From: Butyrivibrio sp.
GTDB taxonomy: Bacteria > Bacillota > Clostridia > Lachnospirales > Lachnospiraceae
Direction of reading: 5' to 3'
Length of the DNA: 64,000 bases
Assembly (NCBI RefSeq): GCF_017433805.1
Contig: NZ_JAFRGN010000013.1
Coordinates: 248,001 to 312,000, forward strand
The position numbers were made by a program, and so were the translations under genes. The first letter of the stretch is position 1; every line of letters starts with the position of its first letter. Below are positions 1-64,000 of this stretch, in pieces. The notes under the pieces are model-generated. The model made no database searches. It was given only the letters and a program-made list of their open reading frames with translations, and had not been told where the DNA came from.

Positions 1-38
1 TAAAGGGGCGATAACCAACTCCTTGTACCGCCCCTTTA
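1..38 (-). terminator. Possible terminator hairpin after echF, cut by window edge
   Basis: A perfect 10-bp inverted repeat (TAAAGGGGCG at 1-10, CGCCCCTTTA at 29-38) lies 23 bases past the echF stop codon. The stem is GC-rich and placed as an intrinsic terminator would be, but any T-tract would fall outside the window, so this is only a candidate end of the ech operon. Confidence 0.5.
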
Positions 39-60
39 ACTGTGATTTTACAAATCATTT

Positions 61-546
61 TTACTCTTCTGTTTTCTCTGGTGCCTTCTGAGGTGCTGGA
101 GCTGCAGGCGCAGGAGCATTTCCTGCCTGAGCTGCCTGTGCTGCCTTAGCAGCAGCTGCTGCAGCTGCTCTTTCCTTAGCTGCCTTCATAAGAGCTTCCT
201 GAGCTGCAATAGCCTTCTCGGACTGCTTGAAGGTCTTGGTAACTTTCTCTGATCCAGGTTCCTGGAAACGAAGTCCCATTGAAAGACATTTCTTAGGGCA
301 GTTATCAACGCAGCATCTGCACTGAATACAGCTCATAGGTCTGATAGACCATGTCTTAGCAACCTTATCTACAGTGATAGCGTGTGTAGGACACTTGATA
401 GAACAAAGTCCACAGAGCACGCATACATCCATATCATTTTCTACATGTCCTCTTGTACCAACAGGGTATTCCTTCTCAACCTTTCTTGTCTTAGGCTTTG
501 ACACAAGATTACGAATAATTGTATTTTTGAAACTTGCAAGTGCCAT
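61..546 (-). CDS. echF: Ech hydrogenase subunit F, 2x[4Fe-4S] ferredoxin-like protein
   Basis: 161-residue polyferredoxin subunit that should carry electrons from ferredoxin to the [NiFe] module of a membrane-bound energy-converting hydrogenase. Two cluster-binding motifs are visible: CVLCGLCSIKCP near residue 42 and CIQCRCCVDNCP near residue 73. It is the last gene of echABCDEF, 35 bases after echE. The last roughly 45 residues are an Ala/Pro/Gln-rich low-complexity tail ending in KTEE, which the fold does not need; EchC has a similar tail. Homologous NuoI-like proteins are generally of similar size or smaller. Identity as EchF rests on the cluster motifs plus the gene order and is secure. 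Confidence 0.9.
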   Translation of the reverse strand: MALASFKNTIIRNLVSKPKTRKVEKEYPVGTRGHVENDMDVCVLCGLCSIKCPTHAITVDKVAKTWSIRPMSCIQCRCCVDNCPKKCLSMGLRFQEPGSEKVTKTFKQSEKAIAAQEALMKAAKERAAAAAAAKAAQAAQAGNAPAPAAPAPQKAPEKTEE

Positions 547-581
547 TTTTAATCTCCAATCCTTAATCGATTACAAAGTAA

Positions 582-1664
582 TTACCTTTCAGTACAACTG
601 ATACATGGATCAATTGTAAGAACAAGAATAGGTACATCAGCAAGGTCACATCCCTTAAGAGTCTCAACAAGACCAGAAAGGTTAGCGAATGTGGGGGTGC
701 GGACTCTCATTCTGTCTATGAACTTAGTTCCGTTAGCCTTTACATAGTAAAGAGCTTCTCCACGAGGCTGTTCAATACGCATCATATATTCGCCGTTTGG
801 CATTCCCTTAACAGGAACTTCAATCTCGCCATCCTTAGGCATCTTGTCGATACACTGACGGATGATATCGAATGCCTGGAAGATTTCCTTAATACGGCAC
901 TCTGTACGAGCATATGAATCACCTTCAGTTGAAATGATTGGCTCGAAATCAATATCGCCATAAGCACAGTATCCAGTGCTACGGATATCTCTTGCGATTC
1001 CGCTGGCTCTAAGGAATGGTCCAGCACATCCAAGAGCATCAGCCTGCTCAGCTGTGAGAACTCCTACGCCACGAAGTCTTGTCTGAACAGCCATATCTGT
1101 AAGGAATGGCTTAGATATAGCCTTAAGCTCTTCTTCCATTCTATTAATTCTCTGGTAGAAATCCTTGAGCATTTCATCAGATACATCTCTTCTGATACCG
1201 CCTACCTTCATAACAGAGAAGATAACACGTCCACCAGTTGATGCCTCGAACATATCAAGAGCATCCTCTCTAAGTCTCCAGCAATCCATATAAAGAGACT
1301 CAAATCCGAAAGCATCTGCTAAAAGTCCGAGCCAAAGAAGATGTGAATGTACTCTGGAAAGCTCCGACCAGATTGTTCTAAGGAATCTTGCTCTAGCAGG
1401 TACTTCGATATCCATGATATGCTCAACAGCCTCTGAATAACCAAGGCCGTGACCAAGTGAGCAGATACCGCAGATACGCTCAGCAACATATACCATTTCA
1501 TTAAAATCTTTTTTATCAACCAGCTTCTCAAGACCTCTGTGGATGAATCCGATAGAAGGAATAGCTTCTACTACCTTCTCATCTTCCATAACAAGGTCAA
1601 GGTGAATTGGTTCCGGAAGAACCGGATGCTGGGGTCCAAATGGAATTACACTTCTTGTAGACAT
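582..1664 (-). CDS. echE: Ech hydrogenase large (catalytic [NiFe]) subunit E
   Basis: 360-residue NuoD-like large subunit of a group 4 [NiFe] hydrogenase; it holds the Ni-Fe site where 2H+ and H2 interconvert. The N-terminal L1 motif RICGICS and the C-terminal L2 motif DPCISCTER provide the four Ni-binding cysteines. The protein ends at that TER, so no cleavable C-terminal peptide follows the last cysteines. The ATG at 1664 is preferred because a GGAGGAA ribosome site sits just upstream; an in-frame TTG at 1679 is part of that site. It lies between echD and echF in the operon. Maturation would need HypA and HypB, encoded near 59-60 kb. Confidence 0.93.
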   Translation of the reverse strand: MSTRSVIPFGPQHPVLPEPIHLDLVMEDEKVVEAIPSIGFIHRGLEKLVDKKDFNEMVYVAERICGICSLGHGLGYSEAVEHIMDIEVPARARFLRTIWSELSRVHSHLLWLGLLADAFGFESLYMDCWRLREDALDMFEASTGGRVIFSVMKVGGIRRDVSDEMLKDFYQRINRMEEELKAISKPFLTDMAVQTRLRGVGVLTAEQADALGCAGPFLRASGIARDIRSTGYCAYGDIDFEPIISTEGDSYARTECRIKEIFQAFDIIRQCIDKMPKDGEIEVPVKGMPNGEYMMRIEQPRGEALYYVKANGTKFIDRMRVRTPTFANLSGLVETLKGCDLADVPILVLTIDPCISCTER

Positions 1665-1679
1665 TTTTGGTTCCTCCAA

Positions 1680-2012
1680 TTATTTAAATGGTGTCTCGAT
1701 CGCTGTACGATAGAGCTTACCTTCAAAGTCAATATTGATCATCTTGATCTGTACTCCGAACAGATCATGCATCTCATTCTCATAGATAAAAGCACAAGGA
1801 TAGATGCTTGTAATACTGGAAATCTCCTGATCCTCTGGAAGAGTTATCTTGAGCTGTTTAACCTCAAGGTCCTTACCAAATGAATATATAAGTTCGTAAG
1901 CATCAGGAATACGTGTAGCGCACTGCTGCATAAGATGATAGCCCTGGAATTTGAGCTTCTGGGACTCATCAATAATGCTCTCAGGATTAACAGTTATAAA
2001 TTCTGTATTCAT
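1680..2012 (-). CDS. echD: Ech hydrogenase subunit D (NuoC-like)
   Basis: 110-residue hydrophilic subunit related to the 30-kDa NuoC subunit of complex I, which docks onto the catalytic module. The segment SITSIYPCAFIYENEMHDLFG, ending at the conserved E-x-HDLFG signature, is typical of NuoC/EchD proteins. Its ATG overlaps the echC stop codon by one base (TGATG), which implies translational coupling, and echE follows after only 15 bases. Assignment relies on the HDLFG signature and the conserved A-B-C-D-E-F order. Confidence 0.85.
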   Translation of the reverse strand: MNTEFITVNPESIIDESQKLKFQGYHLMQQCATRIPDAYELIYSFGKDLEVKQLKITLPEDQEISSITSIYPCAFIYENEMHDLFGVQIKMINIDFEGKLYRTAIETPFK

Positions 2013-2680
2013 CAGCCGTTTTCTCCTTTCACATCATTATTTGCAGCTGCAGGTGCTGGAGCCTTAGGAGCTGGAGCTGCAGGCTTAGCTGCAGGTACTA
2101 CTGGCTTAGCACTAGCCTTAATCTTCTCTTCAGCCTGCTGTCTGAGAGCTTCCTCTGTAAGAACAGCATCATACTGAGTACTTGGATCATAATCATCAGC
2201 AGTCATATGAACAGCCATCTTGCTGTAATCAACAGTACAGTAGCCAGCCTTCATAGACTCTTTTAACTTCTTTCTCTTCTCTTCAAGAATGCCTACAGCC
2301 TTAACAACGCCCTCGATAAGAGCCTCAGGTCTTACAGCACAGCCTGGAACATATACGTCTACAGGAACAACCTTGTCAGCGCCGCCCAGAATGTTGTAGC
2401 ACTCCTTAAAAATACCGCCATCACAAGCGCAGATACCACATGCAACAACAACCTTAGGATCAGGCATCATGTTATAGAGCTGTCTGATTACAGGAGCTGT
2501 CTGAGCGTTTACACCGCCTGTAAGGAGCAGTACATCTGCATGCTTGGGATTACCAGTATTGATAATGCCAAAACGCTCTACGTCATAAAGTGGAGTCATT
2601 GTGGCAAGAACTTCTATATCACAGCCATTACAGCTGGAACCGTCATAATGTAACACCCATGGTGATTTAGAAATATTCAT
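2012..2680 (-). CDS. echC: Ech hydrogenase small subunit C (NuoB-like)
   Basis: 222-residue electron-transfer small subunit that carries the [4Fe-4S] cluster next to the Ni-Fe site. Cluster cysteines are visible in SSCNGCDIEVLA near the N-terminus, CGICACDGG in the middle and VPGCAVRPEA, a pattern shared with NuoB and group 4 hydrogenase small subunits. The conserved fold ends by about residue 150. After it comes an unusual C-terminal extension that is rich in Ala, Pro and Lys over the last 40 or so residues. Family members without this tail are commonly about 150 residues. Gene order and the cysteine pattern make the call firm; the role of the tail is unknown. Confidence 0.92.
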   Translation of the reverse strand: MNISKSPWVLHYDGSSCNGCDIEVLATMTPLYDVERFGIINTGNPKHADVLLLTGGVNAQTAPVIRQLYNMMPDPKVVVACGICACDGGIFKECYNILGGADKVVPVDVYVPGCAVRPEALIEGVVKAVGILEEKRKKLKESMKAGYCTVDYSKMAVHMTADDYDPSTQYDAVLTEEALRQQAEEKIKASAKPVVPAAKPAAPAPKAPAPAAANNDVKGENG

Positions 2681-2710
2681 TGATCTTCCATTCCCTTCAT
2701 TTTACACATA

Positions 2711-3580
2711 TTATTTCAATACGTTCAGAATTAACAGATTGGTTCCTGCAAATACAAGAATCACACTCCATGTAACAATAAGCATTGTTTTGTATTTTAC
2801 TCTTGGGAACAGGTTATCAATAAGTGTTTCCAGGAAAAATACTACAGCAATAGCAATAATTGCCCAAAGACGGCTGATAGGATTGTTGTTGATGAAGAAC
2901 AATCCAACAATACCAAGCATAAGTACTGTGTCGTACCACTCTGCTATTTCTACAAGAGCAAGGTTACTACCGGAAAGATCTGTTGTAAGTCCCTTAACCA
3001 TTTCCTGGTGCATATGGTGTGATGTACTAAGGTCAAATGGTGACTTTCTAAGCTTGATGATAAGGATAAATACAAATCCGATGAAGAATCCAGGGATCTG
3101 AACAATAGCTGGAACAGGCTTTGTAATAAGCTCATCTACCATGAAACTTCCATTTGCATAGTAGAAACCAATAGCAACAAGAAGAGTCATTGGCTCGTAG
3201 CACATCATCTGGAGAAGCTCACGCTGTGCACCCATGATACTGTAAGGTCCGTTTGTAGAGAATGCTGCAAGAACAAGCATAACCTCTGACATAGACAGCG
3301 CGAAGAATACTAAAAGCATATCTCCACCAGCAAAGAAAAGTGCTCCTGTAAAGATGGTGAAAATAAGATAAACAGTTACAAACAGAACCTGAATACTGTT
3401 AACAACGGTTGTCTGCTTGTGAAGTAGCTTATTAACATCAAAAAATGGCTGAACTACTGGTGGGCCCTGTCTTCCCTGCATACGAGCTGAGAAAACTCTA
3501 TCTAGTCCAGACATAAGGCCGCCGATAACAGGTGCCAAAAGAATATATAATAAAGCCTTTATAATCATCCACTTATACAT
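2711..3580 (-). CDS. echB: Ech hydrogenase membrane subunit B (NuoH-like)
   Basis: 289-residue integral membrane protein with about eight hydrophobic segments, homologous to complex I subunit NuoH/ND1. It couples the hydrogenase module to the ion-pumping arm. The conserved cytoplasmic loop is seen in GLDRVFSARMQGRQGP near residue 25 and in KLRKSPFDLSTSHH near residue 180, with charged residues typical of the quinone-like site loops. The ATG at 3580 follows a GGAGG site. The longer reading from a TTG at 3595 would place that GGAGG inside the gene. The start overlaps the echA stop by 8 bases, so the two are translationally coupled. Confidence 0.92.
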   Translation of the reverse strand: MYKWMIIKALLYILLAPVIGGLMSGLDRVFSARMQGRQGPPVVQPFFDVNKLLHKQTTVVNSIQVLFVTVYLIFTIFTGALFFAGGDMLLVFFALSMSEVMLVLAAFSTNGPYSIMGAQRELLQMMCYEPMTLLVAIGFYYANGSFMVDELITKPVPAIVQIPGFFIGFVFILIIKLRKSPFDLSTSHHMHQEMVKGLTTDLSGSNLALVEIAEWYDTVLMLGIVGLFFINNNPISRLWAIIAIAVVFFLETLIDNLFPRVKYKTMLIVTWSVILVFAGTNLLILNVLK

Positions 3581-5504
3581 GTAAAGCACCTCCAACTACG
3601 ACTATAAGCATTACAAGAACAAGAACTGTCGCAATCCAAATACATGGCCACAGAAGCTTCTTCTCACCAAAGAAGTCCTCCATATACCAGTTAGACATAT
3701 AAAGAGCTCTTTCCTTGCCGAATGAATCGATGTAATGTCTGTCATCACCAGCGTTAACACCGGCTACATAAGACATTGTCATCTTGGAATTCTTACCAAT
3801 TGAGAGGAATCTAGCTCCAATTGGAATCATGAATATCATAGTTACCATGATCATCATGATAACAACATCGCTACCACCGATAACGTCAGGAATATTTGTG
3901 TGGAAAGCCTCGTTAAGAATAGGCTGAACCATGTGTCCTGACATCCAAGGGAATGCGAAGCACATAACTACGATCATAGCTGTAAGAGGGAAAATGGAAA
4001 CCATCTCACTCTTAGGTGTAATATCTTCAAGCTCGAATGACTGATGAATAACTGTACAGATCTTACCGAGCCATTTTGCCCAGTAGAAAAGCGTTGAACC
4101 TGAACCAAATACAAGGAACAGAACAAGCCATACAGATCCTGAATCTACGAATGACTTAAGAGCAGCCCACTTAGAAACGAGCATACCAAATGGAGCCATG
4201 AACATACCGCAGATACCAATGATCATGATGAATGCAAGTCTTGGAAGCTTGATGATAAGTCCGTGCATATCCTCGATATCACGGCTGTGCATACAGTTCT
4301 CAATATCACCAACTGTCTGGAACAGAAGTGACTTAGAAACAGCATGGAAAAGAACAAGCATTACTGCAGCCCATACACCCTCTGTTGTACCAGTTCCGGC
4401 GCAGGCTGTAATAAGACCAAGGTTTGAAATTGTAGAATAAGCAAGTACCTTCTTACCATCACTAACTGTAATTGCAAGAAGTGATGCAGCAAAGAATGTG
4501 AATCCGCCGATAACTGTGATCATAACACCTGTAAGAGTTCCTTCCATAACAGGTGAAAGTCTGATCAGCATATACACACCAATCTTAACCATTGTAGCTG
4601 AGTGAAGAAGTGCACTTGAAGGTGTAGGTGCAACCATGGCACCAAGAAGCCATCTTGAGAATGGGAACTGTGCACTCTTTGTAAGAGCTGCAAAAGCAAA
4701 TAATGTAACAGGAATCATGATAACTTTGGAAGCCTCTGCACTTGTAACCTGGCTGAGATTAGAAATGCCAAGAGCCATATTGCTGTACATAAGACCAGCT
4801 GCAAATCCGCAACCACCAAGAAGGTTCATCCAAAGAGCTCTGAATGAATTGTCTATAGCTTCCTGAGTTCTGGTATATCCAATCATAAGGAATGAACATA
4901 CGCTTGTGATCTCCCAGAAGAAATAGATCCATGAAAGACTGTCGGAAGAAATAAGTCCGAACATAGCTCCAAGGAATACAAACATAAGTGCAAGGAAATA
5001 GTTAGAACGATCAACAACATCTGTATGATGATGATGATAATCCTTCATATAACCAGAAGCATAGATACAGATAAGGATACCTACGATACCTACAATGAGG
5101 TACATAACTGCAGCGAATGTATCGATGCGGAAATGAGTATTACCCTCTACTGCCTTACCAGTAAGATCCATCCAAAGAACTGGAAGTGTTCCAGCCATTG
5201 AAATAAGAATTGCATAGTATTTTTTATATTTGATACTAAGGAAACAAACGAGACACATAAGGAATACTTCACCGCAAATAATTACAGTGTCAGCTGCATG
5301 TGCCTCCTCAAGATACATAAACTGTGATGTATCACCGGACATTAATACATTTACAGCAACGTAAATAGCCACAGCCATGATAGTAAAACCACCAATCATG
5401 ATTACGGCGCTTCTCAAAGGACTAGCCTTCTTGAGACAGAATATTACTATTGCCATTAAGAAAGGAAATAAAATAAGAAAATTAACTAAGTTTGGAATAG
5501 CCAA
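3573..5504 (-). CDS. echA: Ech hydrogenase antiporter-like membrane subunit A (NuoL-like)
   Basis: 643-residue polytopic membrane protein of the NuoL/MrpA antiporter family, the subunit expected to move H+ or Na+ as electrons pass through Ech. Signature stretches include WIYFFWEITSVCSFLMIG near residue 195 and the lysine-containing segment TKSAQFPFSRWLLGAM near residue 275, followed by PTPSSALLHSATMVKIGVY. Translation appears to start at a TTG codon (5504) with an AAGGGG site nine bases upstream; no ATG precedes the conserved region. It is the first ech gene, 38 bases after the metal-sensor gene, and shares its transcript. Confidence 0.92.
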   Translation of the reverse strand: MAIPNLVNFLILFPFLMAIVIFCLKKASPLRSAVIMIGGFTIMAVAIYVAVNVLMSGDTSQFMYLEEAHAADTVIICGEVFLMCLVCFLSIKYKKYYAILISMAGTLPVLWMDLTGKAVEGNTHFRIDTFAAVMYLIVGIVGILICIYASGYMKDYHHHHTDVVDRSNYFLALMFVFLGAMFGLISSDSLSWIYFFWEITSVCSFLMIGYTRTQEAIDNSFRALWMNLLGGCGFAAGLMYSNMALGISNLSQVTSAEASKVIMIPVTLFAFAALTKSAQFPFSRWLLGAMVAPTPSSALLHSATMVKIGVYMLIRLSPVMEGTLTGVMITVIGGFTFFAASLLAITVSDGKKVLAYSTISNLGLITACAGTGTTEGVWAAVMLVLFHAVSKSLLFQTVGDIENCMHSRDIEDMHGLIIKLPRLAFIMIIGICGMFMAPFGMLVSKWAALKSFVDSGSVWLVLFLVFGSGSTLFYWAKWLGKICTVIHQSFELEDITPKSEMVSIFPLTAMIVVMCFAFPWMSGHMVQPILNEAFHTNIPDVIGGSDVVIMMIMVTMIFMIPIGARFLSIGKNSKMTMSYVAGVNAGDDRHYIDSFGKERALYMSNWYMEDFFGEKKLLWPCIWIATVLVLVMLIVVVGGALHV

Positions 5505-5542
5505 GGTATTACGCCCCTTTCACACAATAATTTCATGATATC

Positions 5543-5845
5543 TCATGAATTTTTCATAAATTTGTCGATAGCCTCATTTAATTCAATGATAGCTTCCTCA
5601 TCACCGTCTTCTACTGCATGGACAATGCAGTGAGCAATGTGCTCTTTAAGAATCTCCTTACCACAGTTATTGATAGCAGATTTTACAGCTGACAGCTGAA
5701 TCAGAACCTCTGCACAATCCCTGTCGTCCTCCACCATCTTCTTAACAGATTCAAGGTGTCCGATAGCCTTGGATAGCCTGTTAATAATTACTTTGGTATG
5801 AGCTGGATCATGGTGATGGTGATGATTATGGGTATGAGAACTCAT
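5543..5845 (-). CDS. CsoR/RcnR-family metal-sensing repressor, InrS-like (probable Ni sensor)
   Basis: 100-residue all-helical DUF156 repressor. The family fingerprint is His12-Cys44-His69-Cys73. From published work, the spacings equal those of RcnR (H3-C35-H60-H64) and InrS (H21-C53-H78-C82), and the last position is Cys as in InrS and copper-type CsoR. A run of histidines (positions 8-12, plus 4, 6 and 16) precedes the fold. It is the first gene of the ech operon, so nickel seems the natural ligand for a [NiFe] hydrogenase operon; that specificity is inferred. The ATG at 5845 follows a GGAGG site; the upstream TTG at 5857 is not needed. A G-tract operator lies in its promoter. Confidence 0.85.
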   Translation of the reverse strand: MSSHTHNHHHHHDPAHTKVIINRLSKAIGHLESVKKMVEDDRDCAEVLIQLSAVKSAINNCGKEILKEHIAHCIVHAVEDGDEEAIIELNEAIDKFMKNS

Positions 5846-5864
5846 AAAAACCTCCAAAAATAAT

Positions 5865-5927
5865 GTGCGTTTTCGTTAATTTTTTCACTTAGAAAGACAA
5901 AAAAATTTAAAAACGATAAAAACGCAC
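5865..5927 (-). other. Hairpin in 5' leader of the metal-sensor/ech transcript
   Basis: Inverted repeat GTGCGTTTT (5865-5873) and AAAACGCAC (5919-5927), extendable by an AACGA/TCGTT pairing, folds a stem just downstream of the predicted start site and ending about 10 bases before the GGAGG site of the metal-sensor gene. It may stabilise the mRNA 5' end or tune initiation. No known riboswitch class is recognised. Confidence 0.45.
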
Positions 5928-5943
5928 ACTAAAGCCGAGAATT

Positions 5944-5972
5944 ATTATATCCCCCCGAGGGGGTAAAATCAA
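5944..5972 (-). promoter_or_regulatory. Promoter of the metal-sensor/ech operon
   Basis: The minus strand reads TTGATT, 17 bases, TATAAT, a near-consensus vegetative promoter about 100 bases upstream of the sensor's ATG. The 17-base spacer is filled by a C5-TC-G6 tract (see the operator entry). The -35 lies only a few bases past the ohrR-like stop codon. Confidence 0.75.
5948..5966. promoter_or_regulatory. CsoR/RcnR/InrS-type operator in promoter spacer
   Basis: TATCCCCCCGAGGGGGTAA is a near-palindrome of the G/C-tract type bound by CsoR, RcnR and InrS repressors (A/T flanks around a run of G and C). It lies exactly between the -35 and -10 of the promoter of the gene for such a repressor, so autorepression and metal-induced ech expression follow as an inference. 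Confidence 0.7.
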
Positions 5973-5978
5973 TAAATT

Positions 5979-6422
5979 TTATCTTACATTTCCAATAATC
6001 TTATATAAAAGTGTATACAATACTTCTGCATCTTTTGCAGTAAGATTTACACAAGAGCCAATCTTGCTAGGGATGCACACAGCATGCTCCTTGAGCTTCT
6101 CGCCCTCTTCTGTAATTGTGACTACAAGATTTCTCTCATCCTCATTAGATCTAACTCTGCTGATATAGCCCTTAGACTCAAGTTTTTTGAGCACAGGAGT
6201 AAGAGTGCCTGAATCAAGATACAGACTCTCACCAAGAGTTTTAACATTTACGCACTTCTTTTCCCAGAGCACCATCATGGTAATGTACTGAGTATAAGTA
6301 AGATCTATCTCGTCGAGATAAGGCTTATACTTTCTGATGATTTCTTTTGAACATGCATAAAGAGGAAAGCAAATCTGATTCTCCAATTTTAATGCTGCAT
6401 ACTTTTCTTCGTTATTTTCCAT
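5979..6422 (-). CDS. OhrR-like MarR-family transcriptional regulator
   Basis: 147-residue winged-helix regulator. The N-terminal motif LENQICFPLYA carries Cys18, matching the peroxide-reactive cysteine of Bacillus OhrR, and the recognition region YLDSGTLTPVLKKLESKGYI plus NEDERN wing follow the same pattern. OhrR represses organic-peroxide resistance genes until the cysteine is oxidised. No ohr peroxidase gene lies next to it; neighbours are the broken P-type ATPase and the ech operon, so its target is unknown. It has its own candidate promoter at 6456-6485 with an AT-rich palindrome downstream that could be its operator. Confidence 0.8.
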   Translation of the reverse strand: MENNEEKYAALKLENQICFPLYACSKEIIRKYKPYLDEIDLTYTQYITMMVLWEKKCVNVKTLGESLYLDSGTLTPVLKKLESKGYISRVRSNEDERNLVVTITEEGEKLKEHAVCIPSKIGSCVNLTAKDAEVLYTLLYKIIGNVR

Positions 6423-6439
6423 AGTAATTCTCCTAATAT

Positions 6440-6485
6440 AATTGAATACAATTTTATTATATCACAAACTTTAATATAATTGTCA
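6440..6485 (-). promoter_or_regulatory. Candidate promoter and operator of the OhrR-like gene
   Basis: The minus strand shows TGACAA, 18 bases, TATAAT (6456-6485), followed near the start site by AATTG-TATT-CAATT (6440-6453). OhrR operators are AT-rich palindromes of ACAATT/AATTGT type, so autoregulation is plausible, but the match is loose. Confidence 0.4.
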
Positions 6486-6511
6486 TTTAATTATTAAATT
6501 TTATTAGGATT

Positions 6512-8743
6512 TTAGGCTTTATTTTGTATTTTTTTCTCAATATAAGTAAATAATTTAGTTAAATACCTCATAAATGGCTCTGTTGCTATAGCAAAAAGGA
6601 CAAACAACATTACACATTCTATTGATACATAGCTGATTGAAAACAGATCATGGAACAAAAATGCCCCTATGATCATGCCAATAATACATCCAACAAGCAC
6701 TTTAACTCTATAAGCATTAAGCGGCGAAGATATATTAGCAAGGATAATAAACCCTACTATCGCAAGAAGGAATGTTGATGCAACAGATATATCTTCCGGA
6801 TTAACGCCAAATGTATTTCCGAACACAACAAGCGCTGCTATAGCAAAAAAGTCTGTAAGAGCCGCAGGCATAGCCTTTAGAAGTACTTTAACAAGGAATC
6901 TTCCTTCTATTCTCCTGTTGTTGGGTTCCATAGCAAGGAAAAATCCTGGTATACCGATATTCACCAAACTCACCATTGTAATCTGAGAAGGCTGCAATGG
7001 ATATGTCAGAACACTTATTATAGAAAAAAGTGCAAGTAGCAAAGAGAAAATGTTCTTAACAAGGAAAAGAGTTGCTGTTCTCTGAATGTTATTGATATTT
7101 CTCCTGCCCTCTGCCACAATCTTGGGCATTCTGGAAAAGTCACTGTCAATAAGAACAACCTGAGAAGCCTGAATAGCAGCATCTGAGCCTGCAGCCATAG
7201 CAACAGAACAGTCAGCATCCTTCATTGCAAGAATATCATTAACACCGTCACCAGTCATAGCAACTGTATGGCCTTTTTTCTTAAGAGCTCTGATTATCTT
7301 CTGCTTCTGTTCGGGAGAAACTCGTCCAAATACAGTATATCTTTCTACAAGCTCTGGAATGTCAGCATCTTCCATGGTGCTGGCATCAACATATTTATCG
7401 GCTCCTTTTATTCCTGCATTTCTTGCTACTTCTGAAACAGTAAGAGGACTATCACCAGAAATAACCTTGATATCAACCTTCTGTTTTCTGAAGTATTCAA
7501 AAGTCTCTCTGGCATTCTCTCTTATAGGATTCTGCAAAAGAATAAATGCAAGTGGTACGCTGTAAGAATTATCAAGGCTTCCCTCTGGAACAGGAAGAGA
7601 AACTGCACCCATAGAAGGATCAAAAACTTCGCTTCCATCAGCGCCACCATAATATCTTGCAAAGCACAGAACTCTGAGCCCCTTACTTGCATAGCTCTCT
7701 ATTTTTTCTCTGTAGGCATCATAATTCTGCCTAAGGATAAACTCAGGAGCTCCCATAACATACGTAGCATCATCGAACTGTACACTACTATATTTATATT
7801 TAGAAGAAAATGCATGAAAACTGATACATGTTCTGTTAGTTGAATACTTAAAGTAATCCTCAAGAGCATGCATAGTAATGTTATCATCAGGAACACAGCC
7901 AATATAATCTGACACAAGAACACTTATAGCTTTAAGCCTGTCCTCATCATCCTCATATCCTGAATCTGCAAGCTCGGCTCCGGCTACCAGCATACTGTTA
8001 TCAGTGATAGTACCAGTCTTATCAACGCAGATAGTATCAACTCTTGCCAAAGTCTCAATACTCCTCATATCATGGAGCATAACCCTATTCCTGGCAAGGC
8101 GAATAGTACTAAGACCTAGGGTTATACTAAGAAGAAGGTATAAACCTTCCGGAATCATTCCAATAAGAGCTGCAACAACAGATGGCACAGTTTCTGCAAA
8201 AGAATTGCCCTGTATAACAAAGCTCTGCACAAAAAGAGCTATTCCAATAGGAATGATCAATATACCAGCAGCAATAACTATTCTGTTGATAGAACGAACC
8301 ATTTCTGACTGTTCGGAAGAAGGCATCTTTTTGGCCTTGAGCATCAGCTGAGAGATATAAGAATCAGCTCCAACCTTGGTCAAAACAGCAAGACATCTGC
8401 CAGATACCACAAAGCTTCCTGATTTAAGCTCGCTATCCTTAGTCTTGACTATTTCGTCTGCTTCGCCAGTAAGAAGCGCCTCATTTACATTAACCTCGCC
8501 ATCAATAACAACTGCATCAGCACAGATCTGGCTTCCGGCAGTTAAAAGAACTACATCCCCCAACACAAGCTTATCTATAGAAACGGTATCTTCAGAGCCA
8601 TCTCTTATGACTGTCACAGTAGACTGGTTGATCACGCTAAGCTTATCCAATACCTTCTTGGCCTTAAGCTCCTGTGCAATTCCTATAAGAGAATTACAAA
8701 TAATAACTGGCAAAAAGGTTAATGAATTAAAGGCTCCAGCCAC
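6512..8743 (-). CDS. P-type cation-transporting ATPase, main open frame (interrupted gene)
   Basis: 743 codons of an E1-E2 ATPase: actuator TGE motif in LLTGEADEIVK, M4 motif IPEGL, phosphorylation site DKTGT, hinge TGDGVND and paired C-terminal membrane helices. The PEGL motif suggests a Ca2+- or Mg2+-type pump rather than a heavy-metal CPx ATPase. This frame opens with GTG directly after an in-frame TAA (8744-8746). Upstream in the same frame, codons from 8917 encode the missing N-terminus, so the intact gene would have 801 codons. Either the gene is broken, or the stop is a sequencing error, or translation restarts at GTG without the first membrane helix; no ribosome site is evident for that restart. 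Confidence 0.75.
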   Translation of the reverse strand: MAGAFNSLTFLPVIICNSLIGIAQELKAKKVLDKLSVINQSTVTVIRDGSEDTVSIDKLVLGDVVLLTAGSQICADAVVIDGEVNVNEALLTGEADEIVKTKDSELKSGSFVVSGRCLAVLTKVGADSYISQLMLKAKKMPSSEQSEMVRSINRIVIAAGILIIPIGIALFVQSFVIQGNSFAETVPSVVAALIGMIPEGLYLLLSITLGLSTIRLARNRVMLHDMRSIETLARVDTICVDKTGTITDNSMLVAGAELADSGYEDDEDRLKAISVLVSDYIGCVPDDNITMHALEDYFKYSTNRTCISFHAFSSKYKYSSVQFDDATYVMGAPEFILRQNYDAYREKIESYASKGLRVLCFARYYGGADGSEVFDPSMGAVSLPVPEGSLDNSYSVPLAFILLQNPIRENARETFEYFRKQKVDIKVISGDSPLTVSEVARNAGIKGADKYVDASTMEDADIPELVERYTVFGRVSPEQKQKIIRALKKKGHTVAMTGDGVNDILAMKDADCSVAMAAGSDAAIQASQVVLIDSDFSRMPKIVAEGRRNINNIQRTATLFLVKNIFSLLLALFSIISVLTYPLQPSQITMVSLVNIGIPGFFLAMEPNNRRIEGRFLVKVLLKAMPAALTDFFAIAALVVFGNTFGVNPEDISVASTFLLAIVGFIILANISSPLNAYRVKVLVGCIIGMIIGAFLFHDLFSISYVSIECVMLFVLFAIATEPFMRYLTKLFTYIEKKIQNKA

Positions 8744-8917
8744 TTAAATCAGAACATCCATAATTAGGAAAATAAGGTTAAAATATGTAAATACATTTTC
8801 CTTAATAATGTCTGCTGTTGTCTTAGCTGTATTATCTATTTGTACGTTACCATAGCCTTTTTGATATAGCTCTTTGGCCTCGGCTGTTGTCAACCCCACG
8901 TTGTATTCTTCGTACAT
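8744..8917 (-). pseudogene. N-terminal fragment of the P-type ATPase, ending at in-frame TAA
   Basis: From ATG 8917, with AAGAGGG about seven bases upstream, the frame reads 57 residues. The peptide begins MYEEYNVGLTTAEAKELYQK, typical of the cytoplasmic N-terminus of E1-E2 ATPases, and ends VFTYFNLIFLIMDVLI within the first membrane helix. A TAA then stops it, and the next codon continues the same helix in the same frame (VAGAFNSLTFLPV). A single base change in one codon would rejoin both parts without any frameshift. The ATG lies only about 20 bases past the minE terminator T-tract, so no clear separate promoter is seen. Confidence 0.7.
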
Positions 8918-8941
8918 TGCATACCCTCTTATTTATGCAAA

Positions 8942-8971
8942 AAACTCGGACATCTGACGAGATCCGAGTTT
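8942..8971 (-). terminator. Rho-independent terminator of minCDE
   Basis: AAACTCGGA (8942-8950) and TCCGAGTTT (8963-8971) form a 9-bp stem that, read on the minus strand, ends in a run of six T. It lies nine bases after the minE stop codon. Confidence 0.85.
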
Positions 8972-8979
8972 CCTGATCA

Positions 8980-9258
8980 TTATTTTGCTGAATGATTCAT
9001 GTTCTTTATAGGTATATTGGCATAAAGAGCAGGAACTGTCTTGCCATCGTTTTCTTCTGTATCCATCTGTGTAAAGTTGATATCAATTCCGTCCATATCA
9101 ATTTCAGCATACTTAGAAAGGACTTCTATAATATCACTTCTGATTCTCTGCATTATCTCAGGAGAACATGTGGCACGGTCTGAAACAAGTACAAGCTTAA
9201 GTCTGTCTTTTGCAACATCACTTGAAGATTTCTTCTTGAAAAAATCTGATAGTTTCAT
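8980..9258 (-). CDS. minE: Cell-division topological specificity factor MinE
   Basis: 92-residue MinE. It stimulates the MinD ATPase and removes MinCD from mid-cell so that FtsZ can assemble there. The N-terminal amphipathic segment MKLSDFFKKKSS and the anti-MinCD region KDRLKLVLVSDRA are followed by a topological domain starting at IDIIEVLSKY-like sequence. The ATG follows an AGGGGGAGGG site. It is the last gene of minCDE, 15 bases after minD, with an intrinsic terminator behind it. Presence of MinE rather than DivIVA-only control implies an oscillating or gradient Min system. Confidence 0.93.
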   Translation of the reverse strand: MKLSDFFKKKSSSDVAKDRLKLVLVSDRATCSPEIMQRIRSDIIEVLSKYAEIDMDGIDINFTQMDTEENDGKTVPALYANIPIKNMNHSAK

Positions 9259-9273
9259 AGTCCCTCCCCCTAA

Positions 9274-10053
9274 TTACTTTTTCTTAAACCAAGAAAAAAT
9301 ACCTTTCTTGGCGTCAAGATCTAAAAATGGAACCTGTTCGCCAGTTACTCTTCTGCAGATATTCATGTAAGCCTGTCCAGCAAGTGAGTTGTCACCAACA
9401 AGTGGCTCACCATTATTAGTAGCAATAACGATGTTCTCATCATCAGGAACCTGACCAACAAGTTCTACAGCAAGAATATCAATAACGTCATCAGCAGACA
9501 TCATATCGCCGCGCTTAACCATGTCTGGGCGAAGTCTGTTAACGATAAGCTGTGTCTTACCAATCTCATTGGCCTCAAGAAGGCCGATGATTCTATCTGC
9601 ATCACGTACAGCAGAAACCTCAGGAGTTGTTACTACGAGAGCTCTGTCTGCACCAGCAATAGCATTTTTGAAGCCCTGTTCAATACCAGCAGGACAATCA
9701 AGAATAATATAATCATACTCTGCCTTAAGCTCCTCTGTGAGCTTCTTCATCTGCTCAGGAGTTACGCTAGTCTTATCCTTGGTCTGAGCAGCTGGTAAAA
9801 GAAAAAGTGACTCATATTTCTTGTCACGGATAAGTGCCTGCTTAAGTTTGCAATTACCCTCTATAACATCAACGAGGTTATATACAATTCTGTTCTCAAG
9901 GCCCATAACAACGTCAAGGTTACGAAGACCTATATCTGTATCAATAAGAACTACTTTTTTGTTGAGCTTGGCAAGTCCTGTACCAAGGTTGGCAGTTGTG
10001 GTTGTCTTACCAACACCACCCTTACCGGATGTTACTACTATAACTTCTCCCAT
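9274..10053 (-). CDS. minD: Septum site-determining ATPase MinD
   Basis: 259-residue deviant-Walker ParA/MinD ATPase that places the division inhibitor MinC on the membrane. The P-loop SGKGGVGKTTTTANLG lies at residue 8 onward, switch residues in LIDTDIGLRNLD, and a C-terminal amphipathic membrane-targeting helix in KKGIFSWFKKK. ATG 10053 with GGAGG upstream is preferred to the TTG at 10065 used by the longest frame. It sits between minC and minE. FlhG at 24-25 kb is a second MinD-type ATPase but lacks this context. Confidence 0.95.
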   Translation of the reverse strand: MGEVIVVTSGKGGVGKTTTTANLGTGLAKLNKKVVLIDTDIGLRNLDVVMGLENRIVYNLVDVIEGNCKLKQALIRDKKYESLFLLPAAQTKDKTSVTPEQMKKLTEELKAEYDYIILDCPAGIEQGFKNAIAGADRALVVTTPEVSAVRDADRIIGLLEANEIGKTQLIVNRLRPDMVKRGDMMSADDVIDILAVELVGQVPDDENIVIATNNGEPLVGDNSLAGQAYMNICRRVTGEQVPFLDLDAKKGIFSWFKKK

Positions 10054-10069
10054 ACTATCCTCCAATTAA

Positions 10070-10813
10070 TTATTTACCAAATTGTCTTAAAAATGATGGT
10101 CCATACAAGGCCTTGATAATATGGCCGTTTTCCATGTATGCAACCTCTGGCTCATTCTCGTTACTCATTATCTTCTTTTTCTTGAGTTTAAGCTTAGGTC
10201 CCTTTTCTGCATCAGGAGAAATAGCTATAGCATCAGCTATACGCACCTGAAGCGGATTAAGCTTAAGAGCCATAACAATAGCGCTGTTATCGCCACCAGC
10301 ACCAGCAAATGCATTACCTCTCAGCTCCCCCAGTATAAAAATACTGCCGTAGGATGTAACGCTGGCACCTGGTTTAACATCACCAAGTATTACTACATTT
10401 TGTTCGCAGGAAACATCTTGACCAGAACGAAGATTTCCAACAAGAATCTGTGCGTTGTTATCGCACACATCTGCAGGAATAGTCATATCGATATTCTCAG
10501 ACTTTACAGGAACAACCTTCTCTTCAACTGTTCTAGACATATTGAAAAGTCTCTCTGTCTCTGATTCCTCGTCTACTACACAAGTGATATTCAGCTGGGT
10601 GTTATCTGCTATAATGCCCAGCACTTCCTCTTCCTCAGCTTCTGTAAGCTTTCTCCCCCGAATGATAAGCCCCATGTTATTCTTGCCAAGGAATGAAGCA
10701 GCCTCGATAAAGTGTTTCTTAATCTCTTCTCTCAGCTGATCAAATGCCATACCAGGATCAAGTACAAGGATAATTCCTGATTTTGTACCTTTAATAGTTA
10801 CTGACTGATTCAA
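10070..10813 (-). CDS. minC: Septum site-determining protein MinC
   Basis: 247-residue FtsZ-assembly inhibitor. The N-terminal domain (about 1-105) is less conserved. The C-terminal beta-helix (about 120-225) shows the glycine-rich signature LVGNLRSGQDVSCEQNVVIL, GDVKPGASV and GELRGNAFAGAGG typical of MinC. No ATG precedes the conserved start, and translation must begin at the TTG at 10813, which has GGGAG nine bases upstream. First gene of minCDE; a promoter should lie between it and the tsf terminator, and several weak -10-like sites occur there without a convincing pair. Confidence 0.92.
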   Translation of the reverse strand: MNQSVTIKGTKSGIILVLDPGMAFDQLREEIKKHFIEAASFLGKNNMGLIIRGRKLTEAEEEEVLGIIADNTQLNITCVVDEESETERLFNMSRTVEEKVVPVKSENIDMTIPADVCDNNAQILVGNLRSGQDVSCEQNVVILGDVKPGASVTSYGSIFILGELRGNAFAGAGGDNSAIVMALKLNPLQVRIADAIAISPDAEKGPKLKLKKKKIMSNENEPEVAYMENGHIIKALYGPSFLRQFGK

Positions 10814-10905
10814 ATTTACTCACTCCCAACATAGCTAATAAAAATCATACCTTATTAGTATACATCAAATTCCAAATATGAAAAGATGTGAAAATGACGA
10901 AAAAA

Positions 10906-10931
10906 GGGCTTCGGAAATTCATCCGAAGCCC
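10906..10931 (-). terminator. Rho-independent terminator of rpsB-tsf
   Basis: GGGCTTCGGA (10906-10915) and TCCGAAGCCC (10922-10931) form a perfect 10-bp GC-rich stem with a 6-base loop. On the minus strand it is followed by six T. It lies 16 bases after the tsf stop codon. Confidence 0.92.
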
Positions 10932-10947
10932 ATAATAACTATAATAA

Positions 10948-11901
10948 TTAGTTAAGACCAGCTGCCTGCTTAGCAACTTCCTCAGCGAAGTTCTCATTCT
11001 TCTTCTCGATACCTTCACCTGTCTCAAAACGAACGAATCTCTTGATTGAAAGGTTAGCACCGTTAGCCTTACCAACCTGTGCAAGGTACTGTCCAACTGA
11101 CTGCTTACCATCTTCAGCCTTTACATAAACCTGATCGTTAAGGCAGATTTCCTTGAACTCCTTGTTAAGACGTCCAACAAGCATCTTCTCGATAATCTCC
11201 TGAGGCTTTCTCTTACCCTCTGGAAGCTCCTCGTTCTCCTTCATAGCCTGAGCAAGAAGGATCTCCTTCTCGTGGTTTCTGTACTCTTCTGAAATTTCCT
11301 CAGAAGAAACAAACTTAGGATTAAGAGCTGCAACCTGCATAGCTACGTTCTTAACAGCGTCCTTGATCTCGTCGTTAACAACATCTGTTGTAGCCTCAAC
11401 GATAACAGAAATTCTTCCGCCACCGTGTACGTAAGGAACTACGATACCGTTCTCTGCAACAACCTTCTCGAATCTTCTGATGCTAAGCTTCTCAGAAATA
11501 ACTGCTGTAATCTCTACAAGAGCATCGCTAACTGACTTGCTCTCATCAAGGTTCCACTTCTCAGCCATGAATGCATCAAGATCAGCTGCATCTGAATTAA
11601 CAGCCTGAGTAGCAACAGCCTCAACGAATGCCTGGAACTTCTCGTTCTGAGCAACGAAGTCTGTCTCTGAGTTAACCTCAACAACAGCTGCAGTCTGATC
11701 ATCCTTAACTGCGATTCTTGTAAGACCTTCAGCTGCGATTCTGCTAGCCTTCTTCTCAGCCTTCATAATACCATTTTTTCTAAGGTACTCTACGGCTGCA
11801 TCCATATCTCCGTTAGTCTCTGTAAGAGCCTTTTTGCACTCCATCATACCTGCGCCAGTTGACTCACGCAACTCTTTAACCATTGCTGCTGTAATAGCCA
11901 T
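10948..11901 (-). CDS. tsf: Translation elongation factor Ts
   Basis: 317-residue guanine-nucleotide exchange factor for EF-Tu. The N-terminal UBA-like domain carries VKELRESTGAGMMECKKAL, followed by the signature EGLTRIAV and VEVNSETDFVA near residue 75, which contact EF-Tu. The length is normal for Clostridia. ATG 11901 has GGAGGA nine bases upstream. It is downstream of rpsB as in most bacteria, but the 170-base gap between them holds a large nested inverted repeat, and a strong terminator follows the gene. Confidence 0.96.
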   Translation of the reverse strand: MAITAAMVKELRESTGAGMMECKKALTETNGDMDAAVEYLRKNGIMKAEKKASRIAAEGLTRIAVKDDQTAAVVEVNSETDFVAQNEKFQAFVEAVATQAVNSDAADLDAFMAEKWNLDESKSVSDALVEITAVISEKLSIRRFEKVVAENGIVVPYVHGGGRISVIVEATTDVVNDEIKDAVKNVAMQVAALNPKFVSSEEISEEYRNHEKEILLAQAMKENEELPEGKRKPQEIIEKMLVGRLNKEFKEICLNDQVYVKAEDGKQSVGQYLAQVGKANGANLSIKRFVRFETGEGIEKKNENFAEEVAKQAAGLN

Positions 11902-11938
11902 TTATTTATCCTCCGTATTTATATAATTATATAAAATT

Positions 11939-12062
11939 ATGAGACAAGACTCGGAATTGTAAACAATTCCTCGTTTTGGCTATTCGCCAAATGAAATCAA
12001 TAATAAATACAATTGTATATGTAAACATAAAATTGTATTTATTATTGTTTCGCTTGTCTCAT
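11939..12062. repeat. Multi-branched inverted-repeat element between rpsB and tsf
   Basis: A 10-bp outer stem (ATGAGACAAG at 11939-11948 with CTTGTCTCAT at 12053-12062) encloses three hairpins: GGAATTGT/ACAATTCC (8 bp, 2-base loop), TTTGGC/GCCAAA, and a 16-bp AT-rich stem AATAATAAATACAATT with its complement. Nearly the whole 124 bases is paired. It fills the rpsB-tsf gap and would be transcribed, so it could be an mRNA processing or attenuation structure, or a small mobile palindromic element. Confidence 0.65.
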
Positions 12063-12071
12063 TAAAAAAGA

Positions 12072-12827
12072 TTACTCGTTAACTTCCTCAGCCTCAGCTG
12101 CCTCTGCATCCTCTGCAACATAGTTAGCTGCAGCGTCTGACTCAGCACCCTGATTAGCCTCGATAACAGCATCTGCCATCTTACCAACGATAAGCTTAAC
12201 TGCTCTGATAGCATCGTCGTTACCAGGAATGATGAAATCAAGCTCTTCTGGATCACAGTTTGTATCGCCGATACCGATAAGTGTGATTCCAAGAGACTCA
12301 GCTTCCTGAATGCAGATTCTCTCCTTCTTAGGATCTACTACGAAAATAGCGTCAGGGATTCTCTTCATATCTCTGATTCCGCCAAGGTTAGCCTGAAGCT
12401 TAGCAAGCTCCTTCTTGAGCTGTGCAACTTCCTTCTTAGGAAGAACATCAAATGTTCCATCTTCCTGCATCTTCTCGATAGCCTTCATTCTAGCGATTCT
12501 GCTCTGGATTGTCTTGAAGTTTGTGAGCATACCACCGAGCCATCTCTCGTTAACATAGTACATACCGCAACGCTCTGCCTCAGTCTTAACTGCGTCCTGA
12601 GCCTGCTTCTTAGTACCTACGAAAAGGATTGTTCCACCCTGCTGTGCGATCTCGAATACTGCCTTATAAGCCTCGTCAACCTTTACAACTGACTTCTGAA
12701 GATCGATAATGTGGATTCCGTTTCTCTCTGTGAAGATGTAAGGAGCCATTTTAGGGTTCCATCTTCTTGTCTGGTGTCCGAAATGTACACCTGCCTCAAG
12801 TAACTGTTTCATTGATACAACGCTCAT
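12072..12827 (-). CDS. rpsB: 30S ribosomal protein S2
   Basis: 251-residue S2. Conserved stretches are [20 protein letters not shown] at the N-terminus, [14 protein letters not shown] near residue 92 and the D[18 protein letters not shown] region near residue 190. An acidic Ala/Glu-rich tail ([13 protein letters not shown]) closes the protein. ATG 12827 follows GGAGG. It has its own near-consensus promoter and a structured 200-base leader, and it lies directly downstream of the fla/che locus as in Bacillus. The leader may mediate feedback by S2 on rpsB-tsf, which is an inference. Confidence 0.97.
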
Positions 12828-12867
12828 GTTATTACCTCCATTTGGTTAATTCTTCCGCATATCCCTG

Positions 12868-13003
12868 GCCTGATATTGCAAAGAAAAGCGTCATCTTCTT
12901 TGCCAGGCTCTCATACTGATCAGCTCATGCTGACACCGGAATGAGAATTAGATATACGTGCATATTTGTGTTCCTGCCAATGGCAGTCTGCAATTCAGGG
13001 CAT
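12868..13003 (-). promoter_or_regulatory. Structured 5' leader of rpsB (possible r-protein autoregulatory RNA)
   Basis: Between promoter and rpsB the transcript can form three successive hairpins: CTGCC-ATT-GGCAG near 12975-12987; CTCAT/ATGAG enclosing TCAGC-ATGA-GCTGA (about 12910-12945); and GCCTG plus GCAAAGAA paired with TTCTTTGC plus CAGGC (12868-12908), with a 5-base bulge. No T-tract follows, so this is not a simple terminator. Ribosomal-protein leaders are common targets of feedback; I cannot match this one to a named class. Confidence 0.5.
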
Positions 13004-13031
13004 AAATATCCCATAAATCAACAGCTCTCTA

Positions 13032-13060
13032 ATATTAGCACAGCATTATTCATATTTCAA
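13032..13060 (-). promoter_or_regulatory. Promoter of rpsB-tsf
   Basis: TTGAAA (13055-13060), a 17-base spacer and TAATAT (13032-13037) on the minus strand form a good vegetative promoter. It lies shortly after the fla/che terminator and gives rpsB a leader of about 200 bases. Confidence 0.75.
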
Positions 13061-13087
13061 CACTTTTTATATAAAAAATGGCAAAAA

Positions 13088-13125
13088 AAGAGACAAACAT
13101 GACATATATTCACGTTTTGTCTCTT
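13088..13125 (-). terminator. Terminator at the end of the fla/che locus
   Basis: AAGAGACAAA (13088-13097) and TTTGTCTCTT (13116-13125) form a 10-bp stem, followed on the minus strand by an uninterrupted T run. The 5' arm overlaps the stop codon of the MltG-like gene. It separates flagellar transcription from rpsB. Confidence 0.8.
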
Positions 13126-13978
13126 ATCCCTGACATATAATCCTTGCTATATCTTCATAAGAAGAGCCTGCAGGAAAGGTTTTAACACCTGCTCTGATGC
13201 CTCTGTCCATCTTGCGTTCTACAAGATAATTGTTAAAAGTAACAGCATCATCAATAACTCCTGAATTATACAGGACTCTTGAAACCCCTTCTGAGCCAAG
13301 TCCATTTGGAATTGTTACTGTCTTGGTAACTGTTGTCTTACTTCCTATAGTCTGAGGAGTTTTAGGCTGCTCAGAAGCAGTATTATCAGTACTGTTAGAT
13401 GAGTTACCTGCTGTACTGTTATCTACTGTCTTGTTCTCTGTTTTATTATCTACTTTGCTTTCTGTCTTATTTTCAGTCTTATTTTCTGTTTTACTATCTG
13501 TCTTATTATCTGCTTTTTTATCAGCTGCAATTTCTTCAGCTACAGCTGTATCTTCCTCTTTGATACTTTCGTCTGGCTTGGAATCTGTACTTTTTGCTGT
13601 CCCTGCCCCAGCTTGGGAAATTTGTTCAGAAGCATTTGCGCTTTCTGAATTCTTATCTTCTGTTTTTTTCTCTTCGTTAGCCATGTCCGAAACTGATTCA
13701 CCTGACGAAGAGAATTCCTGGTCGATTTCTTGAGATATTTCCGCTCCTTCTTGAGATAATGCCGAACCGGATGTAAGTGAATCATCTAAACTAACCTCGC
13801 TACTATCAGTACCCGGATCAAGAACCCCTTTTCCATCTATCATTCCAAGAGCTCTGGCTCTTTCTATGACTTCCGCGTCGCTGATAGTTGTCTTTCTGCC
13901 CCCAAGAGCAAATCCCATCACTATCGCAGTGAGTATTATTCCAATACCCATACCACGAAGATAATACTTAAGTTTCAT
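13124..13978 (-). CDS. Membrane-anchored protein with C-terminal MltG/YceG-like segment
   Basis: 284 residues. A single N-terminal membrane helix (about 7-27) anchors the protein. Residues 60-215 are low-complexity and rich in Ser, Asp, Glu, Lys and Asn, with repeats of the TENKTESK type. The last 65 residues (TVTIPNGLGSEGVSRVLYNS onward, ending PAGSSYEDIARIICQG) resemble the LysM-like N-terminal module of MltG/YceG transglycosylases, which binds or measures a peptide or glycan. The catalytic MltG domain is absent. It is the last gene before the fla/che terminator, 20 bases after the SwrB-like gene. A wall-associated role is a guess. Confidence 0.55.
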   Translation of the reverse strand: MKLKYYLRGMGIGIILTAIVMGFALGGRKTTISDAEVIERARALGMIDGKGVLDPGTDSSEVSLDDSLTSGSALSQEGAEISQEIDQEFSSSGESVSDMANEEKKTEDKNSESANASEQISQAGAGTAKSTDSKPDESIKEEDTAVAEEIAADKKADNKTDSKTENKTENKTESKVDNKTENKTVDNSTAGNSSNSTDNTASEQPKTPQTIGSKTTVTKTVTIPNGLGSEGVSRVLYNSGVIDDAVTFNNYLVERKMDRGIRAGVKTFPAGSSYEDIARIICQG

Positions 13979-13998
13979 ACCTTATATCCTTAACTAGT

Positions 13999-15018
13999 TT
14001 ATTTAACTTTTCTATGTTTATTAGAAAGATCTATTACAAGCTTAACCTCTCCAATACCAAGACCAAGTTCTCTGGCGATTACCATATTAGATTTACCAGC
14101 CTTGTGCATCTCAATAATGCGTCTGTTCTGAGAGATTGGGTCATTAGCTGTTAGCTCCTGCATGTTCCTGTCAGGATTGGCAGCTCTGGCCTCAGAAATA
14201 GGCACAACCTTGGCTGATGCAGATTCCGTCTTGTTACCAATGACATGAAGTCCGCTAGCCTGATCTTTGGTAATAACTTCTGCAGCTATATCCTTAAGTT
14301 CCATAAGATCTTTTTCGGAAACATAACCACTTTCCTTAGGAGCAGGTGCTGGCTCTTCTGGTTTAACATGAACAGCAACACTGTTGATCTTCTTTTCAAG
14401 AAGGGACTCTTTGGGCTCCTCTTTTTCTGTCTCAGGAACCTTGATATTGGTATAAGGAATCCTGATACCACTGAGTCTGTCCTCATCTTCATCAAGAAGA
14501 ATAGCTCTGACATTTTCTTTTTTGGAAGTAATACTGTTGAGATTAGATGTAGCAACCTGAGCTTCTCTGGCTGTTGCCTCAGCATCTCTTACAGTAGCTT
14601 CTGCATCTCTCACTGCCTGCTTGGCTTCATCAGTCTTCTTGGTAACTTCAGAAACAACGCTGGTGAGATTCTTGTGCTTGTCATTGAGCATGTCATACAT
14701 GAACATAACTTCATCATGGTTCTTGTGAATATCATTGATGACAGTATCAGAATATTCATTTATTGCAGAGAGTTTTTCATTAGAAATACGCTCCATCGCA
14801 CGTTCTGTACGATCAAGCGAATTGTCCACAGTGTCATCCACCATGTTCTCGATGGTTTCCTTCTGCTCTTCTACCTCACGACGAACAAGCTCACGAATCT
14901 CCCTCTCCATGAGCACCTTGTCCTCCTCGTCCATTTCCTTACCGGCTGGCAGAAGGTACCCCAATATGATAGCTGCAAATCCTGCAACTATTAGAATAAC
15001 CTCAGTAATGCTTATCAT
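13999..15018 (-). CDS. SwrB-like/DUF6115 membrane coiled-coil protein
   Basis: 339 residues: one N-terminal membrane helix (about 4-22), a long charged coiled-coil region (30-160) and a C-terminal helix-turn-helix-like segment (NRRIIEMHKAGKSNMVIARE through GEVKLVIDLSNKHRK). This arrangement and its place after sigD and before rpsB match Bacillus SwrB (YlxL), which promotes flagellar basal-body assembly and SigD activity. Sequence identity to SwrB cannot be judged here, so the call relies on layout and synteny. ATG 15018 with GGCGGAGAT upstream is preferred to the TTG at 15030. Confidence 0.6.
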   Translation of the reverse strand: MISITEVILIVAGFAAIILGYLLPAGKEMDEEDKVLMEREIRELVRREVEEQKETIENMVDDTVDNSLDRTERAMERISNEKLSAINEYSDTVINDIHKNHDEVMFMYDMLNDKHKNLTSVVSEVTKKTDEAKQAVRDAEATVRDAEATAREAQVATSNLNSITSKKENVRAILLDEDEDRLSGIRIPYTNIKVPETEKEEPKESLLEKKINSVAVHVKPEEPAPAPKESGYVSEKDLMELKDIAAEVITKDQASGLHVIGNKTESASAKVVPISEARAANPDRNMQELTANDPISQNRRIIEMHKAGKSNMVIARELGLGIGEVKLVIDLSNKHRKVK

Positions 15019-15069
15019 ATCTCCGCCCAATATCCCCTAATAACTACGTATAATTATATAACAATATAA

Positions 15070-15462
15070 TCATATCTTCAAATCAAAACCTGACGAAATA
15101 CCAAAATCCACAGGCTTGCCATTTCGGTCAAGTACGTGTCCAGCGATCTTCTCCATCTTTTCTGTCGATAACTGTTTTTCAAGAATAGCGCTCTTCTCAT
15201 TGCCGCCCTGGTTCCCACGCCTGTTGCGGCCACCGTCGCCCATGTACTCATTGCTCCCCTTATTCTGTGCATCGGCATTGGACTCCCCTAGTCCAACATC
15301 CTCTTTCTGAGTAACCTGGCTCCTCTGATTGTCTACTTCCTGATTAAACTGAGCTTGGAAATTGCGCTGATCCATTAAAGGCCTGGCATCTTCTGCGGCC
15401 TTTATTGTACCTACTTCGCTACTAGCAGCCATCACGCCAAAATCAATCCTGTTTATTGACAT
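15070..15462 (-). CDS. Hypothetical small protein of the fla/che locus
   Basis: 130-residue hydrophilic protein with no membrane helix or signal peptide. It opens with MSINRIDFGVMAASSEVG, has a Gln/Asn/Gly-rich disordered middle, and closes with HVLDRNGKPVDFGISSGFDLKI. Similar short proteins follow fapA/sigD in other clostridial flagellar loci (from memory). ATG 15462 is preceded by AAGGAGGGG. A GCCGATAT sequence upstream at 15530 looks like a sigma-28 -10 box but has no matching -35. No function is claimed. Confidence 0.65.
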   Translation of the reverse strand: MSINRIDFGVMAASSEVGTIKAAEDARPLMDQRNFQAQFNQEVDNQRSQVTQKEDVGLGESNADAQNKGSNEYMGDGGRNRRGNQGGNEKSAILEKQLSTEKMEKIAGHVLDRNGKPVDFGISSGFDLKI

Positions 15463-15542
15463 GGTAGACCCCTCCTTCCGAGCTTAATTATATCACGAAG
15501 AGTCGGATATTTCCTCTATTATATTCTATATATCGGCTAAAA

Positions 15543-17120
15543 TTATATTGGAGCCAACCTTACATCTCCTTCTTTTACAACAAATTTACTATATTGGACA
15601 GGTTTTTTAACTATCATTGATAGTTCGCCGATGTTTACTGTTGTTCCAGGGTAAGCTGTACCCTCAACGATTACTTCCGCCTCCTTTTGTTCCGCAAGTT
15701 TTTCCATCAGGTCTGAATATTCCTGTGTATCATCCTGAACCTGCTGGGTTAATGTTTTATTCATGGCTATGAGCTTTTGTACATTTGCCACCTGATCTGG
15801 TGTAAACTTGGCGCCAGCCTTTAGCATCTTGGAAAAGCCATCGATCGTAGGCTTTAAATTCTCAATATTCTTCTGGGCAGCAGCTATATTTTTCTGAAGT
15901 TCTTTAAGTCTTAGCTTAACCTGAGGGTCAGAACCAACTTCAATGATCGTATTGGCTCCCATTTCAGATCCAAGAATCTTGGCCTGAATCTTGTCAGCAG
16001 CTATAACCTTACCACCTGCAATAAAGCCTCTTTTACCAGTAACATTTACTTCTGTTCCGGAAGTTACATTTGAATGAAGGATACATTCACTTGTTATTCC
16101 GCCACCTGCACTAAGCGTTGCGTTTTCAATGAATTTGGAAATGATATTTCCACCAGCTTTTATGTTTCCACCGGCCTTGGCACCACATTCAAGGATTACG
16201 TCAGCGCCTGCATCAAGGGTAGCTCCTTCTACAATGCCCTTAACAACGATGTTACTTCCTGCCTTAACGCTAAAGCCTGTTGCTATAACACCTTTTACAA
16301 CAACGCTTCCCTCGTAATCAATATTTCCGGTAGAAAGATCTACATTTTCAACTGTAAGAACGTCAGATACTGTAACTTTTCCTTCTTTAAGGGTTACATG
16401 TCCTGATTTCTCAGCCGTTAAGGTCATCTTATCTTCAGAAAGAATTGTATTTTTGCCATATTTGATAAAAGCTGACTTAACAGCAGCAGCCTTGATATTC
16501 TCACCTAAAGTGTTGATGCCCGGTTCTCCCGGAACCTCAAGATGAAGAGTTGCAAGAAGATCACCCTCATTGACATTATTAATAAGATTAAGATTGTGAT
16601 AATCTACGCTACCATCTTCTCTAAGGGCTGGCTTTGGACGAAGATTTACATTGAAATGATATTCAACTCTGGCATTCTGGCCCTGCTTAACAGGCTTACC
16701 CTTAGCAACTTCAATCTCTGTACAATACTGTCTTTTTTCAAAGAAAGCGTGTATTGCATCATTTTGAATTCCGTAAACAATCTTCCTGTATGCCAGCGAA
16801 TCCAATACCTCTTTTTCCGTCATGAGCTCTGCGCCCTCTGTCGGAGGATAAAAAACAGCTGTGACAGTCATACGGTCTTTGGAGGACTCAAATCTACAGT
16901 ATTCGCGTTCAGGCATAATCTGCGCTTCTGTAAAAATGACGACCTCTTCATTCTGATTGGCCACAGCTTCGCTTATTTTAACAACGTCATATTCGATTTT
17001 TTTGTCATCAAGATAATCCCTGACGCAGTTTACCTCCAGGGGCGCACCATCATCAGTGGGTTTAAAAACCTTTATTCCAGTTCCGTGATCAGTAATTACC
17101 AGCTGAAAATATCCATTCAT
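15543..17120 (-). CDS. fapA: FapA family (DUF342) protein
   Basis: 525 residues of the DUF342/FapA type. The N-terminal third is mixed alpha/beta. The middle (about 185-390) is a repetitive beta-helix rich in Gly, Ala and Val, with runs such as GSVVVKGVIATGFSVKAGSN and GGNIKAGGNI. A coiled coil follows at 405-490. Members are polymer-like scaffold proteins of uncertain role, often encoded next to flagellar genes; FapA of Vibrio helps place flagellar machinery at the pole. The gene sits between sigD and the SwrB-like region, 21 bases after sigD. Name by family, function uncertain. Confidence 0.75.
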   Translation of the reverse strand: MNGYFQLVITDHGTGIKVFKPTDDGAPLEVNCVRDYLDDKKIEYDVVKISEAVANQNEEVVIFTEAQIMPEREYCRFESSKDRMTVTAVFYPPTEGAELMTEKEVLDSLAYRKIVYGIQNDAIHAFFEKRQYCTEIEVAKGKPVKQGQNARVEYHFNVNLRPKPALREDGSVDYHNLNLINNVNEGDLLATLHLEVPGEPGINTLGENIKAAAVKSAFIKYGKNTILSEDKMTLTAEKSGHVTLKEGKVTVSDVLTVENVDLSTGNIDYEGSVVVKGVIATGFSVKAGSNIVVKGIVEGATLDAGADVILECGAKAGGNIKAGGNIISKFIENATLSAGGGITSECILHSNVTSGTEVNVTGKRGFIAGGKVIAADKIQAKILGSEMGANTIIEVGSDPQVKLRLKELQKNIAAAQKNIENLKPTIDGFSKMLKAGAKFTPDQVANVQKLIAMNKTLTQQVQDDTQEYSDLMEKLAEQKEAEVIVEGTAYPGTTVNIGELSMIVKKPVQYSKFVVKEGDVRLAPI

Positions 17121-17141
17121 TATGATGACCTCGAATTCACA

Positions 17142-17915
17142 TTATCTTGAATTTGTGAGTATTCCCAGATAGTCACCAAGCTTTTCACGCATCTTCTGAA
17201 GCGCCTTGGTATGCAGCTGAGATACTCTTGATTCAGAAACCTCCAACACTTCACTTATCTCTTTAAGCGTCAGTTCTTCATAGTAATATAGTAAAATAAC
17301 TTTCTTTTCTTTATCTGTAAGAGACTCAAGAGATTCTGCAAGCATCTTCTTAAGCTCTTCCTTTTCTATTGCTTCCTCAGGTTTGATAAATCCTGAGCTT
17401 CTGTTATTGGCATCCTCAGGAATGTCGGCACCCTGGTCCATGAACTCATTTAGAGAAACAACGCCAGTTACCTTCATCTGATTCTGCCAGTTGGCATATT
17501 CATCTTCTGAAATCTGCATTTTGGCAGCAATTTCAGCATCTGTAGCTACATGTCCGCCATCTCTTTCAATCTCTCTGATTGCAGCTTCGATCTTTTTCTG
17601 TCTCTGTCTTATTGTTCTTGGTATCCAGTCCATCTTTCTGATCTGGTCAAGAATTGCACCACGAATACGAAGGCTTGCGTAAGTTTCAAACTTAACATCC
17701 TTCATAAGATCGAATTTGTCGATAGCATCAATCAGGCCGAATATTCCATAACCTACAAGATCATCGTACTCAACGTTAAAGCCAAGATACATGCTAAGTC
17801 TGCCAGCTACAAGCTTGACCAGTGGAGCATACTCCAGGATCAGCTTCTCGCGGACATCAGCTGATTTTGTATTATGATATTCTTCCCATAATTTATTTTT
17901 TGCAGCTTCATCCAT
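17142..17915 (-). CDS. fliA: Flagellar RNA polymerase sigma factor SigD/FliA (sigma-28)
   Basis: 257-residue group 3 sigma factor. Region 2 shows LVAGRLSMYLGFNVEYDDLV and GIFGLIDAIDKFD; region 3 MDWIPRTIRQRQKKIEAA; region 4 the helix-turn-helix LTLKEISEVLEVSESRVSQL. It directs late flagellar and chemotaxis genes, and two sites in this window match its promoter consensus (upstream of cheA and fliK). It lies late in the fla/che operon, as in Bacillus, so its level depends on transcription reaching the distal end. No FlgM anti-sigma gene is in the window. Confidence 0.95.
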   Translation of the reverse strand: MDEAAKNKLWEEYHNTKSADVREKLILEYAPLVKLVAGRLSMYLGFNVEYDDLVGYGIFGLIDAIDKFDLMKDVKFETYASLRIRGAILDQIRKMDWIPRTIRQRQKKIEAAIREIERDGGHVATDAEIAAKMQISEDEYANWQNQMKVTGVVSLNEFMDQGADIPEDANNRSSGFIKPEEAIEKEELKKMLAESLESLTDKEKKVILLYYYEELTLKEISEVLEVSESRVSQLHTKALQKMREKLGDYLGILTNSR

Positions 17916-17941
17916 GATCTAGTCCCCAAACATTTAGTATT

Positions 17942-18295
17942 TTAGAATAAAGGGGGATTTTCTTCCTCTTCAGGAACAACATTAAGGCCATCCCCAACCT
18001 CAGCACCCTCTGCTTCCATAGCTGCTCTGGCTTCTTCCTCAAGGCGTCTTGCCTCTTCAATTTCAGCCAATGCCTTTTCATAATTGATATCAACGAATCT
18101 GGTGATCATCTTTTCAACGATCAGACCCAATATCAGGAAAAGAACTACAGAGGAACAAACAATAACAAACCAATCTCCCACTGGATAATGCTTGAAGTAC
18201 GTAAAGATCGCGATGATCGACGTACTACTAAGCACTATCAGTGGTGTGATCAGTTTAGTATTACATTTTTTTAACTCTTCAGTATCGGTATTCAT
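17942..18295 (-). CDS. Small membrane protein of unknown function in the che gene block
   Basis: 117 residues with two hydrophobic helices (about 17-32 and 41-61) and a C-terminal acidic coiled-coil tail (EKALAEIEEARRLEEEARAA, ending EEEENPPLF). It overlaps the cheD stop by four bases (ATGA), so its translation is coupled to cheD, and sigD follows after 26 bases. I do not recognise a family. Its position suggests a motility role, but the sequence shows only membrane association. Confidence 0.65.
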   Translation of the reverse strand: MNTDTEELKKCNTKLITPLIVLSSTSIIAIFTYFKHYPVGDWFVIVCSSVVLFLILGLIVEKMITRFVDINYEKALAEIEEARRLEEEARAAMEAEGAEVGDGLNVVPEEEENPPLF

Positions 18296-18777
18296 ATAAC
18301 CTTCTCTGGTTTTCCAACCGCTCTGATTACAAAATTACCATTCTCAGGATAAAAGATAACCGTTCTTCCATAGGAATCACCTGTATCCTGCGCAAGAACC
18401 GGAATGTTCATTTCTTTTAGCTTCTTTAAGGAAGCCTGAACATTTCTGTCTCCAACTCGCATCGTATTGTTGGTAGATTGGAAAGCAAACATCTGCGCTC
18501 CGCCTGCTATTTTGGCTACAAGCCTCTGCCTGCTTGCTCCCTTAGCAACTATCTGCTTAACGAGTTCTTCAATACCCGTGTCTGCGAATTTGGGAATATT
18601 CGAATTATTTTTTATCTCAGTAGAGTCTGGCAACATAACGTGTGCCAAGCCGCCTATCTTGGTGACAGGATCACGAACAGCTATACCTACACAGGATCCA
18701 AGTCCTAGCGTGGTAATACCGTCGGGGCTAACACAAATATTCAGATCAGCCATACCAACCTTTATTATTTGACTCAT
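18292..18777 (-). CDS. cheD: Chemoreceptor glutamine deamidase CheD
   Basis: 161 residues. CheD deamidates receptor glutamines and, in Bacillus, binds CheC to adjust adaptation. The catalytic pattern is visible: Cys in LGLGSCVGIAV near residue 30, His in GGLAHVMLPDS near residue 47 and Thr/Ser of the third motif. ATG 18777 follows AAGGGG. It lies next to cheC (16 bases), the natural partner. Confidence 0.95.
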   Translation of the reverse strand: MSQIIKVGMADLNICVSPDGITTLGLGSCVGIAVRDPVTKIGGLAHVMLPDSTEIKNNSNIPKFADTGIEELVKQIVAKGASRQRLVAKIAGGAQMFAFQSTNNTMRVGDRNVQASLKKLKEMNIPVLAQDTGDSYGRTVIFYPENGNFVIRAVGKPEKVI

Positions 18778-18792
18778 ATGTCGCCCCTTCGC

Positions 18793-19425
18793 TTATCCAC
18801 TAACATCACCAATTCCAAGTGAAGAAAGAATCTTAGCATAACCATCCACATCAGGCAGCAGGATAAAGTATCCGCTAAGTTTAAGTTCATCAAAAAACTG
18901 AGTCTCGATAAGAAGAATATTGTCACCCATCATTCCAAACTGAATAGCTGGAACACTAAGAATAGCGCCCGCCATATCAATTGCAACGAATGGTATTGAA
19001 GGAACAAGCTTCAAGTTGGTCATCATTGAAAGTGAATTCAGATATGATCCGGTAATGATATTACCAACTTCCTTGAGGGCTGAAAGCTCAACCTCATCAA
19101 AGTCTGCTTCGTCAGGCTTAGGCCCGGTTCCCATAAGCTTATCTACAAGATGTCTTGCAGCAGTTTTGTTCAGAAGGAACATGATAGCTCCATCAATGTC
19201 GCCCTCTACAGCAAGATAAATTCCTGCCATTATCTGCTCAGCTCCACCCATCATGTCGCCAACATCCTTGAAATCAAGGAGTCGTACCTGAGGTACTGCC
19301 ATATCTACCTTGGTTCCGATCATCTGAGCAAGAGCTGTTGTCGCATTCCCAGCACCAATGTTGCCCAGTTCCTTAAGTACATCAAAGTACTGGCTGGACA
19401 TATGGTCCAAACTCATATCACCCAT
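18793..19425 (-). CDS. cheC: CheY-P phosphatase CheC
   Basis: 210 residues. CheC hydrolyses CheY-P and is stimulated by CheD. Two phosphatase motifs of the form E-x3-N are seen in LKELGNIGAGNATTALAQ near residue 18 and LKEVGNIITGSYLNSL near residue 116. Similar motifs recur in FliY of this operon. Start ATG 19425 follows GGAGGAATAAGA. It lies between cheW and cheD. Confidence 0.95.
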   Translation of the reverse strand: MGDMSLDHMSSQYFDVLKELGNIGAGNATTALAQMIGTKVDMAVPQVRLLDFKDVGDMMGGAEQIMAGIYLAVEGDIDGAIMFLLNKTAARHLVDKLMGTGPKPDEADFDEVELSALKEVGNIITGSYLNSLSMMTNLKLVPSIPFVAIDMAGAILSVPAIQFGMMGDNILLIETQFFDELKLSGYFILLPDVDGYAKILSSLGIGDVSG

Positions 19426-19440
19426 TCTTATTCCTCCAGA

Positions 19441-19935
19441 TTAACTAGCGTTTGAAGCTTTCTCTTCCTCTTTCTTTTCAGAAACAACTGCTTCAATATC
19501 AAGTATGGAAACAAGACCACCATCATAGTGTCCAACGCCACTTACAAATGAAGCATTGGTTTTCTGCTTCTTGTCGTCATAACGCATCTTCTCAATGCTG
19601 TTAGAGCCAAGTGTCAGAACCTGATTAACCTGATCTACGATAATTCCAACAAGATCTCCGCCTTCTGTTTTCAGAATAATGATTCTGGACTTATTTGTAA
19701 TCTCATCCTCAGCAAGTCCCATCTTCATTCGAACACTCATAACAGGAACAATCTCACCACGGATGTTGATAACGCCCTTAAGGTATGGATCAACCTTAGG
19801 TACTCGTGTGATCTGCTGCATTCTAACAATATTATCAATGAATTTGATATTTATGCCATACTCTTCATCATCGATTTTGATAACAATATACTGAATAAGT
19901 TCTCCTACATCAGCATTATCTCTAAGTTCATTCAT
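19441..19935 (-). CDS. cheW: Chemotaxis coupling protein CheW
   Basis: 164-residue SH3-like adaptor linking receptors to CheA. The CheW fold is seen from IQYIVIKIDDEEYGINIKFI through VPKVDPYLKGVINIRGEIVPV, the most conserved family stretch, to GDLVGIIVDQVNQVL. A short Lys/Glu-rich tail follows. It lies between cheA and cheC in the usual Firmicutes order. Confidence 0.95.
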   Translation of the reverse strand: MNELRDNADVGELIQYIVIKIDDEEYGINIKFIDNIVRMQQITRVPKVDPYLKGVINIRGEIVPVMSVRMKMGLAEDEITNKSRIIILKTEGGDLVGIIVDQVNQVLTLGSNSIEKMRYDDKKQKTNASFVSGVGHYDGGLVSILDIEAVVSEKKEEEKASNAS

Positions 19936-19979
19936 TTTGCTCTTCTTCCTTTCTAAAAGTTAACGGACTATAGTAACTA

Positions 19980-22115
19980 TCAGAAAATTGAGTTAGTATC
20001 AAGGATAAGTGCGATCTCGCCATCTCCAAGAATTGTAGCGCCGCTGATCAGCTTGCACTTATTTGTATACTTGCCAAGTGGCTTAATAACGATTTCCTGC
20101 TGTCCCATAAGTTCATCGATTACAAGACCTGCAAGTGAATCACCTTTTCTGGCGATAACAACAACCATATCTTCATCAGGAGACTTGGTTGAATCTGTAT
20201 CAAGCACTTCATTAAGTCTTACAAGAGGAAGTACGCTACCACGAAGGTTGATAACTTCCTTATTCTCAACGAACTTAATATCCTTAGGTGATACATCCTC
20301 GATACTCTGAATAGAATCAAGAGGAATAGCATATTTTTCCTGACCGATGATAACCATCAGAGCCTGAATAATAGCAAGTGTAAGAGGAAGTCTGATAACC
20401 CATGTAGATCCTTCGCCGAGCTTAGTCTTAACTGTAACTTCACCGGAAAGTGATTCTACCTTAGACTTAACAACGTCAAGTCCAACTCCTCTACCTGAAA
20501 TTTCTGAAACAACCTTGGCTGTTGAGAATCCAGGATGGAACAAAAGCTCTACACACTGCTTTTCTGTTAAAAGAGCTGCCTGCTCAGGTGAAACAACGCC
20601 CTTTTCAATAGCTTTATTCTTAACTGCTTCTGCATCGATACCATTACCATCATCACCAACCTCGATAACAACGCTGTTACCGTCCTGGAAAGCGTGAAGG
20701 AAAATCTGTCCAACTTCTGGCTTACCACGCTGTGCACGAAGTTCAGCATTCTCAATACCATGGTCAGCACTGTTTCTGATAAGGTGCATCAGAGGATCAC
20801 CAATCTCATCAACAACGGTACGATCCATTTCAGTATCTTCACCAGTCATCGTAAGTTCCATTTTCTTATTAAGAGTCTTATTAAGATCACGGATCATACG
20901 TGGGAATTTCTGAAGTACGCTCTCGATAGGAACCATTCGAACTTTCATGACTGATTCATGAAGGTTTGTGGTTACACTCTCAAGATACTCGATCTGCTCA
21001 TTTACATTGCCGTTACTTACACCAGAAGTATTAGCTGCTGAAATAAGTGAGTTCTTGGCAATGATAAGCTCAGATACAAGGTTCATGAGTACATCCAGCT
21101 TATCAATATCAACACGGACTGTTCTATTAACAACTGGCTTACCAACAGGCTTCTTGCCACCGCCTGCACCACCGCCGCCTGCTGCTGCAGGAGCTGGAGT
21201 ATTTGCTGCAGGTGCAGCTGCTGGAGCTGCTGCAGGTGCTGGAGCTGTCTCAGCTGCTGGTGCTGCATCCTTATCCTCAGCTGGCTTAGCGCCACTAGGA
21301 TCAAATTCTCCAACATCACAGCTCTCAACCTCAGAAACTGCCTTTACAATTTCTTCAATCTTTTCCTTGCCTTCTTCTGTGATCAGAATAAGACTAAAGG
21401 AATATTCAAATTTTTCATCTTCAATATCCTGGGTATTTGGCTCAGAAACAGCAATCTCACCGATTTCTTCGAGCCCTTTGAATACAAGGAAGCCTCTTGC
21501 AGCCTTAAGGATACAAGACTCCTCGATGTGAACAGTCACACCAAAGATCTTCTTGCCCTGTGCTTTTGCTTCCTCTAATGTAGATTTAACAGATGAATCA
21601 AGGCGAATTGCCCTATAATCCGTAGTTCCATCAGCGCCTGGAGCTGGTCCGTCAGAAGAAGCGCCTTCTTCTGCTGGAGCTGCAGCTGCCTCTCCTGCTG
21701 GTGCAGCAGAAGCTGCGTCGCCGCCACTAGCGCCGCCATTTCTAATATCCGCAAGGGATTTAATTATGTTCTGGTGCTCTTCAGTACCCTCGTCCTGATT
21801 CTCTGTAATGCTGTCAACATAGCCCTGAATAGCATCAAGACACTGAAGCAGTACATCGATATCAGCAGATTTGATCTTAATCTTACCTGCACGAACGTCA
21901 GAGAATACATCCTCCATGTCATGAGTAAGATTCTGCATTCTGGTATAGCCCATAGTTCCAGCCATACCCTTCATAGAATGGGCTGATCTAAAGATTTCAT
22001 TGATACAATCCTCATTCTCAGGATCCTGCTCAAGAGTCATGATGTTGTCATTAAGAGACTGAAGGTGCTCTTTTGCTTCATCAAGAAAGACACTTAGATA
22101 CTGGGAAACATCCAT
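19980..22115 (-). CDS. cheA: Chemotaxis histidine kinase CheA
   Basis: 711 residues. P1 domain with phosphoacceptor His46 in RSAHSMKGMAG; an Ala/Pro/Gly-rich linker (about 125-170) and another with a Gly run near 315-330 flank a P2-like CheY/CheB-docking domain; P3 dimerisation (VDKLDVLMNLVSELIIAKN type); ATP-binding HATPase with N box NSADHGIENAE, G1 GDDGNGID and G2 GRGVGLDVV; and a CheW-like P5 domain at the end. It phosphorylates CheY and CheB. A sigma-28 promoter lies in the 142-base gap before it, so cheA and downstream genes may receive extra SigD-driven transcription. Confidence 0.97.
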   Translation of the reverse strand: MDVSQYLSVFLDEAKEHLQSLNDNIMTLEQDPENEDCINEIFRSAHSMKGMAGTMGYTRMQNLTHDMEDVFSDVRAGKIKIKSADIDVLLQCLDAIQGYVDSITENQDEGTEEHQNIIKSLADIRNGGASGGDAASAAPAGEAAAAPAEEGASSDGPAPGADGTTDYRAIRLDSSVKSTLEEAKAQGKKIFGVTVHIEESCILKAARGFLVFKGLEEIGEIAVSEPNTQDIEDEKFEYSFSLILITEEGKEKIEEIVKAVSEVESCDVGEFDPSGAKPAEDKDAAPAAETAPAPAAAPAAAPAANTPAPAAAGGGGAGGGKKPVGKPVVNRTVRVDIDKLDVLMNLVSELIIAKNSLISAANTSGVSNGNVNEQIEYLESVTTNLHESVMKVRMVPIESVLQKFPRMIRDLNKTLNKKMELTMTGEDTEMDRTVVDEIGDPLMHLIRNSADHGIENAELRAQRGKPEVGQIFLHAFQDGNSVVIEVGDDGNGIDAEAVKNKAIEKGVVSPEQAALLTEKQCVELLFHPGFSTAKVVSEISGRGVGLDVVKSKVESLSGEVTVKTKLGEGSTWVIRLPLTLAIIQALMVIIGQEKYAIPLDSIQSIEDVSPKDIKFVENKEVINLRGSVLPLVRLNEVLDTDSTKSPDEDMVVVIARKGDSLAGLVIDELMGQQEIVIKPLGKYTNKCKLISGATILGDGEIALILDTNSIF

Positions 22116-22148
22116 AACCTATTTACCTCCATAAGAAAAGTGATAGAC

Positions 22149-22183
22149 TTCAAAATGTATACTTAATATCGCATACTTTTGAA
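22149..22183 (-). other. Inverted repeat between the sigma-28 site and cheA
   Basis: TTCAAAA-x-GTAT and ATAC-TTTTGAA arms (22149-22183, one bulge) span the expected start of transcription below the sigma-28 -10 box. It could form a 5' leader hairpin or be a protein site. Confidence 0.35.
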
Positions 22184-22187
22184 CATA

Positions 22188-22215
22188 TTATCGGCTTTTT
22201 GAATGGAGGAATTTA
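22188..22215 (-). promoter_or_regulatory. Sigma-28 promoter upstream of cheA
   Basis: On the minus strand TAAA (22212-22215), 16 bases, GCCGATAA (22188-22195), close to the SigD consensus TAAA-N15-GCCGATAT. It lies in the only sizeable gap between cheB and cheA, about 75 bases before the cheA ATG. Confidence 0.65.
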
Positions 22216-22257
22216 GTTAGAGAATATAAAGAAAAGATAAAAAAGTTTTGTTATTCC

Positions 22258-23328
22258 TCAATTCACACCGACATGCATTATTATTTCCTGAGCAACATTA
22301 TCAAGTTTGACAACCTGATCAACTAGCCCAGCTGTTGCTACTGCCTTAGGCATCCCGTATACAGTGCAGGTGCTTTCTTCCTGACCGATAACAAAAACTT
22401 TTTTCTTAGACTTTAGATTCTTGATTCCCTCTGTACCATCTGCTCCCATTCCTGTAAGTACGACACAACAGACCTCGTCGTAATCGGAATCCATTAAAGA
22501 TTCATACATGAAGTTAGCACATGGTCTTACGCCTTCTCTGGTTGGACCATCCATATAGTGAATCGTGCTCTTCCCCCCACTCTTCACTATGTGCATATGC
22601 TTGCCACCTCTTGAGATATAAACCGTTCCAGCGGCTAATACATCTCCTTCAGCTGCCTCTTTGACTTTGACTTCACTAAGTGAATCAAGTCTCTCAGCAA
22701 GTGAAGCGGTGAAACCTTCTGGCATATGCTGTACCAGAACAACGGGTGTTTTCAGATTCTTAGGAAGCTTGGGAATAACAGATTGAAGCGCTCTCGGTCC
22801 ACCGGTAGAACTTGCGATAGCTACAATTCTGTTTCCAGTTATCTTGCTGGCAGATTTGGTTACCAGCTCAACAACCTTTCTTGTTTCCTTAACATCCTCA
22901 ATCGAAAAGGCTTTTACATTGACAGGAGCTTTTGATTCAGCAACCGCTGCCAGAGTGTCAATAAAGTGTTTGGTGAAATCCAAGCCCCTACACTCTGAAG
23001 CTCTGTCTGGTTTATGAACGAAATCCAGTGCACCCAGATCCAAGCAATCCATTGTGACCTTAGCACCTTCTTTGGTGTCTGTACTGGCCATCATAACTTT
23101 TGCTTTTATCTTTTGCTTCTGAAGCTCCTTCAGCATCGTAATTCCGTCCATTCTTGGCATGTTAATGTCAAGAACAACAGCATCATACGTATTCTTTTTA
23201 AGGAGTTCCAGACCTTCAACTCCGTCCTTAGCCTTGTCAACCACCTGGAATCTTGAGTCTGAGTTAATAATATCACTCAGAACAGTTCTCATAAGTGCAG
23301 AGTCATCAATTAATAAAATTTTTCTCAT
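22258..23328 (-). CDS. cheB: Chemotaxis response regulator and methylesterase CheB
   Basis: 356 residues. An N-terminal receiver domain carries phosphoacceptor Asp54 in VVLDINMPRMDG. The C-terminal methylesterase has the catalytic triad motifs SSTGGPRAL (Ser), QHMPEGF (His) and TGMGADGT (Asp). It removes receptor methyl groups, and amidates glutamines less relevantly here because CheD is present. Stop and start of the preceding PilZ gene are adjacent. No cheR is visible in the window. The 142 bases after it hold a sigma-28 promoter. Confidence 0.96.
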   Translation of the reverse strand: MRKILLIDDSALMRTVLSDIINSDSRFQVVDKAKDGVEGLELLKKNTYDAVVLDINMPRMDGITMLKELQKQKIKAKVMMASTDTKEGAKVTMDCLDLGALDFVHKPDRASECRGLDFTKHFIDTLAAVAESKAPVNVKAFSIEDVKETRKVVELVTKSASKITGNRIVAIASSTGGPRALQSVIPKLPKNLKTPVVLVQHMPEGFTASLAERLDSLSEVKVKEAAEGDVLAAGTVYISRGGKHMHIVKSGGKSTIHYMDGPTREGVRPCANFMYESLMDSDYDEVCCVVLTGMGADGTEGIKNLKSKKKVFVIGQEESTCTVYGMPKAVATAGLVDQVVKLDNVAQEIIMHVGVN

Positions 23329-24051
23329 TTACGTTTGCTTCTTTCTTATTTTTCGTTCTTCTTCAAAAATAAAATGAATAATATCTTCTCTTGATGTCTC
23401 GTCTATGTATATATATTGGATACGATGTTCAAACAGTCCTGGCCTGCTCTCAAGTTCACTTACCTTAAGAACATTACATATCATTTCATATTCTTTGTCA
23501 TTGGCATTACCAGGAAGCTTGTATGAACAATAAATAGTACTGCCTTCTTCATATTTGAAATTAGCGACAAATCGTAAACCACCGCCGCTTATATCAACGA
23601 CAACACTTTTCTGAAGCTGATCCCCAGGCTCGAATAGATACTGCCTGTTGGTCTCAAAAGCTTCCTGTTCTTCATGTGAGCATATTCTTGATTTTAGCTC
23701 AAGAGCGCAGCTGAATCTGTAATATTCTCTTCTCTGAAGCTTTGTCAGCTCACTTGTAAGATCAAGCACAAGAATATACATATTGTCGCTTCTATATCTG
23801 TCTACAATCCTCGAAAAGCATTGATATAAACCCTTAGGACTATAGAAGCAAAGGCTATACTCCCCATCAACAGGCAAAAGTACAAGACGCCCCTTTTCAT
23901 ATGGCATCAGAACTTCTATCCTGTCGTCAGAAGTAATATCCATTACCTTGCTCATATATATTTGTCTAGTTCTGGCATCCTCGTCCATCCATATCTTGCC
24001 TGTAGCTTTGAGCTCGACACGATTTCCGGGTGCAATGTAATCAGCAAGCAT
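23329..24051 (-). CDS. PilZ-domain flagellar brake protein (YcgR/YpfA-like)
   Basis: 240 residues with an N-terminal YcgR-type domain and a C-terminal PilZ domain. The cyclic-di-GMP signature is intact: RREYYR near residue 108 and DISGGGLRF near residue 155. Such proteins bind c-di-GMP and slow the motor by contacting FliG/MotA. It lies directly before cheB with no spacer and 42 bases after flhG. This makes motility here probably sensitive to c-di-GMP. Confidence 0.88.
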   Translation of the reverse strand: MLADYIAPGNRVELKATGKIWMDEDARTRQIYMSKVMDITSDDRIEVLMPYEKGRLVLLPVDGEYSLCFYSPKGLYQCFSRIVDRYRSDNMYILVLDLTSELTKLQRREYYRFSCALELKSRICSHEEQEAFETNRQYLFEPGDQLQKSVVVDISGGGLRFVANFKYEEGSTIYCSYKLPGNANDKEYEMICNVLKVSELESRPGLFEHRIQYIYIDETSREDIIHFIFEEERKIRKKQT

Positions 24052-24093
24052 TTATTTGTTTGTCTCCATTTCCTTTATATGTTTGGAAAAAGA

Positions 24094-25026
24094 TCACGCT
24101 GGTAAATTAGGTGAACTGCTATAGTTCTGAGCTGGTGTACTGCTAAGCTTCCTTCCTGTAATAATATGTGAAAAGAAAGCAGCCATACCTCTTGGCTTAA
24201 CGACCTCCGCAGCATCCTGAGGGTTCATAAGTTTACCTGCTATTGCCTCAAAAGCCCTTACCGACTTGGCATTAGGATATTGAAGCGAAACAGGTGACTG
24301 TTGCATTACACTTCGTGCAAGCATCTGATCCTGAGGAATAGCACCCATATAAGTAAGTGGGAGCTTGAGATATCTGGCGACAACCGCATTAAGCTTGTTA
24401 AAGAGCTGCTGTCCTTCCTCATCAGAAGATACCCTGTTTGATACCACCTTAACCTTTGTATCCTCCCTTGAAAATCTGGGAGTCTGATTAAGCGCTTTTA
24501 AAAGAGAATACGAATCCGTTATGGATGTAGGCTCGGGAGTTGTTACTAATATAACTTCTCCACTTGCTACAAGAAATTCCATAACTGCATCAGAGATTCC
24601 AGCACCTGTATCTATGATAATTACATCTGCAATCGCATCAAGCTCAGCAAGATTAACAATGATATAAACAAGATAATCCCTGCTGAGGTTATACATTCCA
24701 GAGATACCAGAGCCACCTGAAATAAATCCAACTCCTTCTGGTCCCCATGTAATAATATCTTTTATATTCTTACCCTGATAAATCAGATCACACAAATTGT
24801 GCTTGGGAACAGTTCCAAACATAATCTCTATATTTGCAAGACCAAAGTCCGCATCGAGAATTATAACTCTTTTCCCCATTTTACGGAACTGTATTGCAAG
24901 ATTTATAGCCACATTTGACTTGCCAACTCCACCCTTACCACTGGTAACAGTGATAATTCTGGCAAGAGGCCTTTGGGGCTTATTAGTATTTTTAATAATA
25001 TTTCGAAGCTGTTGAGCCTGATCCAT
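24094..25026 (-). CDS. flhG: Flagellar number regulator FlhG (YlxH), MinD-like ATPase
   Basis: 310 residues of the ParA/MinD family. P-loop TSGKGGVGKSNVAINLA near residue 28 and LDADFGLANIEIMFG are intact. An N-terminal DQAQQLRNI segment, which in FlhG stimulates the FlhF GTPase, and a C-terminal membrane-targeting region are present. With FlhF it sets flagellar site and number. It follows flhF by 11 bases. MinD at 9-10 kb is the division paralogue. Confidence 0.93.
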   Translation of the reverse strand: MDQAQQLRNIIKNTNKPQRPLARIITVTSGKGGVGKSNVAINLAIQFRKMGKRVIILDADFGLANIEIMFGTVPKHNLCDLIYQGKNIKDIITWGPEGVGFISGGSGISGMYNLSRDYLVYIIVNLAELDAIADVIIIDTGAGISDAVMEFLVASGEVILVTTPEPTSITDSYSLLKALNQTPRFSREDTKVKVVSNRVSSDEEGQQLFNKLNAVVARYLKLPLTYMGAIPQDQMLARSVMQQSPVSLQYPNAKSVRAFEAIAGKLMNPQDAAEVVKPRGMAAFFSHIITGRKLSSTPAQNYSSSPNLPA

Positions 25027-25037
25027 AAAGTCCCCCG

Positions 25038-26306
25038 TTAACTTTTTCCACCCAATAGATTCTTGACAATACGCTGTGCATCGAAAATAGCGATATCATC
25101 TGGGACATTCTGTCCATTTGTGATATAGGCTACAGGCGCTCCTGTATGCATCCTCATATTGTAAACGTTACCCTTAGCCCCTGTTTCATCCATCTTGGTA
25201 AAGATAAGCTTGTATGCAACAAGTTCTGAGTAGGAATCAGCTATCTCTATAAGATCTCTGTATTTGGTAGTAGCTGATAAAACAAGATAATTCTCACAGT
25301 CCATAAGATCCTCAAGAGTCCTGATATAAGCCTCAATATCATTCTTGAGTTCATCATTATGCTGAGAATGTCCTGCTGTATCAACCATGATGTAATCATA
25401 GTCTTTAAAGTCTTCAGCAACCTGCTTCATTTCTTCAACAGAATAAATAACTCTGAAAGGAATCTCCAGAATAGAAGCATACGTGCGAAGCTGCTCGGCT
25501 GCAGCGATTCTATATGTATCTACTGTAACAAGAGCAACCTTTTTCTTCTGAGTAACGGAAAGCTCAGAAGCCAGCTTGGCGATAGTTGTTGTCTTACCAA
25601 CACCAGTTGGTCCAATAAATATCTCCGCTCTTGGTCCCTGACCCTGTTCTATAGGCTCAATTGGCTCTGATTTGCCAAACTTAAGTACCATTTTCTGGTA
25701 TACATTGGCAAGGGCAAAGTCAAAAGGCATGCCAGGTTTACTGATCTTTTCAACTTCGTCAGTGAGCTGATTGACATAAATCTCATCAACTTCATTCTCT
25801 ATAAGAGTATTATACAACAATTTAATAAATGACATTGTCTCATCAGAAATATCTGTTCCAGATGAATTTCCTTTTGAAGGAGCATCTTTTTCCGTATCTG
25901 ATGATTTATCCTTAATGTCATCTTTTTCACTGAACTTGATATTTTTCTCCAGAAGGCTGCTGAGATTATCAAGTTTCTCTTCGATGGCACTTCCCTCGTC
26001 GATAATGTCAGGTGACTTATTAACCTTGATAACAGGCCTTACAATGTCAATCTGACTGCCCTCAACAAGAGGATTTCTTCCGACAGGCTTGGCATTCTTT
26101 TCAGGAGTAAGAGTTCTTGTCACAGGTCTTTCAGTCTCTTCCTCAAGTGCCACTGTCACTTCGATTTTTTGTGCCTGAAAGAGGGAAAAGAAACCGTTCT
26201 TTTTCAAAGGCCTCACATTCATTACAACAATGTTCTGCCCCAGCTCCTTTTTAGCCTCTTCAGTTGCCTCACTCTCAGTTTTTCCAACATACTTTTTGAT
26301 AATCAT
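25038..26306 (-). CDS. flhF: Flagellar biosynthesis GTPase FlhF
   Basis: 422-residue SRP-type GTPase. N-terminal basic segment MIIKKYVGKTESEATEEAK, a variable linker, then NG domain with G1 GPTGVGKTTTIAKLA near residue 230, G3 DTAGHSQHN and G4 TKMDETG. It marks the site of flagellar assembly at the membrane. It sits between flhA (2 bases) and flhG (11 bases), the standard order. Confidence 0.95.
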   Translation of the reverse strand: MIIKKYVGKTESEATEEAKKELGQNIVVMNVRPLKKNGFFSLFQAQKIEVTVALEEETERPVTRTLTPEKNAKPVGRNPLVEGSQIDIVRPVIKVNKSPDIIDEGSAIEEKLDNLSSLLEKNIKFSEKDDIKDKSSDTEKDAPSKGNSSGTDISDETMSFIKLLYNTLIENEVDEIYVNQLTDEVEKISKPGMPFDFALANVYQKMVLKFGKSEPIEPIEQGQGPRAEIFIGPTGVGKTTTIAKLASELSVTQKKKVALVTVDTYRIAAAEQLRTYASILEIPFRVIYSVEEMKQVAEDFKDYDYIMVDTAGHSQHNDELKNDIEAYIRTLEDLMDCENYLVLSATTKYRDLIEIADSYSELVAYKLIFTKMDETGAKGNVYNMRMHTGAPVAYITNGQNVPDDIAIFDAQRIVKNLLGGKS

Positions 26307-26307
26307 A

Positions 26308-28365
26308 TTAAGCCGTTACCATCCCCACAGATTGTAATTCAATATTAGGTTCCACTTCGTTGTAAGAAATCACAATCAAATCTTTATAGTAATCCTCAGT
26401 CATCTTCTTAAAGTACATTCGTACAATAGGAGACGCCATGATGATTGCAAGCCTGCCAGCATCTTCAAGTTTGTGTACCTGTTCCCCGACAGCATTCAGA
26501 ATAGCCTTTGTTCTGGCCGGATCAAGAGTAAGATAAGCTCCTGTCTCAGTCTGTTTAACACTACTCATGATTTCCTGCTCTATCTTAGGATCCAGTGTAA
26601 CAACGCTGGTAGTCTCCCCTGGCATAAAGTACTTACTGGATATTGCCCTCTTAAGACTCTGTCTGACATATTCCGTAAGGATATCCGGATCATGTGTTGA
26701 CGGTGCAAAATCCGCAAGTGTTTCAAATATAGTAACGAGGTCTCTGATCGACACACCCTCTTTTAGCAAATTCTGAAGAACCTTCTCAATTTCACCAAGA
26801 CTCATAAGCTTAGGCACAAGCTCGTCCACAAGAGCCGGATGATTTTCTTTGAGATTGTCGACAAGATTCTGTACATCCTGTCTGGTCATAAGCTCAGAAA
26901 TATGCTCTCTGATAATCTCGGTAAGGTGAGTAGCAATGATTGACGGAGGATCAACAACCGTATATCCAAGACTTTCTGCTCTTTCACGCTGGCTCTCGGT
27001 AATCCAGATAGCCGGCAGATGGAAAGACGGCTCAAATGTAGGAATACCAGTGATCTCATCCTCAACATGTCCGGGATTCATGGCCATATAGTGGTCAAAC
27101 AGAATCTCGCCATCACTTACCTGTATACCTTTAATTTTAATGATATATTGATTAGGATTCAACTGAATATTATCCCTCAGTCGAATGATAGGAACCACAG
27201 TACCAAGCTCCAACGCCACCTGACGCCTGATCATAACAACTCGGTCAAGGAGATCTCCGCCCTGATTGACATCCGCAAGAGGAATGATTCCATAACCAAA
27301 CTCAAGCTCGATAGGGTCAACCTGCAAAAGGCTGGTGACATTTTCAGGCTGTCTGATTTCTTCAGCCTGCTGTTCTTCAGGAGTAGCAACCTCTGATTCA
27401 ACCGCAACCTCTTCAATAGTCTGGGATGTGATCCTTCCCATGAGAATGAACGCTGCACCAAAGGTACAATACAAAAGCGTCGGAAGAGGTGAAAAAATAC
27501 CTAGTCCTGCTACTACGCCGCCAACAAGATAAAGTGTCTTGGGCATTCCAAAGAGCTGATTGATAAGAAGATGTCCAAAATCTGCTTCCTTGGAGCCTTT
27601 AGTTACCAGGATACCTGTTGACATTGATATCATCAGCGAAGGAATTGAACTTACAAGTCCATCACCCATTGTAAGGATTGAATAGGTATTGATGGCTGTA
27701 TTTACATCCATGCCTTTTCTCAGAACTCCCATGGCAATTCCGCCGATAAGGTTTGTAGCTGTAATGATAAGGCCCGCTGTGGCATCTCCCTTAACGTACT
27801 TGGTAGCACCATCCATAGCTCCGAAAAAGCTTGCTTCTTCCTGAATCTTATCTCGTCTTGCCTTGGCCTCAGCATCTGTGATAGCGCCGGTATTAAGGTC
27901 AGCGTCTATAGCCATCTGTTTACCAGGCATAGCATCAAGCGTGAATCTGGCACTTACTTCTGCAACTCGTTCAGAACCTTTGTTGATGACCATCAGCTGA
28001 ACTATGATAAGAATGACGTATACGATCGCACCTACAATAAGATCGCCACCACCAACGAAGGAACCAAATACAGTAATAACCTGTCCGGCACTTCCTTCAG
28101 TCAGGATAAGTCTTGTGGATGATACGTTAAGCGCAATTCTAAAGATTGTTGTAAAAAGCAGGATTGTCGGGAAGAATGACATTTCCAAAACATCCGTAGC
28201 AAACATAGCCGTGAACATGATCACAAAGGACAGGGACATATCAAAAGCAAGAAGTATATCCAGTATCCACTCCGAAAGAGGAATGATCAGCATTACAATA
28301 GCTGCAACTATATAAAGTGCAAGACCATAGTCGTATATTCTGTTTACGATCTTTTTTCTATCCAT
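26308..28365 (-). CDS. flhA: Flagellar type III export gate protein FlhA
   Basis: 685 residues. Eight N-terminal membrane helices (to about residue 325), including the FHIPEP region STRLILTEGSAGQVI and FTLDAMPGKQMAIDADLN, are followed by the large cytoplasmic domain that docks chaperone-substrate complexes. FlhA forms the nonameric export gate and conducts protons. The length is normal. Confidence 0.97.
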   Translation of the reverse strand: MDRKKIVNRIYDYGLALYIVAAIVMLIIPLSEWILDILLAFDMSLSFVIMFTAMFATDVLEMSFFPTILLFTTIFRIALNVSSTRLILTEGSAGQVITVFGSFVGGGDLIVGAIVYVILIIVQLMVINKGSERVAEVSARFTLDAMPGKQMAIDADLNTGAITDAEAKARRDKIQEEASFFGAMDGATKYVKGDATAGLIITATNLIGGIAMGVLRKGMDVNTAINTYSILTMGDGLVSSIPSLMISMSTGILVTKGSKEADFGHLLINQLFGMPKTLYLVGGVVAGLGIFSPLPTLLYCTFGAAFILMGRITSQTIEEVAVESEVATPEEQQAEEIRQPENVTSLLQVDPIELEFGYGIIPLADVNQGGDLLDRVVMIRRQVALELGTVVPIIRLRDNIQLNPNQYIIKIKGIQVSDGEILFDHYMAMNPGHVEDEITGIPTFEPSFHLPAIWITESQRERAESLGYTVVDPPSIIATHLTEIIREHISELMTRQDVQNLVDNLKENHPALVDELVPKLMSLGEIEKVLQNLLKEGVSIRDLVTIFETLADFAPSTHDPDILTEYVRQSLKRAISSKYFMPGETTSVVTLDPKIEQEIMSSVKQTETGAYLTLDPARTKAILNAVGEQVHKLEDAGRLAIIMASPIVRMYFKKMTEDYYKDLIVISYNEVEPNIELQSVGMVTA

Positions 28366-28417
28366 ATATACTGATCCTCCTTTCCTTGAAGCCTTAATAT
28401 CATGTCAAAAACAAAAC

Positions 28418-29569
28418 TTAAGCCTTGCCCTTAAGGTGGTATACATATGCAAGTACTTCTGCAACTGCCTTATAGAGCTCGGGAGGAACCATCTCTCCAA
28501 TTTCTACGTTAGCGTAAAGCATTCTGGCAAGTGGCTTATTCTCTACAATTTCTACATTGTGCTCTTTAGCTACTTCCTTGATCTTCTGAGCCACATAATC
28601 AGCACCCTTGGCAACAACTATAGGTGCATCTGCTTCATCAGCATCATATCTGATGGCTACTGCGTAATGAGTAGGGTTGGTGATAACTACATCGGCCTTA
28701 GGAAGCTCCTGCATCATACGTCTTCTAGATGCCTGCATCATACGACGTTTCTGTGCTGACTTAACCTCAGGATTTCCTTCAGTATTCTTGAACTCATCCT
28801 TAACTTCCTGTTTGGTCATCATCATATCTTTATGGAACTTGCGCCTCTGGTAGATAAGGTCTGCAAATGCAATTACCATGTAGGCAGCAGCTATTCTGAT
28901 GCCCAGATCAATGATGAAGCTTCCCATAAGTCCAATGGCCTGCTTAAGCGGAATATCATACAGAAGAAATATGGATTCCTGCCTGCCATTAAAATATGAA
29001 ATGATTACACCAGCCATTATTACAAGCTTCAGGATTGACTTAAGAAGTTCAAAAAGCTTTCTGGTTGAAAAAATCTTTTTCATACCACTTATAGGGTTGA
29101 GCTTAGAAAGCTTGGGCTGAAGCGGCTTACCTGTTGGCTTAAATCCAACCTGCACCAGATCGCATATAAATGCAACCAAAAAACCTATGACAAAAAATGG
29201 TGCACAAATTAAAAGTATTGTCAGCATGGCATTAGTTACCATGCTATTTATGTAATGATACGGCAAAAAGCCGTCATACATCCTCGCAACATTGGGTATA
29301 TTGTTATACACCCTTCCGAATATAGCTTCGAAATTCTCAGCTATAAAGCCATAACCGAATCTAAGAATCAGGAAAAAAGCTAGTAGTGAAAAGGCCGTAG
29401 CTATTTCCTGGCTCTTGGCTACCTGTCCTTCTTTTCTGGCATCACTGAGCTTTTTACCAGTAGGTTCCTCGGATTTCTCGGCACCATTGGCATCCTCAGC
29501 AAAGAACTGAAGGTTATATGGAATTAATAGCTTTATATCAGCATCAGCTGCTCTGCAAACTGTATACAA
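28418..29569 (-). CDS. flhB: Flagellar export switch protein FlhB
   Basis: 383 residues. The conserved N-terminal segment LQFFAEDANGAEKSEEPTGKK is followed by four membrane helices and a cytoplasmic domain with the self-cleavage motif NPTHYAVA (N-PTH) that switches export from hook to filament substrates. There is no ATG before the conserved start; a TTG at 29569, inside the fliR 3' end (26-base overlap, GGAAG upstream), is the best candidate. Start certainty is low, identity high. Confidence 0.94.
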   Translation of the reverse strand: MYTVCRAADADIKLLIPYNLQFFAEDANGAEKSEEPTGKKLSDARKEGQVAKSQEIATAFSLLAFFLILRFGYGFIAENFEAIFGRVYNNIPNVARMYDGFLPYHYINSMVTNAMLTILLICAPFFVIGFLVAFICDLVQVGFKPTGKPLQPKLSKLNPISGMKKIFSTRKLFELLKSILKLVIMAGVIISYFNGRQESIFLLYDIPLKQAIGLMGSFIIDLGIRIAAAYMVIAFADLIYQRRKFHKDMMMTKQEVKDEFKNTEGNPEVKSAQKRRMMQASRRRMMQELPKADVVITNPTHYAVAIRYDADEADAPIVVAKGADYVAQKIKEVAKEHNVEIVENKPLARMLYANVEIGEMVPPELYKAVAEVLAYVYHLKGKA

Positions 29570-30329
29570 AGTCTTCCATCAGCTCCTTCATATTTATAAA
29601 AACAAAATTTGATGCATCATTAAGCATCGTTACTGTAACAAACATGATCAGAAGTCCAACAATTATCTTGATCTGAATACCTACAGCGAACATGTTCATC
29701 TGAGGCGATACCTTGGCAAGTACACCCAGGATTACATTGGTGATAAACGTAATGATAAAAATCGGAAGGCAGATTCTAAAACCAATAACGATGTAATCTC
29801 TAAGGAACCCCATCAAAGAAGCAAGGAGTCTGTCTGGAGTTATAACCGCCCCATTTATAGGTATCAGATAAAAAGTATCTGCCAAAGCCTTCAGGATATA
29901 CTGATACATTCCAGTCAGTATCAGCATCATGGTCAAAACCTGTGAATAAAGGCTACCAGTTATAGTAACCTGCTGGTTAGTATTTGAATCAAAAATACTG
30001 ACCATAGACAGACCAATCTGCATATCTACTATAGTTCCGGCGAAGGCTGATATCAGCTCACACAGCTGAACTGCAAAGCCTATAAGAAAGCCAGCCAAAA
30101 CCTCTTTTAACACAATGACTGTATATCCGATTATGGTGTTATATGCCGGAGCCTCAAACGGAACAGCCCCATATAACAGAATAGAAAGTAATAGTCCAAA
30201 GCCAATCTTCACAAGGTTCGGAGTCTGTCTTCCTCCAAAGAATGGAGCCACATATATAAAACTCGTAGCCCTGACAAATATCAGAAGAAAAACCTCCAGA
30301 TCCCCATAACTAAAACTGTAATCAAGCAT
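29544..30329 (-). CDS. fliR: Flagellar export protein FliR
   Basis: 261-residue polytopic membrane protein of the export gate core. About six hydrophobic segments are seen, with the family stretch RATSFIYVAPFFGGRQTPNL near residue 18 and EVLAGFLIGFAVQL near residue 75. ATG 30329 has AAGGGGG upstream. Its 3' end overlaps flhB, suggesting coupling; some Clostridia fuse the two genes, but here they are separate. Confidence 0.95.
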   Translation of the reverse strand: MLDYSFSYGDLEVFLLIFVRATSFIYVAPFFGGRQTPNLVKIGFGLLLSILLYGAVPFEAPAYNTIIGYTVIVLKEVLAGFLIGFAVQLCELISAFAGTIVDMQIGLSMVSIFDSNTNQQVTITGSLYSQVLTMMLILTGMYQYILKALADTFYLIPINGAVITPDRLLASLMGFLRDYIVIGFRICLPIFIITFITNVILGVLAKVSPQMNMFAVGIQIKIIVGLLIMFVTVTMLNDASNFVFINMKELMEDFVYSLQSS

Positions 30330-30345
30330 GTGGCCCCCTTATCAG

Positions 30346-30618
30346 CTATCTGACATATTGAGAAAAATCAGACCACAGCGTTGTAATAAATCCAGAAAGT
30401 TCCGTAGCCATCCAGTTTCCAAGGAGCATGATCATAATGAAAACTCCAAGTACTTTTGGAACGAAGGTGAGCGTCTGCTCCTGAATAGAAGTAACCGTCT
30501 GGAAAATCGAAATTGTAAGTCCTATGATCATGGAGGTCAGGAGCACTGGAAGCGACATCTTAATAACCATAAAAAGAGCCGAACTGATAATCTGATTTAT
30601 CTCGCCAATCGTTATCAT
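30346..30618 (-). CDS. fliQ: Flagellar export protein FliQ
   Basis: 90-residue protein with two membrane helices, part of the FliPQR export core. The pattern SLPVLLTSMIIGLTISIFQ and TSIQEQTLTFVPKVLGVF is characteristic. ATG 30618 follows GAGGAGG. It lies between fliP and fliR. Confidence 0.95.
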   Translation of the reverse strand: MITIGEINQIISSALFMVIKMSLPVLLTSMIIGLTISIFQTVTSIQEQTLTFVPKVLGVFIMIMLLGNWMATELSGFITTLWSDFSQYVR

Positions 30619-30644
30619 GCGCTGATCCTCCTCTCATACTTAAT

Positions 30645-31559
30645 TTAGTAAAATGACTTAACAAGGTTACCAATAATAAGGCTCCAACCATCTGCCAGAA
30701 CAAAAAGCAAAATCTTAAACGGCAGTGAAATTGTGGTTGGCGGCAGCATCATCATACCCATACTCATAAGGACTGATGCCACAACCATGTCTATAACAAT
30801 AAATGGAATATAGATCATAAAACCTATGATAAAAGCGGTTCTAAGCTCACTTACTATAAAGCTTGGAATGAGAACTACATTTGGAATGCTGTCCAGTTCT
30901 CCATCCCATTCAATTCCATCTATGTTCATGAAAAGAATTACATCTTTTTTCTGGGTCTGACCGTACATAAACTGTCTGAAAGGATCCATAGCTTCTTCAA
31001 AGAACTCCTGCTGATCCATCTCTCCATTTTCAAATGGAATAACTGCATCGTTATAAACAGTCGTAAGAGTTGGCTGCATTATGAAAAGAGTCATAAACAA
31101 AGCTATCCCAATCATCACCAGGTTCGGTGGAGATGTTTGGGTACCAATGGCAGTTCTCGTAAAATGAAGTGCAACAATGATCCTCGTAAAAGAGGTCATC
31201 ATTACAAGAAGTGTTGGTGCTAGGGAAATAAGCGTAAGCGTGATAAGAATCCTGAGCGCACCATTTAAAGACCCATTGCCATTGTCGTAGGTTATCGTAA
31301 CAGTATTTGCAATGTTGAGTTCCTTAAGGTCCTCCGGATCCTCGCTAGAACCAGGCTCGTTGATATTGGTCCTCTCTCCTTGAGTACCAGTCAAATGACT
31401 TTCTTCATCAGTAGTAGGATCTGTGGGCGTGGTATCAGAAATGACATTTTGTGTAGCATAGGAAGTAACAGGAGAAGCTATTAAAATTATGCATACAAGG
31501 CCAAAAGATAAAGCAAGTAGAGCAAATATCCTGGCTATTCTAGACCCCTTATTTACCAT
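30645..31559 (-). CDS. fliP: Flagellar export protein FliP
   Basis: 304 residues with a cleavable signal peptide (MVNKGSRIARIFALLALSF to about residue 40), a variable acidic spacer and the FliP core: TSFTRIIVALHFTRTAIGTQ, PPNLVMIGIALFMTLFIMQP and FVLADGWSLIIGNLVKSF. ATG 31559 is chosen since it gives the signal peptide and overlaps the fliO end by 11 bases. The longer open frame upstream is only the fliO gene read in another phase. Confidence 0.93.
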   Translation of the reverse strand: MVNKGSRIARIFALLALSFGLVCIILIASPVTSYATQNVISDTTPTDPTTDEESHLTGTQGERTNINEPGSSEDPEDLKELNIANTVTITYDNGNGSLNGALRILITLTLISLAPTLLVMMTSFTRIIVALHFTRTAIGTQTSPPNLVMIGIALFMTLFIMQPTLTTVYNDAVIPFENGEMDQQEFFEEAMDPFRQFMYGQTQKKDVILFMNIDGIEWDGELDSIPNVVLIPSFIVSELRTAFIIGFMIYIPFIVIDMVVASVLMSMGMMMLPPTTISLPFKILLFVLADGWSLIIGNLVKSFY

Positions 31560-31896
31560 TACCCTTTTTCTCACCCTTAATTTTGTCGAAAATCTCTTTA
31601 AAGCCAAGGTTTTCTCCCGACGCATCTTCATGAATAAGCTGGTCAGGATCAACCTCCCCCAGGTTTGTAACCTGATCATTCGAAACAGCAATAGACACAT
31701 ATCTCTCACCGATTCGAATGATCTGAATATATTTGTTGGTAGATATCTTACAGGTATCAATAATCTCAATATTCTTGCTGGAATTAGAGCCCTTCTGGTA
31801 ATTGGCCATCCACTTTGTCACATATAAAGTAGCTGCAAGAACCAATACAAAGATTATTAGTACCGAAATAAACTGCAAGTAAGAATCAAGTCCCAT
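31549..31896 (-). CDS. fliO: Flagellar biosynthetic protein FliO (FliZ)
   Basis: 115-residue bitopic membrane protein. A membrane helix (about 8-26) is followed by the cytoplasmic FliO signature IEIIDTCKISTNKYIQIIRI and ERYVSIAVSNDQVTNLGEVD. It assists assembly of the FliP ring. The gene lies between fliY (17 bases) and fliP, and its 3' end overlaps fliP. Confidence 0.88.
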   Translation of the reverse strand: MGLDSYLQFISVLIIFVLVLAATLYVTKWMANYQKGSNSSKNIEIIDTCKISTNKYIQIIRIGERYVSIAVSNDQVTNLGEVDPDQLIHEDASGENLGFKEIFDKIKGEKKGNGK

Positions 31897-31913
31897 AGCA
31901 TCCCCAACCGGCG

Positions 31914-33158
31914 TTACTGAACTATTTCTGTTACTCTGACGCCGAAACTTTCTTCAATAACTACTACTTCTCCCTTAGCTACAAACTTACCGTTAACAAG
32001 TACGTCAACAGGTTCACCTGCAACCTTATCAAGCTCTATGATAGTTCCTGGAGCAAAGTCAAGAATATCAGCGATAGGCTTGGCTGTACGTCCAAGTTCA
32101 ACTGTAACTTCAAGAGGAACATCCTTGATAATACCGATGTTCTCGCCGCCTGCCATGATGGTTGTACCACCTGCAAAATTCTGGAACTGTGCAGGCTGGA
32201 TATTCATGTTCATCATCTGAGGCATCATCATAGGCATGCCCATCTGAGGCATTCCCATACCCATCTGTGGCATTCCCATACCGCCAGCCATCATGTTCGG
32301 ATCCATCTGAGGCATAGCACCTGCGCCTGCATCCGGCATTGGAGCTGCAGCAGGTTCTGGTGCAGGAGCTGGAGCAGGCTCTGGAGCTGCAGCTGCATCA
32401 CCACCACCACTGTCACCGGTAATAACCGTATCCTTAAGAGTCTTGGCAAAATCGATAGGATACAACTGCATAAGAGTTGAATCTACCAGTTCACCGACCT
32501 GCATCTTAAAGGAAATACGTACAAAGGTACCAGTCAGGAAATCAGCAATGTCAGAAGGATCGTCATTGATCATATCAAGCAGAGTTGCCTGTGGCGGGCT
32601 GATATCAACCTTCTGATTGATCATAGTAGAAAGAGATGTGGCAGCAGCACCCATCATCTGGTTCATGGCCTCGGAGATCGCAGATAACTGCAGTTCTCCA
32701 ATCTCTCCCTCAGTATTAGTTCCGTCACCGCCCATCATAAGGTCGGTGATGACCATAACATCATGTTCCTTAAGGATAAGGATATTGGTACCATCAAGAC
32801 CAACAGTGTATTTGATCTGAATAAATACGCATGGTCTCTCATAGTTATTGATTACAGTTTCCCAAGTAGCAAGTTCTACCTGAGGTGTTGTAATATTAAC
32901 CTTCTGATTAACAAGAGAGTACAGCGTAGTCGCTGATGATCCCATACTGATATTGGCAACCTCACCAATGGCGTCCTTCTCAGAATCTGTCAAAAGTGAT
33001 TCATCTATTACGCCTCCGCCAACTGGTGCAGCACCGTCATCAGCTGCAGGTGCATCTGCAGGCGCATCGCCGCCAGCATCACCACCACCAGAATCCATAC
33101 CAGCTAGCAAAGCATTAATTTCATCTTGTGATAACATTCCATCCATGCTGCTACTCAT
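31914..33158 (-). CDS. fliY: Flagellar motor switch phosphatase FliY (FliN-type)
   Basis: 414 residues. A short N-terminal CheY-P-binding-like motif MLSQDEINALLAGMDSGG is followed by a CheC-like domain (about 50-230) with phosphatase motif IGEVANISMGSSATTLYSL and a second SAISEAMNQMMGAAATSL. A linker (about 245-320) is Ala/Pro-rich, then strikingly Met-rich. The C-terminal SpoA/FliN domain (about 335-414) forms the C ring. It dephosphorylates CheY-P at the switch. The ATG overlaps the fliM stop by eight bases; starts at 33146 or 33137 are possible. Confidence 0.95.
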   Translation of the reverse strand: MSSSMDGMLSQDEINALLAGMDSGGGDAGGDAPADAPAADDGAAPVGGGVIDESLLTDSEKDAIGEVANISMGSSATTLYSLVNQKVNITTPQVELATWETVINNYERPCVFIQIKYTVGLDGTNILILKEHDVMVITDLMMGGDGTNTEGEIGELQLSAISEAMNQMMGAAATSLSTMINQKVDISPPQATLLDMINDDPSDIADFLTGTFVRISFKMQVGELVDSTLMQLYPIDFAKTLKDTVITGDSGGGDAAAAPEPAPAPAPEPAAAPMPDAGAGAMPQMDPNMMAGGMGMPQMGMGMPQMGMPMMMPQMMNMNIQPAQFQNFAGGTTIMAGGENIGIIKDVPLEVTVELGRTAKPIADILDFAPGTIIELDKVAGEPVDVLVNGKFVAKGEVVVIEESFGVRVTEIVQ

Positions 33159-34134
33159 CCTCCTCTCTAATTACCGATGTTATTCTTACGGCATACTTAT
33201 CTTTGGCTGTACCGGGAAGTGCAGTGAATTTGTAAATATTCCCAACGTAAATCTGCATATCCGTGTTAACTCTGTTATCAAGTCTTATTATGTCTCCGGC
33301 TTGTAAATGTACGAAATCGCTAACCGATACATTACATTTACCAAGTATCGCTTTAACCGGTACATCAACTCTTTTAACCATGCTCTCAAGAGTATCCTCA
33401 TAGTCCTCATCTGCGTTCTTCTGCATTGTCGAGAACCAGAACTTGGTATTCAGCTTGTCCATGACAGACTCAAGAGTGAAATACGGGAGGCAGACATTCA
33501 TAAGACCTTCCGTCTCACCAATCTTGATGTTCAGCGTTACGATCGCGATCATATCTGTCGGAGAAATGACCTGAGCAAACTGCGGATTGGTCTCAATTCT
33601 CTCCATTACAGGATTGATAGCTACAACGTTCTGCCAAGGCTCAACCATCAGCTGCATGCAGATGGTTACAAGCTTTTCTATAAGTGGCATCTCAATGTCG
33701 GTGAAAGGTCTTGGCTTATCAAGCGTTCCTCCTTCACCTCCCAGCATTCTGTCAATAAAGGAAAAACCGATATTGGCCTGTAGTTCCAGGATGATTGTTC
33801 CCTGCAGAGGCAGGAAATTGATAACACCAAGAATTACAGGATTAGACAACGCATTACTAAACTCTGAATATGTAACTGTCTCAGAGTTAGCCACCGATAC
33901 CTGGACGTTCTTACGCAGGTACAGGGGAAGCGTCGTGGATAAAAGTCTTCCATAATGTTCGTAGATCATCTCAAGAGTACGAAGGTGCTCTTTTGAGAAC
34001 TTGGCAGGACGTTTAAAGTCATAGTCTTTGACTTTTTTCTCGTCCGCTGCCTGCATTTGATCTACATCCAGCTCACCTGTACTGAGTGCTGCCAGCAGAC
34101 TATCTATTTCATTTTGTGACAGGACTTCACTCAA
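33151..34134 (-). CDS. fliM: Flagellar motor switch protein FliM
   Basis: 327 residues. The N-terminal CheY-P-binding peptide LSQNEIDSLLAAL is present. The middle domain has the GGXG motif in DRMLGGEGGTLDKPRPFTDIE, and a C-terminal SpoA-like domain ends the protein. Conserved KEHLRTLEMIYEHYGRLLST marks the FliM family. It lies between fliL and fliY and overlaps the latter. Confidence 0.97.
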   Translation of the reverse strand: MSEVLSQNEIDSLLAALSTGELDVDQMQAADEKKVKDYDFKRPAKFSKEHLRTLEMIYEHYGRLLSTTLPLYLRKNVQVSVANSETVTYSEFSNALSNPVILGVINFLPLQGTIILELQANIGFSFIDRMLGGEGGTLDKPRPFTDIEMPLIEKLVTICMQLMVEPWQNVVAINPVMERIETNPQFAQVISPTDMIAIVTLNIKIGETEGLMNVCLPYFTLESVMDKLNTKFWFSTMQKNADEDYEDTLESMVKRVDVPVKAILGKCNVSVSDFVHLQAGDIIRLDNRVNTDMQIYVGNIYKFTALPGTAKDKYAVRITSVIREEDE

Positions 34135-34180
34135 TCTTTTTTCTCCTCTCTCCCAATACTAAAAGCGTAAAGAGATTTTT

Positions 34181-34720
34181 TTACTGATACAGAACACTTG
34201 AGAATGTTACGTCATAAATAAAGTTAGAGTTATAAAGCTCCTGAACTTCTTCTAGGATTTTTTCTCTAGCAGGCTCATCATTTGCCTGAAGTTCATCAAG
34301 TGTATATGAAGAAAGAGTATTGGTAATCTTACCCTTTATGAGTTCCTTCATACCTGCAAGAGATTCGGATGTACCAAGTGTTGCATAATCAGCACTTGCT
34401 GTATTCATGGAAAATACTACTTCAACCAACATGTAATGCGCTTTTCCATCAGGACCTGGCTTAAGGTTGATAGTAAGCTGATCATCTCCTGTAAATCCAA
34501 AGGTTGCTATATTAGTAACACCTACATTTCCTGATGCAGAACCGGAAAATCCACCAGTATTGCCTCCGTTTGCCTCCAGCTCAAGAGCTGCAGCGATATC
34601 AGATATCAGCTTGGCTGTCTGAGAATTAGTTGTCATAACACTCAGCATCATAAAGCTCGTCATGCCGATATTAACAACCAAAAGCGCAAGAATGATGATT
34701 GATAGCAAATTCTTTTTCAT
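34181..34720 (-). CDS. fliL: Flagellar basal body-associated protein FliL
   Basis: 179 residues: an N-terminal membrane helix (about 5-27), a Gly/Ser linker and a periplasmic (external) domain with the FliL pattern MLVEVVFSMN ... LIKGKITNTLSSYTLDELQ. It surrounds stator units and increases torque. It lies between motB and fliM as in many Firmicutes. Confidence 0.9.
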   Translation of the reverse strand: MKKNLLSIIILALLVVNIGMTSFMMLSVMTTNSQTAKLISDIAAALELEANGGNTGGFSGSASGNVGVTNIATFGFTGDDQLTINLKPGPDGKAHYMLVEVVFSMNTASADYATLGTSESLAGMKELIKGKITNTLSSYTLDELQANDEPAREKILEEVQELYNSNFIYDVTFSSVLYQ

Positions 34721-34742
34721 TTGTTTTTGTCCCCTTCACATT

Positions 34743-35576
34743 TTAATAAGATGCACTAAGTGGATTGTAAATCTTGATCTCTACACGTCTGTTTCTGGCT
34801 CTGCCCTCGTCAGTAGAGTTGTCCGCTATCGGATCATATTCACCTCTACCTGTGTGGATCAGGTTAGCAGGATCAAGAGTTGTGTTCTCAACAAGATAAT
34901 TGAAAACTGCAAGAGCTCTTCCTGAGCTAAGTTCATCATTATTACTGTACTTGCCACCAGATGACATAGGAACGTTGTCTGTATGTCCTTCTATGTCTAC
35001 TGTACCTCCGGCATAGGTTTCAAGAATCTGACCAACCTTATCAATAACCGGTATTGCATCTTCCTTTATCTCAACCTTACCTGAGTCAAAAAGAATTGAA
35101 CCCTGAATCGTAAGCTGTACAAACTGGCTTGTGTAATTAAGAGTAACTTCTTTATTGATATCACCCTCATCCAGCTCAGCCTGTATCTTTTCCGCAAGCT
35201 CCTTTGACGCTTCAAGCTGTTCTTCCTCTGCAGCTTCCATAAGCTCTTTTTGCTCCATTTCACCAACTGCATCTGTCTCAGCATCTGAATCCTCGCCGCT
35301 CTGGGCAAGTCCCATTGATGTAATGTAGGAAGACAGCTCAGTTAACTGGGAAACACCATCACCTATAAGGGCTCCCTTACCAATCGCCATCTCACCACCT
35401 GAGAAGATACTAAATGCGGAACTGAAGGAAGCAGCTACTTCCTCGAACTTGGCCGCATCCATACTAGCCATAGAGAACAGCAAAACGAAGAAACAAAGGA
35501 GCAGATTCATCAGATCTCCGAATGTACCCTGCCACGCCGGCAAGCCAGGTTTTATTTCTTCTGGTTTCTTTGCCAT
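34743..35576 (-). CDS. motB: Flagellar motor stator protein MotB
   Basis: 277 residues. A single membrane helix carries the ion-binding Asp in TFGDLMNLLLCFFVLLFS near residue 21. The C-terminal OmpA-like peptidoglycan-binding domain shows VDIEGHTDNVPMS and GRGEYDPIADN. An unusually acidic helical linker (about 80-150) separates them. The ATG overlaps the motA stop by one base. It anchors the MotA channel to the wall; whether H+ or Na+ drives it cannot be decided here. Confidence 0.95.
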   Translation of the reverse strand: MAKKPEEIKPGLPAWQGTFGDLMNLLLCFFVLLFSMASMDAAKFEEVAASFSSAFSIFSGGEMAIGKGALIGDGVSQLTELSSYITSMGLAQSGEDSDAETDAVGEMEQKELMEAAEEEQLEASKELAEKIQAELDEGDINKEVTLNYTSQFVQLTIQGSILFDSGKVEIKEDAIPVIDKVGQILETYAGGTVDIEGHTDNVPMSSGGKYSNNDELSSGRALAVFNYLVENTTLDPANLIHTGRGEYDPIADNSTDEGRARNRRVEIKIYNPLSASY

Positions 35577-36379
35577 TATTCTCCGCCTCCATCGCCAGAA
35601 CCATTCTCGGCTTCATATGCTGCTCTATCAGCAGGTGACAGGAAGGATTTAAGTTTCTCTTCTGTTACTCGAGGGTTTTCACCAGCCTGTATAGAAAGGA
35701 GACCCTCTATAACAATACTCTTAGCCATGTACTCTGCATTGTCTCTGGCTTTAAGTTTATTTTCTGCGGGATAACAGAACCAGTTAGCAAGAACTGATCC
35801 ATAGAATGTAGTAATGAGGGCAACCGCCATGGACGGTCCGATAGATGAAGGATCTGACATGTTCTGAAGCATCAGAACCAGTCCAAGAAGGGTACCGATC
35901 ATTCCCCAGGAAGGACCCATACCTGCAAGGTCGCCAAAGAAAGAATAATTAGATTTATGTCGCTCTGACATCGCATCGATCTCTGCTTCCAGAATGCTCT
36001 TAACAAGTTCTGGCTCAGTACCGTCTACGATAAGGCCAACGCCCTTTTTCATGAAAGTATCTTCAAGGTTACCAGCTGCTTCTTCCAGCGCAAGAAGACC
36101 TTCCTTACGAGCTGTGTTGGAAAGATCGATGATCTGTTTGATAGTACCTTTTGTATCATCAGCAGGCATCTTATAAATTAAAGTATAAGACTTAAGACCG
36201 TTTATAAAGCTCGGCATACTTCTGGAAGCCAAAACCGCCATAAGCGCTCCACCGAATGTGATCATCGCAGAAGGAGCATCCAGGAAGTACTGAACACCGG
36301 TAATACCAGCTGAGAATACGATACTGAGGATCATGAATACGAAACATAATCCGACACCAAGCAATGACGCAATATCCAC
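35576..36379 (-). CDS. motA: Flagellar motor stator protein MotA
   Basis: 267 residues, four membrane helices. Family signature DGTEPELVKSILEAEIDAM near residue 118 and GMGPSWGMIGTLLGLVLML near residue 168, with the proline of the ion path. It lies upstream of motB, with which it forms the stator. The region before it contains flbD and a small palindrome. Confidence 0.95.
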   Translation of the reverse strand: MDIASLLGVGLCFVFMILSIVFSAGITGVQYFLDAPSAMITFGGALMAVLASRSMPSFINGLKSYTLIYKMPADDTKGTIKQIIDLSNTARKEGLLALEEAAGNLEDTFMKKGVGLIVDGTEPELVKSILEAEIDAMSERHKSNYSFFGDLAGMGPSWGMIGTLLGLVLMLQNMSDPSSIGPSMAVALITTFYGSVLANWFCYPAENKLKARDNAEYMAKSIVIEGLLSIQAGENPRVTEEKLKSFLSPADRAAYEAENGSGDGGGE

Positions 36380-36467
36380 AACATATACCCCTTTCGTACT
36401 TTTATAGTAAAACTACGATCATAAGAAAACCGCTAAACACTCTATATATGCCAACTCTCCAGCAAGG

Positions 36468-36644
36468 TCATCCTTCCTGGAGCATATCGTAGATCTCTTC
36501 CAGGCTCTCCTTTACCAGGAGTTTCTTCCCCCCGCCTAGAATGATCACCGTATCTGGGTTGGCTTCTACAAGTTGGATATTCTGAACATTAACCAAAATC
36601 TTCCTCGTATCCAATTTGGTAAGCATGAGAACACTCTTTTGCAT
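36468..36644 (-). CDS. flbD: FlbD family flagellar protein
   Basis: 58-residue protein, not listed as an open frame because of its size. It reads MQKSVLMLTKLDTRK, then ILVNVQNIQLVEANPDTVII and GGGKKLLVKESLEEIYDML. The pattern of a residue near E-A-x-PDTVI and the GGKK-x-x-VKES run is that of the short FlbD proteins found beside flgE and motA in Clostridia. Start may be ATG 36644 (GGAG 12 bases upstream) or ATG 36626. It precedes motA by 88 bases and is separated from flgE by the esterase insertion. Confidence 0.8.
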   Translation of the reverse strand: MQKSVLMLTKLDTRKILVNVQNIQLVEANPDTVIILGGGKKLLVKESLEEIYDMLQEG

Positions 36645-36750
36645 ATTGAAATTTCACTCCCCTAAAAAGTTTCAATATTTAGTGAAATTTTATTTCTGTA
36701 TGTATTAATTTTACCACTTTTCGTACACTAAATCTCTAGTATTTGTTCAC

Positions 36751-36780
36751 ATTTTAGTCATATTTGGAGCATAATTTCAA
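36751..36780 (-). promoter_or_regulatory. Candidate promoter for flbD-motA-motB
   Basis: TTGAAA (36775-36780), 18 bases, TAAAAT (36751-36756). It would restart motility-gene transcription after the esterase insertion and the hairpin behind flgE. AT-rich surroundings make chance matches likely. Confidence 0.4.
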
Positions 36781-37089
36781 TTGTGATAACTTGGATTGAA
36801 ACTATATTACACAATTCTTATATTTTTCATCAAAATAGTGATTTTTATTACATATACTACTACATATTGTGGTATTTATTTTCATTTTACCACTTTTAAA
36901 TGCAGTGTACACTACTTTTTTCAAAATCATTTTGTTGGAGATATCGATTATATCTATTTTATTTCGATAATATGGCATCTACATATTGATTTTATAGGCG
37001 TTTCATTATCTGTATTTCGCGCATTCCGCCACTGCTCTGGAAATTTGACGTTTTATCGATAATAAAAACTGGAATTAGTGCCTATTATC

Positions 37090-37137
37090 TTCTTTTACAT
37101 ATTCTTTTACATATTCTTTTACATATTCTTTTACATC
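37090..37137. repeat. 12-bp tandem repeat, about four copies
   Basis: ATTCTTTTACAT is repeated head to tail (the first copy starts TCTTCTTTTACAT). Variable copy number by slippage is plausible. The repeat lies about 280 bases upstream of the esterase promoter and has no coding potential. Confidence 0.8.
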
Positions 37138-37169
37138 TTCTTTTTTCATCTATTTCTAATCATATAGTC

Positions 37170-37343
37170 ATAATAGATGCAAATTTCTAGGCTAGATAAA
37201 CAGTGAGTGCATCAATAATGCAAGAATATTTATTTTTGATGCGATATAAATGCATTCCAAGCAATAACTTGCATCTAAAAACCAAAAAATCCATATATAG
37301 ATGCACATAGCAAATGAAGACCTAAAAAATTTGCATCTATTAT
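37170..37343. repeat. 174-bp element with 17-bp terminal inverted repeats and GATGC sites
   Basis: ATAATAGATGCAAATTT (37170-37186) is exactly complementary to 37327-37343. Inside are two further inverted pairs, GCATCAA/TTGATGC (37209-37242) and TGCATCTA/TAGATGCA (37270-37305). GATGC or its complement occurs at 37176, 37209, 37238, 37271, 37300, 37333 and, outside, 37362. It may be a cluster of operators for the adjacent esterase, a MITE-like insertion, or both. Confidence 0.6.
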
Positions 37344-37408
37344 GTGAATATAAGCAAAATTGATGCTTTGCATTAAAAGCAATGAGTCAATAATTCATCG
37401 CAATATTT

Positions 37409-37440
37409 TTGAAGAAAAGCAAGTATCTAAAATATATAAT
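37409..37440 (+). promoter_or_regulatory. Candidate promoter of the esterase
   Basis: TTGAAG (37409-37414) is followed at 18 bases by TATATA or at 20 by TATAAT (ending 37440). The start codon is 44 bases further on. The GATGC sites lie just upstream. Confidence 0.5.
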
Positions 37441-37483
37441 TTTTCATATAGATATCATCTACTTCAAAAGGAGACACACAAAC

Positions 37484-38335
37484 ATGAATTATGTATTTGA
37501 AATGCCACAGAATATGTTGGCTGATTGCGCTAATAAAGGCACTGTAGAGCTCTTTGAATATACATCAGAGACTTACGACGATGAACACAGACAGCTAAGC
37601 AAGAAGGCTTTTGTTTATCTCCCATACGGATATGACAAATCACAGAAATATAATGTCCTCTATCTTCTACATGGTGGTGGCTTCATGCAGGAATGGTGGC
37701 TTGATATGTTCCCAGATACAGTAACTATTCTGGATAACATGATCGCTCAGGGCATTTGCAAGCCATGTATTATCGTTACTCCTACCTTCTATCACGATGA
37801 GGAAAACAAGAACACACACGATGAGGAAATCTGTGAGAACTTCAGATTCGAACTTAGAAAAGACCTTATTCCAGCTATAGAGAGTCACTATAGCACATAT
37901 GCTGGTGGCGATGTTTCAGAAGAAAACCTTATTAAAACAAGAAATCACAGAGCCTTTGCCGGCTTATCTCTTGGTTCTATGACAACCTATAGAGCTGCTT
38001 TCTATAACAACTTTGATCTGTTCTCCTACTACGGACCATTCTCAGGTTGCTGCGGACCATTCGGCAATCACGACCTCGAGGTTGAGAGAATCTGCAAGAC
38101 TCTTTCAGAAGGCCACGAGAAAGGCTTTGAGCTTGACTATATGTTCTGTGCTAATGGTGATAAAGACATCGCATTTGAGGAGCACAAAGATATCATGGAA
38201 AGAGCTGTCAAGCAGTCTCCTTTCCTTAAACAGGATGAGAACTACGACTTCTTTATCATTCCAGGCGGCGTTCACGATATGAAGGCATGGCAGCTTCATC
38301 TGTATCATGCTCTTCAGGTATTCTTTACAAAATAA
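37484..38335 (+). CDS. Alpha/beta-hydrolase esterase (CE1/feruloyl or acetylxylan esterase-like)
   Basis: 283 residues, cytoplasmic by lack of signal peptide. Oxyanion-hole motif LYLLHGGG near residue 66, nucleophile Ser in FAGLSLGSMTTY near residue 165 (G-x-S-x-G), and catalytic His in PGGVHDMKAWQ near residue 265 define an esterase-D/CE1 type hydrolase, which in rumen Lachnospiraceae removes feruloyl or acetyl groups from xylan oligomers. The ATG at 37484 follows AAAGGAG; the longer frame from 37409 has no ribosome site. It is the only plus-strand gene here, set antisense inside the flagellar operon, with its own promoter and a terminator. Substrate is inferred only. Confidence 0.8.
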   Translation: MNYVFEMPQNMLADCANKGTVELFEYTSETYDDEHRQLSKKAFVYLPYGYDKSQKYNVLYLLHGGGFMQEWWLDMFPDTVTILDNMIAQGICKPCIIVTPTFYHDEENKNTHDEEICENFRFELRKDLIPAIESHYSTYAGGDVSEENLIKTRNHRAFAGLSLGSMTTYRAAFYNNFDLFSYYGPFSGCCGPFGNHDLEVERICKTLSEGHEKGFELDYMFCANGDKDIAFEEHKDIMERAVKQSPFLKQDENYDFFIIPGGVHDMKAWQLHLYHALQVFFTK

Positions 38336-38355
38336 TATATTTGCAGACATAAATA

Positions 38356-38387
38356 CAGCCCTGTATCCGACCGAAGATACAGGGCTG
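38356..38387. terminator. Hairpin between convergent esterase and flgE
   Basis: CAGCCCTGTATC (38356-38367) and GATACAGGGCTG (38376-38387) form a perfect 12-bp GC-rich stem, 8-base loop. It is followed by T-containing sequence in both directions, so it could end the esterase transcript (+) and flgE (-). If active on the minus strand, flbD-motAB would need another promoter. Confidence 0.75.
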
Positions 38388-38421
38388 CCTCTTTGCCTAT
38401 GATTATCAAAAGAACTACTTA

Positions 38422-41400
38422 TTATCTCTTAAGGTTTGTAAGTTCCTCAAGAAGTGTATCTGATACTGTGATGATACGGCTGTTAGCCTGGAATCCACGC
38501 TGTGTTGTGATCATCTCTGTGAACTGTGACGAAAGGTCTACGTTAGACATTTCAAGTACGCCAGTGTTCATGTAACCACCATCTGTTGTGATATCCTGAA
38601 CTGTAGCTTCACCAGAGTTAAGAGTTGATGCATAGAGGTTATCACCCTCTTTGGAAAGACCTGATGCATTAGCGAACTCAGCAGATGCGATCTGTCCGAG
38701 AAGCTTAGTCTGTCCATTTGAATATGTTGCGTAGATCTGTCCGTCTGTGCTGACTGATACGCCGTTCATCTCACCGACTGCACGTCCTGTGTTAAGGCTC
38801 TTCTTATCACCCTTAACTGCCTTGATTGTTGATGATCCGTTTGTATTGTAGTTAGTCAGTGTTGAGAAATCGAAATTGATATCTCCGAAGTTATGCTGAT
38901 CACTTTCTTCCTGGTAACCAAATGCTTCAAGTCCTGGAATCTTCTGGTTGAAATTCATTGTTACAAGACCTGTTGATGTTCCATCAGCCTTATCAAGTGC
39001 ACCATTAGCAGCTTTAAATGAAAGCTGGATACTATGATCACCAATTGTCAGCTTGATTGAACCATCATTTGTAATCTTATATTGACCATCTGTACCAAAG
39101 GCATCTGCCATCTCATCAGTAATTCCATAAATCTTATAAAGAAGATCCTGTGTGTTTCCTGTAGCAGTTCTAAGAAGTGAGGAAATATCTCCATCACTTG
39201 GAACGTCTTTATATACACTAGTTGAAGTAATATTTATTGAACCATTACCATTATCAACGATTGTATATTCGCTTCCTGAAGGCTGCTTGATAATTCTTTC
39301 CTCAGTATGAGCTATTGATACCTCACCAGTAGACTGATCAAAAGATATAATGTACTGCTGTCCAGCTGTCATGTTGCCCATGAAGTCCTGAACACCCTTG
39401 TTTGAACTAAACACATCAAGTAGAAGACTTTCATAAGTGTCCGTAAGTGTTGTATCCGTAAACGTTCCTGTAAGTCCACTTCCAAGAGAATAAGCTTTCT
39501 TGTAAACGTTAGTGTCTATGCCCTCATCATATGCCTTATAGATGTATTTAGCATTTGAAGGACTCTGCTTTGTATAATCTGTATTAAGAGTGCCCTTATC
39601 CGCTGTCATAATTGTGTACTGACCAATTTCAGTTGATGGTCCAAGGGCTTTTACAGGATAAGTTAATATCATTCCTTCGCTACCGGTAAGTGCAGAGAAG
39701 TTAAATGTCTCCTTATTAGTTCCAGAAGTATAACTTGAATCATAATACGCACTAGTATTATCACTGAGAGCTGTTATTCTATCTGTAACTAAAGATTTAA
39801 TCTTAGTTATTGCATTTTTTGCTCCAGTCTCCATCTGCATCAATTTAATTGCAGCTTGTGAAGAATCTGATTCTCCAGTTATACTCGGATCAGTATCAAC
39901 AAAAGAATCAATATAAGTATCCATAGATGTAAGATCAGCAACCTTCAATTTGGTTGTATCTATCTTTTTTGTATCATCTGTCTGAGCTGCATTATAAGCA
40001 GTAATAAAACTGTTAAGATATGAAATACCTAGATCTGAAACATAATTAGATGCAGTAGTATCTGTCTTATTTATCTGTATCGATCCCTTATCTGTTGATG
40101 TTGTATCTTCCAATTTAGCACCAAACAACGTAAGTTTTTTGCTTGTAGCGTTATATTTATATGTCAAATTGGCAGGATCATATCCTTTGGAAGCTATATC
40201 AGCAAGCAGTGTCTTAGTAGAATCAGATGTGTTAACAAAATACTGATTCTCGCTTTTTGTTACAAGAGTTGATGTCGCATAAGTTGTCTCTGAATTAGCT
40301 GTTGCAAGATCCACCTTTCTCTGAAGTATCATACTCTCAGGATCAGTTGTTGAGTCATATGAATAGGTGTAAAGATCTTTATCAGTATCAAAATTAAAAC
40401 TGGATGATGCTGAAGGAATACCAAATACAGTTTTAAGATAATCCTTAGTAAGCTTGGATACGTCACCGCTACTTGGAGAAGGAACCAGATATGCTTCCTT
40501 GGTTGTACCATTTACAAAATAGTAACTGTTTGTTGTATTTGTAATGAATTTAAATTTTGCTGTAGCATATGAACCATCAATGCTGTTTTCTTCATCAGGA
40601 ATATCATTCTTACTGTATTTGATTGTAATCTTTCCGTAGTCCTCTGAATCCTTGGCTGACGTTGTGTCGATGAGATATGTAGCGCTAGAACCGTATGTCT
40701 TTTCTTCGTCCTCTGTTACGCCATATACCGCATTGAGGAGTCCCTTATACTTCTTGGAGCTTGTGCTCATAAGATCCCCAAGTGTATTCTTGCCATCTGC
40801 GCTGTTAGGGACGTCACCATACTTAACATCTCCGCCAGGAGCATTGATTGAAAATACTGTTCCTGTTGCATCAGTCTGGAATGTGTATCCATCTTTTGCA
40901 GGGAATGCTGTTGTATTTGCATCACTATCAACATTACCAAGTGTAATGTGGCTCAAAAGATCCTGACCAATAGAGTTTCCTGAAGAATCGATGATGTCAG
41001 TAAGTGTAAGTGCAAAAAGGTGGTCAGTTTCGGTATCCTTAAGTACGAATTTTCCTGTATATAAGTATCCCTTATTATCATAGAACTCCATGGTAATTGT
41101 TTTACCATCGTCTGAAAGGATATTTGTGTCGTTATCGTCGATATTTCCGCTGAAAAGACCAGCTGTTGTAGATGCTGGTGAATATGTGTTGTTGTCTGCG
41201 CTCATGATCTGAAGAGCTGAAAGGCCGGCGTTCTTATTGATTGTGATTTCATCAGTATCCTTATCTTCCTGAGCAACCCAGCCCTGTACAAAATAACCGT
41301 TTGACTGCATTGCAAGGTTACCAGCACCATCTACGTAGAAGGAACCATCTCTTGTGTAAAGGTTCTCATTACCGTTATTAACGATAAAGAACGCTTCACC

Positions 41401-41694
41401 AGTGATCATGATATCGAATGGGTTGTTTGTTGTCTGAGTTGCGCCCTGAGAAGTAATAGCTGTGTTGATGGCGCCTGACTTAGCACCAAGACCGATCTGA
41501 CGAGCATTTACACCACCCTTAGTCTCTGTGGCGCCAGATGCTGTCTGAGTTGTCTGGTACATAAGGTCTGAAAATGTAATAGACTGTGATTTGAAAGATG
41601 TTGTGTTAACGTTGGCAATATTGTTACCGATAACGTCCATCTTGGTCTGGTGGGTCTTAAGACCTGCTACACCAGAATATAATGATCTCATCAT
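38422..41694 (-). CDS. flgE: Flagellar hook protein FlgE, unusually large
   Basis: 1,090 residues, against roughly 260-500 for most FlgE. The N-terminal D0/D1 part (1-185: LYSGVAGLKTHQTKMDVIGN, NNIANVNTTSFKSQ) and C-terminal part (965-1090: LNTGRAVGEMNGVSVS, TQRGFQANSRIITVSDTLL) are normal. The central 780 residues are Ser/Thr/Asp-rich and contain no Cys, as is usual for exported hook proteins. Four imperfect modules of a YG-I/V-T pattern near 315-342, 418-445, 755-785 and 850-875 suggest internal duplication. The start may be ATG 41694 or the next codon. GGAGG lies about ten bases upstream. Confidence 0.93.
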   Translation of the reverse strand: MMRSLYSGVAGLKTHQTKMDVIGNNIANVNTTSFKSQSITFSDLMYQTTQTASGATETKGGVNARQIGLGAKSGAINTAITSQGATQTTNNPFDIMITGEAFFIVNNGNENLYTRDGSFYVDGAGNLAMQSNGYFVQGWVAQEDKDTDEITINKNAGLSALQIMSADNNTYSPASTTAGLFSGNIDDNDTNILSDDGKTITMEFYDNKGYLYTGKFVLKDTETDHLFALTLTDIIDSSGNSIGQDLLSHITLGNVDSDANTTAFPAKDGYTFQTDATGTVFSINAPGGDVKYGDVPNSADGKNTLGDLMSTSSKKYKGLLNAVYGVTEDEEKTYGSSATYLIDTTSAKDSEDYGKITIKYSKNDIPDEENSIDGSYATAKFKFITNTTNSYYFVNGTTKEAYLVPSPSSGDVSKLTKDYLKTVFGIPSASSSFNFDTDKDLYTYSYDSTTDPESMILQRKVDLATANSETTYATSTLVTKSENQYFVNTSDSTKTLLADIASKGYDPANLTYKYNATSKKLTLFGAKLEDTTSTDKGSIQINKTDTTASNYVSDLGISYLNSFITAYNAAQTDDTKKIDTTKLKVADLTSMDTYIDSFVDTDPSITGESDSSQAAIKLMQMETGAKNAITKIKSLVTDRITALSDNTSAYYDSSYTSGTNKETFNFSALTGSEGMILTYPVKALGPSTEIGQYTIMTADKGTLNTDYTKQSPSNAKYIYKAYDEGIDTNVYKKAYSLGSGLTGTFTDTTLTDTYESLLLDVFSSNKGVQDFMGNMTAGQQYIISFDQSTGEVSIAHTEERIIKQPSGSEYTIVDNGNGSINITSTSVYKDVPSDGDISSLLRTATGNTQDLLYKIYGITDEMADAFGTDGQYKITNDGSIKLTIGDHSIQLSFKAANGALDKADGTSTGLVTMNFNQKIPGLEAFGYQEESDQHNFGDINFDFSTLTNYNTNGSSTIKAVKGDKKSLNTGRAVGEMNGVSVSTDGQIYATYSNGQTKLLGQIASAEFANASGLSKEGDNLYASTLNSGEATVQDITTDGGYMNTGVLEMSNVDLSSQFTEMITTQRGFQANSRIITVSDTLLEELTNLKR

Positions 41695-41854
41695 AAGGCA
41701 AAGTCCTCCAAAATTTTAAATCAAGTTACAGTAAAACAAGAGTCCTATAGAAAGAGCTCTGATCCACATATAGCTTTAATTTTGGACGGATGCGTGATAT
41801 TGCGGATAATCCCTTCTGTCGGTCGGGGATTAAAGATTTCCTTGAGAGGTCCAA
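41695..41854 (-). other. 160-base gap between the TIGR02530 gene and flgE
   Basis: The minus strand has TAATCCC paired with GGGATTA (about 41805-41835, 12-base loop) with no T-tract, and a small AGAGCTCT palindrome near 41756. No sigma-28 or riboswitch consensus was recognised. It would be a long leader of flgE and may be structured. Confidence 0.4.
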
Positions 41855-42277
41855 TCATGCAATCACTGCACCGTCGATATTAGTAAATACATTATTTTTT
41901 GTTTCGGTCTGATCCATTGCAGTTACAACTGTGTTGTTAGGAACATTGACGATAAAAGCAAGCTGATCAACTAAAATGAGAGAATCTTTTATACCTTTTT
42001 CAGACGCCTCTTTTGCACCTTGATTTAATCTAAGCATCTGATCCTGTGTCAGCTCTATGCTTCTGTCATGTAGCCTGTTTGCAGCATGTTTAGAGAATTT
42101 CAGATCATCTCTTGCTACATAATTATTATCGGCTTGTTCCTGGATTTTATTTAGTACCTGAGCAAAAGAACCTTCGCCCTGAGGCAGAGGTTTCGCATTG
42201 CCAGTTTTTGGTACCTTGTTTAAGTACTGATCCTGGACCTGACCTATTGAAGAAAATCTAAGTTCATCAATTGTCAT
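41855..42277 (-). CDS. TIGR02530 family flagellar operon protein
   Basis: 140 residues, hydrophilic. The conserved core DLKFSKHAANRLHDRSIELT, followed by QDQMLRLNQGAKEASEKGIKD and LVDQLAFIVNVPNNTVVTAM, identifies the conserved hypothetical family encoded between flgD and flgE in Firmicutes. Its role is unknown; a scaffold or hook-assembly function is suggested by its position only. It lies 62 bases after flgD. Confidence 0.85.
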   Translation of the reverse strand: MTIDELRFSSIGQVQDQYLNKVPKTGNAKPLPQGEGSFAQVLNKIQEQADNNYVARDDLKFSKHAANRLHDRSIELTQDQMLRLNQGAKEASEKGIKDSLILVDQLAFIVNVPNNTVVTAMDQTETKNNVFTNIDGAVIA

Positions 42278-42339
42278 ATTTTTGTCTCCGGATTATAAAA
42301 TCATCAAAACTTTTCTATCAGTATCTTTTTTCCAATTTG

Positions 42340-43050
42340 TTAATCTGTCTTATCAGTTGTTGATGAGGATGATGTCTCATCAATCTTAAATGTTCTGTGG
42401 TCATCTCCGCGGATATCATCAATACGATGTACATACTGCTGAAGAGCTGTAATATAGTTAGGATCCATCATGTTTCTGGCCTTCTTATCCATCTTAGTCA
42501 TGTAGAACTCATACATAGTGTCGATTGTGAGACCGTGATCCTGCTCAGTTACGAAGTCTACGCTACTTGGCAACTTATCGATTGCTTCCTGGAAGTCCTT
42601 AACAACTGCTTTAGCATCTGTGTAATCTGTATCAAATACTTCAGATACATCGTCAACATTGTAGCTTGTTCCATCGATGTTAAGGTATGCCTTGTTTCCA
42701 CTGTAGGATACAAAGTCAACAACACCGATAGTCTCAGTTGTCTTACCATTATCTGGATTGTACTGAGATACTCTTACAGTCTTACCTACCATCTCAGATG
42801 CTCTTGAAAGAGCCATTGAATTAGCCATGTTGTTGAGCTGTTCAACCTGAGTGAAGGTAGCGTACTGATTGATATATTCCGTATTAGATGTAGGCTCCAT
42901 AGGATCCTGATATTTCATCTGAGCAACTAGAATCTTGAGGAAGGAATCTTTGTCATATCCTGTACTGGCAGTTTTGGTTGAATCTTCCTTCTGCATGTTC
43001 TGAACTTCACCATTTTTAATAACTGCACTAACCTGATTTATATCTGACAT
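42340..43050 (-). CDS. flgD: Hook-capping protein FlgD
   Basis: 236 residues. N-terminal FlgD signature DSFLKILVAQMKYQDPMEPT, then NTEYINQYATFTQVEQLNNM, typical of the exported hook scaffold cap. The C-terminal region is longer than minimal FlgD and ends in Ser/Thr. Upstream, an 11-bp hairpin abuts its ribosome site (AAGGAAAGG). Confidence 0.93.
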   Translation of the reverse strand: MSDINQVSAVIKNGEVQNMQKEDSTKTASTGYDKDSFLKILVAQMKYQDPMEPTSNTEYINQYATFTQVEQLNNMANSMALSRASEMVGKTVRVSQYNPDNGKTTETIGVVDFVSYSGNKAYLNIDGTSYNVDDVSEVFDTDYTDAKAVVKDFQEAIDKLPSSVDFVTEQDHGLTIDTMYEFYMTKMDKKARNMMDPNYITALQQYVHRIDDIRGDDHRTFKIDETSSSSTTDKTD

Positions 43051-43065
43051 ATTTCTTACCTTTCC

Positions 43066-43097
43066 TTGCTGCTATGAGTTTTACCCCATAGCAGCAA
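43066..43097 (-). other. Hairpin between fliK and flgD
   Basis: TTGCTGCTATG (43066-43076) and CATAGCAGCAA (43087-43097) form a perfect 11-bp stem with a 10-base loop. Its 3' arm on the transcript touches the flgD ribosome-binding site. No T-tract follows, so it is more likely an mRNA-stability or translation element than a terminator. Confidence 0.55.
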
Positions 43098-43131
43098 TCA
43101 AAAATCTCATCAAATAATTCTTTCAAAAATC

Positions 43132-44682
43132 TCAGGCACTGTAGTCAACCGTATTTCCGTTTGCTGCCATCATCTGTGCAGCTATCCTGTCTGCATCTGA
43201 CATTTCATCTTCTTCATCAAGATCATCCAGACTAGCAAGATTTATTCTCCTAAGGGATCTGCCTTTCTTGGCCTGCTGTTCGTTGAATGCGTTATTGTTA
43301 TCGCTTCCCTGCTGAAGATTTTGTTCAAATGCGTGGCTTGCAGTTGTAACTTCGATTGATGTAACTTTAATGCCCTGTTCGCTGAACTTCTGCTGAAGAG
43401 TCATCATCTGGCTCTCAACTGCTTCTTTTACAATTTCATTCTGAGCTGTGAACTTGGCTACGATGCCTTCCTTACTGCTTGTAAGAAGAATATTTACGTT
43501 TCCAAGACTAGCCGGATGCAGTTGCATCTCAATGCTGTGCTCCTCAGCTCCTGCTGTAATAGAAATGCGATCAGCAATCTGTCTAATTATGTTCTCCATC
43601 TGAGCTCTGTCCGCATACTGCGTAGGAGCCGTAGGAGCAACATCTATATTCTCTGTAATATTGTTAAGTAGCTGGTTAAAAAGATTAGGTGCCTGATTAT
43701 TACCAGTTAAGTCGCTATGGCTTTCGCCACTGTTGTTCTTAGATGCCTGGGATGCTGTCTCTACTGGTTTAAACTCAGTTTCTGCTTCTGTTTCAGAAAT
43801 GGTCTCTTCGAATTTGATTATAGGCTCGGAGTCCTTAGACTGTGATGCAGCCAATTCCTTATTAAGTTCCTTGGTAGCATCATTTACGATGATTTCAGGA
43901 GTTTTTTCCTGTGCTTTCTGCACATGTTCTCCGAAATCTTCCTGTGTATCTGTTACTACCTGTGTAAACTCTTCCTCGGATAAGTCAAACTCATTCATAA
44001 GTTCGCTCTTCATACTGTCTGCACCCTCATAGAGGTCCTGCATAAATGTATTTAGATCTGAATCAGTTATCAGATCAAGCGCTTTATCCGGATTGCCTAT
44101 ATCTGTTACCAGCTGTGCAATATTCTGAGGATTTAAAAGATCTGCAAATGTCATTCCCAGCAGTTGCATTGCGTTAAGTATTTCTTCATCAGATATATCA
44201 AGTGCCTTTGCTATATCAGAAATGATTTCCTTGCCGCTTTCTTCTATAGCATCCTGCAGCTTTTCATTAGCTTCCGTGCTTCCTGTTTCTTTTGCCTCTG
44301 TAGTATTTACTTCATTTTCCTGAACCTGATCAGTGCTTGTATCCTTGACGTTTACTGTGTTTTCTTCCATTGTTGCATCTGTCTTAGTATTATCAACGTC
44401 TTTTATCTTGTTATCATTCTGGTTATTCTGATCTTTCAGGTTTTTGTTGTCTGTAGGATGTGCCTGCTTGGGATCAACCTTTGATCCTGCATTTTTTCTC
44501 ACATCGACTACTCTGCTCTGCATCATTTGATCTGAAACTTTATTAAGTATTCCATCAAAGCCTGCCTGAGCCTTGCCACTGCTCTTAGTAAATTCTACTT
44601 TTGAATACGAAACAGTTGTCGCTGCAGTACTCATTGTGATAGACGCTATAGCGCCTACTCCATTAGTAGTACTGCCCATCAA
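43132..44682 (-). CDS. fliK: Flagellar hook-length control protein FliK
   Basis: 516 residues. A long variable acidic Asn/Thr/Glu-rich ruler region (about 60-370) leads to the conserved C-terminal Flg_hook domain: HSIEMQLHPASLGNVNILLT then EQGIKVTSIEVTTA. FliK measures hook length and flips FlhB specificity. ATG 44682 follows GGAGG. A terminator and sigma-28 promoter lie in the 113 bases before it. Confidence 0.92.
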   Translation of the reverse strand: MMGSTTNGVGAIASITMSTAATTVSYSKVEFTKSSGKAQAGFDGILNKVSDQMMQSRVVDVRKNAGSKVDPKQAHPTDNKNLKDQNNQNDNKIKDVDNTKTDATMEENTVNVKDTSTDQVQENEVNTTEAKETGSTEANEKLQDAIEESGKEIISDIAKALDISDEEILNAMQLLGMTFADLLNPQNIAQLVTDIGNPDKALDLITDSDLNTFMQDLYEGADSMKSELMNEFDLSEEEFTQVVTDTQEDFGEHVQKAQEKTPEIIVNDATKELNKELAASQSKDSEPIIKFEETISETEAETEFKPVETASQASKNNSGESHSDLTGNNQAPNLFNQLLNNITENIDVAPTAPTQYADRAQMENIIRQIADRISITAGAEEHSIEMQLHPASLGNVNILLTSSKEGIVAKFTAQNEIVKEAVESQMMTLQQKFSEQGIKVTSIEVTTASHAFEQNLQQGSDNNNAFNEQQAKKGRSLRRINLASLDDLDEEDEMSDADRIAAQMMAANGNTVDYSA

Positions 44683-44729
44683 GTACCTCCTTCGTAAATT
44701 TATTCAAGGTGCATAGATTCTCAACTTGT

Positions 44730-44756
44730 ATATCGGCAAAGCACAAAAAAACTTCA
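44730..44756 (-). promoter_or_regulatory. Sigma-28 promoter upstream of fliK
   Basis: The minus strand has TGAA (44753-44756), exactly 15 bases, then GCCGATAT (44730-44737), matching the SigD -10 exactly and the -35 TAAA in three of four bases. The -35 lies inside the 3' arm of the preceding terminator hairpin. Confidence 0.6.
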
Positions 44757-44776
44757 CCCTGATGGGTGAAGTTTTT
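44747..44776. terminator. Intrinsic terminator after the MgtE-like/YlxF gene
   Basis: A 13-bp stem (44747-44759 with 44764-44776), 4-base loop and T-runs on both sides forms a strong bidirectional-looking terminator 20 bases after the upstream gene. It would reduce read-through from flgB promoter into fliK. Confidence 0.8.
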
Positions 44777-44795
44777 AAATGTTTATAAAAATTTA

Positions 44796-45722
44796 TTATT
44801 TCTTTTCTCCTGTAACCTGAGTTGATTCTTTTTCTAGTGCAGATGGTTCAAGAAGCTGAGTAAGCTTAGCTGCATTTGGTTTTTCCATTTGTGCCAGAAT
44901 ATCGCCTCGATTCTCAATAGTCATCTGAGCAAGAATCCTGGCAACCAGCTGAATCTGATTTTCATTGATCATCTCATCAAATATCTGTGCCGCCTGCTTG
45001 GCCTTCATTCCAGAATAGGTAGTAGCGAAAGCCTTAATAGCTGCATCATCAAGTTCTCCCTGAACAACCTCCTGATATAATCTTGCAGCAGTATCAGGAT
45101 CGATCATTGAATAGTATGAAGCATAGGCAGCAGCATCCGGAGCATAATCTCCATATACAACGCTGGCATAAAAGCTTGCTCTTTCCTCATAGAACTCTTT
45201 TTGCTGTTTCTCAAAGGGCTCTAGTCTTGCTACTTCTGCTTCAAGCTTATCTATTGTCGCAGCATAGCTACTGTTCTGAGTCATCTCTGTCTGCAGTGCC
45301 AGCTCAAGTCTCTTGATATACGCATTAGCTTCATCAAGACTGTTTAAAGAACTACCTGAACTCTCAGCAGAGCTTACATCTGTAGGAATCTCCTCCTGCT
45401 TGGTTGCTCCATCAGGAAGAATAAGGTTAAGTCCCGGAATATCACCAATAATAGGAGCAAGGATATCTGAGCCAAATCCACCTACATCAAGCTTAATAAG
45501 AAGTGCCATAATAGCAAGCCAGATTAGGATGATAAGAAAGGTAATGACTATGGTTGCAAAACCTCCGGCATTATCTCCGTTGATTTCCGCAGTTCTGTCA
45601 GCAAATTCCTGAGCCTTTTCCTTAGCTTCTTTTTTCTGGGCCTTTAACTGTTTCTGATATTCTTTTTTATCCGCTTTAAGTTTGGCTTTGGCGGCTTTTG
45701 GATCTTCAAACTGATCAGCCAT
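44796..45722 (-). CDS. YlxF/MotE-like flagellar membrane protein with MgtE-N-like domain
   Basis: 308 residues. A Lys/Glu/Ala-rich N-terminus is followed by one membrane helix (about 55-78), a coiled coil (130-165) and a C-terminal MgtE intracellular-N-like helical domain (AQIFDEMINENQIQLVARIL). This is the architecture of Bacillus YlxF and alphaproteobacterial MotE, the latter a chaperone of MotC. It lies between fliJ and fliK. Function in Firmicutes is not settled. Confidence 0.75.
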   Translation of the reverse strand: MADQFEDPKAAKAKLKADKKEYQKQLKAQKKEAKEKAQEFADRTAEINGDNAGGFATIVITFLIILIWLAIMALLIKLDVGGFGSDILAPIIGDIPGLNLILPDGATKQEEIPTDVSSAESSGSSLNSLDEANAYIKRLELALQTEMTQNSSYAATIDKLEAEVARLEPFEKQQKEFYEERASFYASVVYGDYAPDAAAYASYYSMIDPDTAARLYQEVVQGELDDAAIKAFATTYSGMKAKQAAQIFDEMINENQIQLVARILAQMTIENRGDILAQMEKPNAAKLTQLLEPSALEKESTQVTGEKK

Positions 45723-45740
45723 TTAATTCCCCTCACGATT

Positions 45741-46196
45741 TTATTCTTCGCGCTGTCTTTGTGTATATGTAAAACTCGTGCGCTGGTCGTTCTCTTTTGC
45801 CTCTTCCTGCTTCTCTTCCTCTATCCATTCGGCGTAGGCGCGCTCTCTAAGCGTTTCCTGCATCTTACGCTCCTGAATAGCCTTGGTAAGTCTGATTCTG
45901 ACTTTTTCAACAATTTCTTCATGCTGAGCTACCACCTTGGCCTGAGAAGCGATCATAACATCCATCTGTGCTGTAGCATACTGGTTATCCAATATGTCCT
46001 GCAGCTTAAGCGACTCTGCATTTCTAAGTTCTTCTGCCTCAACCAGATAAGCTTCTTTTCTTCGAACATATTCATCGAATATATCCATCTGCTTATTGAG
46101 CTCAGCCTGGGCAGCAGCAAACTCCATTTTAATCTGGCCTTCTGTCTTTTGTTTGATATTTAGGACGCTCTGCATCCTGTAAATAAATCTCGCCAT
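45741..46196 (-). CDS. fliJ: Flagellar export protein FliJ
   Basis: 151-residue alpha-helical coiled-coil protein (FRYRMQSVLNIKQKTEGQIK-like start, then heptads). It links the FliI ATPase to the FlhA gate. Sequence conservation of FliJ is low; placement directly after fliI (nine bases) makes the assignment safe. Confidence 0.88.
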   Translation of the reverse strand: MARFIYRMQSVLNIKQKTEGQIKMEFAAAQAELNKQMDIFDEYVRRKEAYLVEAEELRNAESLKLQDILDNQYATAQMDVMIASQAKVVAQHEEIVEKVRIRLTKAIQERKMQETLRERAYAEWIEEEKQEEAKENDQRTSFTYTQRQREE

Positions 46197-46204
46197 ACAA
46201 CTCT

Positions 46205-47563
46205 TTAATCTTTAAACATATCAATCAGTGTCTGCCGAATTTCTTCAAAGCTAAATTTCTCGTCTGTCTCCTGCATAAGGAATGCATTAACTCTCTCTAT
46301 CTTAGAAATAGCATAGTCAATGTTTTTGTTGGCTCCGCTTCTGTATGCTCCGATATTGATAAGATCCTCAGCATCGTTATAGGTCGCAAGAACAGTTTTT
46401 AGCTTACCAGCAGCTTTTTTGTGCTCCGAATCAGCTATCGCAGACATACATCTGGAGATGCTGGCCAGAACATCTATAGCCGGATAGTGGTTCTTTTGTG
46501 CAAGCTTACGATTGAGGACTATATGTCCATCAAGAATACCACGTGCTGTATCTGTGATAGGCTCATTCATGTCATCACCATCGACAAGAACAGTATAAAG
46601 ACCTGTAATAGAACCTTTTCTGGATCTGCCAGCACGCTCAAGAAGCTTGGGCATCTCAGCGTACACGCTTGGCGGATAGCCTCTGGATACTGGTGGCTCG
46701 CCACTTGCAAGACCAATCTCTCTCTGAGCCATTGAAAATCTGGTAAGAGAGTCCATCATAAGAAGAACATCTTTACCTTTATCACGGAAATACTCAGCTA
46801 TAGAGGTTGCAGTCTTGGCTGCCTTTAGTCTCTCAAGAGCAGGCTTATCAGAAGTAGCACATACAACAATTGACCTCTTCATACCTTCTTCTCCAAGGTC
46901 TCGTTCTATGAATTCTCTAACCTCCCTACCTCGCTCTCCAATAAGAGCAATAACATTTATATCAGCCTGAGTGTTTCTAGCAAACATACCAAGAAGAGTA
47001 CTCTTACCAACACCAGATCCTGCAAATATACCAATACGCTGCCCCTTACCAACTGTAAGAAGACCGTCAACAGCCTTAACTCCAAGGGAAAGAACATCCG
47101 AGATTGGGTCTCTTGTCATGGGATCCGGCGGCTGATTCTCAACTGAGTAGGCGATACCATCTTCAAGCATAACGCCTTTACCAAAGCTTGTTCCGTCGAT
47201 TCGTCCAAGGCCGTCAAGCGTTTGACCAAGGAGTCCTTCACCAACGTTAACACGTAGAGGCGAATCAGTATTTTCCACGATACTGCCATTTCCTATACCA
47301 CTGGTATTCTCATAAGGCATCAGCTGAACATGATTATCCTTAAAGCCGACAACCTCAGCCATGGCAGGTCTGCCTTTTCCCTCAGATAAGGGGTCGCTGT
47401 CTTTTTTCTTGGGATAAATAAGGCATATGTCACCAAGCTTAGCATCTGGTCCTGCAGACTCGATGGTAAGCCCGATTACATTCACCACTTTACCACTCAT
47501 TCGATAAAATGGAGCATTCTGCATCTTTTTGTATTTGGAAAAATCTACTTGGGATGTCAGCAT
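46205..47563 (-). CDS. fliI: Flagellar export ATPase FliI
   Basis: 452 residues of the F1-beta-like ATPase family. Walker A GIFAGSGVGKSTLLGMF near residue 178, Walker B VLLMMDSLTRFSMAQREIGL near 262, and the PPSVYAEMPKLLERAGR family stretch. It supplies energy for early export substrate handling. It lies between fliH and fliJ. Confidence 0.97.
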   Translation of the reverse strand: MLTSQVDFSKYKKMQNAPFYRMSGKVVNVIGLTIESAGPDAKLGDICLIYPKKKDSDPLSEGKGRPAMAEVVGFKDNHVQLMPYENTSGIGNGSIVENTDSPLRVNVGEGLLGQTLDGLGRIDGTSFGKGVMLEDGIAYSVENQPPDPMTRDPISDVLSLGVKAVDGLLTVGKGQRIGIFAGSGVGKSTLLGMFARNTQADINVIALIGERGREVREFIERDLGEEGMKRSIVVCATSDKPALERLKAAKTATSIAEYFRDKGKDVLLMMDSLTRFSMAQREIGLASGEPPVSRGYPPSVYAEMPKLLERAGRSRKGSITGLYTVLVDGDDMNEPITDTARGILDGHIVLNRKLAQKNHYPAIDVLASISRCMSAIADSEHKKAAGKLKTVLATYNDAEDLINIGAYRSGANKNIDYAISKIERVNAFLMQETDEKFSFEEIRQTLIDMFKD

Positions 47564-47589
47564 TTTCGCTCCTGTTTAATAAGTAAATA

Positions 47590-48465
47590 TCATCGTTTTA
47601 CTCTGTCAAAAGATAATAATTTGAGCTTTCTAGACAGCTCTGATAATTCAACTCCAAGACTACAGTCAAATACGCCGCTGTCAGACTCTATCATGCACTC
47701 ATTTTCTTTTAAAAGAGGATCCTCAATAATCTCCATTGTTGTGTTAGGAGAAGTTATACAGGCTTCAAGCGCCTCTTTTTCCTCTATCACATCATCATAA
47801 TCATCAGAGGATACATGTACTATCAGGTCATTACCCGATTCAATTCTGGATAAAGTAGACTTAAGAAGATGAAGAATGATTCCCTTATCTTCTCTAAGCT
47901 CAACGCCAAAAACATGCTCATAAATCTGTGTGAGAACATCTACCATCTCTGGCTCAAGGCCATCTACTATCTGCTGGTATTCAGCTTCAAGGTCGTTTCT
48001 TTGTTGTTCGATATCTGCCTTAAGAGCTTCCGCAGCCTGAGCTCCCTCCTGATACCCAGCCTCATAGCCCTGTCTGTGACCTTCCTCCTGTGCCTGCGCA
48101 ATAATGGAATTAGCCTGCTCCTGAGCATTCTGAATTATCATGTCAGCCTGTTCCTGAGCCTGCTGGAGTTTAAAGTCCATCTCAGCCTGCATTGCTTCCC
48201 TATCAAATTGAGGATCAGGAAATGGTTCCATCATACCTTGATCCTCTGTTAGCTGAGACAGTTGTTCCATGTCGATACCTGGAACAAAATCTACATTATC
48301 GCCCTCAGGAGCATAGCCTTCCTCATCAGCCATCATTGCACGCTGACGCTTAAGTTCCTGCTCCTGAAAAGCCTCAATTTTCTGATTTGCAAGGTCGTTA
48401 CTATCAATGACGAATTTCTCAGTATCGTCAAAGCTAATAAAGCCAGCTTTAAATAGATTAGACAA
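47590..48465 (-). CDS. fliH: Flagellar assembly protein FliH
   Basis: 291 residues. A long Gln/Glu/Ala-rich helical region (95-165) with Gly-x3-Gly-like turns (HRQGYEAGYQEGAQAAEAL), then the FliH/V-ATPase E-like C-terminal domain. FliH binds and restrains FliI and docks to the C ring. The start overlaps the fliG stop by eight bases. Confidence 0.9.
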   Translation of the reverse strand: MSNLFKAGFISFDDTEKFVIDSNDLANQKIEAFQEQELKRQRAMMADEEGYAPEGDNVDFVPGIDMEQLSQLTEDQGMMEPFPDPQFDREAMQAEMDFKLQQAQEQADMIIQNAQEQANSIIAQAQEEGHRQGYEAGYQEGAQAAEALKADIEQQRNDLEAEYQQIVDGLEPEMVDVLTQIYEHVFGVELREDKGIILHLLKSTLSRIESGNDLIVHVSSDDYDDVIEEKEALEACITSPNTTMEIIEDPLLKENECMIESDSGVFDCSLGVELSELSRKLKLLSFDRVKR

Positions 48466-49492
48466 CTAGCTCATCACCTCCACCTCTGGAGATTACAATT
48501 TCACCAGCATCCTCAAGCTTACGGATTACGTTAACAATCTTCTGCTGAGCTTCTTCAACGTCCTTCATACGAACAGGTCCCATGAAGTCCATATCTTCCT
48601 TGATCATAGCTGCAAGACGCTTAGACAGGTTGTTAAAGATAGCTGTCTGTACGTTCTCAGTTGCACCTTTAAGAGCAAGACCGAGGTCACTGTTCTCAAC
48701 TTCACGCAGCACTCTCTGAATAGATCTGTCGTCCAGAAGAAGTACGTCTTCGAATACGAACATCTTCTTTCTGATCTCGTCGGCAAGCTCTGGCTCTTCG
48801 ATTTCCAGAGTCTCCATGATATGTTTCTCTGTAGCACGGTCTACTGTATTCAAAATCTCTACAACCGCATCTACGCCACCAACGATTGTATAATCCTGGT
48901 TTACAAGAGATGATAGCTTGGATTCCAACACTTTTTCTACCTCTTTGATCGTGTCAGGACTTGTTCTGTCCATGGCAGCGATACGCTTGGCAACATCCGC
49001 CTGTCTGTCAGGTGGAATAGCCGACAGAATAAGCGCACTCTGTGCGGGTGACATATAAGACAAAATAAGAGCTATAGTCTGAGGATGCTCATCCTGTATG
49101 AAGGTAAGAATCTGTGAAGGCTCAGTCTTACGAATAAATTCGAAAGGCTTAACCTGAAGTGAAGCAGTAAGCTTACTGATAACATCAAGAGCCTTGTCTT
49201 CACCAAGAGCTTTCTCAAGAAGTTCCTTAGCATAGCTGATACCACCTTCAGCAATGTACTGCTGAGCAAGGCAGACGCCATAAAACTCTTCGAGTACTGC
49301 CTCTTTAATCTGAGATGTAACACTTCTGGTGTTAGCAATTTCAAGAGTAAGCTCCTCGATTTCCTCTTCTTTCAGATGTTTGAATATGGCGGAGGATTTC
49401 TCCGGTCCTAACGCAATAAGTAGGATCGCCGCTTTTTGAGTGCCGGTGAAATCGGCAATTAAGGAATTGCCACCACTGAAATCAGCATCCAT
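48458..49492 (-). CDS. fliG: Flagellar motor switch protein FliG
   Basis: 344 residues. N-terminal FliF-binding domain (KAAILLIALGPEKSSAIFKH), the middle EHPQT motif in DEHPQTIALILSY near residue 130 and the C-terminal torque domain with charged residues in MFVFEDVLLLDDRSIQRVLR. It lies below fliF, separated by 233 bases that contain a large inverted-repeat element. Confidence 0.97.
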   Translation of the reverse strand: MDADFSGGNSLIADFTGTQKAAILLIALGPEKSSAIFKHLKEEEIEELTLEIANTRSVTSQIKEAVLEEFYGVCLAQQYIAEGGISYAKELLEKALGEDKALDVISKLTASLQVKPFEFIRKTEPSQILTFIQDEHPQTIALILSYMSPAQSALILSAIPPDRQADVAKRIAAMDRTSPDTIKEVEKVLESKLSSLVNQDYTIVGGVDAVVEILNTVDRATEKHIMETLEIEEPELADEIRKKMFVFEDVLLLDDRSIQRVLREVENSDLGLALKGATENVQTAIFNNLSKRLAAMIKEDMDFMGPVRMKDVEEAQQKIVNVIRKLEDAGEIVISRGGGDELVV

Positions 49493-49522
49493 ATTTTATA
49501 CTCCCCATTTAATATATTTATT

Positions 49523-49725
49523 CCGCGATATACGGATTGCTCCGTATCGCTCACCCGCGATATACGGATTGCTCCGTACTTCGTACTCTCGCAATCCTAC
49601 GGGCATTCGGAATTCGAAATACTCTCTACGTTCGTATTTCTGTATTCCTCATGTCCGTTCAGTCCTTTCATAAATTCAATGTTTTGTGCAAGCACAACAT
49701 TGAATTTACTCAGTCCTTATATCGC
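49523..49725. repeat. Multi-branched inverted-repeat element between fliF and fliG
   Basis: A 24-bp perfect direct repeat (49523-49546 and 49555-49578; each holds TACGGA-TTGC-TCCGTA) is followed by nested stems GGATTGC/GCAATCC, GAAATAC/GTATTTC (49616-49640) and a 12-bp stem AAATTCAATGTT/AACATTGAATTT (49672-49707). The outer arms GCGATATACGGA (49525-49536) and TCCTTATATCGC (49714-49725) pair at 11 of 12 positions and the latter touches the fliF stop codon. No coding potential. Confidence 0.65.
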
Positions 49726-51345
49726 TCACATGCCATAGTCTTCGTTTAACCAGTTACGAAGCAGCGTAGCTGCAGCCTCTGGATTTTCATCAACGAATTT
49801 CTCAATAAGCCTCTTGGTCTCAGAACCTGTATCCATTTCGATATCTTCAAGAGTCTCCTCTGGTGTGGACTCAAGGAGCTGTTCAACAGAAAGCTCTTCT
49901 GGGACTGGCTCCTCTTCAGTCTTCTTGGATGTCCACATACTTCTGATAACGATAAATGCAAGAAGGCCAAGGATAATGAGAATAGTAACAATCTGGAGAA
50001 TATCAGTAACTGTGATATTAGCTCCTGTCTTGTCAATGAATACGTACTGTGTATATGCAGCCATAGCAACGTTGCTTGCTGCTATACCTGTAGCCTTGGC
50101 AACGACATTTATCATTTCCTCTGGTACATCAAGATTCACAGGCTCCGTGTTGGCTATCTTGTAATCATTCCAGTCAACATCCCCATTCGCAGCCTTATCA
50201 TAGTTCTCTTCCTTCATAACAACATAGTTGATTGCTGTTACAGAAATTGAAGATTCGTCATACTTGATGGCACCAGGAATATTTGTGCTTGTTGTTATCT
50301 CCTCGTTTGGAAGATAATCCCTTGTTTCCTCAGTAATAGTAGAACTTGAATTGGTATTATCCTGAGTAACATAAGTAGTTTCATCATCCTCATTTGTATC
50401 AGTTCCAGGAATACCACTTACGCCGTTAACATTTTCTGCGTTGTATATAGACTCGTGAGACAGAACACCCTGTGTCTGATCTTCTGCAGGTGTATATGTG
50501 TGGTTTGTCTTTTCCTCTTTAGAAAAATCAAGCACAAGGTTACTTGCTACCTGAATATCATCATAGAGTTTTGTTCCAAGTAAAACCTTTTTAACTTCGT
50601 TTTTAACGATCTGCTCCGCCTTGGTCTTAAGATTAAGCTGATTGCTGGCAATTCCAGCATCTGTTGTTTCTTCACTTCCTGAGAACAGAAGATTTCCGCT
50701 ATAGTCCAGAATAACAATGTCGTTGGTAGATTTTTTACCAAGAGCTGCTGCTACAGCCTTAGCTACAAAAGTAGCGTTTTCTTCTCCGAAACTATTAGGA
50801 TCATTTATTTCAAGAAGGATCCAGGCTGATGCTTCGTCTTTGTTTCCTATGAGAGTTCCATCATTATCCGGAATATGAAGTGTTACATTGGCAGTTTCTA
50901 TTGCGTCAAATTTGACCAGCATATCATGTTCTAGTTGGCTTTCCAGGTATTTGACATACTTTTTTTGCTTGTCAGATTCAGTGGTAGAAAAGTTTCCATC
51001 TGTAACATTATTTATACTGTATGCATATGATTGGATATCATTTGCACCAAGAAGAAGGCTGGCGTTCGCCTGGTCCTTTTTGAGGACCTTAAACTCCATG
51101 CCGTCATCAGACATTTTATAATTGATTGTATTGGAATCAAGAAGCTCCTTAATCTCGGATGCTTCTTTGGTAGAAGTGGCTTGAGCCAATAGAACATATT
51201 GAGGCTGGTTAAGCACTGTAACCAGAATAATAATGGTGAGTAGCACAACAGTACCAGCGCCGACTATCAAAGTCTTCTGCTTGGCTGTGAACTGGTTCCA
51301 CCAATCGAGAACTTTTTGCCACAAGGCTCTTAATCTTTCAGCCAT
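49726..51345 (-). CDS. fliF: Flagellar MS-ring protein FliF
   Basis: 539 residues, two membrane helices (about 22-42 and 440-460). Ring-building motifs in LAQATSTKEASEIKELLDSN and HIPDNDGTLIGNKDEASAWI, and a C-terminal FliG-binding tail with VDENPEAAATLLRNWLNED. It forms the base plate of the motor. ATG 51345 with GGGAGGGAG upstream is used instead of the frame's first ATG at 51363. Confidence 0.95.
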   Translation of the reverse strand: MAERLRALWQKVLDWWNQFTAKQKTLIVGAGTVVLLTIIILVTVLNQPQYVLLAQATSTKEASEIKELLDSNTINYKMSDDGMEFKVLKKDQANASLLLGANDIQSYAYSINNVTDGNFSTTESDKQKKYVKYLESQLEHDMLVKFDAIETANVTLHIPDNDGTLIGNKDEASAWILLEINDPNSFGEENATFVAKAVAAALGKKSTNDIVILDYSGNLLFSGSEETTDAGIASNQLNLKTKAEQIVKNEVKKVLLGTKLYDDIQVASNLVLDFSKEEKTNHTYTPAEDQTQGVLSHESIYNAENVNGVSGIPGTDTNEDDETTYVTQDNTNSSSTITEETRDYLPNEEITTSTNIPGAIKYDESSISVTAINYVVMKEENYDKAANGDVDWNDYKIANTEPVNLDVPEEMINVVAKATGIAASNVAMAAYTQYVFIDKTGANITVTDILQIVTILIILGLLAFIVIRSMWTSKKTEEEPVPEELSVEQLLESTPEETLEDIEMDTGSETKRLIEKFVDENPEAAATLLRNWLNEDYGM

Positions 51346-51388
51346 ATTTCTCCCTCCCCTCATGAAAAAATAATATAACTAAAAAAAT

Positions 51389-51727
51389 TTAGATCTGCAT
51401 CTGAGTAATCTCTCTATATGCAGAAAGTGCGCGGTCCCTCACCGCTATAGTATATTGCAGAGCTGTCTGTGCTTTTTGAAGCGCAATGGAAAGATCATGA
51501 GTGTTGTTAGTCTGACCAAGAGCCCACTTAATCTCCTCATTTTCAGCATCTGACAAATATGCATTTGTCGTGTTTATGTTCTCCATTGCTCTTCCAAATA
51601 TGTTGGCAAAAGAGTTATTGTCGTCCTGCGGGCCTAAAACATTGTATACCTTGCTGTTAAGGTGCTCCGCATTTCTAATAACGTCAGAAGAAACATTTCT
51701 AAGTTGAGAAATATCAAGAGATGCCAT
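51389..51727 (-). CDS. fliE: Flagellar hook-basal body protein FliE
   Basis: 112 residues. The C-terminal half TNNTHDLSIALQKAQTALQ followed by YTIAVRDRALSAYREITQMQI is the FliE signature. FliE joins the MS ring to the rod. It lies between flgC and fliF, the conserved order. Confidence 0.93.
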   Translation of the reverse strand: MASLDISQLRNVSSDVIRNAEHLNSKVYNVLGPQDDNNSFANIFGRAMENINTTNAYLSDAENEEIKWALGQTNNTHDLSIALQKAQTALQYTIAVRDRALSAYREITQMQI

Positions 51728-51773
51728 TTATCCCCTCCATAAATGTACAAAACAAACTAATCAAGGTTTACGG

Positions 51774-52223
51774 TCAGCCCTGACCAAGTTCAAGTCCTCT
51801 TGTTGCTATATTCTTGCTGGCATTAAATGCTGTTGCATTAGCTTCATATGATCTGCTGGCATCAATAAGGTTAGTCATCTCAGTAACCGTGTTGACATTA
51901 GGATATGTTACATAACCATTGGCGTCAGCATCTGGATGTGACGGATCATAAACCACGTTGTATTGCGTCCAGGTATCATCCTGAACCTGAACTACTTTAA
52001 CTCCACGGCCTGAATAGTGATCCAGTCTCTCATTTAATATTCTTGAAAAAGGCGTCTGTGTACCTTTTTCTGCAAATCTCACAACCTTTCTGGTATATGG
52101 TGTGTCACCATCTTTCGTTCTGGTAGTATTAGCATTAGCGATATTCTCTGAAATGATATCCATTCTGAATCGCTGCGCTGTCATACCAGATGAATTGATA
52201 TTAAAAGAATCAAAAATGTTCAT
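51774..52223 (-). CDS. flgC: Flagellar basal-body rod protein FlgC
   Basis: 149 residues. Begins MNIFDSFNINSSGMTAQRFR with the rod signature MDIISENIANANTTRTKDG and ends with SYEANATAFNASKNIATRGL. ATG 52223 has GGAAAGGAGAGG upstream; the longer frame from 52277 reads through a hairpin and is rejected. Preceded by three hairpins in the flgB-flgC gap. Confidence 0.95.
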   Translation of the reverse strand: MNIFDSFNINSSGMTAQRFRMDIISENIANANTTRTKDGDTPYTRKVVRFAEKGTQTPFSRILNERLDHYSGRGVKVVQVQDDTWTQYNVVYDPSHPDADANGYVTYPNVNTVTEMTNLIDASRSYEANATAFNASKNIATRGLELGQG

Positions 52224-52242
52224 AACCCTCTCCTTTCCAACA

Positions 52243-52355
52243 GAAGTTTGCACTAGCTGCAAACTTCGTAAGAACATGATTCAGGAGTAAGGGGCAATCT
52301 TTGCGAAGCAAATTGGAATATTGCCCCGAATCCTGATAAATTTATTTATCAGGAT
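52243..52355. repeat. Three consecutive hairpins between flgB and flgC
   Basis: GAAGTTTGC/GCAAACTTC (52243-52267), GGGGCAAT/ATTGCCCC enclosing TTTGC/GCAAA (52291-52327) and ATCCTGATAAAT/ATTTATCAGGAT (52330-52355, over the flgB stop). TTCAGGA near 52280 can also pair with TCCTGA near 52332, so alternative folds compete. No T-tract follows any stem. It looks like an intercistronic RNA element that separates flgB from flgC expression. Confidence 0.6.
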
Positions 52356-52744
52356 GACTTACAAGCTGCCTGAAGATTCTTGAATTCTGAACTCAGCCCT
52401 TCCATAAGTCCCTGGTACTTGATCTGGTTGGCTGCAAGAGTAACATTCTCTGTATCAATATCCACGTTGTTCTTATCTAGTCTGTAAGAGAAGTTAGAGT
52501 AATCATTTATTACTCTGGGTCTAAGTTCGTGTTCCTTAAGTCCCGCCACCTTGGCGTCCATGGAAACATATCTTGAATTGCCCAGTGCTCTTTCAAGTTC
52601 ATCCTCAAAATTAAGGTCTTGTCTCTTATAACCAGGAGTATCAACATTGGCTATATTATTAGCTATAACCTCATTTCGAAGCCAGGAAGCATCTGCGGCT
52701 TTATCAAGCACATTGATGTAATCAAAAGCATTACTATTGATCAT
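52349..52744 (-). CDS. flgB: Flagellar basal-body rod protein FlgB
   Basis: 131 residues. NEVIANNIANVDTPGYKRQD near residue 24 is the rod-protein signature. C-terminal ALAANQIKYQGLMEGLSSEF. ATG 52744 follows GGAGG; TTG 52756 overlaps that site and is rejected. First gene of the fla/che operon; promoter 50-80 bases upstream. Confidence 0.95.
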   Translation of the reverse strand: MINSNAFDYINVLDKAADASWLRNEVIANNIANVDTPGYKRQDLNFEDELERALGNSRYVSMDAKVAGLKEHELRPRVINDYSNFSYRLDKNNVDIDTENVTLAANQIKYQGLMEGLSSEFKNLQAACKSS

Positions 52745-52769
52745 GGCCACCTCCAAAATATGCGGAATA

Positions 52770-52849
52770 TAGACACAATAATGTTATTATATTAATAATA
52801 TGATTTTTTTTACCAAAATACAAGAAAAATATACTTTATATTGTGTCTA
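52770..52849. repeat. 11-bp inverted repeats bracketing the fla/che promoter
   Basis: TAGACACAATA (52770-52780) and TATTGTGTCTA (52839-52849) are exact inverted copies placed on either side of the -35/-10 pair at 52795-52823. They look like a paired operator that could loop across the promoter. The cognate regulator is unknown. Confidence 0.55.
52795..52823 (-). promoter_or_regulatory. Main promoter of the fla/che operon
   Basis: TTGTAT (52818-52823), 17 bases, TATTAT (52795-52800) on the minus strand, about 50 bases before the flgB ATG. A sigma-A type promoter is expected for the Firmicutes fla/che operon. No sigma-28 consensus is present here. Confidence 0.6.
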
Positions 52850-52886
52850 CCATCGCCAAAAACTACAAGATGTATAAAATAAAAAA

Positions 52887-52917
52887 GAAGGGGTTTACCA
52901 TTTTGATAAATCCCTTC
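52887..52917 (-). terminator. Rho-independent terminator of codY
   Basis: GAAGGGGTTTA (52887-52897) and TAAATCCCTTC (52907-52917) form an 11-bp stem with one G-T pair. A minus-strand T run follows. It is about 90 bases past the codY stop and insulates fla/che. Confidence 0.85.
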
Positions 52918-53007
52918 ATCTACATCCATCCATTCGCTATAAACTTAAAATCAAATGTATGACGTTTCTGTGTTTATTATCGGTCAAAACCTGATTTTAT
53001 CTTAGGA

Positions 53008-53787
53008 TCAAATCTCGGCTTTGAGCTTCTTTATCTCATTGAATACCACATCGTTTGTAACTTTAATGTATGTTCCCTTCATTCCTGAAGATCTGGATTC
53101 GATGACACCAGCACTTTCAAATTTACGAAGGGCATTAACAATAACGCTCCTTGTGATTCCAACTCTGTCAGCGATCTTGCTGGCTACAAGTACGCCTTCC
53201 ATACCATCAAGTTCATCAAAGATATGAATTATTGCCTGCATCTCGGAAAATGAAAGTGTGCCGATTGCAGATTTAACAACTGCGAGCTTTCTACTCTCTT
53301 CTGCATTTTCTTCATTAACAGCTCTCAGCATCTCAAGGCCTACAACTGTTGTACCATACTCACACAGGATAATGTCATCAATATCGTATGGAGCATCTGT
53401 CTTGTAGATAAATAACGTTCCAAGTCTTTCGCCTGCAATTTCTATAGGAGTGATAATAGCTTGGAATTTGGCACTATCAATACCCTCAAATCCAAGAGTC
53501 TCAAGATTCACATTCTCTTTTGTAGAAAGAATTGTAAGTAGTCTCTCATTAAGCATTGGGTCGATAAAAGATCCCACATTGTCAACAAGCAGGTCACTAA
53601 GAGATGCTACATTAGCACTCTCACCAATACCCAGGACTTTACCCTTTTTACTGATCACGAACATGTTAGAAGCTAAAATGTCGCATAACACTCTACAAAT
53701 GTCGTTGAAAACAACCTTTCCAGAATTGCTATTATGTAACAGTTTACCTATCTTACGGGTTTTATCCAGTAGTTGTACACTACTCAT
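53008..53787 (-). CDS. codY: GTP- and branched-chain amino acid-sensing repressor CodY
   Basis: 259 residues: GAF domain (about 1-155) with TRKIGKLLHNSNSGKVVFND, and a C-terminal winged HTH VASKIADRVGITRSVIVNAL then SRSSGMKGTYIKV. CodY represses stationary-phase, amino acid and often motility genes when nutrients are rich. ATG 53787 with AAAAGGAG upstream is used; the longer frame from 53820 has no ribosome site. A CodY-like box lies upstream. It sits directly before the fla/che operon. Confidence 0.96.
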   Translation of the reverse strand: MSSVQLLDKTRKIGKLLHNSNSGKVVFNDICRVLCDILASNMFVISKKGKVLGIGESANVASLSDLLVDNVGSFIDPMLNERLLTILSTKENVNLETLGFEGIDSAKFQAIITPIEIAGERLGTLFIYKTDAPYDIDDIILCEYGTTVVGLEMLRAVNEENAEESRKLAVVKSAIGTLSFSEMQAIIHIFDELDGMEGVLVASKIADRVGITRSVIVNALRKFESAGVIESRSSGMKGTYIKVTNDVVFNEIKKLKAEI

Positions 53788-53868
53788 CAGAGTTCTCCTT
53801 TTTAGATTATTTCCCCACAAGCAATATTATTATCGTTATTACGAATATAACATTACTACGCTATTTGT

Positions 53869-53897
53869 ATCATAGCATAAAAAAATAGGCGCTTCAA
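53869..53897 (-). promoter_or_regulatory. codY promoter overlapping the topA terminator
   Basis: TTGAAG (53892-53897), 17 bases, TATGAT (53869-53874). The -35 is in the 3' arm of the terminator and the T-tract forms the spacer. Confidence 0.55.
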
Positions 53898-53912
53898 ACA
53901 ATAAAGCGCCTA
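53886..53912 (-). terminator. Rho-independent terminator of topA
   Basis: TAGGCGCTT (53886-53894) and AAGCGCCTA (53904-53912) form a 9-bp GC-rich stem, followed on the minus strand by seven T. It lies about 40 bases past the topA stop. Confidence 0.9.
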
Positions 53913-53932
53913 CAATTATTAAAATATACTTA

Positions 53933-53947
53933 AATTTTCAGAAAACT
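53933..53947. promoter_or_regulatory. CodY box upstream of codY
   Basis: AATTTTCAGAAAACT matches the CodY consensus AATTTTCWGAAAATT at 14 of 15 positions. It lies between the topA stop and the terminator, about 36 bases above the codY -35, so CodY could act on its own promoter. Confidence 0.6.
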
Positions 53948-53952
53948 CATGT

Positions 53953-56061
53953 TTATTCTTTTTTCAATTCATCCTTGTTGCATGAAAATCCGCATTCCTG
54001 GTCGCTGCAGGCAAGCTTGTTGCTCTTGGCAACCATGAATTTACCGCACTTAGGACATTTCTCTTTAACAGGTCTTGCCCATGACATAAAGTCGCACTCA
54101 GGATTGCCTATGCAACCATAGTATATACGACCTTTTCTAGTTCTCTTAAGAACGAGATCTTTGCCACACTTGGGACACTCAACACCAATCTTCTCAAAAT
54201 ATGGCATAGTGTTCTTACACTCTGGGAATCCAGGGCATGCAAGGAACTTACCGTGTGGACCATACTTGATTACCATGTTTCTGCCACAGTTCGGACAGAT
54301 TTCATCAGTAACTTCATCCTGAACCTGAATCATCTCCATCTCTTTTTCTGCTGCAACAACAGCTTCATTAAGATCTGGATAGAAATTCTCTACAACTGTC
54401 TTCCACTTAACGTCGCCCTCTGCGATTCCGTCGAGAAGAGCTTCCATGTTAGATGTAAAGTTTACATCTACAATCTGTGGGAAAGCATCATTCATCATCT
54501 TGTTAACAGCTTGTCCCAGCTCTGTGATGAAGATTGCCTTGTTTTCCTTGGTAATATAATGTCTTGCAAGAATTGTAGAAATAGTAGGTGCATACGTACT
54601 AGGTCTGCCAATTCCAAGAGCCTCAAGGTCATGAACCAGTGAAGCCTCTGTATAATGTGGTGCAGGCTGTGTAAAGTGCTGAGCACTGTCAAAGCTGTCG
54701 AACTTGAGCTTGGTTGTAGTATCCAGATTCTTCATGAGAACATTCTTCTCAATCTGATCATCCTCATCTGTGTAAACGTTGAGGAAACCGTCGAATACAG
54801 TCTTGGATGCTGCAACTGTAAATCTATGAACTCCTGCATCAATCTTAACAGATGTTGTCTCATACTTGGCTGGAGCCATACGGCTTGCCATGAATCTGCG
54901 CCAGATCAGCTGATAGAGTCTGAACTGATCTCTTGAAAGATATTCCTTAACAACAACTGGTGTATTCTCGATATAAGTAGGTCTGATAGCCTCGTGAGCG
55001 TCCTGAATCTTGGCATCGCTCTTCTTGACTGTAGCGCCCTCTGATAAATACTTGTCGCCAAAATTAGCTGAAATATAAGCATTAGCTGAAGCAACAGCTT
55101 CATCTGATACTCTTGTTGAGTCTGTACGAAGGTATGTTATAAGACCAACAGTTCCCTGTTTGCCAAGCTCAATTCCTTCATAAAGCTGCTGTGCAACACG
55201 CATTGTCTTCTGTGTTGAGAAGTTAAGCGCCTTGGAAGCTTCCTGCTGAAGTGTTGATGTAGTAAATGGAAGTGGTGCCTTCTTGGTTCTCTCGCCCTTC
55301 TTGACATCGCTAACTACATACTTGGCTCCCTTAAGTGAAGCACAGATCTTGTCGAGTTCTTCCTTGGACTTGATTTCTTTCTTGTCATTACCTTCACCGT
55401 AGTAATGAGCTACAAGTGGCTTCTTCTCGCCTTCTGCAGCAAGATTAACATCAAGTGTCCAATATTCTGAAGGGATGAAAGATTCAATCTCTTCTTCTCT
55501 GTCTGCAATGATCCTGAGTGCTACAGACTGTACTCGTCCGGCACTGAGACCTCTTTTGATCTTGGACCAGAGAAGTGGCGAAATAGAATATCCAACCATT
55601 CTGTCAAGAACACGTCTGGCCTGCTGAGCATCTACGAGGTTCATATCGATATCCCTGGGATGCTTCATAGCCTCTTTAACAGCGTTCTTGGTAATCTCAT
55701 TAAATGTTACTCTCTGAATCTTGGCATCAGCCTCATTCAGTTTAAGTGCCGCGATAAGGTGCCATGAAATAGCCTCACCCTCGCGGTCAGGGTCAGTTGC
55801 GAGGTATACGTGATCTGCCTTTTTGACCTTCTTACGAAGATCAGCAAGTACATCGCCTTTTCCCCTTATAGTAATATATTTAGGTTCAAAGTCATGCTCA
55901 ACATCTACACCCATCTGACTCTTGGGAAGATCTCTTACATGTCCGTTACTGGCAGCTACGTCGTAGCCAGTGCCTAAAAACTTCTTGATAGCTTTAACCT
56001 TGGTAGGTGACTCAACAATAAGAAGTGAATTTTTCTTGGTATTAGTTGTCTTAGTTGCCAT
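53953..56061 (-). CDS. topA: DNA topoisomerase I
   Basis: 702 residues of type IA topoisomerase. TOPRIM SLLIVESPTKVKAIKKFLG with DPDREGEAISWHL, the active-site Tyr in GLITYLRTDSTRVSDE, and three C-terminal zinc-finger modules of C-x2-C type (CPNCGRNM, CPKCGKDL, CPKCGKFM). It relaxes negative supercoils. The ATG at 56061 begins the conserved region; AAGGGG lies 15 bases upstream, rather far, and an ATG at 56085 is the alternative. Confidence 0.95.
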   Translation of the reverse strand: MATKTTNTKKNSLLIVESPTKVKAIKKFLGTGYDVAASNGHVRDLPKSQMGVDVEHDFEPKYITIRGKGDVLADLRKKVKKADHVYLATDPDREGEAISWHLIAALKLNEADAKIQRVTFNEITKNAVKEAMKHPRDIDMNLVDAQQARRVLDRMVGYSISPLLWSKIKRGLSAGRVQSVALRIIADREEEIESFIPSEYWTLDVNLAAEGEKKPLVAHYYGEGNDKKEIKSKEELDKICASLKGAKYVVSDVKKGERTKKAPLPFTTSTLQQEASKALNFSTQKTMRVAQQLYEGIELGKQGTVGLITYLRTDSTRVSDEAVASANAYISANFGDKYLSEGATVKKSDAKIQDAHEAIRPTYIENTPVVVKEYLSRDQFRLYQLIWRRFMASRMAPAKYETTSVKIDAGVHRFTVAASKTVFDGFLNVYTDEDDQIEKNVLMKNLDTTTKLKFDSFDSAQHFTQPAPHYTEASLVHDLEALGIGRPSTYAPTISTILARHYITKENKAIFITELGQAVNKMMNDAFPQIVDVNFTSNMEALLDGIAEGDVKWKTVVENFYPDLNEAVVAAEKEMEMIQVQDEVTDEICPNCGRNMVIKYGPHGKFLACPGFPECKNTMPYFEKIGVECPKCGKDLVLKRTRKGRIYYGCIGNPECDFMSWARPVKEKCPKCGKFMVAKSNKLACSDQECGFSCNKDELKKE

Positions 56062-56117
56062 TTCGAATTTAAAAAGCCCCTTCATAATAAAAATGTGAAA
56101 AAAATTTACATTTCTTA

Positions 56118-56146
56118 TTAATATACATTTTTAAAGATTAAGTCAA
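56118..56146 (-). promoter_or_regulatory. Candidate topA promoter overlapping the upstream terminator
   Basis: TTGACT (56141-56146), 17 bases, TATTAA (56118-56123). The -35 is part of the terminator's 3' arm. Confidence 0.5.
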
Positions 56147-56175
56147 GTGCCCATTTGAACACTTGACTTAATCTT
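56134..56175 (-). terminator. Terminator after the FeS/FAD oxidoreductase gene
   Basis: AAGATTAAGTCAAGTG (56134-56149) is exactly complementary to 56160-56175, a 16-bp stem with a 10-base loop. The T-tract is short (TTT then A-rich), so efficiency is uncertain. Confidence 0.75.
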
Positions 56176-56203
56176 ATACAATAGAATTTATTATTTTGAA
56201 CGA

Positions 56204-59065
56204 TTATTCTTCATCAAGCCATGCTGTATCTTTAGGTGTTTTCTTAACAAATGGTCTTGCAACAGCCTGCTTGAGTCCATTAGGAAGAATATATTTAAGT
56301 TTTTCTTCTGCTGTTCTCATAGTAGAAGCATCTGGGTTATCTCTTGTAAGCTTTATAGCATCAAATTCGCAGCGTGTTGTGCAAAGTCCGCAACCTACGC
56401 ACTTGTTAGGATCGATGATTGAAGCTCCGCATCCAAGACAACGTGAAGATTCCTTCTTAACCTGCTCTTCTGTGAATACCTGCTTAGTATCACGGAATGT
56501 AAGCTTGCCATCCTTGCTCTTTGTATCAGCTGGTACCTGACGTCCAACGTGATCATAATCCTTGATCTGGATATCATCCTTATCAAGTTCGATAAAGAAG
56601 TTAGGATCACGACCGATTGTAAGTGATGAGTGAGGCTGTACAAATCTGTGGATAGATTCAGCACCTTCCTTACCACAAGCGATAGCATCGATAGCAAATC
56701 TAGGTCCATAGAACATATCTCCACCAACGAAGATATCCTTAACTGTAGTCTGGAATGTAACCTTATCAGCTACAGGAGCTGGTCCTCTGAACTCAACTGC
56801 CTCATCCTTGAGAAGGTCTCCCCATACAGTTGCCTGTCCAACAGAAAGAATTACGTTAGAACATGCAATCTCCATGGTCTCATTCTCATCATACTGAGGG
56901 TCGAAGCGACCTTCTGCATTCTTAACCTGAGTACACTTCTTGAATACGATACCCTTAACCTTACCATTCTCTGTAAGGATTTCCTTAGGTCCCCAGCCGC
57001 CTCTGAACTCAATGCCTTCAGATTCAGCAAGCTCGATCTCTTCAGGAAGAGCTGGCATAATATCACGTGTCTCAAGAGAAACCTGTGTGATCTTAGGTGA
57101 TCCACAACGGATAGCTGTACGGCTAACGTCGATAGCAACGTTACCACCACCGATAACTACTGTATCGCCTATGAGCTTGTAGCTCTCATCATCAATAACA
57201 TCATGAAGAATATCAACACCCTTGATAACGCCTTCAGCGTCCTCACCAGGAACATTTACTCCACGGCCACCCTGACATCCAATAGCGATATAGAATGCCT
57301 TGTAACCCTGTTCTCTGAGCTCTTTAAGAGTGATATCCTTACCAACCTCAACACCGAGGCGAATATCAACACCGAGGTCTCTGAGTACATCAACCTCAGC
57401 CTCGATAATATCTTTTTCCATAACGAATGAAGGAATACCATAAGTAACCATTCCGCCTGGCTTCTTGTTCTTCTCGAACAATGTAGGCTTGTATCCCTTA
57501 AGTGCAAGATAGTAAGCACAGGAAATACCTGCAGGACCTGCACCAATGATAGCTACCTTCTCATCAAAGCCGCCATCAAGCTTAGGAATAACCTTATTAG
57601 GCACATATCTTGTCTCTGCCTTGAGGTCTCTCATAGCAACAAACTTCTTGATCTCATCGATAGCAAGCGCCTGATCGATTGTTCCTCTTGTACAAGCATC
57701 CTCACAACGTCTGTTACATACATGTCCACAAACAGCTGGAAGTGGATTGTACTTCTTGATAAGCGCAAGAGCTTCATCATATCTACCCTGTGAAGCCATC
57801 TTGATATATCCCTGTACAGGCAAGTGTGCAGGACAAGCTGTCTTACAAGGAGCTGTACCAGTCTTGTGAGTGTTGATACGGTTGATGTCTCTATAATCCT
57901 CTGTCCACATCTCACGTGACCACTTCTGCTCTGTAGGAAGAGGCATCTTAGGATAAACAACCTCGCTGCCATCCTTCTTGCAAAGCTTCTGACCAAGTGT
58001 AGCTGCACCAGCAGGACAAACCTCTACGCATCGTCCACAAGCTACGCACTTTTCTTTGCTAACATGTGCTACATAAGCTGAACGAGACATGTTAGGTGTG
58101 TTGAACAGCTGTGAAGTGCGAAGAGCATAACATACATTTACATTACAGTTACAGATAGCAAAGATCTTGTTCTGTCCGTCAATGTTAGTGATCTGATGAA
58201 CGAATCCATTATCTTCAGCCTTCTTGAAGATCTCAAGAGCCTCTTCCTTAGTGATATAGTGTCCATCCTTCTGAGTCTCAACAACATAGTCAGCCATATC
58301 ACCGATAGCGATACACCAGCCCTCTGGATCATCAGCACAGCCCTGCTCAAATGTCTTTCTGGATCTTCTACATGAACATGGAGATGCTGCATACTTGCCT
58401 TCATAGTAATCAAGCCAGTATGAAATCTTTTCAAGGTTGATAGCCTCACCCTGCATCTCAATTGCCTTCTCAACAGGGATTACATGCATACCAACACCAG
58501 CGCCGCCCATAGGAACCATGTGTGTAAGTCCCTCAAGAGGAATACGGCTCATTCTCTCAAAGAAAGCACCAGCCTCTGGATGCTCCTCAAGAACCTTGTG
58601 GTTCATATTACCAAACTCAGCTGAACCAGGAACGTACATAGGAAGTACATACTGCTTCTCATGCTGAGAATTCTCATAGTTCCACTCGATAACGCCGTTA
58701 TATGACATTTCATCGAGCTGCTTCTGAAGCTCTTCTTTTGTATATTCAGGACAAAGAGCAGCAATCTGCTCGAAAGTCTTAGGCTTACGTTTTTCAAGCT
58801 TAAGAGCTATCTCACACTGCTCATCAGTGATCAGATTATAAAGGCCCCAATATTCAGGACTCTCTTTAGTGATCTTCTCAAGACCAAGTTTGATCTCTTT
58901 TCTATCCGTTACAGCCTTAGAAAACTTAGCCAGTGGCTCACGGAAAGGTGCATTCATATCCACAGTGTCAGGAATAATGCCTGCACGAGGATCTTCTCTG
59001 TTACGATTAGGATCCAATGAATAAGGAGTCATCAGATCATTCATATCGAAATTATTTTTATCCAT
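56204..59065 (-). CDS. Multi-cluster iron-sulfur/FAD oxidoreductase (GltD/NfnB-like)
   Basis: 953 residues with several modules. The N-terminal ~330 residues hold a winged-helix-like part and Cys motifs SPCSCRR and CNCNVNVC. A ferredoxin site CVACGRCVEVCP (about 340) follows. A GltD-like half starts with the Cys-rich CKTACPAHLP and CGHVCNRRCEDAC, then FAD site AIIGAGPAGISCAYY (about 508) and NAD(P) site VVIGGGNVAIDVSR. A second ferredoxin CVGCGLCTTRCEFDA closes it. It likely passes electrons between NAD(P)H and ferredoxin or an unknown partner. ATG 59065 follows AAGGGTAG; TTG 59086 is rejected. hypA lies 31 bases upstream, which suggests a hydrogen-related role; this is inference. Confidence 0.8.
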   Translation of the reverse strand: MDKNNFDMNDLMTPYSLDPNRNREDPRAGIIPDTVDMNAPFREPLAKFSKAVTDRKEIKLGLEKITKESPEYWGLYNLITDEQCEIALKLEKRKPKTFEQIAALCPEYTKEELQKQLDEMSYNGVIEWNYENSQHEKQYVLPMYVPGSAEFGNMNHKVLEEHPEAGAFFERMSRIPLEGLTHMVPMGGAGVGMHVIPVEKAIEMQGEAINLEKISYWLDYYEGKYAASPCSCRRSRKTFEQGCADDPEGWCIAIGDMADYVVETQKDGHYITKEEALEIFKKAEDNGFVHQITNIDGQNKIFAICNCNVNVCYALRTSQLFNTPNMSRSAYVAHVSKEKCVACGRCVEVCPAGAATLGQKLCKKDGSEVVYPKMPLPTEQKWSREMWTEDYRDINRINTHKTGTAPCKTACPAHLPVQGYIKMASQGRYDEALALIKKYNPLPAVCGHVCNRRCEDACTRGTIDQALAIDEIKKFVAMRDLKAETRYVPNKVIPKLDGGFDEKVAIIGAGPAGISCAYYLALKGYKPTLFEKNKKPGGMVTYGIPSFVMEKDIIEAEVDVLRDLGVDIRLGVEVGKDITLKELREQGYKAFYIAIGCQGGRGVNVPGEDAEGVIKGVDILHDVIDDESYKLIGDTVVIGGGNVAIDVSRTAIRCGSPKITQVSLETRDIMPALPEEIELAESEGIEFRGGWGPKEILTENGKVKGIVFKKCTQVKNAEGRFDPQYDENETMEIACSNVILSVGQATVWGDLLKDEAVEFRGPAPVADKVTFQTTVKDIFVGGDMFYGPRFAIDAIACGKEGAESIHRFVQPHSSLTIGRDPNFFIELDKDDIQIKDYDHVGRQVPADTKSKDGKLTFRDTKQVFTEEQVKKESSRCLGCGASIIDPNKCVGCGLCTTRCEFDAIKLTRDNPDASTMRTAEEKLKYILPNGLKQAVARPFVKKTPKDTAWLDEE

Positions 59066-59096
59066 CTCTCTACCCTTGCCTTTCAAATCGTCATAT

Positions 59097-59441
59097 TTAT
59101 GTGGCCGATATCTCTTTTATCATGAACTCATTCCCCTTTAAGAGATATGTGTGTTCACTGCCACAATTAGGACAAATCTTGCCATGTTTAACTGTTTCAT
59201 ATTCAGTCTTGCAGTCCTCGCAGTAAGTAACTGCAGGAAGCGTCTCTATAATAAGTTCAGCACCATTCATAAGCTCAGTCTTGGCAGCCGCCCATTTCCA
59301 TGCATCTGTCAGAAGTTCAGGAACAACTCCTGATACCTCGCCAAGCTGAAGTGTAACTGAATGAATCTTTTCTATATCGTTCTCTTTGCCGACCTCAGTA
59401 AGGTCATCAATTATATGAAAAACAACGCCTAATTCGTGCAT
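59097..59441 (-). CDS. hypA: Hydrogenase nickel chaperone HypA
   Basis: 114 residues. N-terminal MHELG supplies the Ni-binding His2 and Glu3; the zinc site is CEDCKTEYETVKHGKICPNCG-type CxxC pair (about 75-97). It delivers nickel with HypB to [NiFe] hydrogenase precursors such as EchE. A terminator and candidate promoter separate it from hypB. HypCDEF are not in the window. Confidence 0.93.
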   Translation of the reverse strand: MHELGVVFHIIDDLTEVGKENDIEKIHSVTLQLGEVSGVVPELLTDAWKWAAAKTELMNGAELIIETLPAVTYCEDCKTEYETVKHGKICPNCGSEHTYLLKGNEFMIKEISAT

Positions 59442-59482
59442 ATAACAATCCTATTTCAAATAAACTAAACACTACTTAACAA

Positions 59483-59510
59483 ATGATAATTTCATAGAAA
59501 TGATTTTCAA
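59483..59510 (-). promoter_or_regulatory. Candidate hypA promoter after the hypB terminator
   Basis: TTGAAA (59505-59510), 16 bases, TATCAT (59483-59488), about 40 bases before the hypA ATG. An imperfect TTTCAT/ATGAAA repeat overlaps it. Confidence 0.4.
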
Positions 59511-59521
59511 TGAAATAAAAA

Positions 59522-59574
59522 GCCAGGCGATATAGCAAGGATAAAGATAAACTTCCCCTTGTTTATCGCCTGGC
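59522..59574 (-). terminator. Hairpin terminator after hypB
   Basis: GCCAGGCGATA (59522-59532) and TATCGCCTGGC (59564-59574) form a perfect 11-bp stem. Inner AAGG/CCTT pairing extends it. On the minus strand it is followed by TTTTTATTT. It would limit read-through to hypA. Confidence 0.8.
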
Positions 59575-59596
59575 ATTTAATCAGATTTATAGCCAA

Positions 59597-60265
59597 TTAC
59601 TTAATTGCTTCATCAATCTGCTCTGAAAGCCATGCTGCCCAAGCCTCGATTCCCTCACCTGTCTTAGCACAGATAGGAATTATCTTAGCCTTAGGATTAC
59701 GCATGAGAATGTATTCCTTACATTTCTCAAGATCAAAATCGAAATAAGGAGCTACATCCATCTTGTTGATGAGAACAACATCGCAAATGGAAAACATAAG
59801 CGGGTACTTAAGAGGCTTATCATGTCCCTCTGGAACAGAAAGTATCATAGCATTCTTGGTACTTCCTGTATCAAATTCTGCAGGACAAACAAGGTTTCCA
59901 ACGTTCTCTAAAATAGCAAAATCAACATCAGAAACATCAAGCTCTTTGATTCCCTGTCTGGTCATATCAGCATCGAGATGGCACATTCCACCAGTGTGAA
60001 GCTGAATAGACTTAACACCTAATTCTGCAATAGCCTTGGCGTCTACATCTGAATCAATATCAGCTTCCATAACACCAATTCTGTACTTATCCTTAAGAGT
60101 TTCGATTGTTCTCTTGAGCGTTGTTGTCTTACCTGATCCAGGTGAAGACATAAGGTTCAAAAGAAATGTCTTGGACTGTCTAAGCTCGCCTCTGAGCTTA
60201 TCAGCATCCTGATCGTTACTCTCAAAAATACTTCTCTTTACTTCAATGACTCTAACATTATCCAT
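59597..60265 (-). CDS. hypB: Hydrogenase nickel incorporation GTPase HypB
   Basis: 222 residues. G1 LMSSPGSGKTTTLKRTIE near residue 37, switch/metal motif MCHLDADMTRQG near residue 92 and NKMD in LINKMDVAPYFDFDLEK. HypB uses GTP to release nickel into hydrogenase. No His-rich N-terminal nickel store is present. It starts two bases after the membrane-protein gene and precedes a terminator. Confidence 0.95.
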   Translation of the reverse strand: MDNVRVIEVKRSIFESNDQDADKLRGELRQSKTFLLNLMSSPGSGKTTTLKRTIETLKDKYRIGVMEADIDSDVDAKAIAELGVKSIQLHTGGMCHLDADMTRQGIKELDVSDVDFAILENVGNLVCPAEFDTGSTKNAMILSVPEGHDKPLKYPLMFSICDVVLINKMDVAPYFDFDLEKCKEYILMRNPKAKIIPICAKTGEGIEAWAAWLSEQIDEAIK

Positions 60266-60267
60266 AA

Positions 60268-61386
60268 TTACTCCGCACGCTCCATAGCAAGTTTGAAATC
60301 TTTGGTATCGCCAAATACTTCGTTAGCATATGGGTTCTTGCCGAGCTTGCAAGATCTCTTAATGATCTCTGCAATGCAGATTACGTTGATTGCAATTGAA
60401 AGGATTGCAACAACACCCTGTGATGTAGGGTTAGCTGTGATACCCATGCTCTCGATGATCTGACCAGCCTGAGCTGTCTTACCATTACCAGCATTATAAA
60501 GTGCAATTGCCTTCTCGTAAAGGTCCATTGTTGTAATACCATTCTCTGTAGCTCCGCCATAAACTGAAGGAAGAGCTGCTGCAAACTTAGAGCTAAGCTG
60601 GAATCCAGGTACAACCTGAGCAAACATACACCAGATAGCAAGTGTGTTAGCACGGTTCTGAATCCAAGCACCCTTGTTCCAGAATGCATTAGCAAATGTA
60701 GGAGCAAGAAGAAGTGCAACACCGCAATACCATGAGTGTGTAGGAAGGTTAAGATATGTGTACTCAAAGTTCCATACATCATAAGCGATGATGAACCAAA
60801 CAGTCATATCAGGCCAAAGCATATCTGCGTGGTTCTTGTCCTTGGATGAATAAAGGTGTACGCAACCTGTCATACAGAAGATATTGATCATACCAGCAAG
60901 TGCGTTAACAACGTTCCACCATCCACCATAGATGAATACGCCTTCGTTAGAAGCCCACCAAGCACCTGAAAGGTTGCCTGTGATTGAGAAAGCTGCAAGA
61001 GCTGACTCCATATCAGAAACGTTAGCAATCATAATGTTAGCTGCAACGATGAACCATGGGAACCATGCAAACCATTTCTCTTTGCCGATGCCCCATTTGT
61101 ACTTGATCATCATGAAACCAACGCAGCCGATATCGGCAGCATAGAGTTTGAAATAGTGGAACCAGCCATCCATGAATGCAACTGTAGGATTCTGAGCTCC
61201 TCCAAACATTCCAAGATGTGCCAAAATGAAATATACAGTAAGGATACATGGAATAACTACGAATACGATCATTCCACCTACCTTTGTTCTACGGCCAATC
61301 TCATTCATGAGGATAAGTCCGCAGAATACCATTACCCAACCAAGTAACTGCATAGCAGCATGGTCGCTATAAAGTTGGAATAGCAT
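60268..61386 (-). CDS. Polytopic membrane protein (DUF5692-like) upstream of hypB
   Basis: 372 residues, about nine to ten hydrophobic helices rich in Trp, Phe and Tyr (for example FAWFPWFIVAANIMIANVS). I believe it belongs to the uncharacterised DUF5692 group; no catalytic motif is evident. The stop is two bases before hypB, a tight operon, so a role connected with nickel or hydrogenase is possible but unproven. The promoter and a short leader with an 8-bp hairpin (GATATTGC/GCAATATC, 61401-61431) lie upstream. ATG 61386 follows AAGGAGG. Confidence 0.65.
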   Translation of the reverse strand: MLFQLYSDHAAMQLLGWVMVFCGLILMNEIGRRTKVGGMIVFVVIPCILTVYFILAHLGMFGGAQNPTVAFMDGWFHYFKLYAADIGCVGFMMIKYKWGIGKEKWFAWFPWFIVAANIMIANVSDMESALAAFSITGNLSGAWWASNEGVFIYGGWWNVVNALAGMINIFCMTGCVHLYSSKDKNHADMLWPDMTVWFIIAYDVWNFEYTYLNLPTHSWYCGVALLLAPTFANAFWNKGAWIQNRANTLAIWCMFAQVVPGFQLSSKFAAALPSVYGGATENGITTMDLYEKAIALYNAGNGKTAQAGQIIESMGITANPTSQGVVAILSIAINVICIAEIIKRSCKLGKNPYANEVFGDTKDFKLAMERAE

Positions 61387-61448
61387 ATAAACCTCCTTGT
61401 GATATTGCAGTTCCTATTTTTCAGCAATATCGTCATATTTTTGACAAT

Positions 61449-61477
61449 AGTATAGCATGTTGCACAATCAAATACAA
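61449..61477 (-). promoter_or_regulatory. Promoter of the membrane protein-hypB operon
   Basis: TTGTAT (61472-61477), 17 bases, TATACT (61449-61454). The leader before ATG is about 55 bases and includes a hairpin next to AAGGAGG. Confidence 0.65.
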
Positions 61478-61558
61478 TATTACCGCATCCCAAGTATACA
61501 ATATGGGGTACTGAATATTTTAGAATTGGTTTCCGATTATTTAATCTTTTTTATATTT

Positions 61559-61633
61559 TTTTGAACAATTATCAAACAATTATCAATCTAATGTTAATAT
61601 GTTAGTTTTCTTAAACGATTTTTTTGTTCAAAA
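61559..61633. repeat. AT-rich inverted repeat downstream of hemZ
   Basis: TTTTGAACAA (61559-61568) and TTGTTCAAAA (61624-61633) flank a tandem pair of ACAATTATCAA. It may work as a weak terminator of hemZ, whose stop is 15 bases away. Confidence 0.4.
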
Positions 61634-61647
61634 GTACCATAAACACA

Positions 61648-63204
61648 CTATTTGAATAGGATATTTTTTCTGTCTATCATTTCATGAATATTTTCCATGT
61701 AGAGCTTGATATCCTTAACATTATCGCAGCGTTCAATCCTTCCGTTGCCGTAAACACGCTTGGTTACTGTACCTGCCCCAAGTGCAACTATAGACTGTAC
61801 CTCTTCATTGATTAAAATATTATAAATTCCTGCTTTATTTTTTCTCGCATAGCCAGTATTTTCAAAGTTTCCGCTGATATTCTTCTGTCTATACAGGTAA
61901 TATGGTTCAAGTCCCAGATCTGCAGCGCCCTTAGCTGCAATATCCATCATCTCTTCAGTATTATTAATGGATTCAAGGATTGGTACTTTGAGTTCTCCCT
62001 TTAGTTCTTTTTCATGGAGAACCTCAGCAAGCTTAGATCCTCTCTTGATTGCAAGAGAATGAACTGTCAGATCATCAGGATCAAGCTTTTTGATCTCATC
62101 AATTGTATATCTGACATCTTCTGCAGTTTCTCCAGGAAGACCAAGGATAATATCCATATTGATATTATCAAAGCCTTCTTCCCTTGCCATGTGGAAGGAG
62201 TCAATGAGCTGCGCTACAGTATGTCTTCTGCCAATTAACTTAAGAGTCTCATCTCTCATAGTCTGAGGATTAACAGATATTCTGTTAACTCCCATCTTCT
62301 TCATGGTGGACAGCTTCTCTCTCGTTATGGAATCTGGTCTTCCTGACTCTACTGTAAACTCCTTAACATGAGATGTATCAAGTTTTTTCTGAACATAGCC
62401 GATTAGTCTTTCGAGCTGATGTGGTTCTAAAGTTGTAGGAGTTCCGCCACCTATATAAATAGTATCAAGAGTCTTATCAGCAAAATTCTCTGCAACATAG
62501 TCGATCTCTTTTTCAAGGCATGAAATATAATCATCAACCACTTTGCTATAAGCGCCTATAGGATAAGAAGTAAATGAGCAATACAGACATGTTGTAGGAC
62601 AGAAAGGAATTCCTATGTAAAGGCTGTATCCATTCTCGTAGTCGATATCCTTAAGGATTTCCTTCTCTCTTCTGGCAATTGAGATGCTGAGCCTTATTTT
62701 CTCATCGCTGACAAAATAAGTATTCTTCATATATTCAAAGATTTCTTCATCGCTCTTACCATTATCTATGAGATTCATAGCAATGCGAGTAGGCCTGATT
62801 CCTGTAAGATTTCCCCAAGGGAGATCACGACCAGTAACCTCTCGCAAGGCTAAATAAATAGCTTTCTTAACAGCGTTCTTGCTTGTATCAACTGTATGAT
62901 CTTCTCCACTGGTAGAAGCATTGTCGTTCTTAGTAACATCAAGAAAATCAACATATTTCATTTCCTTGTTAACTTCCTGGATAGAAACTACAACTATTCC
63001 TTGAATGCATTCATCACTTTTTTCTCTGGTCAATATATCTACTTTGGCAAAAAACTCTTCACCATCATCTTCATTTCTAGAAATATCATCATTTCCACAC
63101 TTATCGATAATTACAACCTTCACATCCTCATTCCCATAAAATGCTTTAAATAAAGAGTGAATATCATATTGGTATTTATCTACATTCAAAAGAATCCTTA
63201 TCAT
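61648..63204 (-). CDS. hemZ: Coproporphyrinogen dehydrogenase HemZ (radical SAM)
   Basis: 518 residues. The radical-SAM cluster motif is GIPFCPTTCLYCSF (C-x3-C-x2-C) near residue 198, with GGGTPTTLEPHQL nearby and the N-terminal HemZ-specific extension (about 1-190). It acts in oxygen-independent coproporphyrinogen oxidation, or another HemW-like step; HemN-type activity for HemZ is not firmly settled. It lies after the MBL gene and a 196-bp palindrome; both point the same way. Confidence 0.88.
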   Translation of the reverse strand: MIRILLNVDKYQYDIHSLFKAFYGNEDVKVVIIDKCGNDDISRNEDDGEEFFAKVDILTREKSDECIQGIVVVSIQEVNKEMKYVDFLDVTKNDNASTSGEDHTVDTSKNAVKKAIYLALREVTGRDLPWGNLTGIRPTRIAMNLIDNGKSDEEIFEYMKNTYFVSDEKIRLSISIARREKEILKDIDYENGYSLYIGIPFCPTTCLYCSFTSYPIGAYSKVVDDYISCLEKEIDYVAENFADKTLDTIYIGGGTPTTLEPHQLERLIGYVQKKLDTSHVKEFTVESGRPDSITREKLSTMKKMGVNRISVNPQTMRDETLKLIGRRHTVAQLIDSFHMAREEGFDNINMDIILGLPGETAEDVRYTIDEIKKLDPDDLTVHSLAIKRGSKLAEVLHEKELKGELKVPILESINNTEEMMDIAAKGAADLGLEPYYLYRQKNISGNFENTGYARKNKAGIYNILINEEVQSIVALGAGTVTKRVYGNGRIERCDNVKDIKLYMENIHEMIDRKNILFK

Positions 63205-63273
63205 ATCGTTTTCCTTAAACCTATAATTCTATATTTCTGTTCTTTTATACTAATATTTTATTGTTCGTAACCA

Positions 63274-63469
63274 GGTGAGCCTTCATGGAATTATACTACA
63301 GAGGCAAAAAATATGCACATAGAAGCGAATTAGTGCTACAGAGCAAAGACATGCACATCGAAAGTGCCATTGCACGCATCGATGTGTGCTTATGGCTTTG
63401 CGCCGTGCCTAGCACTACTGAGCTTCTATGTGCATATTTTGCCTCCTATCATATCCCTAAAGGCTCACC
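63274..63469. repeat. 196-bp palindromic element between the MBL gene and hemZ
   Basis: Outer arms GGTGAGCCTT (63274-63283) and AAGGCTCACC (63460-63469) pair perfectly. Next come arms at 63301-63326 and 63422-63445, complementary over 24 bases except for a two-A bulge. Inside, TAGTGCTA, GCAAAG and CACATCGA each pair with a partner, and GTGC-CATT-GCAC caps the structure. It begins three bases after the MBL stop codon. It is not coding. Confidence 0.75.
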
Positions 63470-63472
63470 GTC

Positions 63473-64000
63473 CTACCACCCAAGTACGAATGGATTATAT
63501 TCCTTTTCGTGCTCTATAGTGGTAGTCTCACCGTGCCCCGGATAAACCAGCGTATCGTCTGGAAGTGTAAAGAGCTTATCATTGATTGAGCGAAGGAGCT
63601 CACTTGTTGAGCTTGTAGGGAAATCAGTTCTGCCTACAGATTCTTCAAAAAGAGTATCACCTGCAATAACAAACTTGCCCTCTTCGCAGTAATAGCAGCA
63701 ACCACCAGAAGTATGTCCCGGTGTAAATAACACCTTGAAGGAAAGACCTGCCACCTCGATGATATCTCCATCCTTATAGGTGATATCCGGTGTAACCTTC
63801 AGGTGCATTCCATAATCATTGGAAAGATTAAGGTACGCATCCTTGCACATAGCCTGCTCTTTTTCATGACAGCCAAGCTTGGCTCCGGTAAGGTTTCTAA
63901 GCTCCTCAGCACCGCCAATATGGTCAAAATGTCCGTGAGTTAAAAGAATCAGATCAATAACAAATCCCTTAGAAGTCAAAGTCTCGTATATTCTACCGCC
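63473..64000 (-). CDS. Metallo-beta-lactamase-fold hydrolase (partial, glyoxalase II-like)
   Basis: C-terminal 175 or so residues are visible; the frame runs off the window edge. The zinc motif LTHGHFDHIGG (HxHxDH), then FTPGHTSGGCCYY with the third His, GDTLFEESVGRTDFPTSS and YPGHGET are those of small MBL-fold hydrolases such as YcbL/GloB-like enzymes. The first visible residues GGRIYETLTSKG are in frame, so TTG 63979 is not the real start. Substrate unknown. Confidence 0.88.
   Translation of the reverse strand, partial: GGRIYETLTSKGFVIDLILLTHGHFDHIGGAEELRNLTGAKLGCHEKEQAMCKDAYLNLSNDYGMHLKVTPDITYKDGDIIEVAGLSFKVLFTPGHTSGGCCYYCEEGKFVIAGDTLFEESVGRTDFPTSSTSELLRSINDKLFTLPDDTLVYPGHGETTTIEHEKEYNPFVLGW

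Follow-up and report, generated by a model that had tools for sequence, protein, structure and literature searches.

A gene for a CsoR/RcnR-family metal sensor, csoR, lies directly upstream of an Ech [NiFe] hydrogenase operon in a 64,000-nucleotide stretch of a Butyrivibrio genome (hereafter the window), and the promoter of the two carries a C/G palindrome in its spacer. The locus raises the question of which metal such a sensor would respond to and which genes it would control. A sequence-only reading of this DNA had described a 100-residue CsoR/RcnR protein with His12-Cys44-His69-Cys73, a 17-bp promoter spacer with a C5-TC-G6 tract, and echABCDEF 38 bases downstream of the sensor. We found all of these in place: the protein was confirmed by its open reading frame, its PF02583 match and an alignment, the spacer from the sequence itself, and the distance by the gap between csoR and echA (5505-5542). 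The features are collected in Table 1.

Table 1. Features of the csoR-ech region in the window, with the basis of each assignment
Feature	Position	Strand	Basis
InrS-type CsoR/RcnR-family sensor gene (csoR)	5543..5845	minus	ORF (ATG at 5845, stop ends at 5543, 100 aa); PF02583; best solved match InrS 5fmn
Promoter TTGATT-17-TATAAT of csoR-ech	5944..5972	minus	TTGATT 5972-5967, 17 bp, TATAAT 5949-5944; hexamers recognisable in 38/41 csoR-ech loci
Operator-like palindrome CCCCC-TC-GGGGGG in promoter spacer, centre near -20	5951..5963	minus	Sequence; same palindrome before nikM and import operons
Leader hairpin between promoter and ribosome-binding site	5862..5931 (ends approximate)	minus	Fold z-score -4.3
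echA (Proton_antipo_M)	3573..5504	minus	ORF (TTG start at 5504); Pfam
echB (NADHdh)	2711..3595	minus	ORF; domain match
echC (Oxidored_q6)	2012..2680	minus	ORF; domain match
echD (Complex1_30kDa)	1680..2012	minus	ORF; domain match
echE, large subunit (Complex1_49kDa and partial NiFeSe_Hases match)	582..1679	minus	ORF; Pfam
echF (4Fe-4S)	61..546	minus	ORF; domain match
marR-family gene immediately upstream, kept with ech	5979..6422	minus	Domain match; neighbourhood comparison
P-type cation ATPase upstream of marR	6512..8743	minus	Also so in many relatives

Six subunits (5504-61) and the cysteine pairs of the large subunit identify the operon as an Ech [NiFe] hydrogenase. EchE carries CxxC pairs near both ends, which we take to be the NiFe site of the large subunit, and its top names in NCBIfam were complex I/FpoD models, below their cut-off; hypF, hypD and hypE come after echF, outside the window (L002). 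Co-transcription of csoR and ech, as earlier assumed, is likely, the gap being 38 bp with no terminator found in it. A marR-family gene precedes ech in 40 of the 41 csoR-ech loci and in 12 of the 19 ech loci that have no csoR beside them, and a search for a terminator between marR and csoR found none, so that ech may also be transcribed past the palindrome from the marR side; a MarR-family protein may be its main regulator. The P-type ATPase farther upstream reached the NCBIfam cut-off of general P-type models only. In the leader of csoR-ech, none of 200 shuffles was as stable as the hairpin, and single-sequence folds of 39 leaders of relatives gave a similar stem, with letters differing in some branches; RNAalifold on the leader alignment returned no consensus RNA structure, and it is the single-sequence folds that suggest a conserved RNA element. 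The sole Rfam match in the window was a Clostridiales-1 RNA (49558-49724, minus strand, 115.4 bits), far from ech.

The sensor scored 92 bits against Pfam PF02583 (cut-off 22.8), which places it in the CsoR/RcnR family, and it is the single PF02583 protein encoded by the window genome. Among solved structures its top match was InrS (5fmn, 6e-21), the best CsoR reaching 2.4e-15, and in the alignment to 5fmn its H12, C44, H69 and C73 corresponded to H21, C53, H78 and C82 of InrS, the W-X-Y-Z positions at InrS spacing. This HCHC set was invariant in the window-like proteins (63 of 63 distinct sequences), and the other 32 distinct family proteins of the comparison comprised 30 with RCHC, one with KCHC and one that was unscored. 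The RCHC proteins are the copper-type paralogues of the genus, with Arg at the first position, and are found mostly near P-type ATPases, with ATACCCC-type sites. In a midpoint-rooted family tree of 26 rows, the 15 window-like proteins formed a single group (98/96) and were joined on their side by InrS and chain 6ahx (91/83, not starred); the opposite side held the copper-type paralogues together with three structurally solved CsoRs, placing the sensor nearer to InrS than to the copper CsoRs. Assignment to RcnR failed, with Cys73 at the last ligand position and 45.7 bits against the NCBIfam RcnR model, whose cut-off is 138. Judged by its sequence, the sensor holds as an InrS type. The earlier claim that H-C-H-C defines nickel sensing survived in part: the InrS-type assignment stood, on the best match, the tree and the constant HCHC, but the fingerprint alone is no proof of nickel, because C-H-C is the copper site of CsoR according to a review (PMC7055735) and an InrS variant lacking His21 was still able to bind nickel in one assay (PMC4235346). 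What the fingerprint misses is supplied by the constancy of the first His, by the tree and by the gene neighbourhoods. The sensor would be the equivalent in Clostridia of InrS, the nickel sensor of cyanobacteria, with nickel as its probable metal.

The palindrome takes up most of the 17-bp spacer, TTACCCCCTCGGGGGGA. The 3.45-Mb window genome holds a single exact copy of ACCCCCNNNGGGGG, at the ech promoter. Allowing one mismatch adds two places: the first is about 100 bp before nikM/cbiM, whose operon also has nikQ- and nikO-like genes, and the second (L009) has no evident metal gene downstream. Within the 64-kb window the exact core CCCCCNNGGGGG was present once. With up to two mismatches there were six overlapping or weak matches versus 3.2 expected, and since 9 of 100 shuffles reached six, only the exact copy is notable. 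As the window genome is a 74-contig draft of a single strain of the species, the tract at ech may also reflect an assembly error.

Across the genus, the palindrome was present in 28 of 29 readable regions upstream of nikM/cbiM and degenerate in the 29th (L119), a set that leaves out an incomplete region (L094), a short one (L072), six partial matches and three duplicates of the site in the window genome. With WACCCCCNNGGGGGCTT as the query and one mismatch permitted, 79 Butyrivibrio genomes yielded 118 sites, spread over 60 of them, versus 3 for the reversed-pattern control, and by such sequence counts the palindrome exceeds chance expectation. The window's ech copy is not in the 118-site list, having two flank mismatches to WACCCCCNNGGGGGCTT, and it lacks the CTT flank typical of import sites. 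The sites examined closely precede nikMNQO, NikA-like ABC systems, ECF S components with methyltransferases, and FecB-type systems; a few precede genes of no clear metal role. The proposal that the C/G tract is an operator-like element gained support from this recurrence before nikM and other import operons.

A wider scan of named genomes for the operator with a TATA at 21-22 nt returned at least 120 sites in at least 119 stretches. For the 120 sites among the matches listed, the best match within 1 kb was to NikM/CbiM (53), NikA/NikB-like (17), FecB/FecC (13), a small membrane protein (10), an ECF S component (5), a methyltransferase (5), a PepE-like protein (4), the sensor gene (3) or others (2), with none at 8, the reference proteins for this matching having come partly from operator loci themselves. 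Sensor relatives were encoded in the DNA of 10 of the 119 listed stretches. A cyanobacterial match (L235) with no gene assigned downstream was taken as chance. As a predicted operator, the palindrome is a mark of metal-import operons in 60 of 79 Butyrivibrio genomes, and elsewhere in Clostridia. The nearest NCBIfam names of the importers were cobalt CbiM for NikM and nickel NikA, all below cut-off.

Several operator loci carried further genes. The small membrane protein (MACFLVPAAEAIVV...) that follows the operator at 10 of the 120 listed sites (L233, L253, L289, L302, L304, L320) is a candidate new metal transport component; neither the L253 stretch nor the second small protein of L304 had a Pfam match. 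At L187, L189, L190 and L200, operator-linked importers were accompanied by SAM-dependent methyltransferases, a DUF4198 protein and an AstE/AspA-type enzyme, possibly metallophore genes. Two inward-facing operators about 7.5 kb apart flank a NikA-like gene group at L188/L189, and similar pairs were seen in other genomes. The name of the PepE-like protein found after the operator at 4 of the 120 listed sites (L229, L243, L301, L343) is unsupported, the first 100 residues of L243 having no Pfam match.

Sensor and operator tend to occur together. Of 79 genomes, 55 had both, 5 the operator only, 4 the sensor only and 15 neither (Fisher p 8e-9); among the 47 with completeness of 90% or more and contamination of 5% or less, the numbers were 38, 0, 1 and 8 (p 3e-8), both p values overstating the association, as the species are related. 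The five operator-only genomes are 60-84% complete. CbiM was looked for in 61 genomes, ten of them from the group of 15 with neither, and of these ten G008 alone had it, there without the operator, so that the association largely amounts to possession of an importer and is to that extent confounded. The sensor gene stood directly upstream of echA in 41 genomes, and 18 further genomes carried a 53-63% identical form located away from ech (8 near nikM, 1 behind larC and 9 with no recognised nickel gene in the stretches examined); no genome had both forms. The sensor clade thus occurs with ech-hyp, larC (Ni_insertion) and NikA-like systems, and it is linked to nickel import genes by the shared palindrome, a putative operator, by co-occurrence and partly by gene neighbours. 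NikR_C was found in 0 of 79 genomes of the genus, in a search whose control was positive in 5 of 14.

At ech, the palindrome was confined to one species among those compared. The arrangement in which this operator precedes ech was not borne out in related genomes: it was present in 1 of 41 csoR-ech loci, the window's own, so that an operator conserved before ech is ruled out. Allowing one mismatch, a scan of the 79 genomes with CCCCCNNGGGGGNATATAAT matched at ech solely in the window, and two other matches precede NikA-like genes. Of the 19 ech loci without an adjacent csoR, 18 had readable upstream stretches (L137 stops short of echA), and none of the 18 contained CCCC-N0-4-GGGG. In L208, a relative with a 97% identical sensor, the palindrome is absent and the spacer is equally long, differing from the window's at 13 of 17 bases. 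Spacer-type operators were found at 7 sites in 6 of 391 genomes of the class; besides the window's, one (L347) adjoins a copper-type csoR and the others have no evident link. The common targets of the sensor would be the importers (nikMNQO, NikA-like ABC systems), and, as part of the reading with two operator positions set out next, the window's species would recently have wired ech into sensor control by gaining one operator, a step that we propose tentatively.

The two kinds of site differ in position. In 65 of 77 distinct import sites the first base of the -10 lies 21 or 22 nt past GGGGGCTT; on the assumption of a transcription start 7 bp beyond the -10, this centres the operator near -43. 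The -35 in the 71 sites scored matched 2-4 of the 6 positions of TTGACA. The import operator overlaps the -35, and the ech operator lies inside the promoter. Fixed spacing and a weak -35 are typical of activator sites, though no proof of activation, and a site overlapping the -35 also suits a repressor; a centre near -20 is a repressor position. In the model that we favour, the sensor would bind the C5-N2-G5 palindrome, and its shared task in this NikR-less genus would be to regulate operons for the import of nickel and possibly of cobalt. One branch of the genus has the sensor gene within the ech operon, and the window's species carries the palindrome between the -35 and -10 of that operon as well. 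Without metal the sensor would occupy import and csoR-ech promoters alike, assisting the former from about -43 and blocking the latter from about -20. Nickel filling the H-C-H-C site would release the sensor, whereupon import would fall and sensor, ech and hyp would be made, so that a single release event would turn supply down and demand up. What the sequences show is the order of the genes, the fingerprint, the tree, the distribution of the operator and the two places that it takes in promoters; that this sensor binds there, that its metal is nickel, that nickel makes it let go and that it acts in opposite ways at the two kinds of site is what we infer.

We favour this model because InrS is the best solved match, the tree joins InrS to the window-like side, HCHC is invariant, the sensor is the sole PF02583 protein of its genome and NikR_C is missing from the genus; and because the palindrome stands before nikM, exceeds its control by 118 to 3, co-occurs with the sensor, keeps its spacing and is found also before the sensor gene itself. 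Against it count the 40 csoR-ech loci without the palindrome, the missing CTT flank, the confounded co-occurrence, the 9 of 18 non-ech sensors without a nickel neighbour, the cobalt names nearest to NikM, the -35 overlap that fits a repressor, and possible read-through from marR. On balance, a metal-free InrS-type sensor that supports import and represses ech until nickel releases it has, taken whole, about an equal chance of being right or wrong. The bolder formulation, in which one metal-free sensor activates nickel importers from about -43 and represses the nickel-consuming Ech from about -20, with an InrS-type activator-repressor replacing NikR in such Clostridia, falls somewhat short of that.

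Other regulatory logics can be read from the same sites. A sensor that, metal-free, represses importers and ech alike, so that nickel turns both on, would agree with the description of CsoR/RcnR-family members as de-repressors (PMC4235346, PMC7055735) and with the -35 overlap of the import sites, where a repressor would work too; however, importers induced by their own metal would follow an unusual logic, InrS is reported to enhance nik import (PMC7055735), and strict spacing with weak -35 hexamers is activator-like, and we consider this arrangement unlikely. Conversely, a metal-loaded sensor might bind and repress the importers, and in the window's species ech as well. Although it is normal in homeostasis for a metal to shut off its own importers, as through NikR and Nur (PMC7055735), such a response would be contrary to that known for InrS and RcnR (PMC7055735), and repressing a nickel enzyme under plentiful nickel would make little sense, which leaves this the most improbable of the alternatives.

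The ech palindrome might instead have a minor regulatory role or none, ech being driven from the marR side under MarR control and the tract being a recent neutral change. Its absence from 40 of 41 relatives and the retention of marR upstream, with no terminator found before csoR, speak for this; yet 13 of 17 spacer bases changed relative to L208 with the length kept, producing an exact operator core beside the gene of its likely binder, and the exact pattern ACCCCCNNNGGGGG is single in the genome, so that we give neutrality a rather low probability. Similarly low is our estimate that the true metal is cobalt or copper. The CsoR-like C-H-C copper site (PMC7055735), the cobalt CbiM models nearest to NikM, though below cut-off, and the binding of Cu(I), Zn(II) and Co(II) by InrS in vitro (PMC7055735, PMC4235346) would allow it, but the genus has its separate RCHC copper-type paralogues with sites of their own, the sensor clade keeps company with ech-hyp, larC and NikA-like systems, and a search at nikM of the window genome (L100) revealed no Rfam riboswitch.

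Among known systems, InrS of Synechocystis PCC 6803 is the closest to the favoured model. According to a review, nickel frees InrS from DNA, Synechocystis is without nikR, and InrS, besides repressing one gene, has an enhancing effect on the operon for nik import (PMC7055735). The window sensor shares with it the H-C-H-C spacing, the best structural-sequence match, the side of the tree, a NikR-less genome and, as predicted here from sequence, the link to nik import together with repression of another gene, the comparison being one of protein, genome content and targets. The second target differs: in one species here it would be the [NiFe] hydrogenase operon that encodes the sensor, whereas that of InrS is the efflux gene nrsD. 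RcnR and DmeR belong to the same family and are described as responding to nickel by DNA release, but their last ligand position is His (PMC7055735), that of the window sensor Cys. With copper CsoR the sensor shares the fold family and the C-H-C triad, and CsoR is reported to use G-tract pseudopalindromic operators (PMC3902906); the copper-type paralogues of the genus are set apart from the sensor by their first-position Arg and by their place in the tree. NikR offers the parallel of a single nickel regulator for uptake and, as predicted in other organisms, for [NiFe] hydrogenase genes (PMC2667541), although it is of a different family, has a different operator and was not found in the genus. 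Among the matches listed from the open-licence literature, we found no paper on a CsoR-family nickel regulator of Clostridial importers or of Ech. Work on the cyanobacterium has already established this type of sensor and its connection with nickel import; what appears new, within the literature searched, is a putative Clostridial regulon with a fixed operator position and the probable species-specific capture of ech.

NikR was not found in 79 genomes of a genus in which most members have metal importers and many a nickel-dependent, proton-pumping hydrogenase. With an operator this sharp and widespread, the metal regulon of these bacteria can be read and tested. The window's species and its relative with the 97% identical sensor form a natural before-and-after pair for metal control of an energy-conserving enzyme. 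The host is a rumen-type bacterium, and metal control of ech would bear on rumen hydrogen production.
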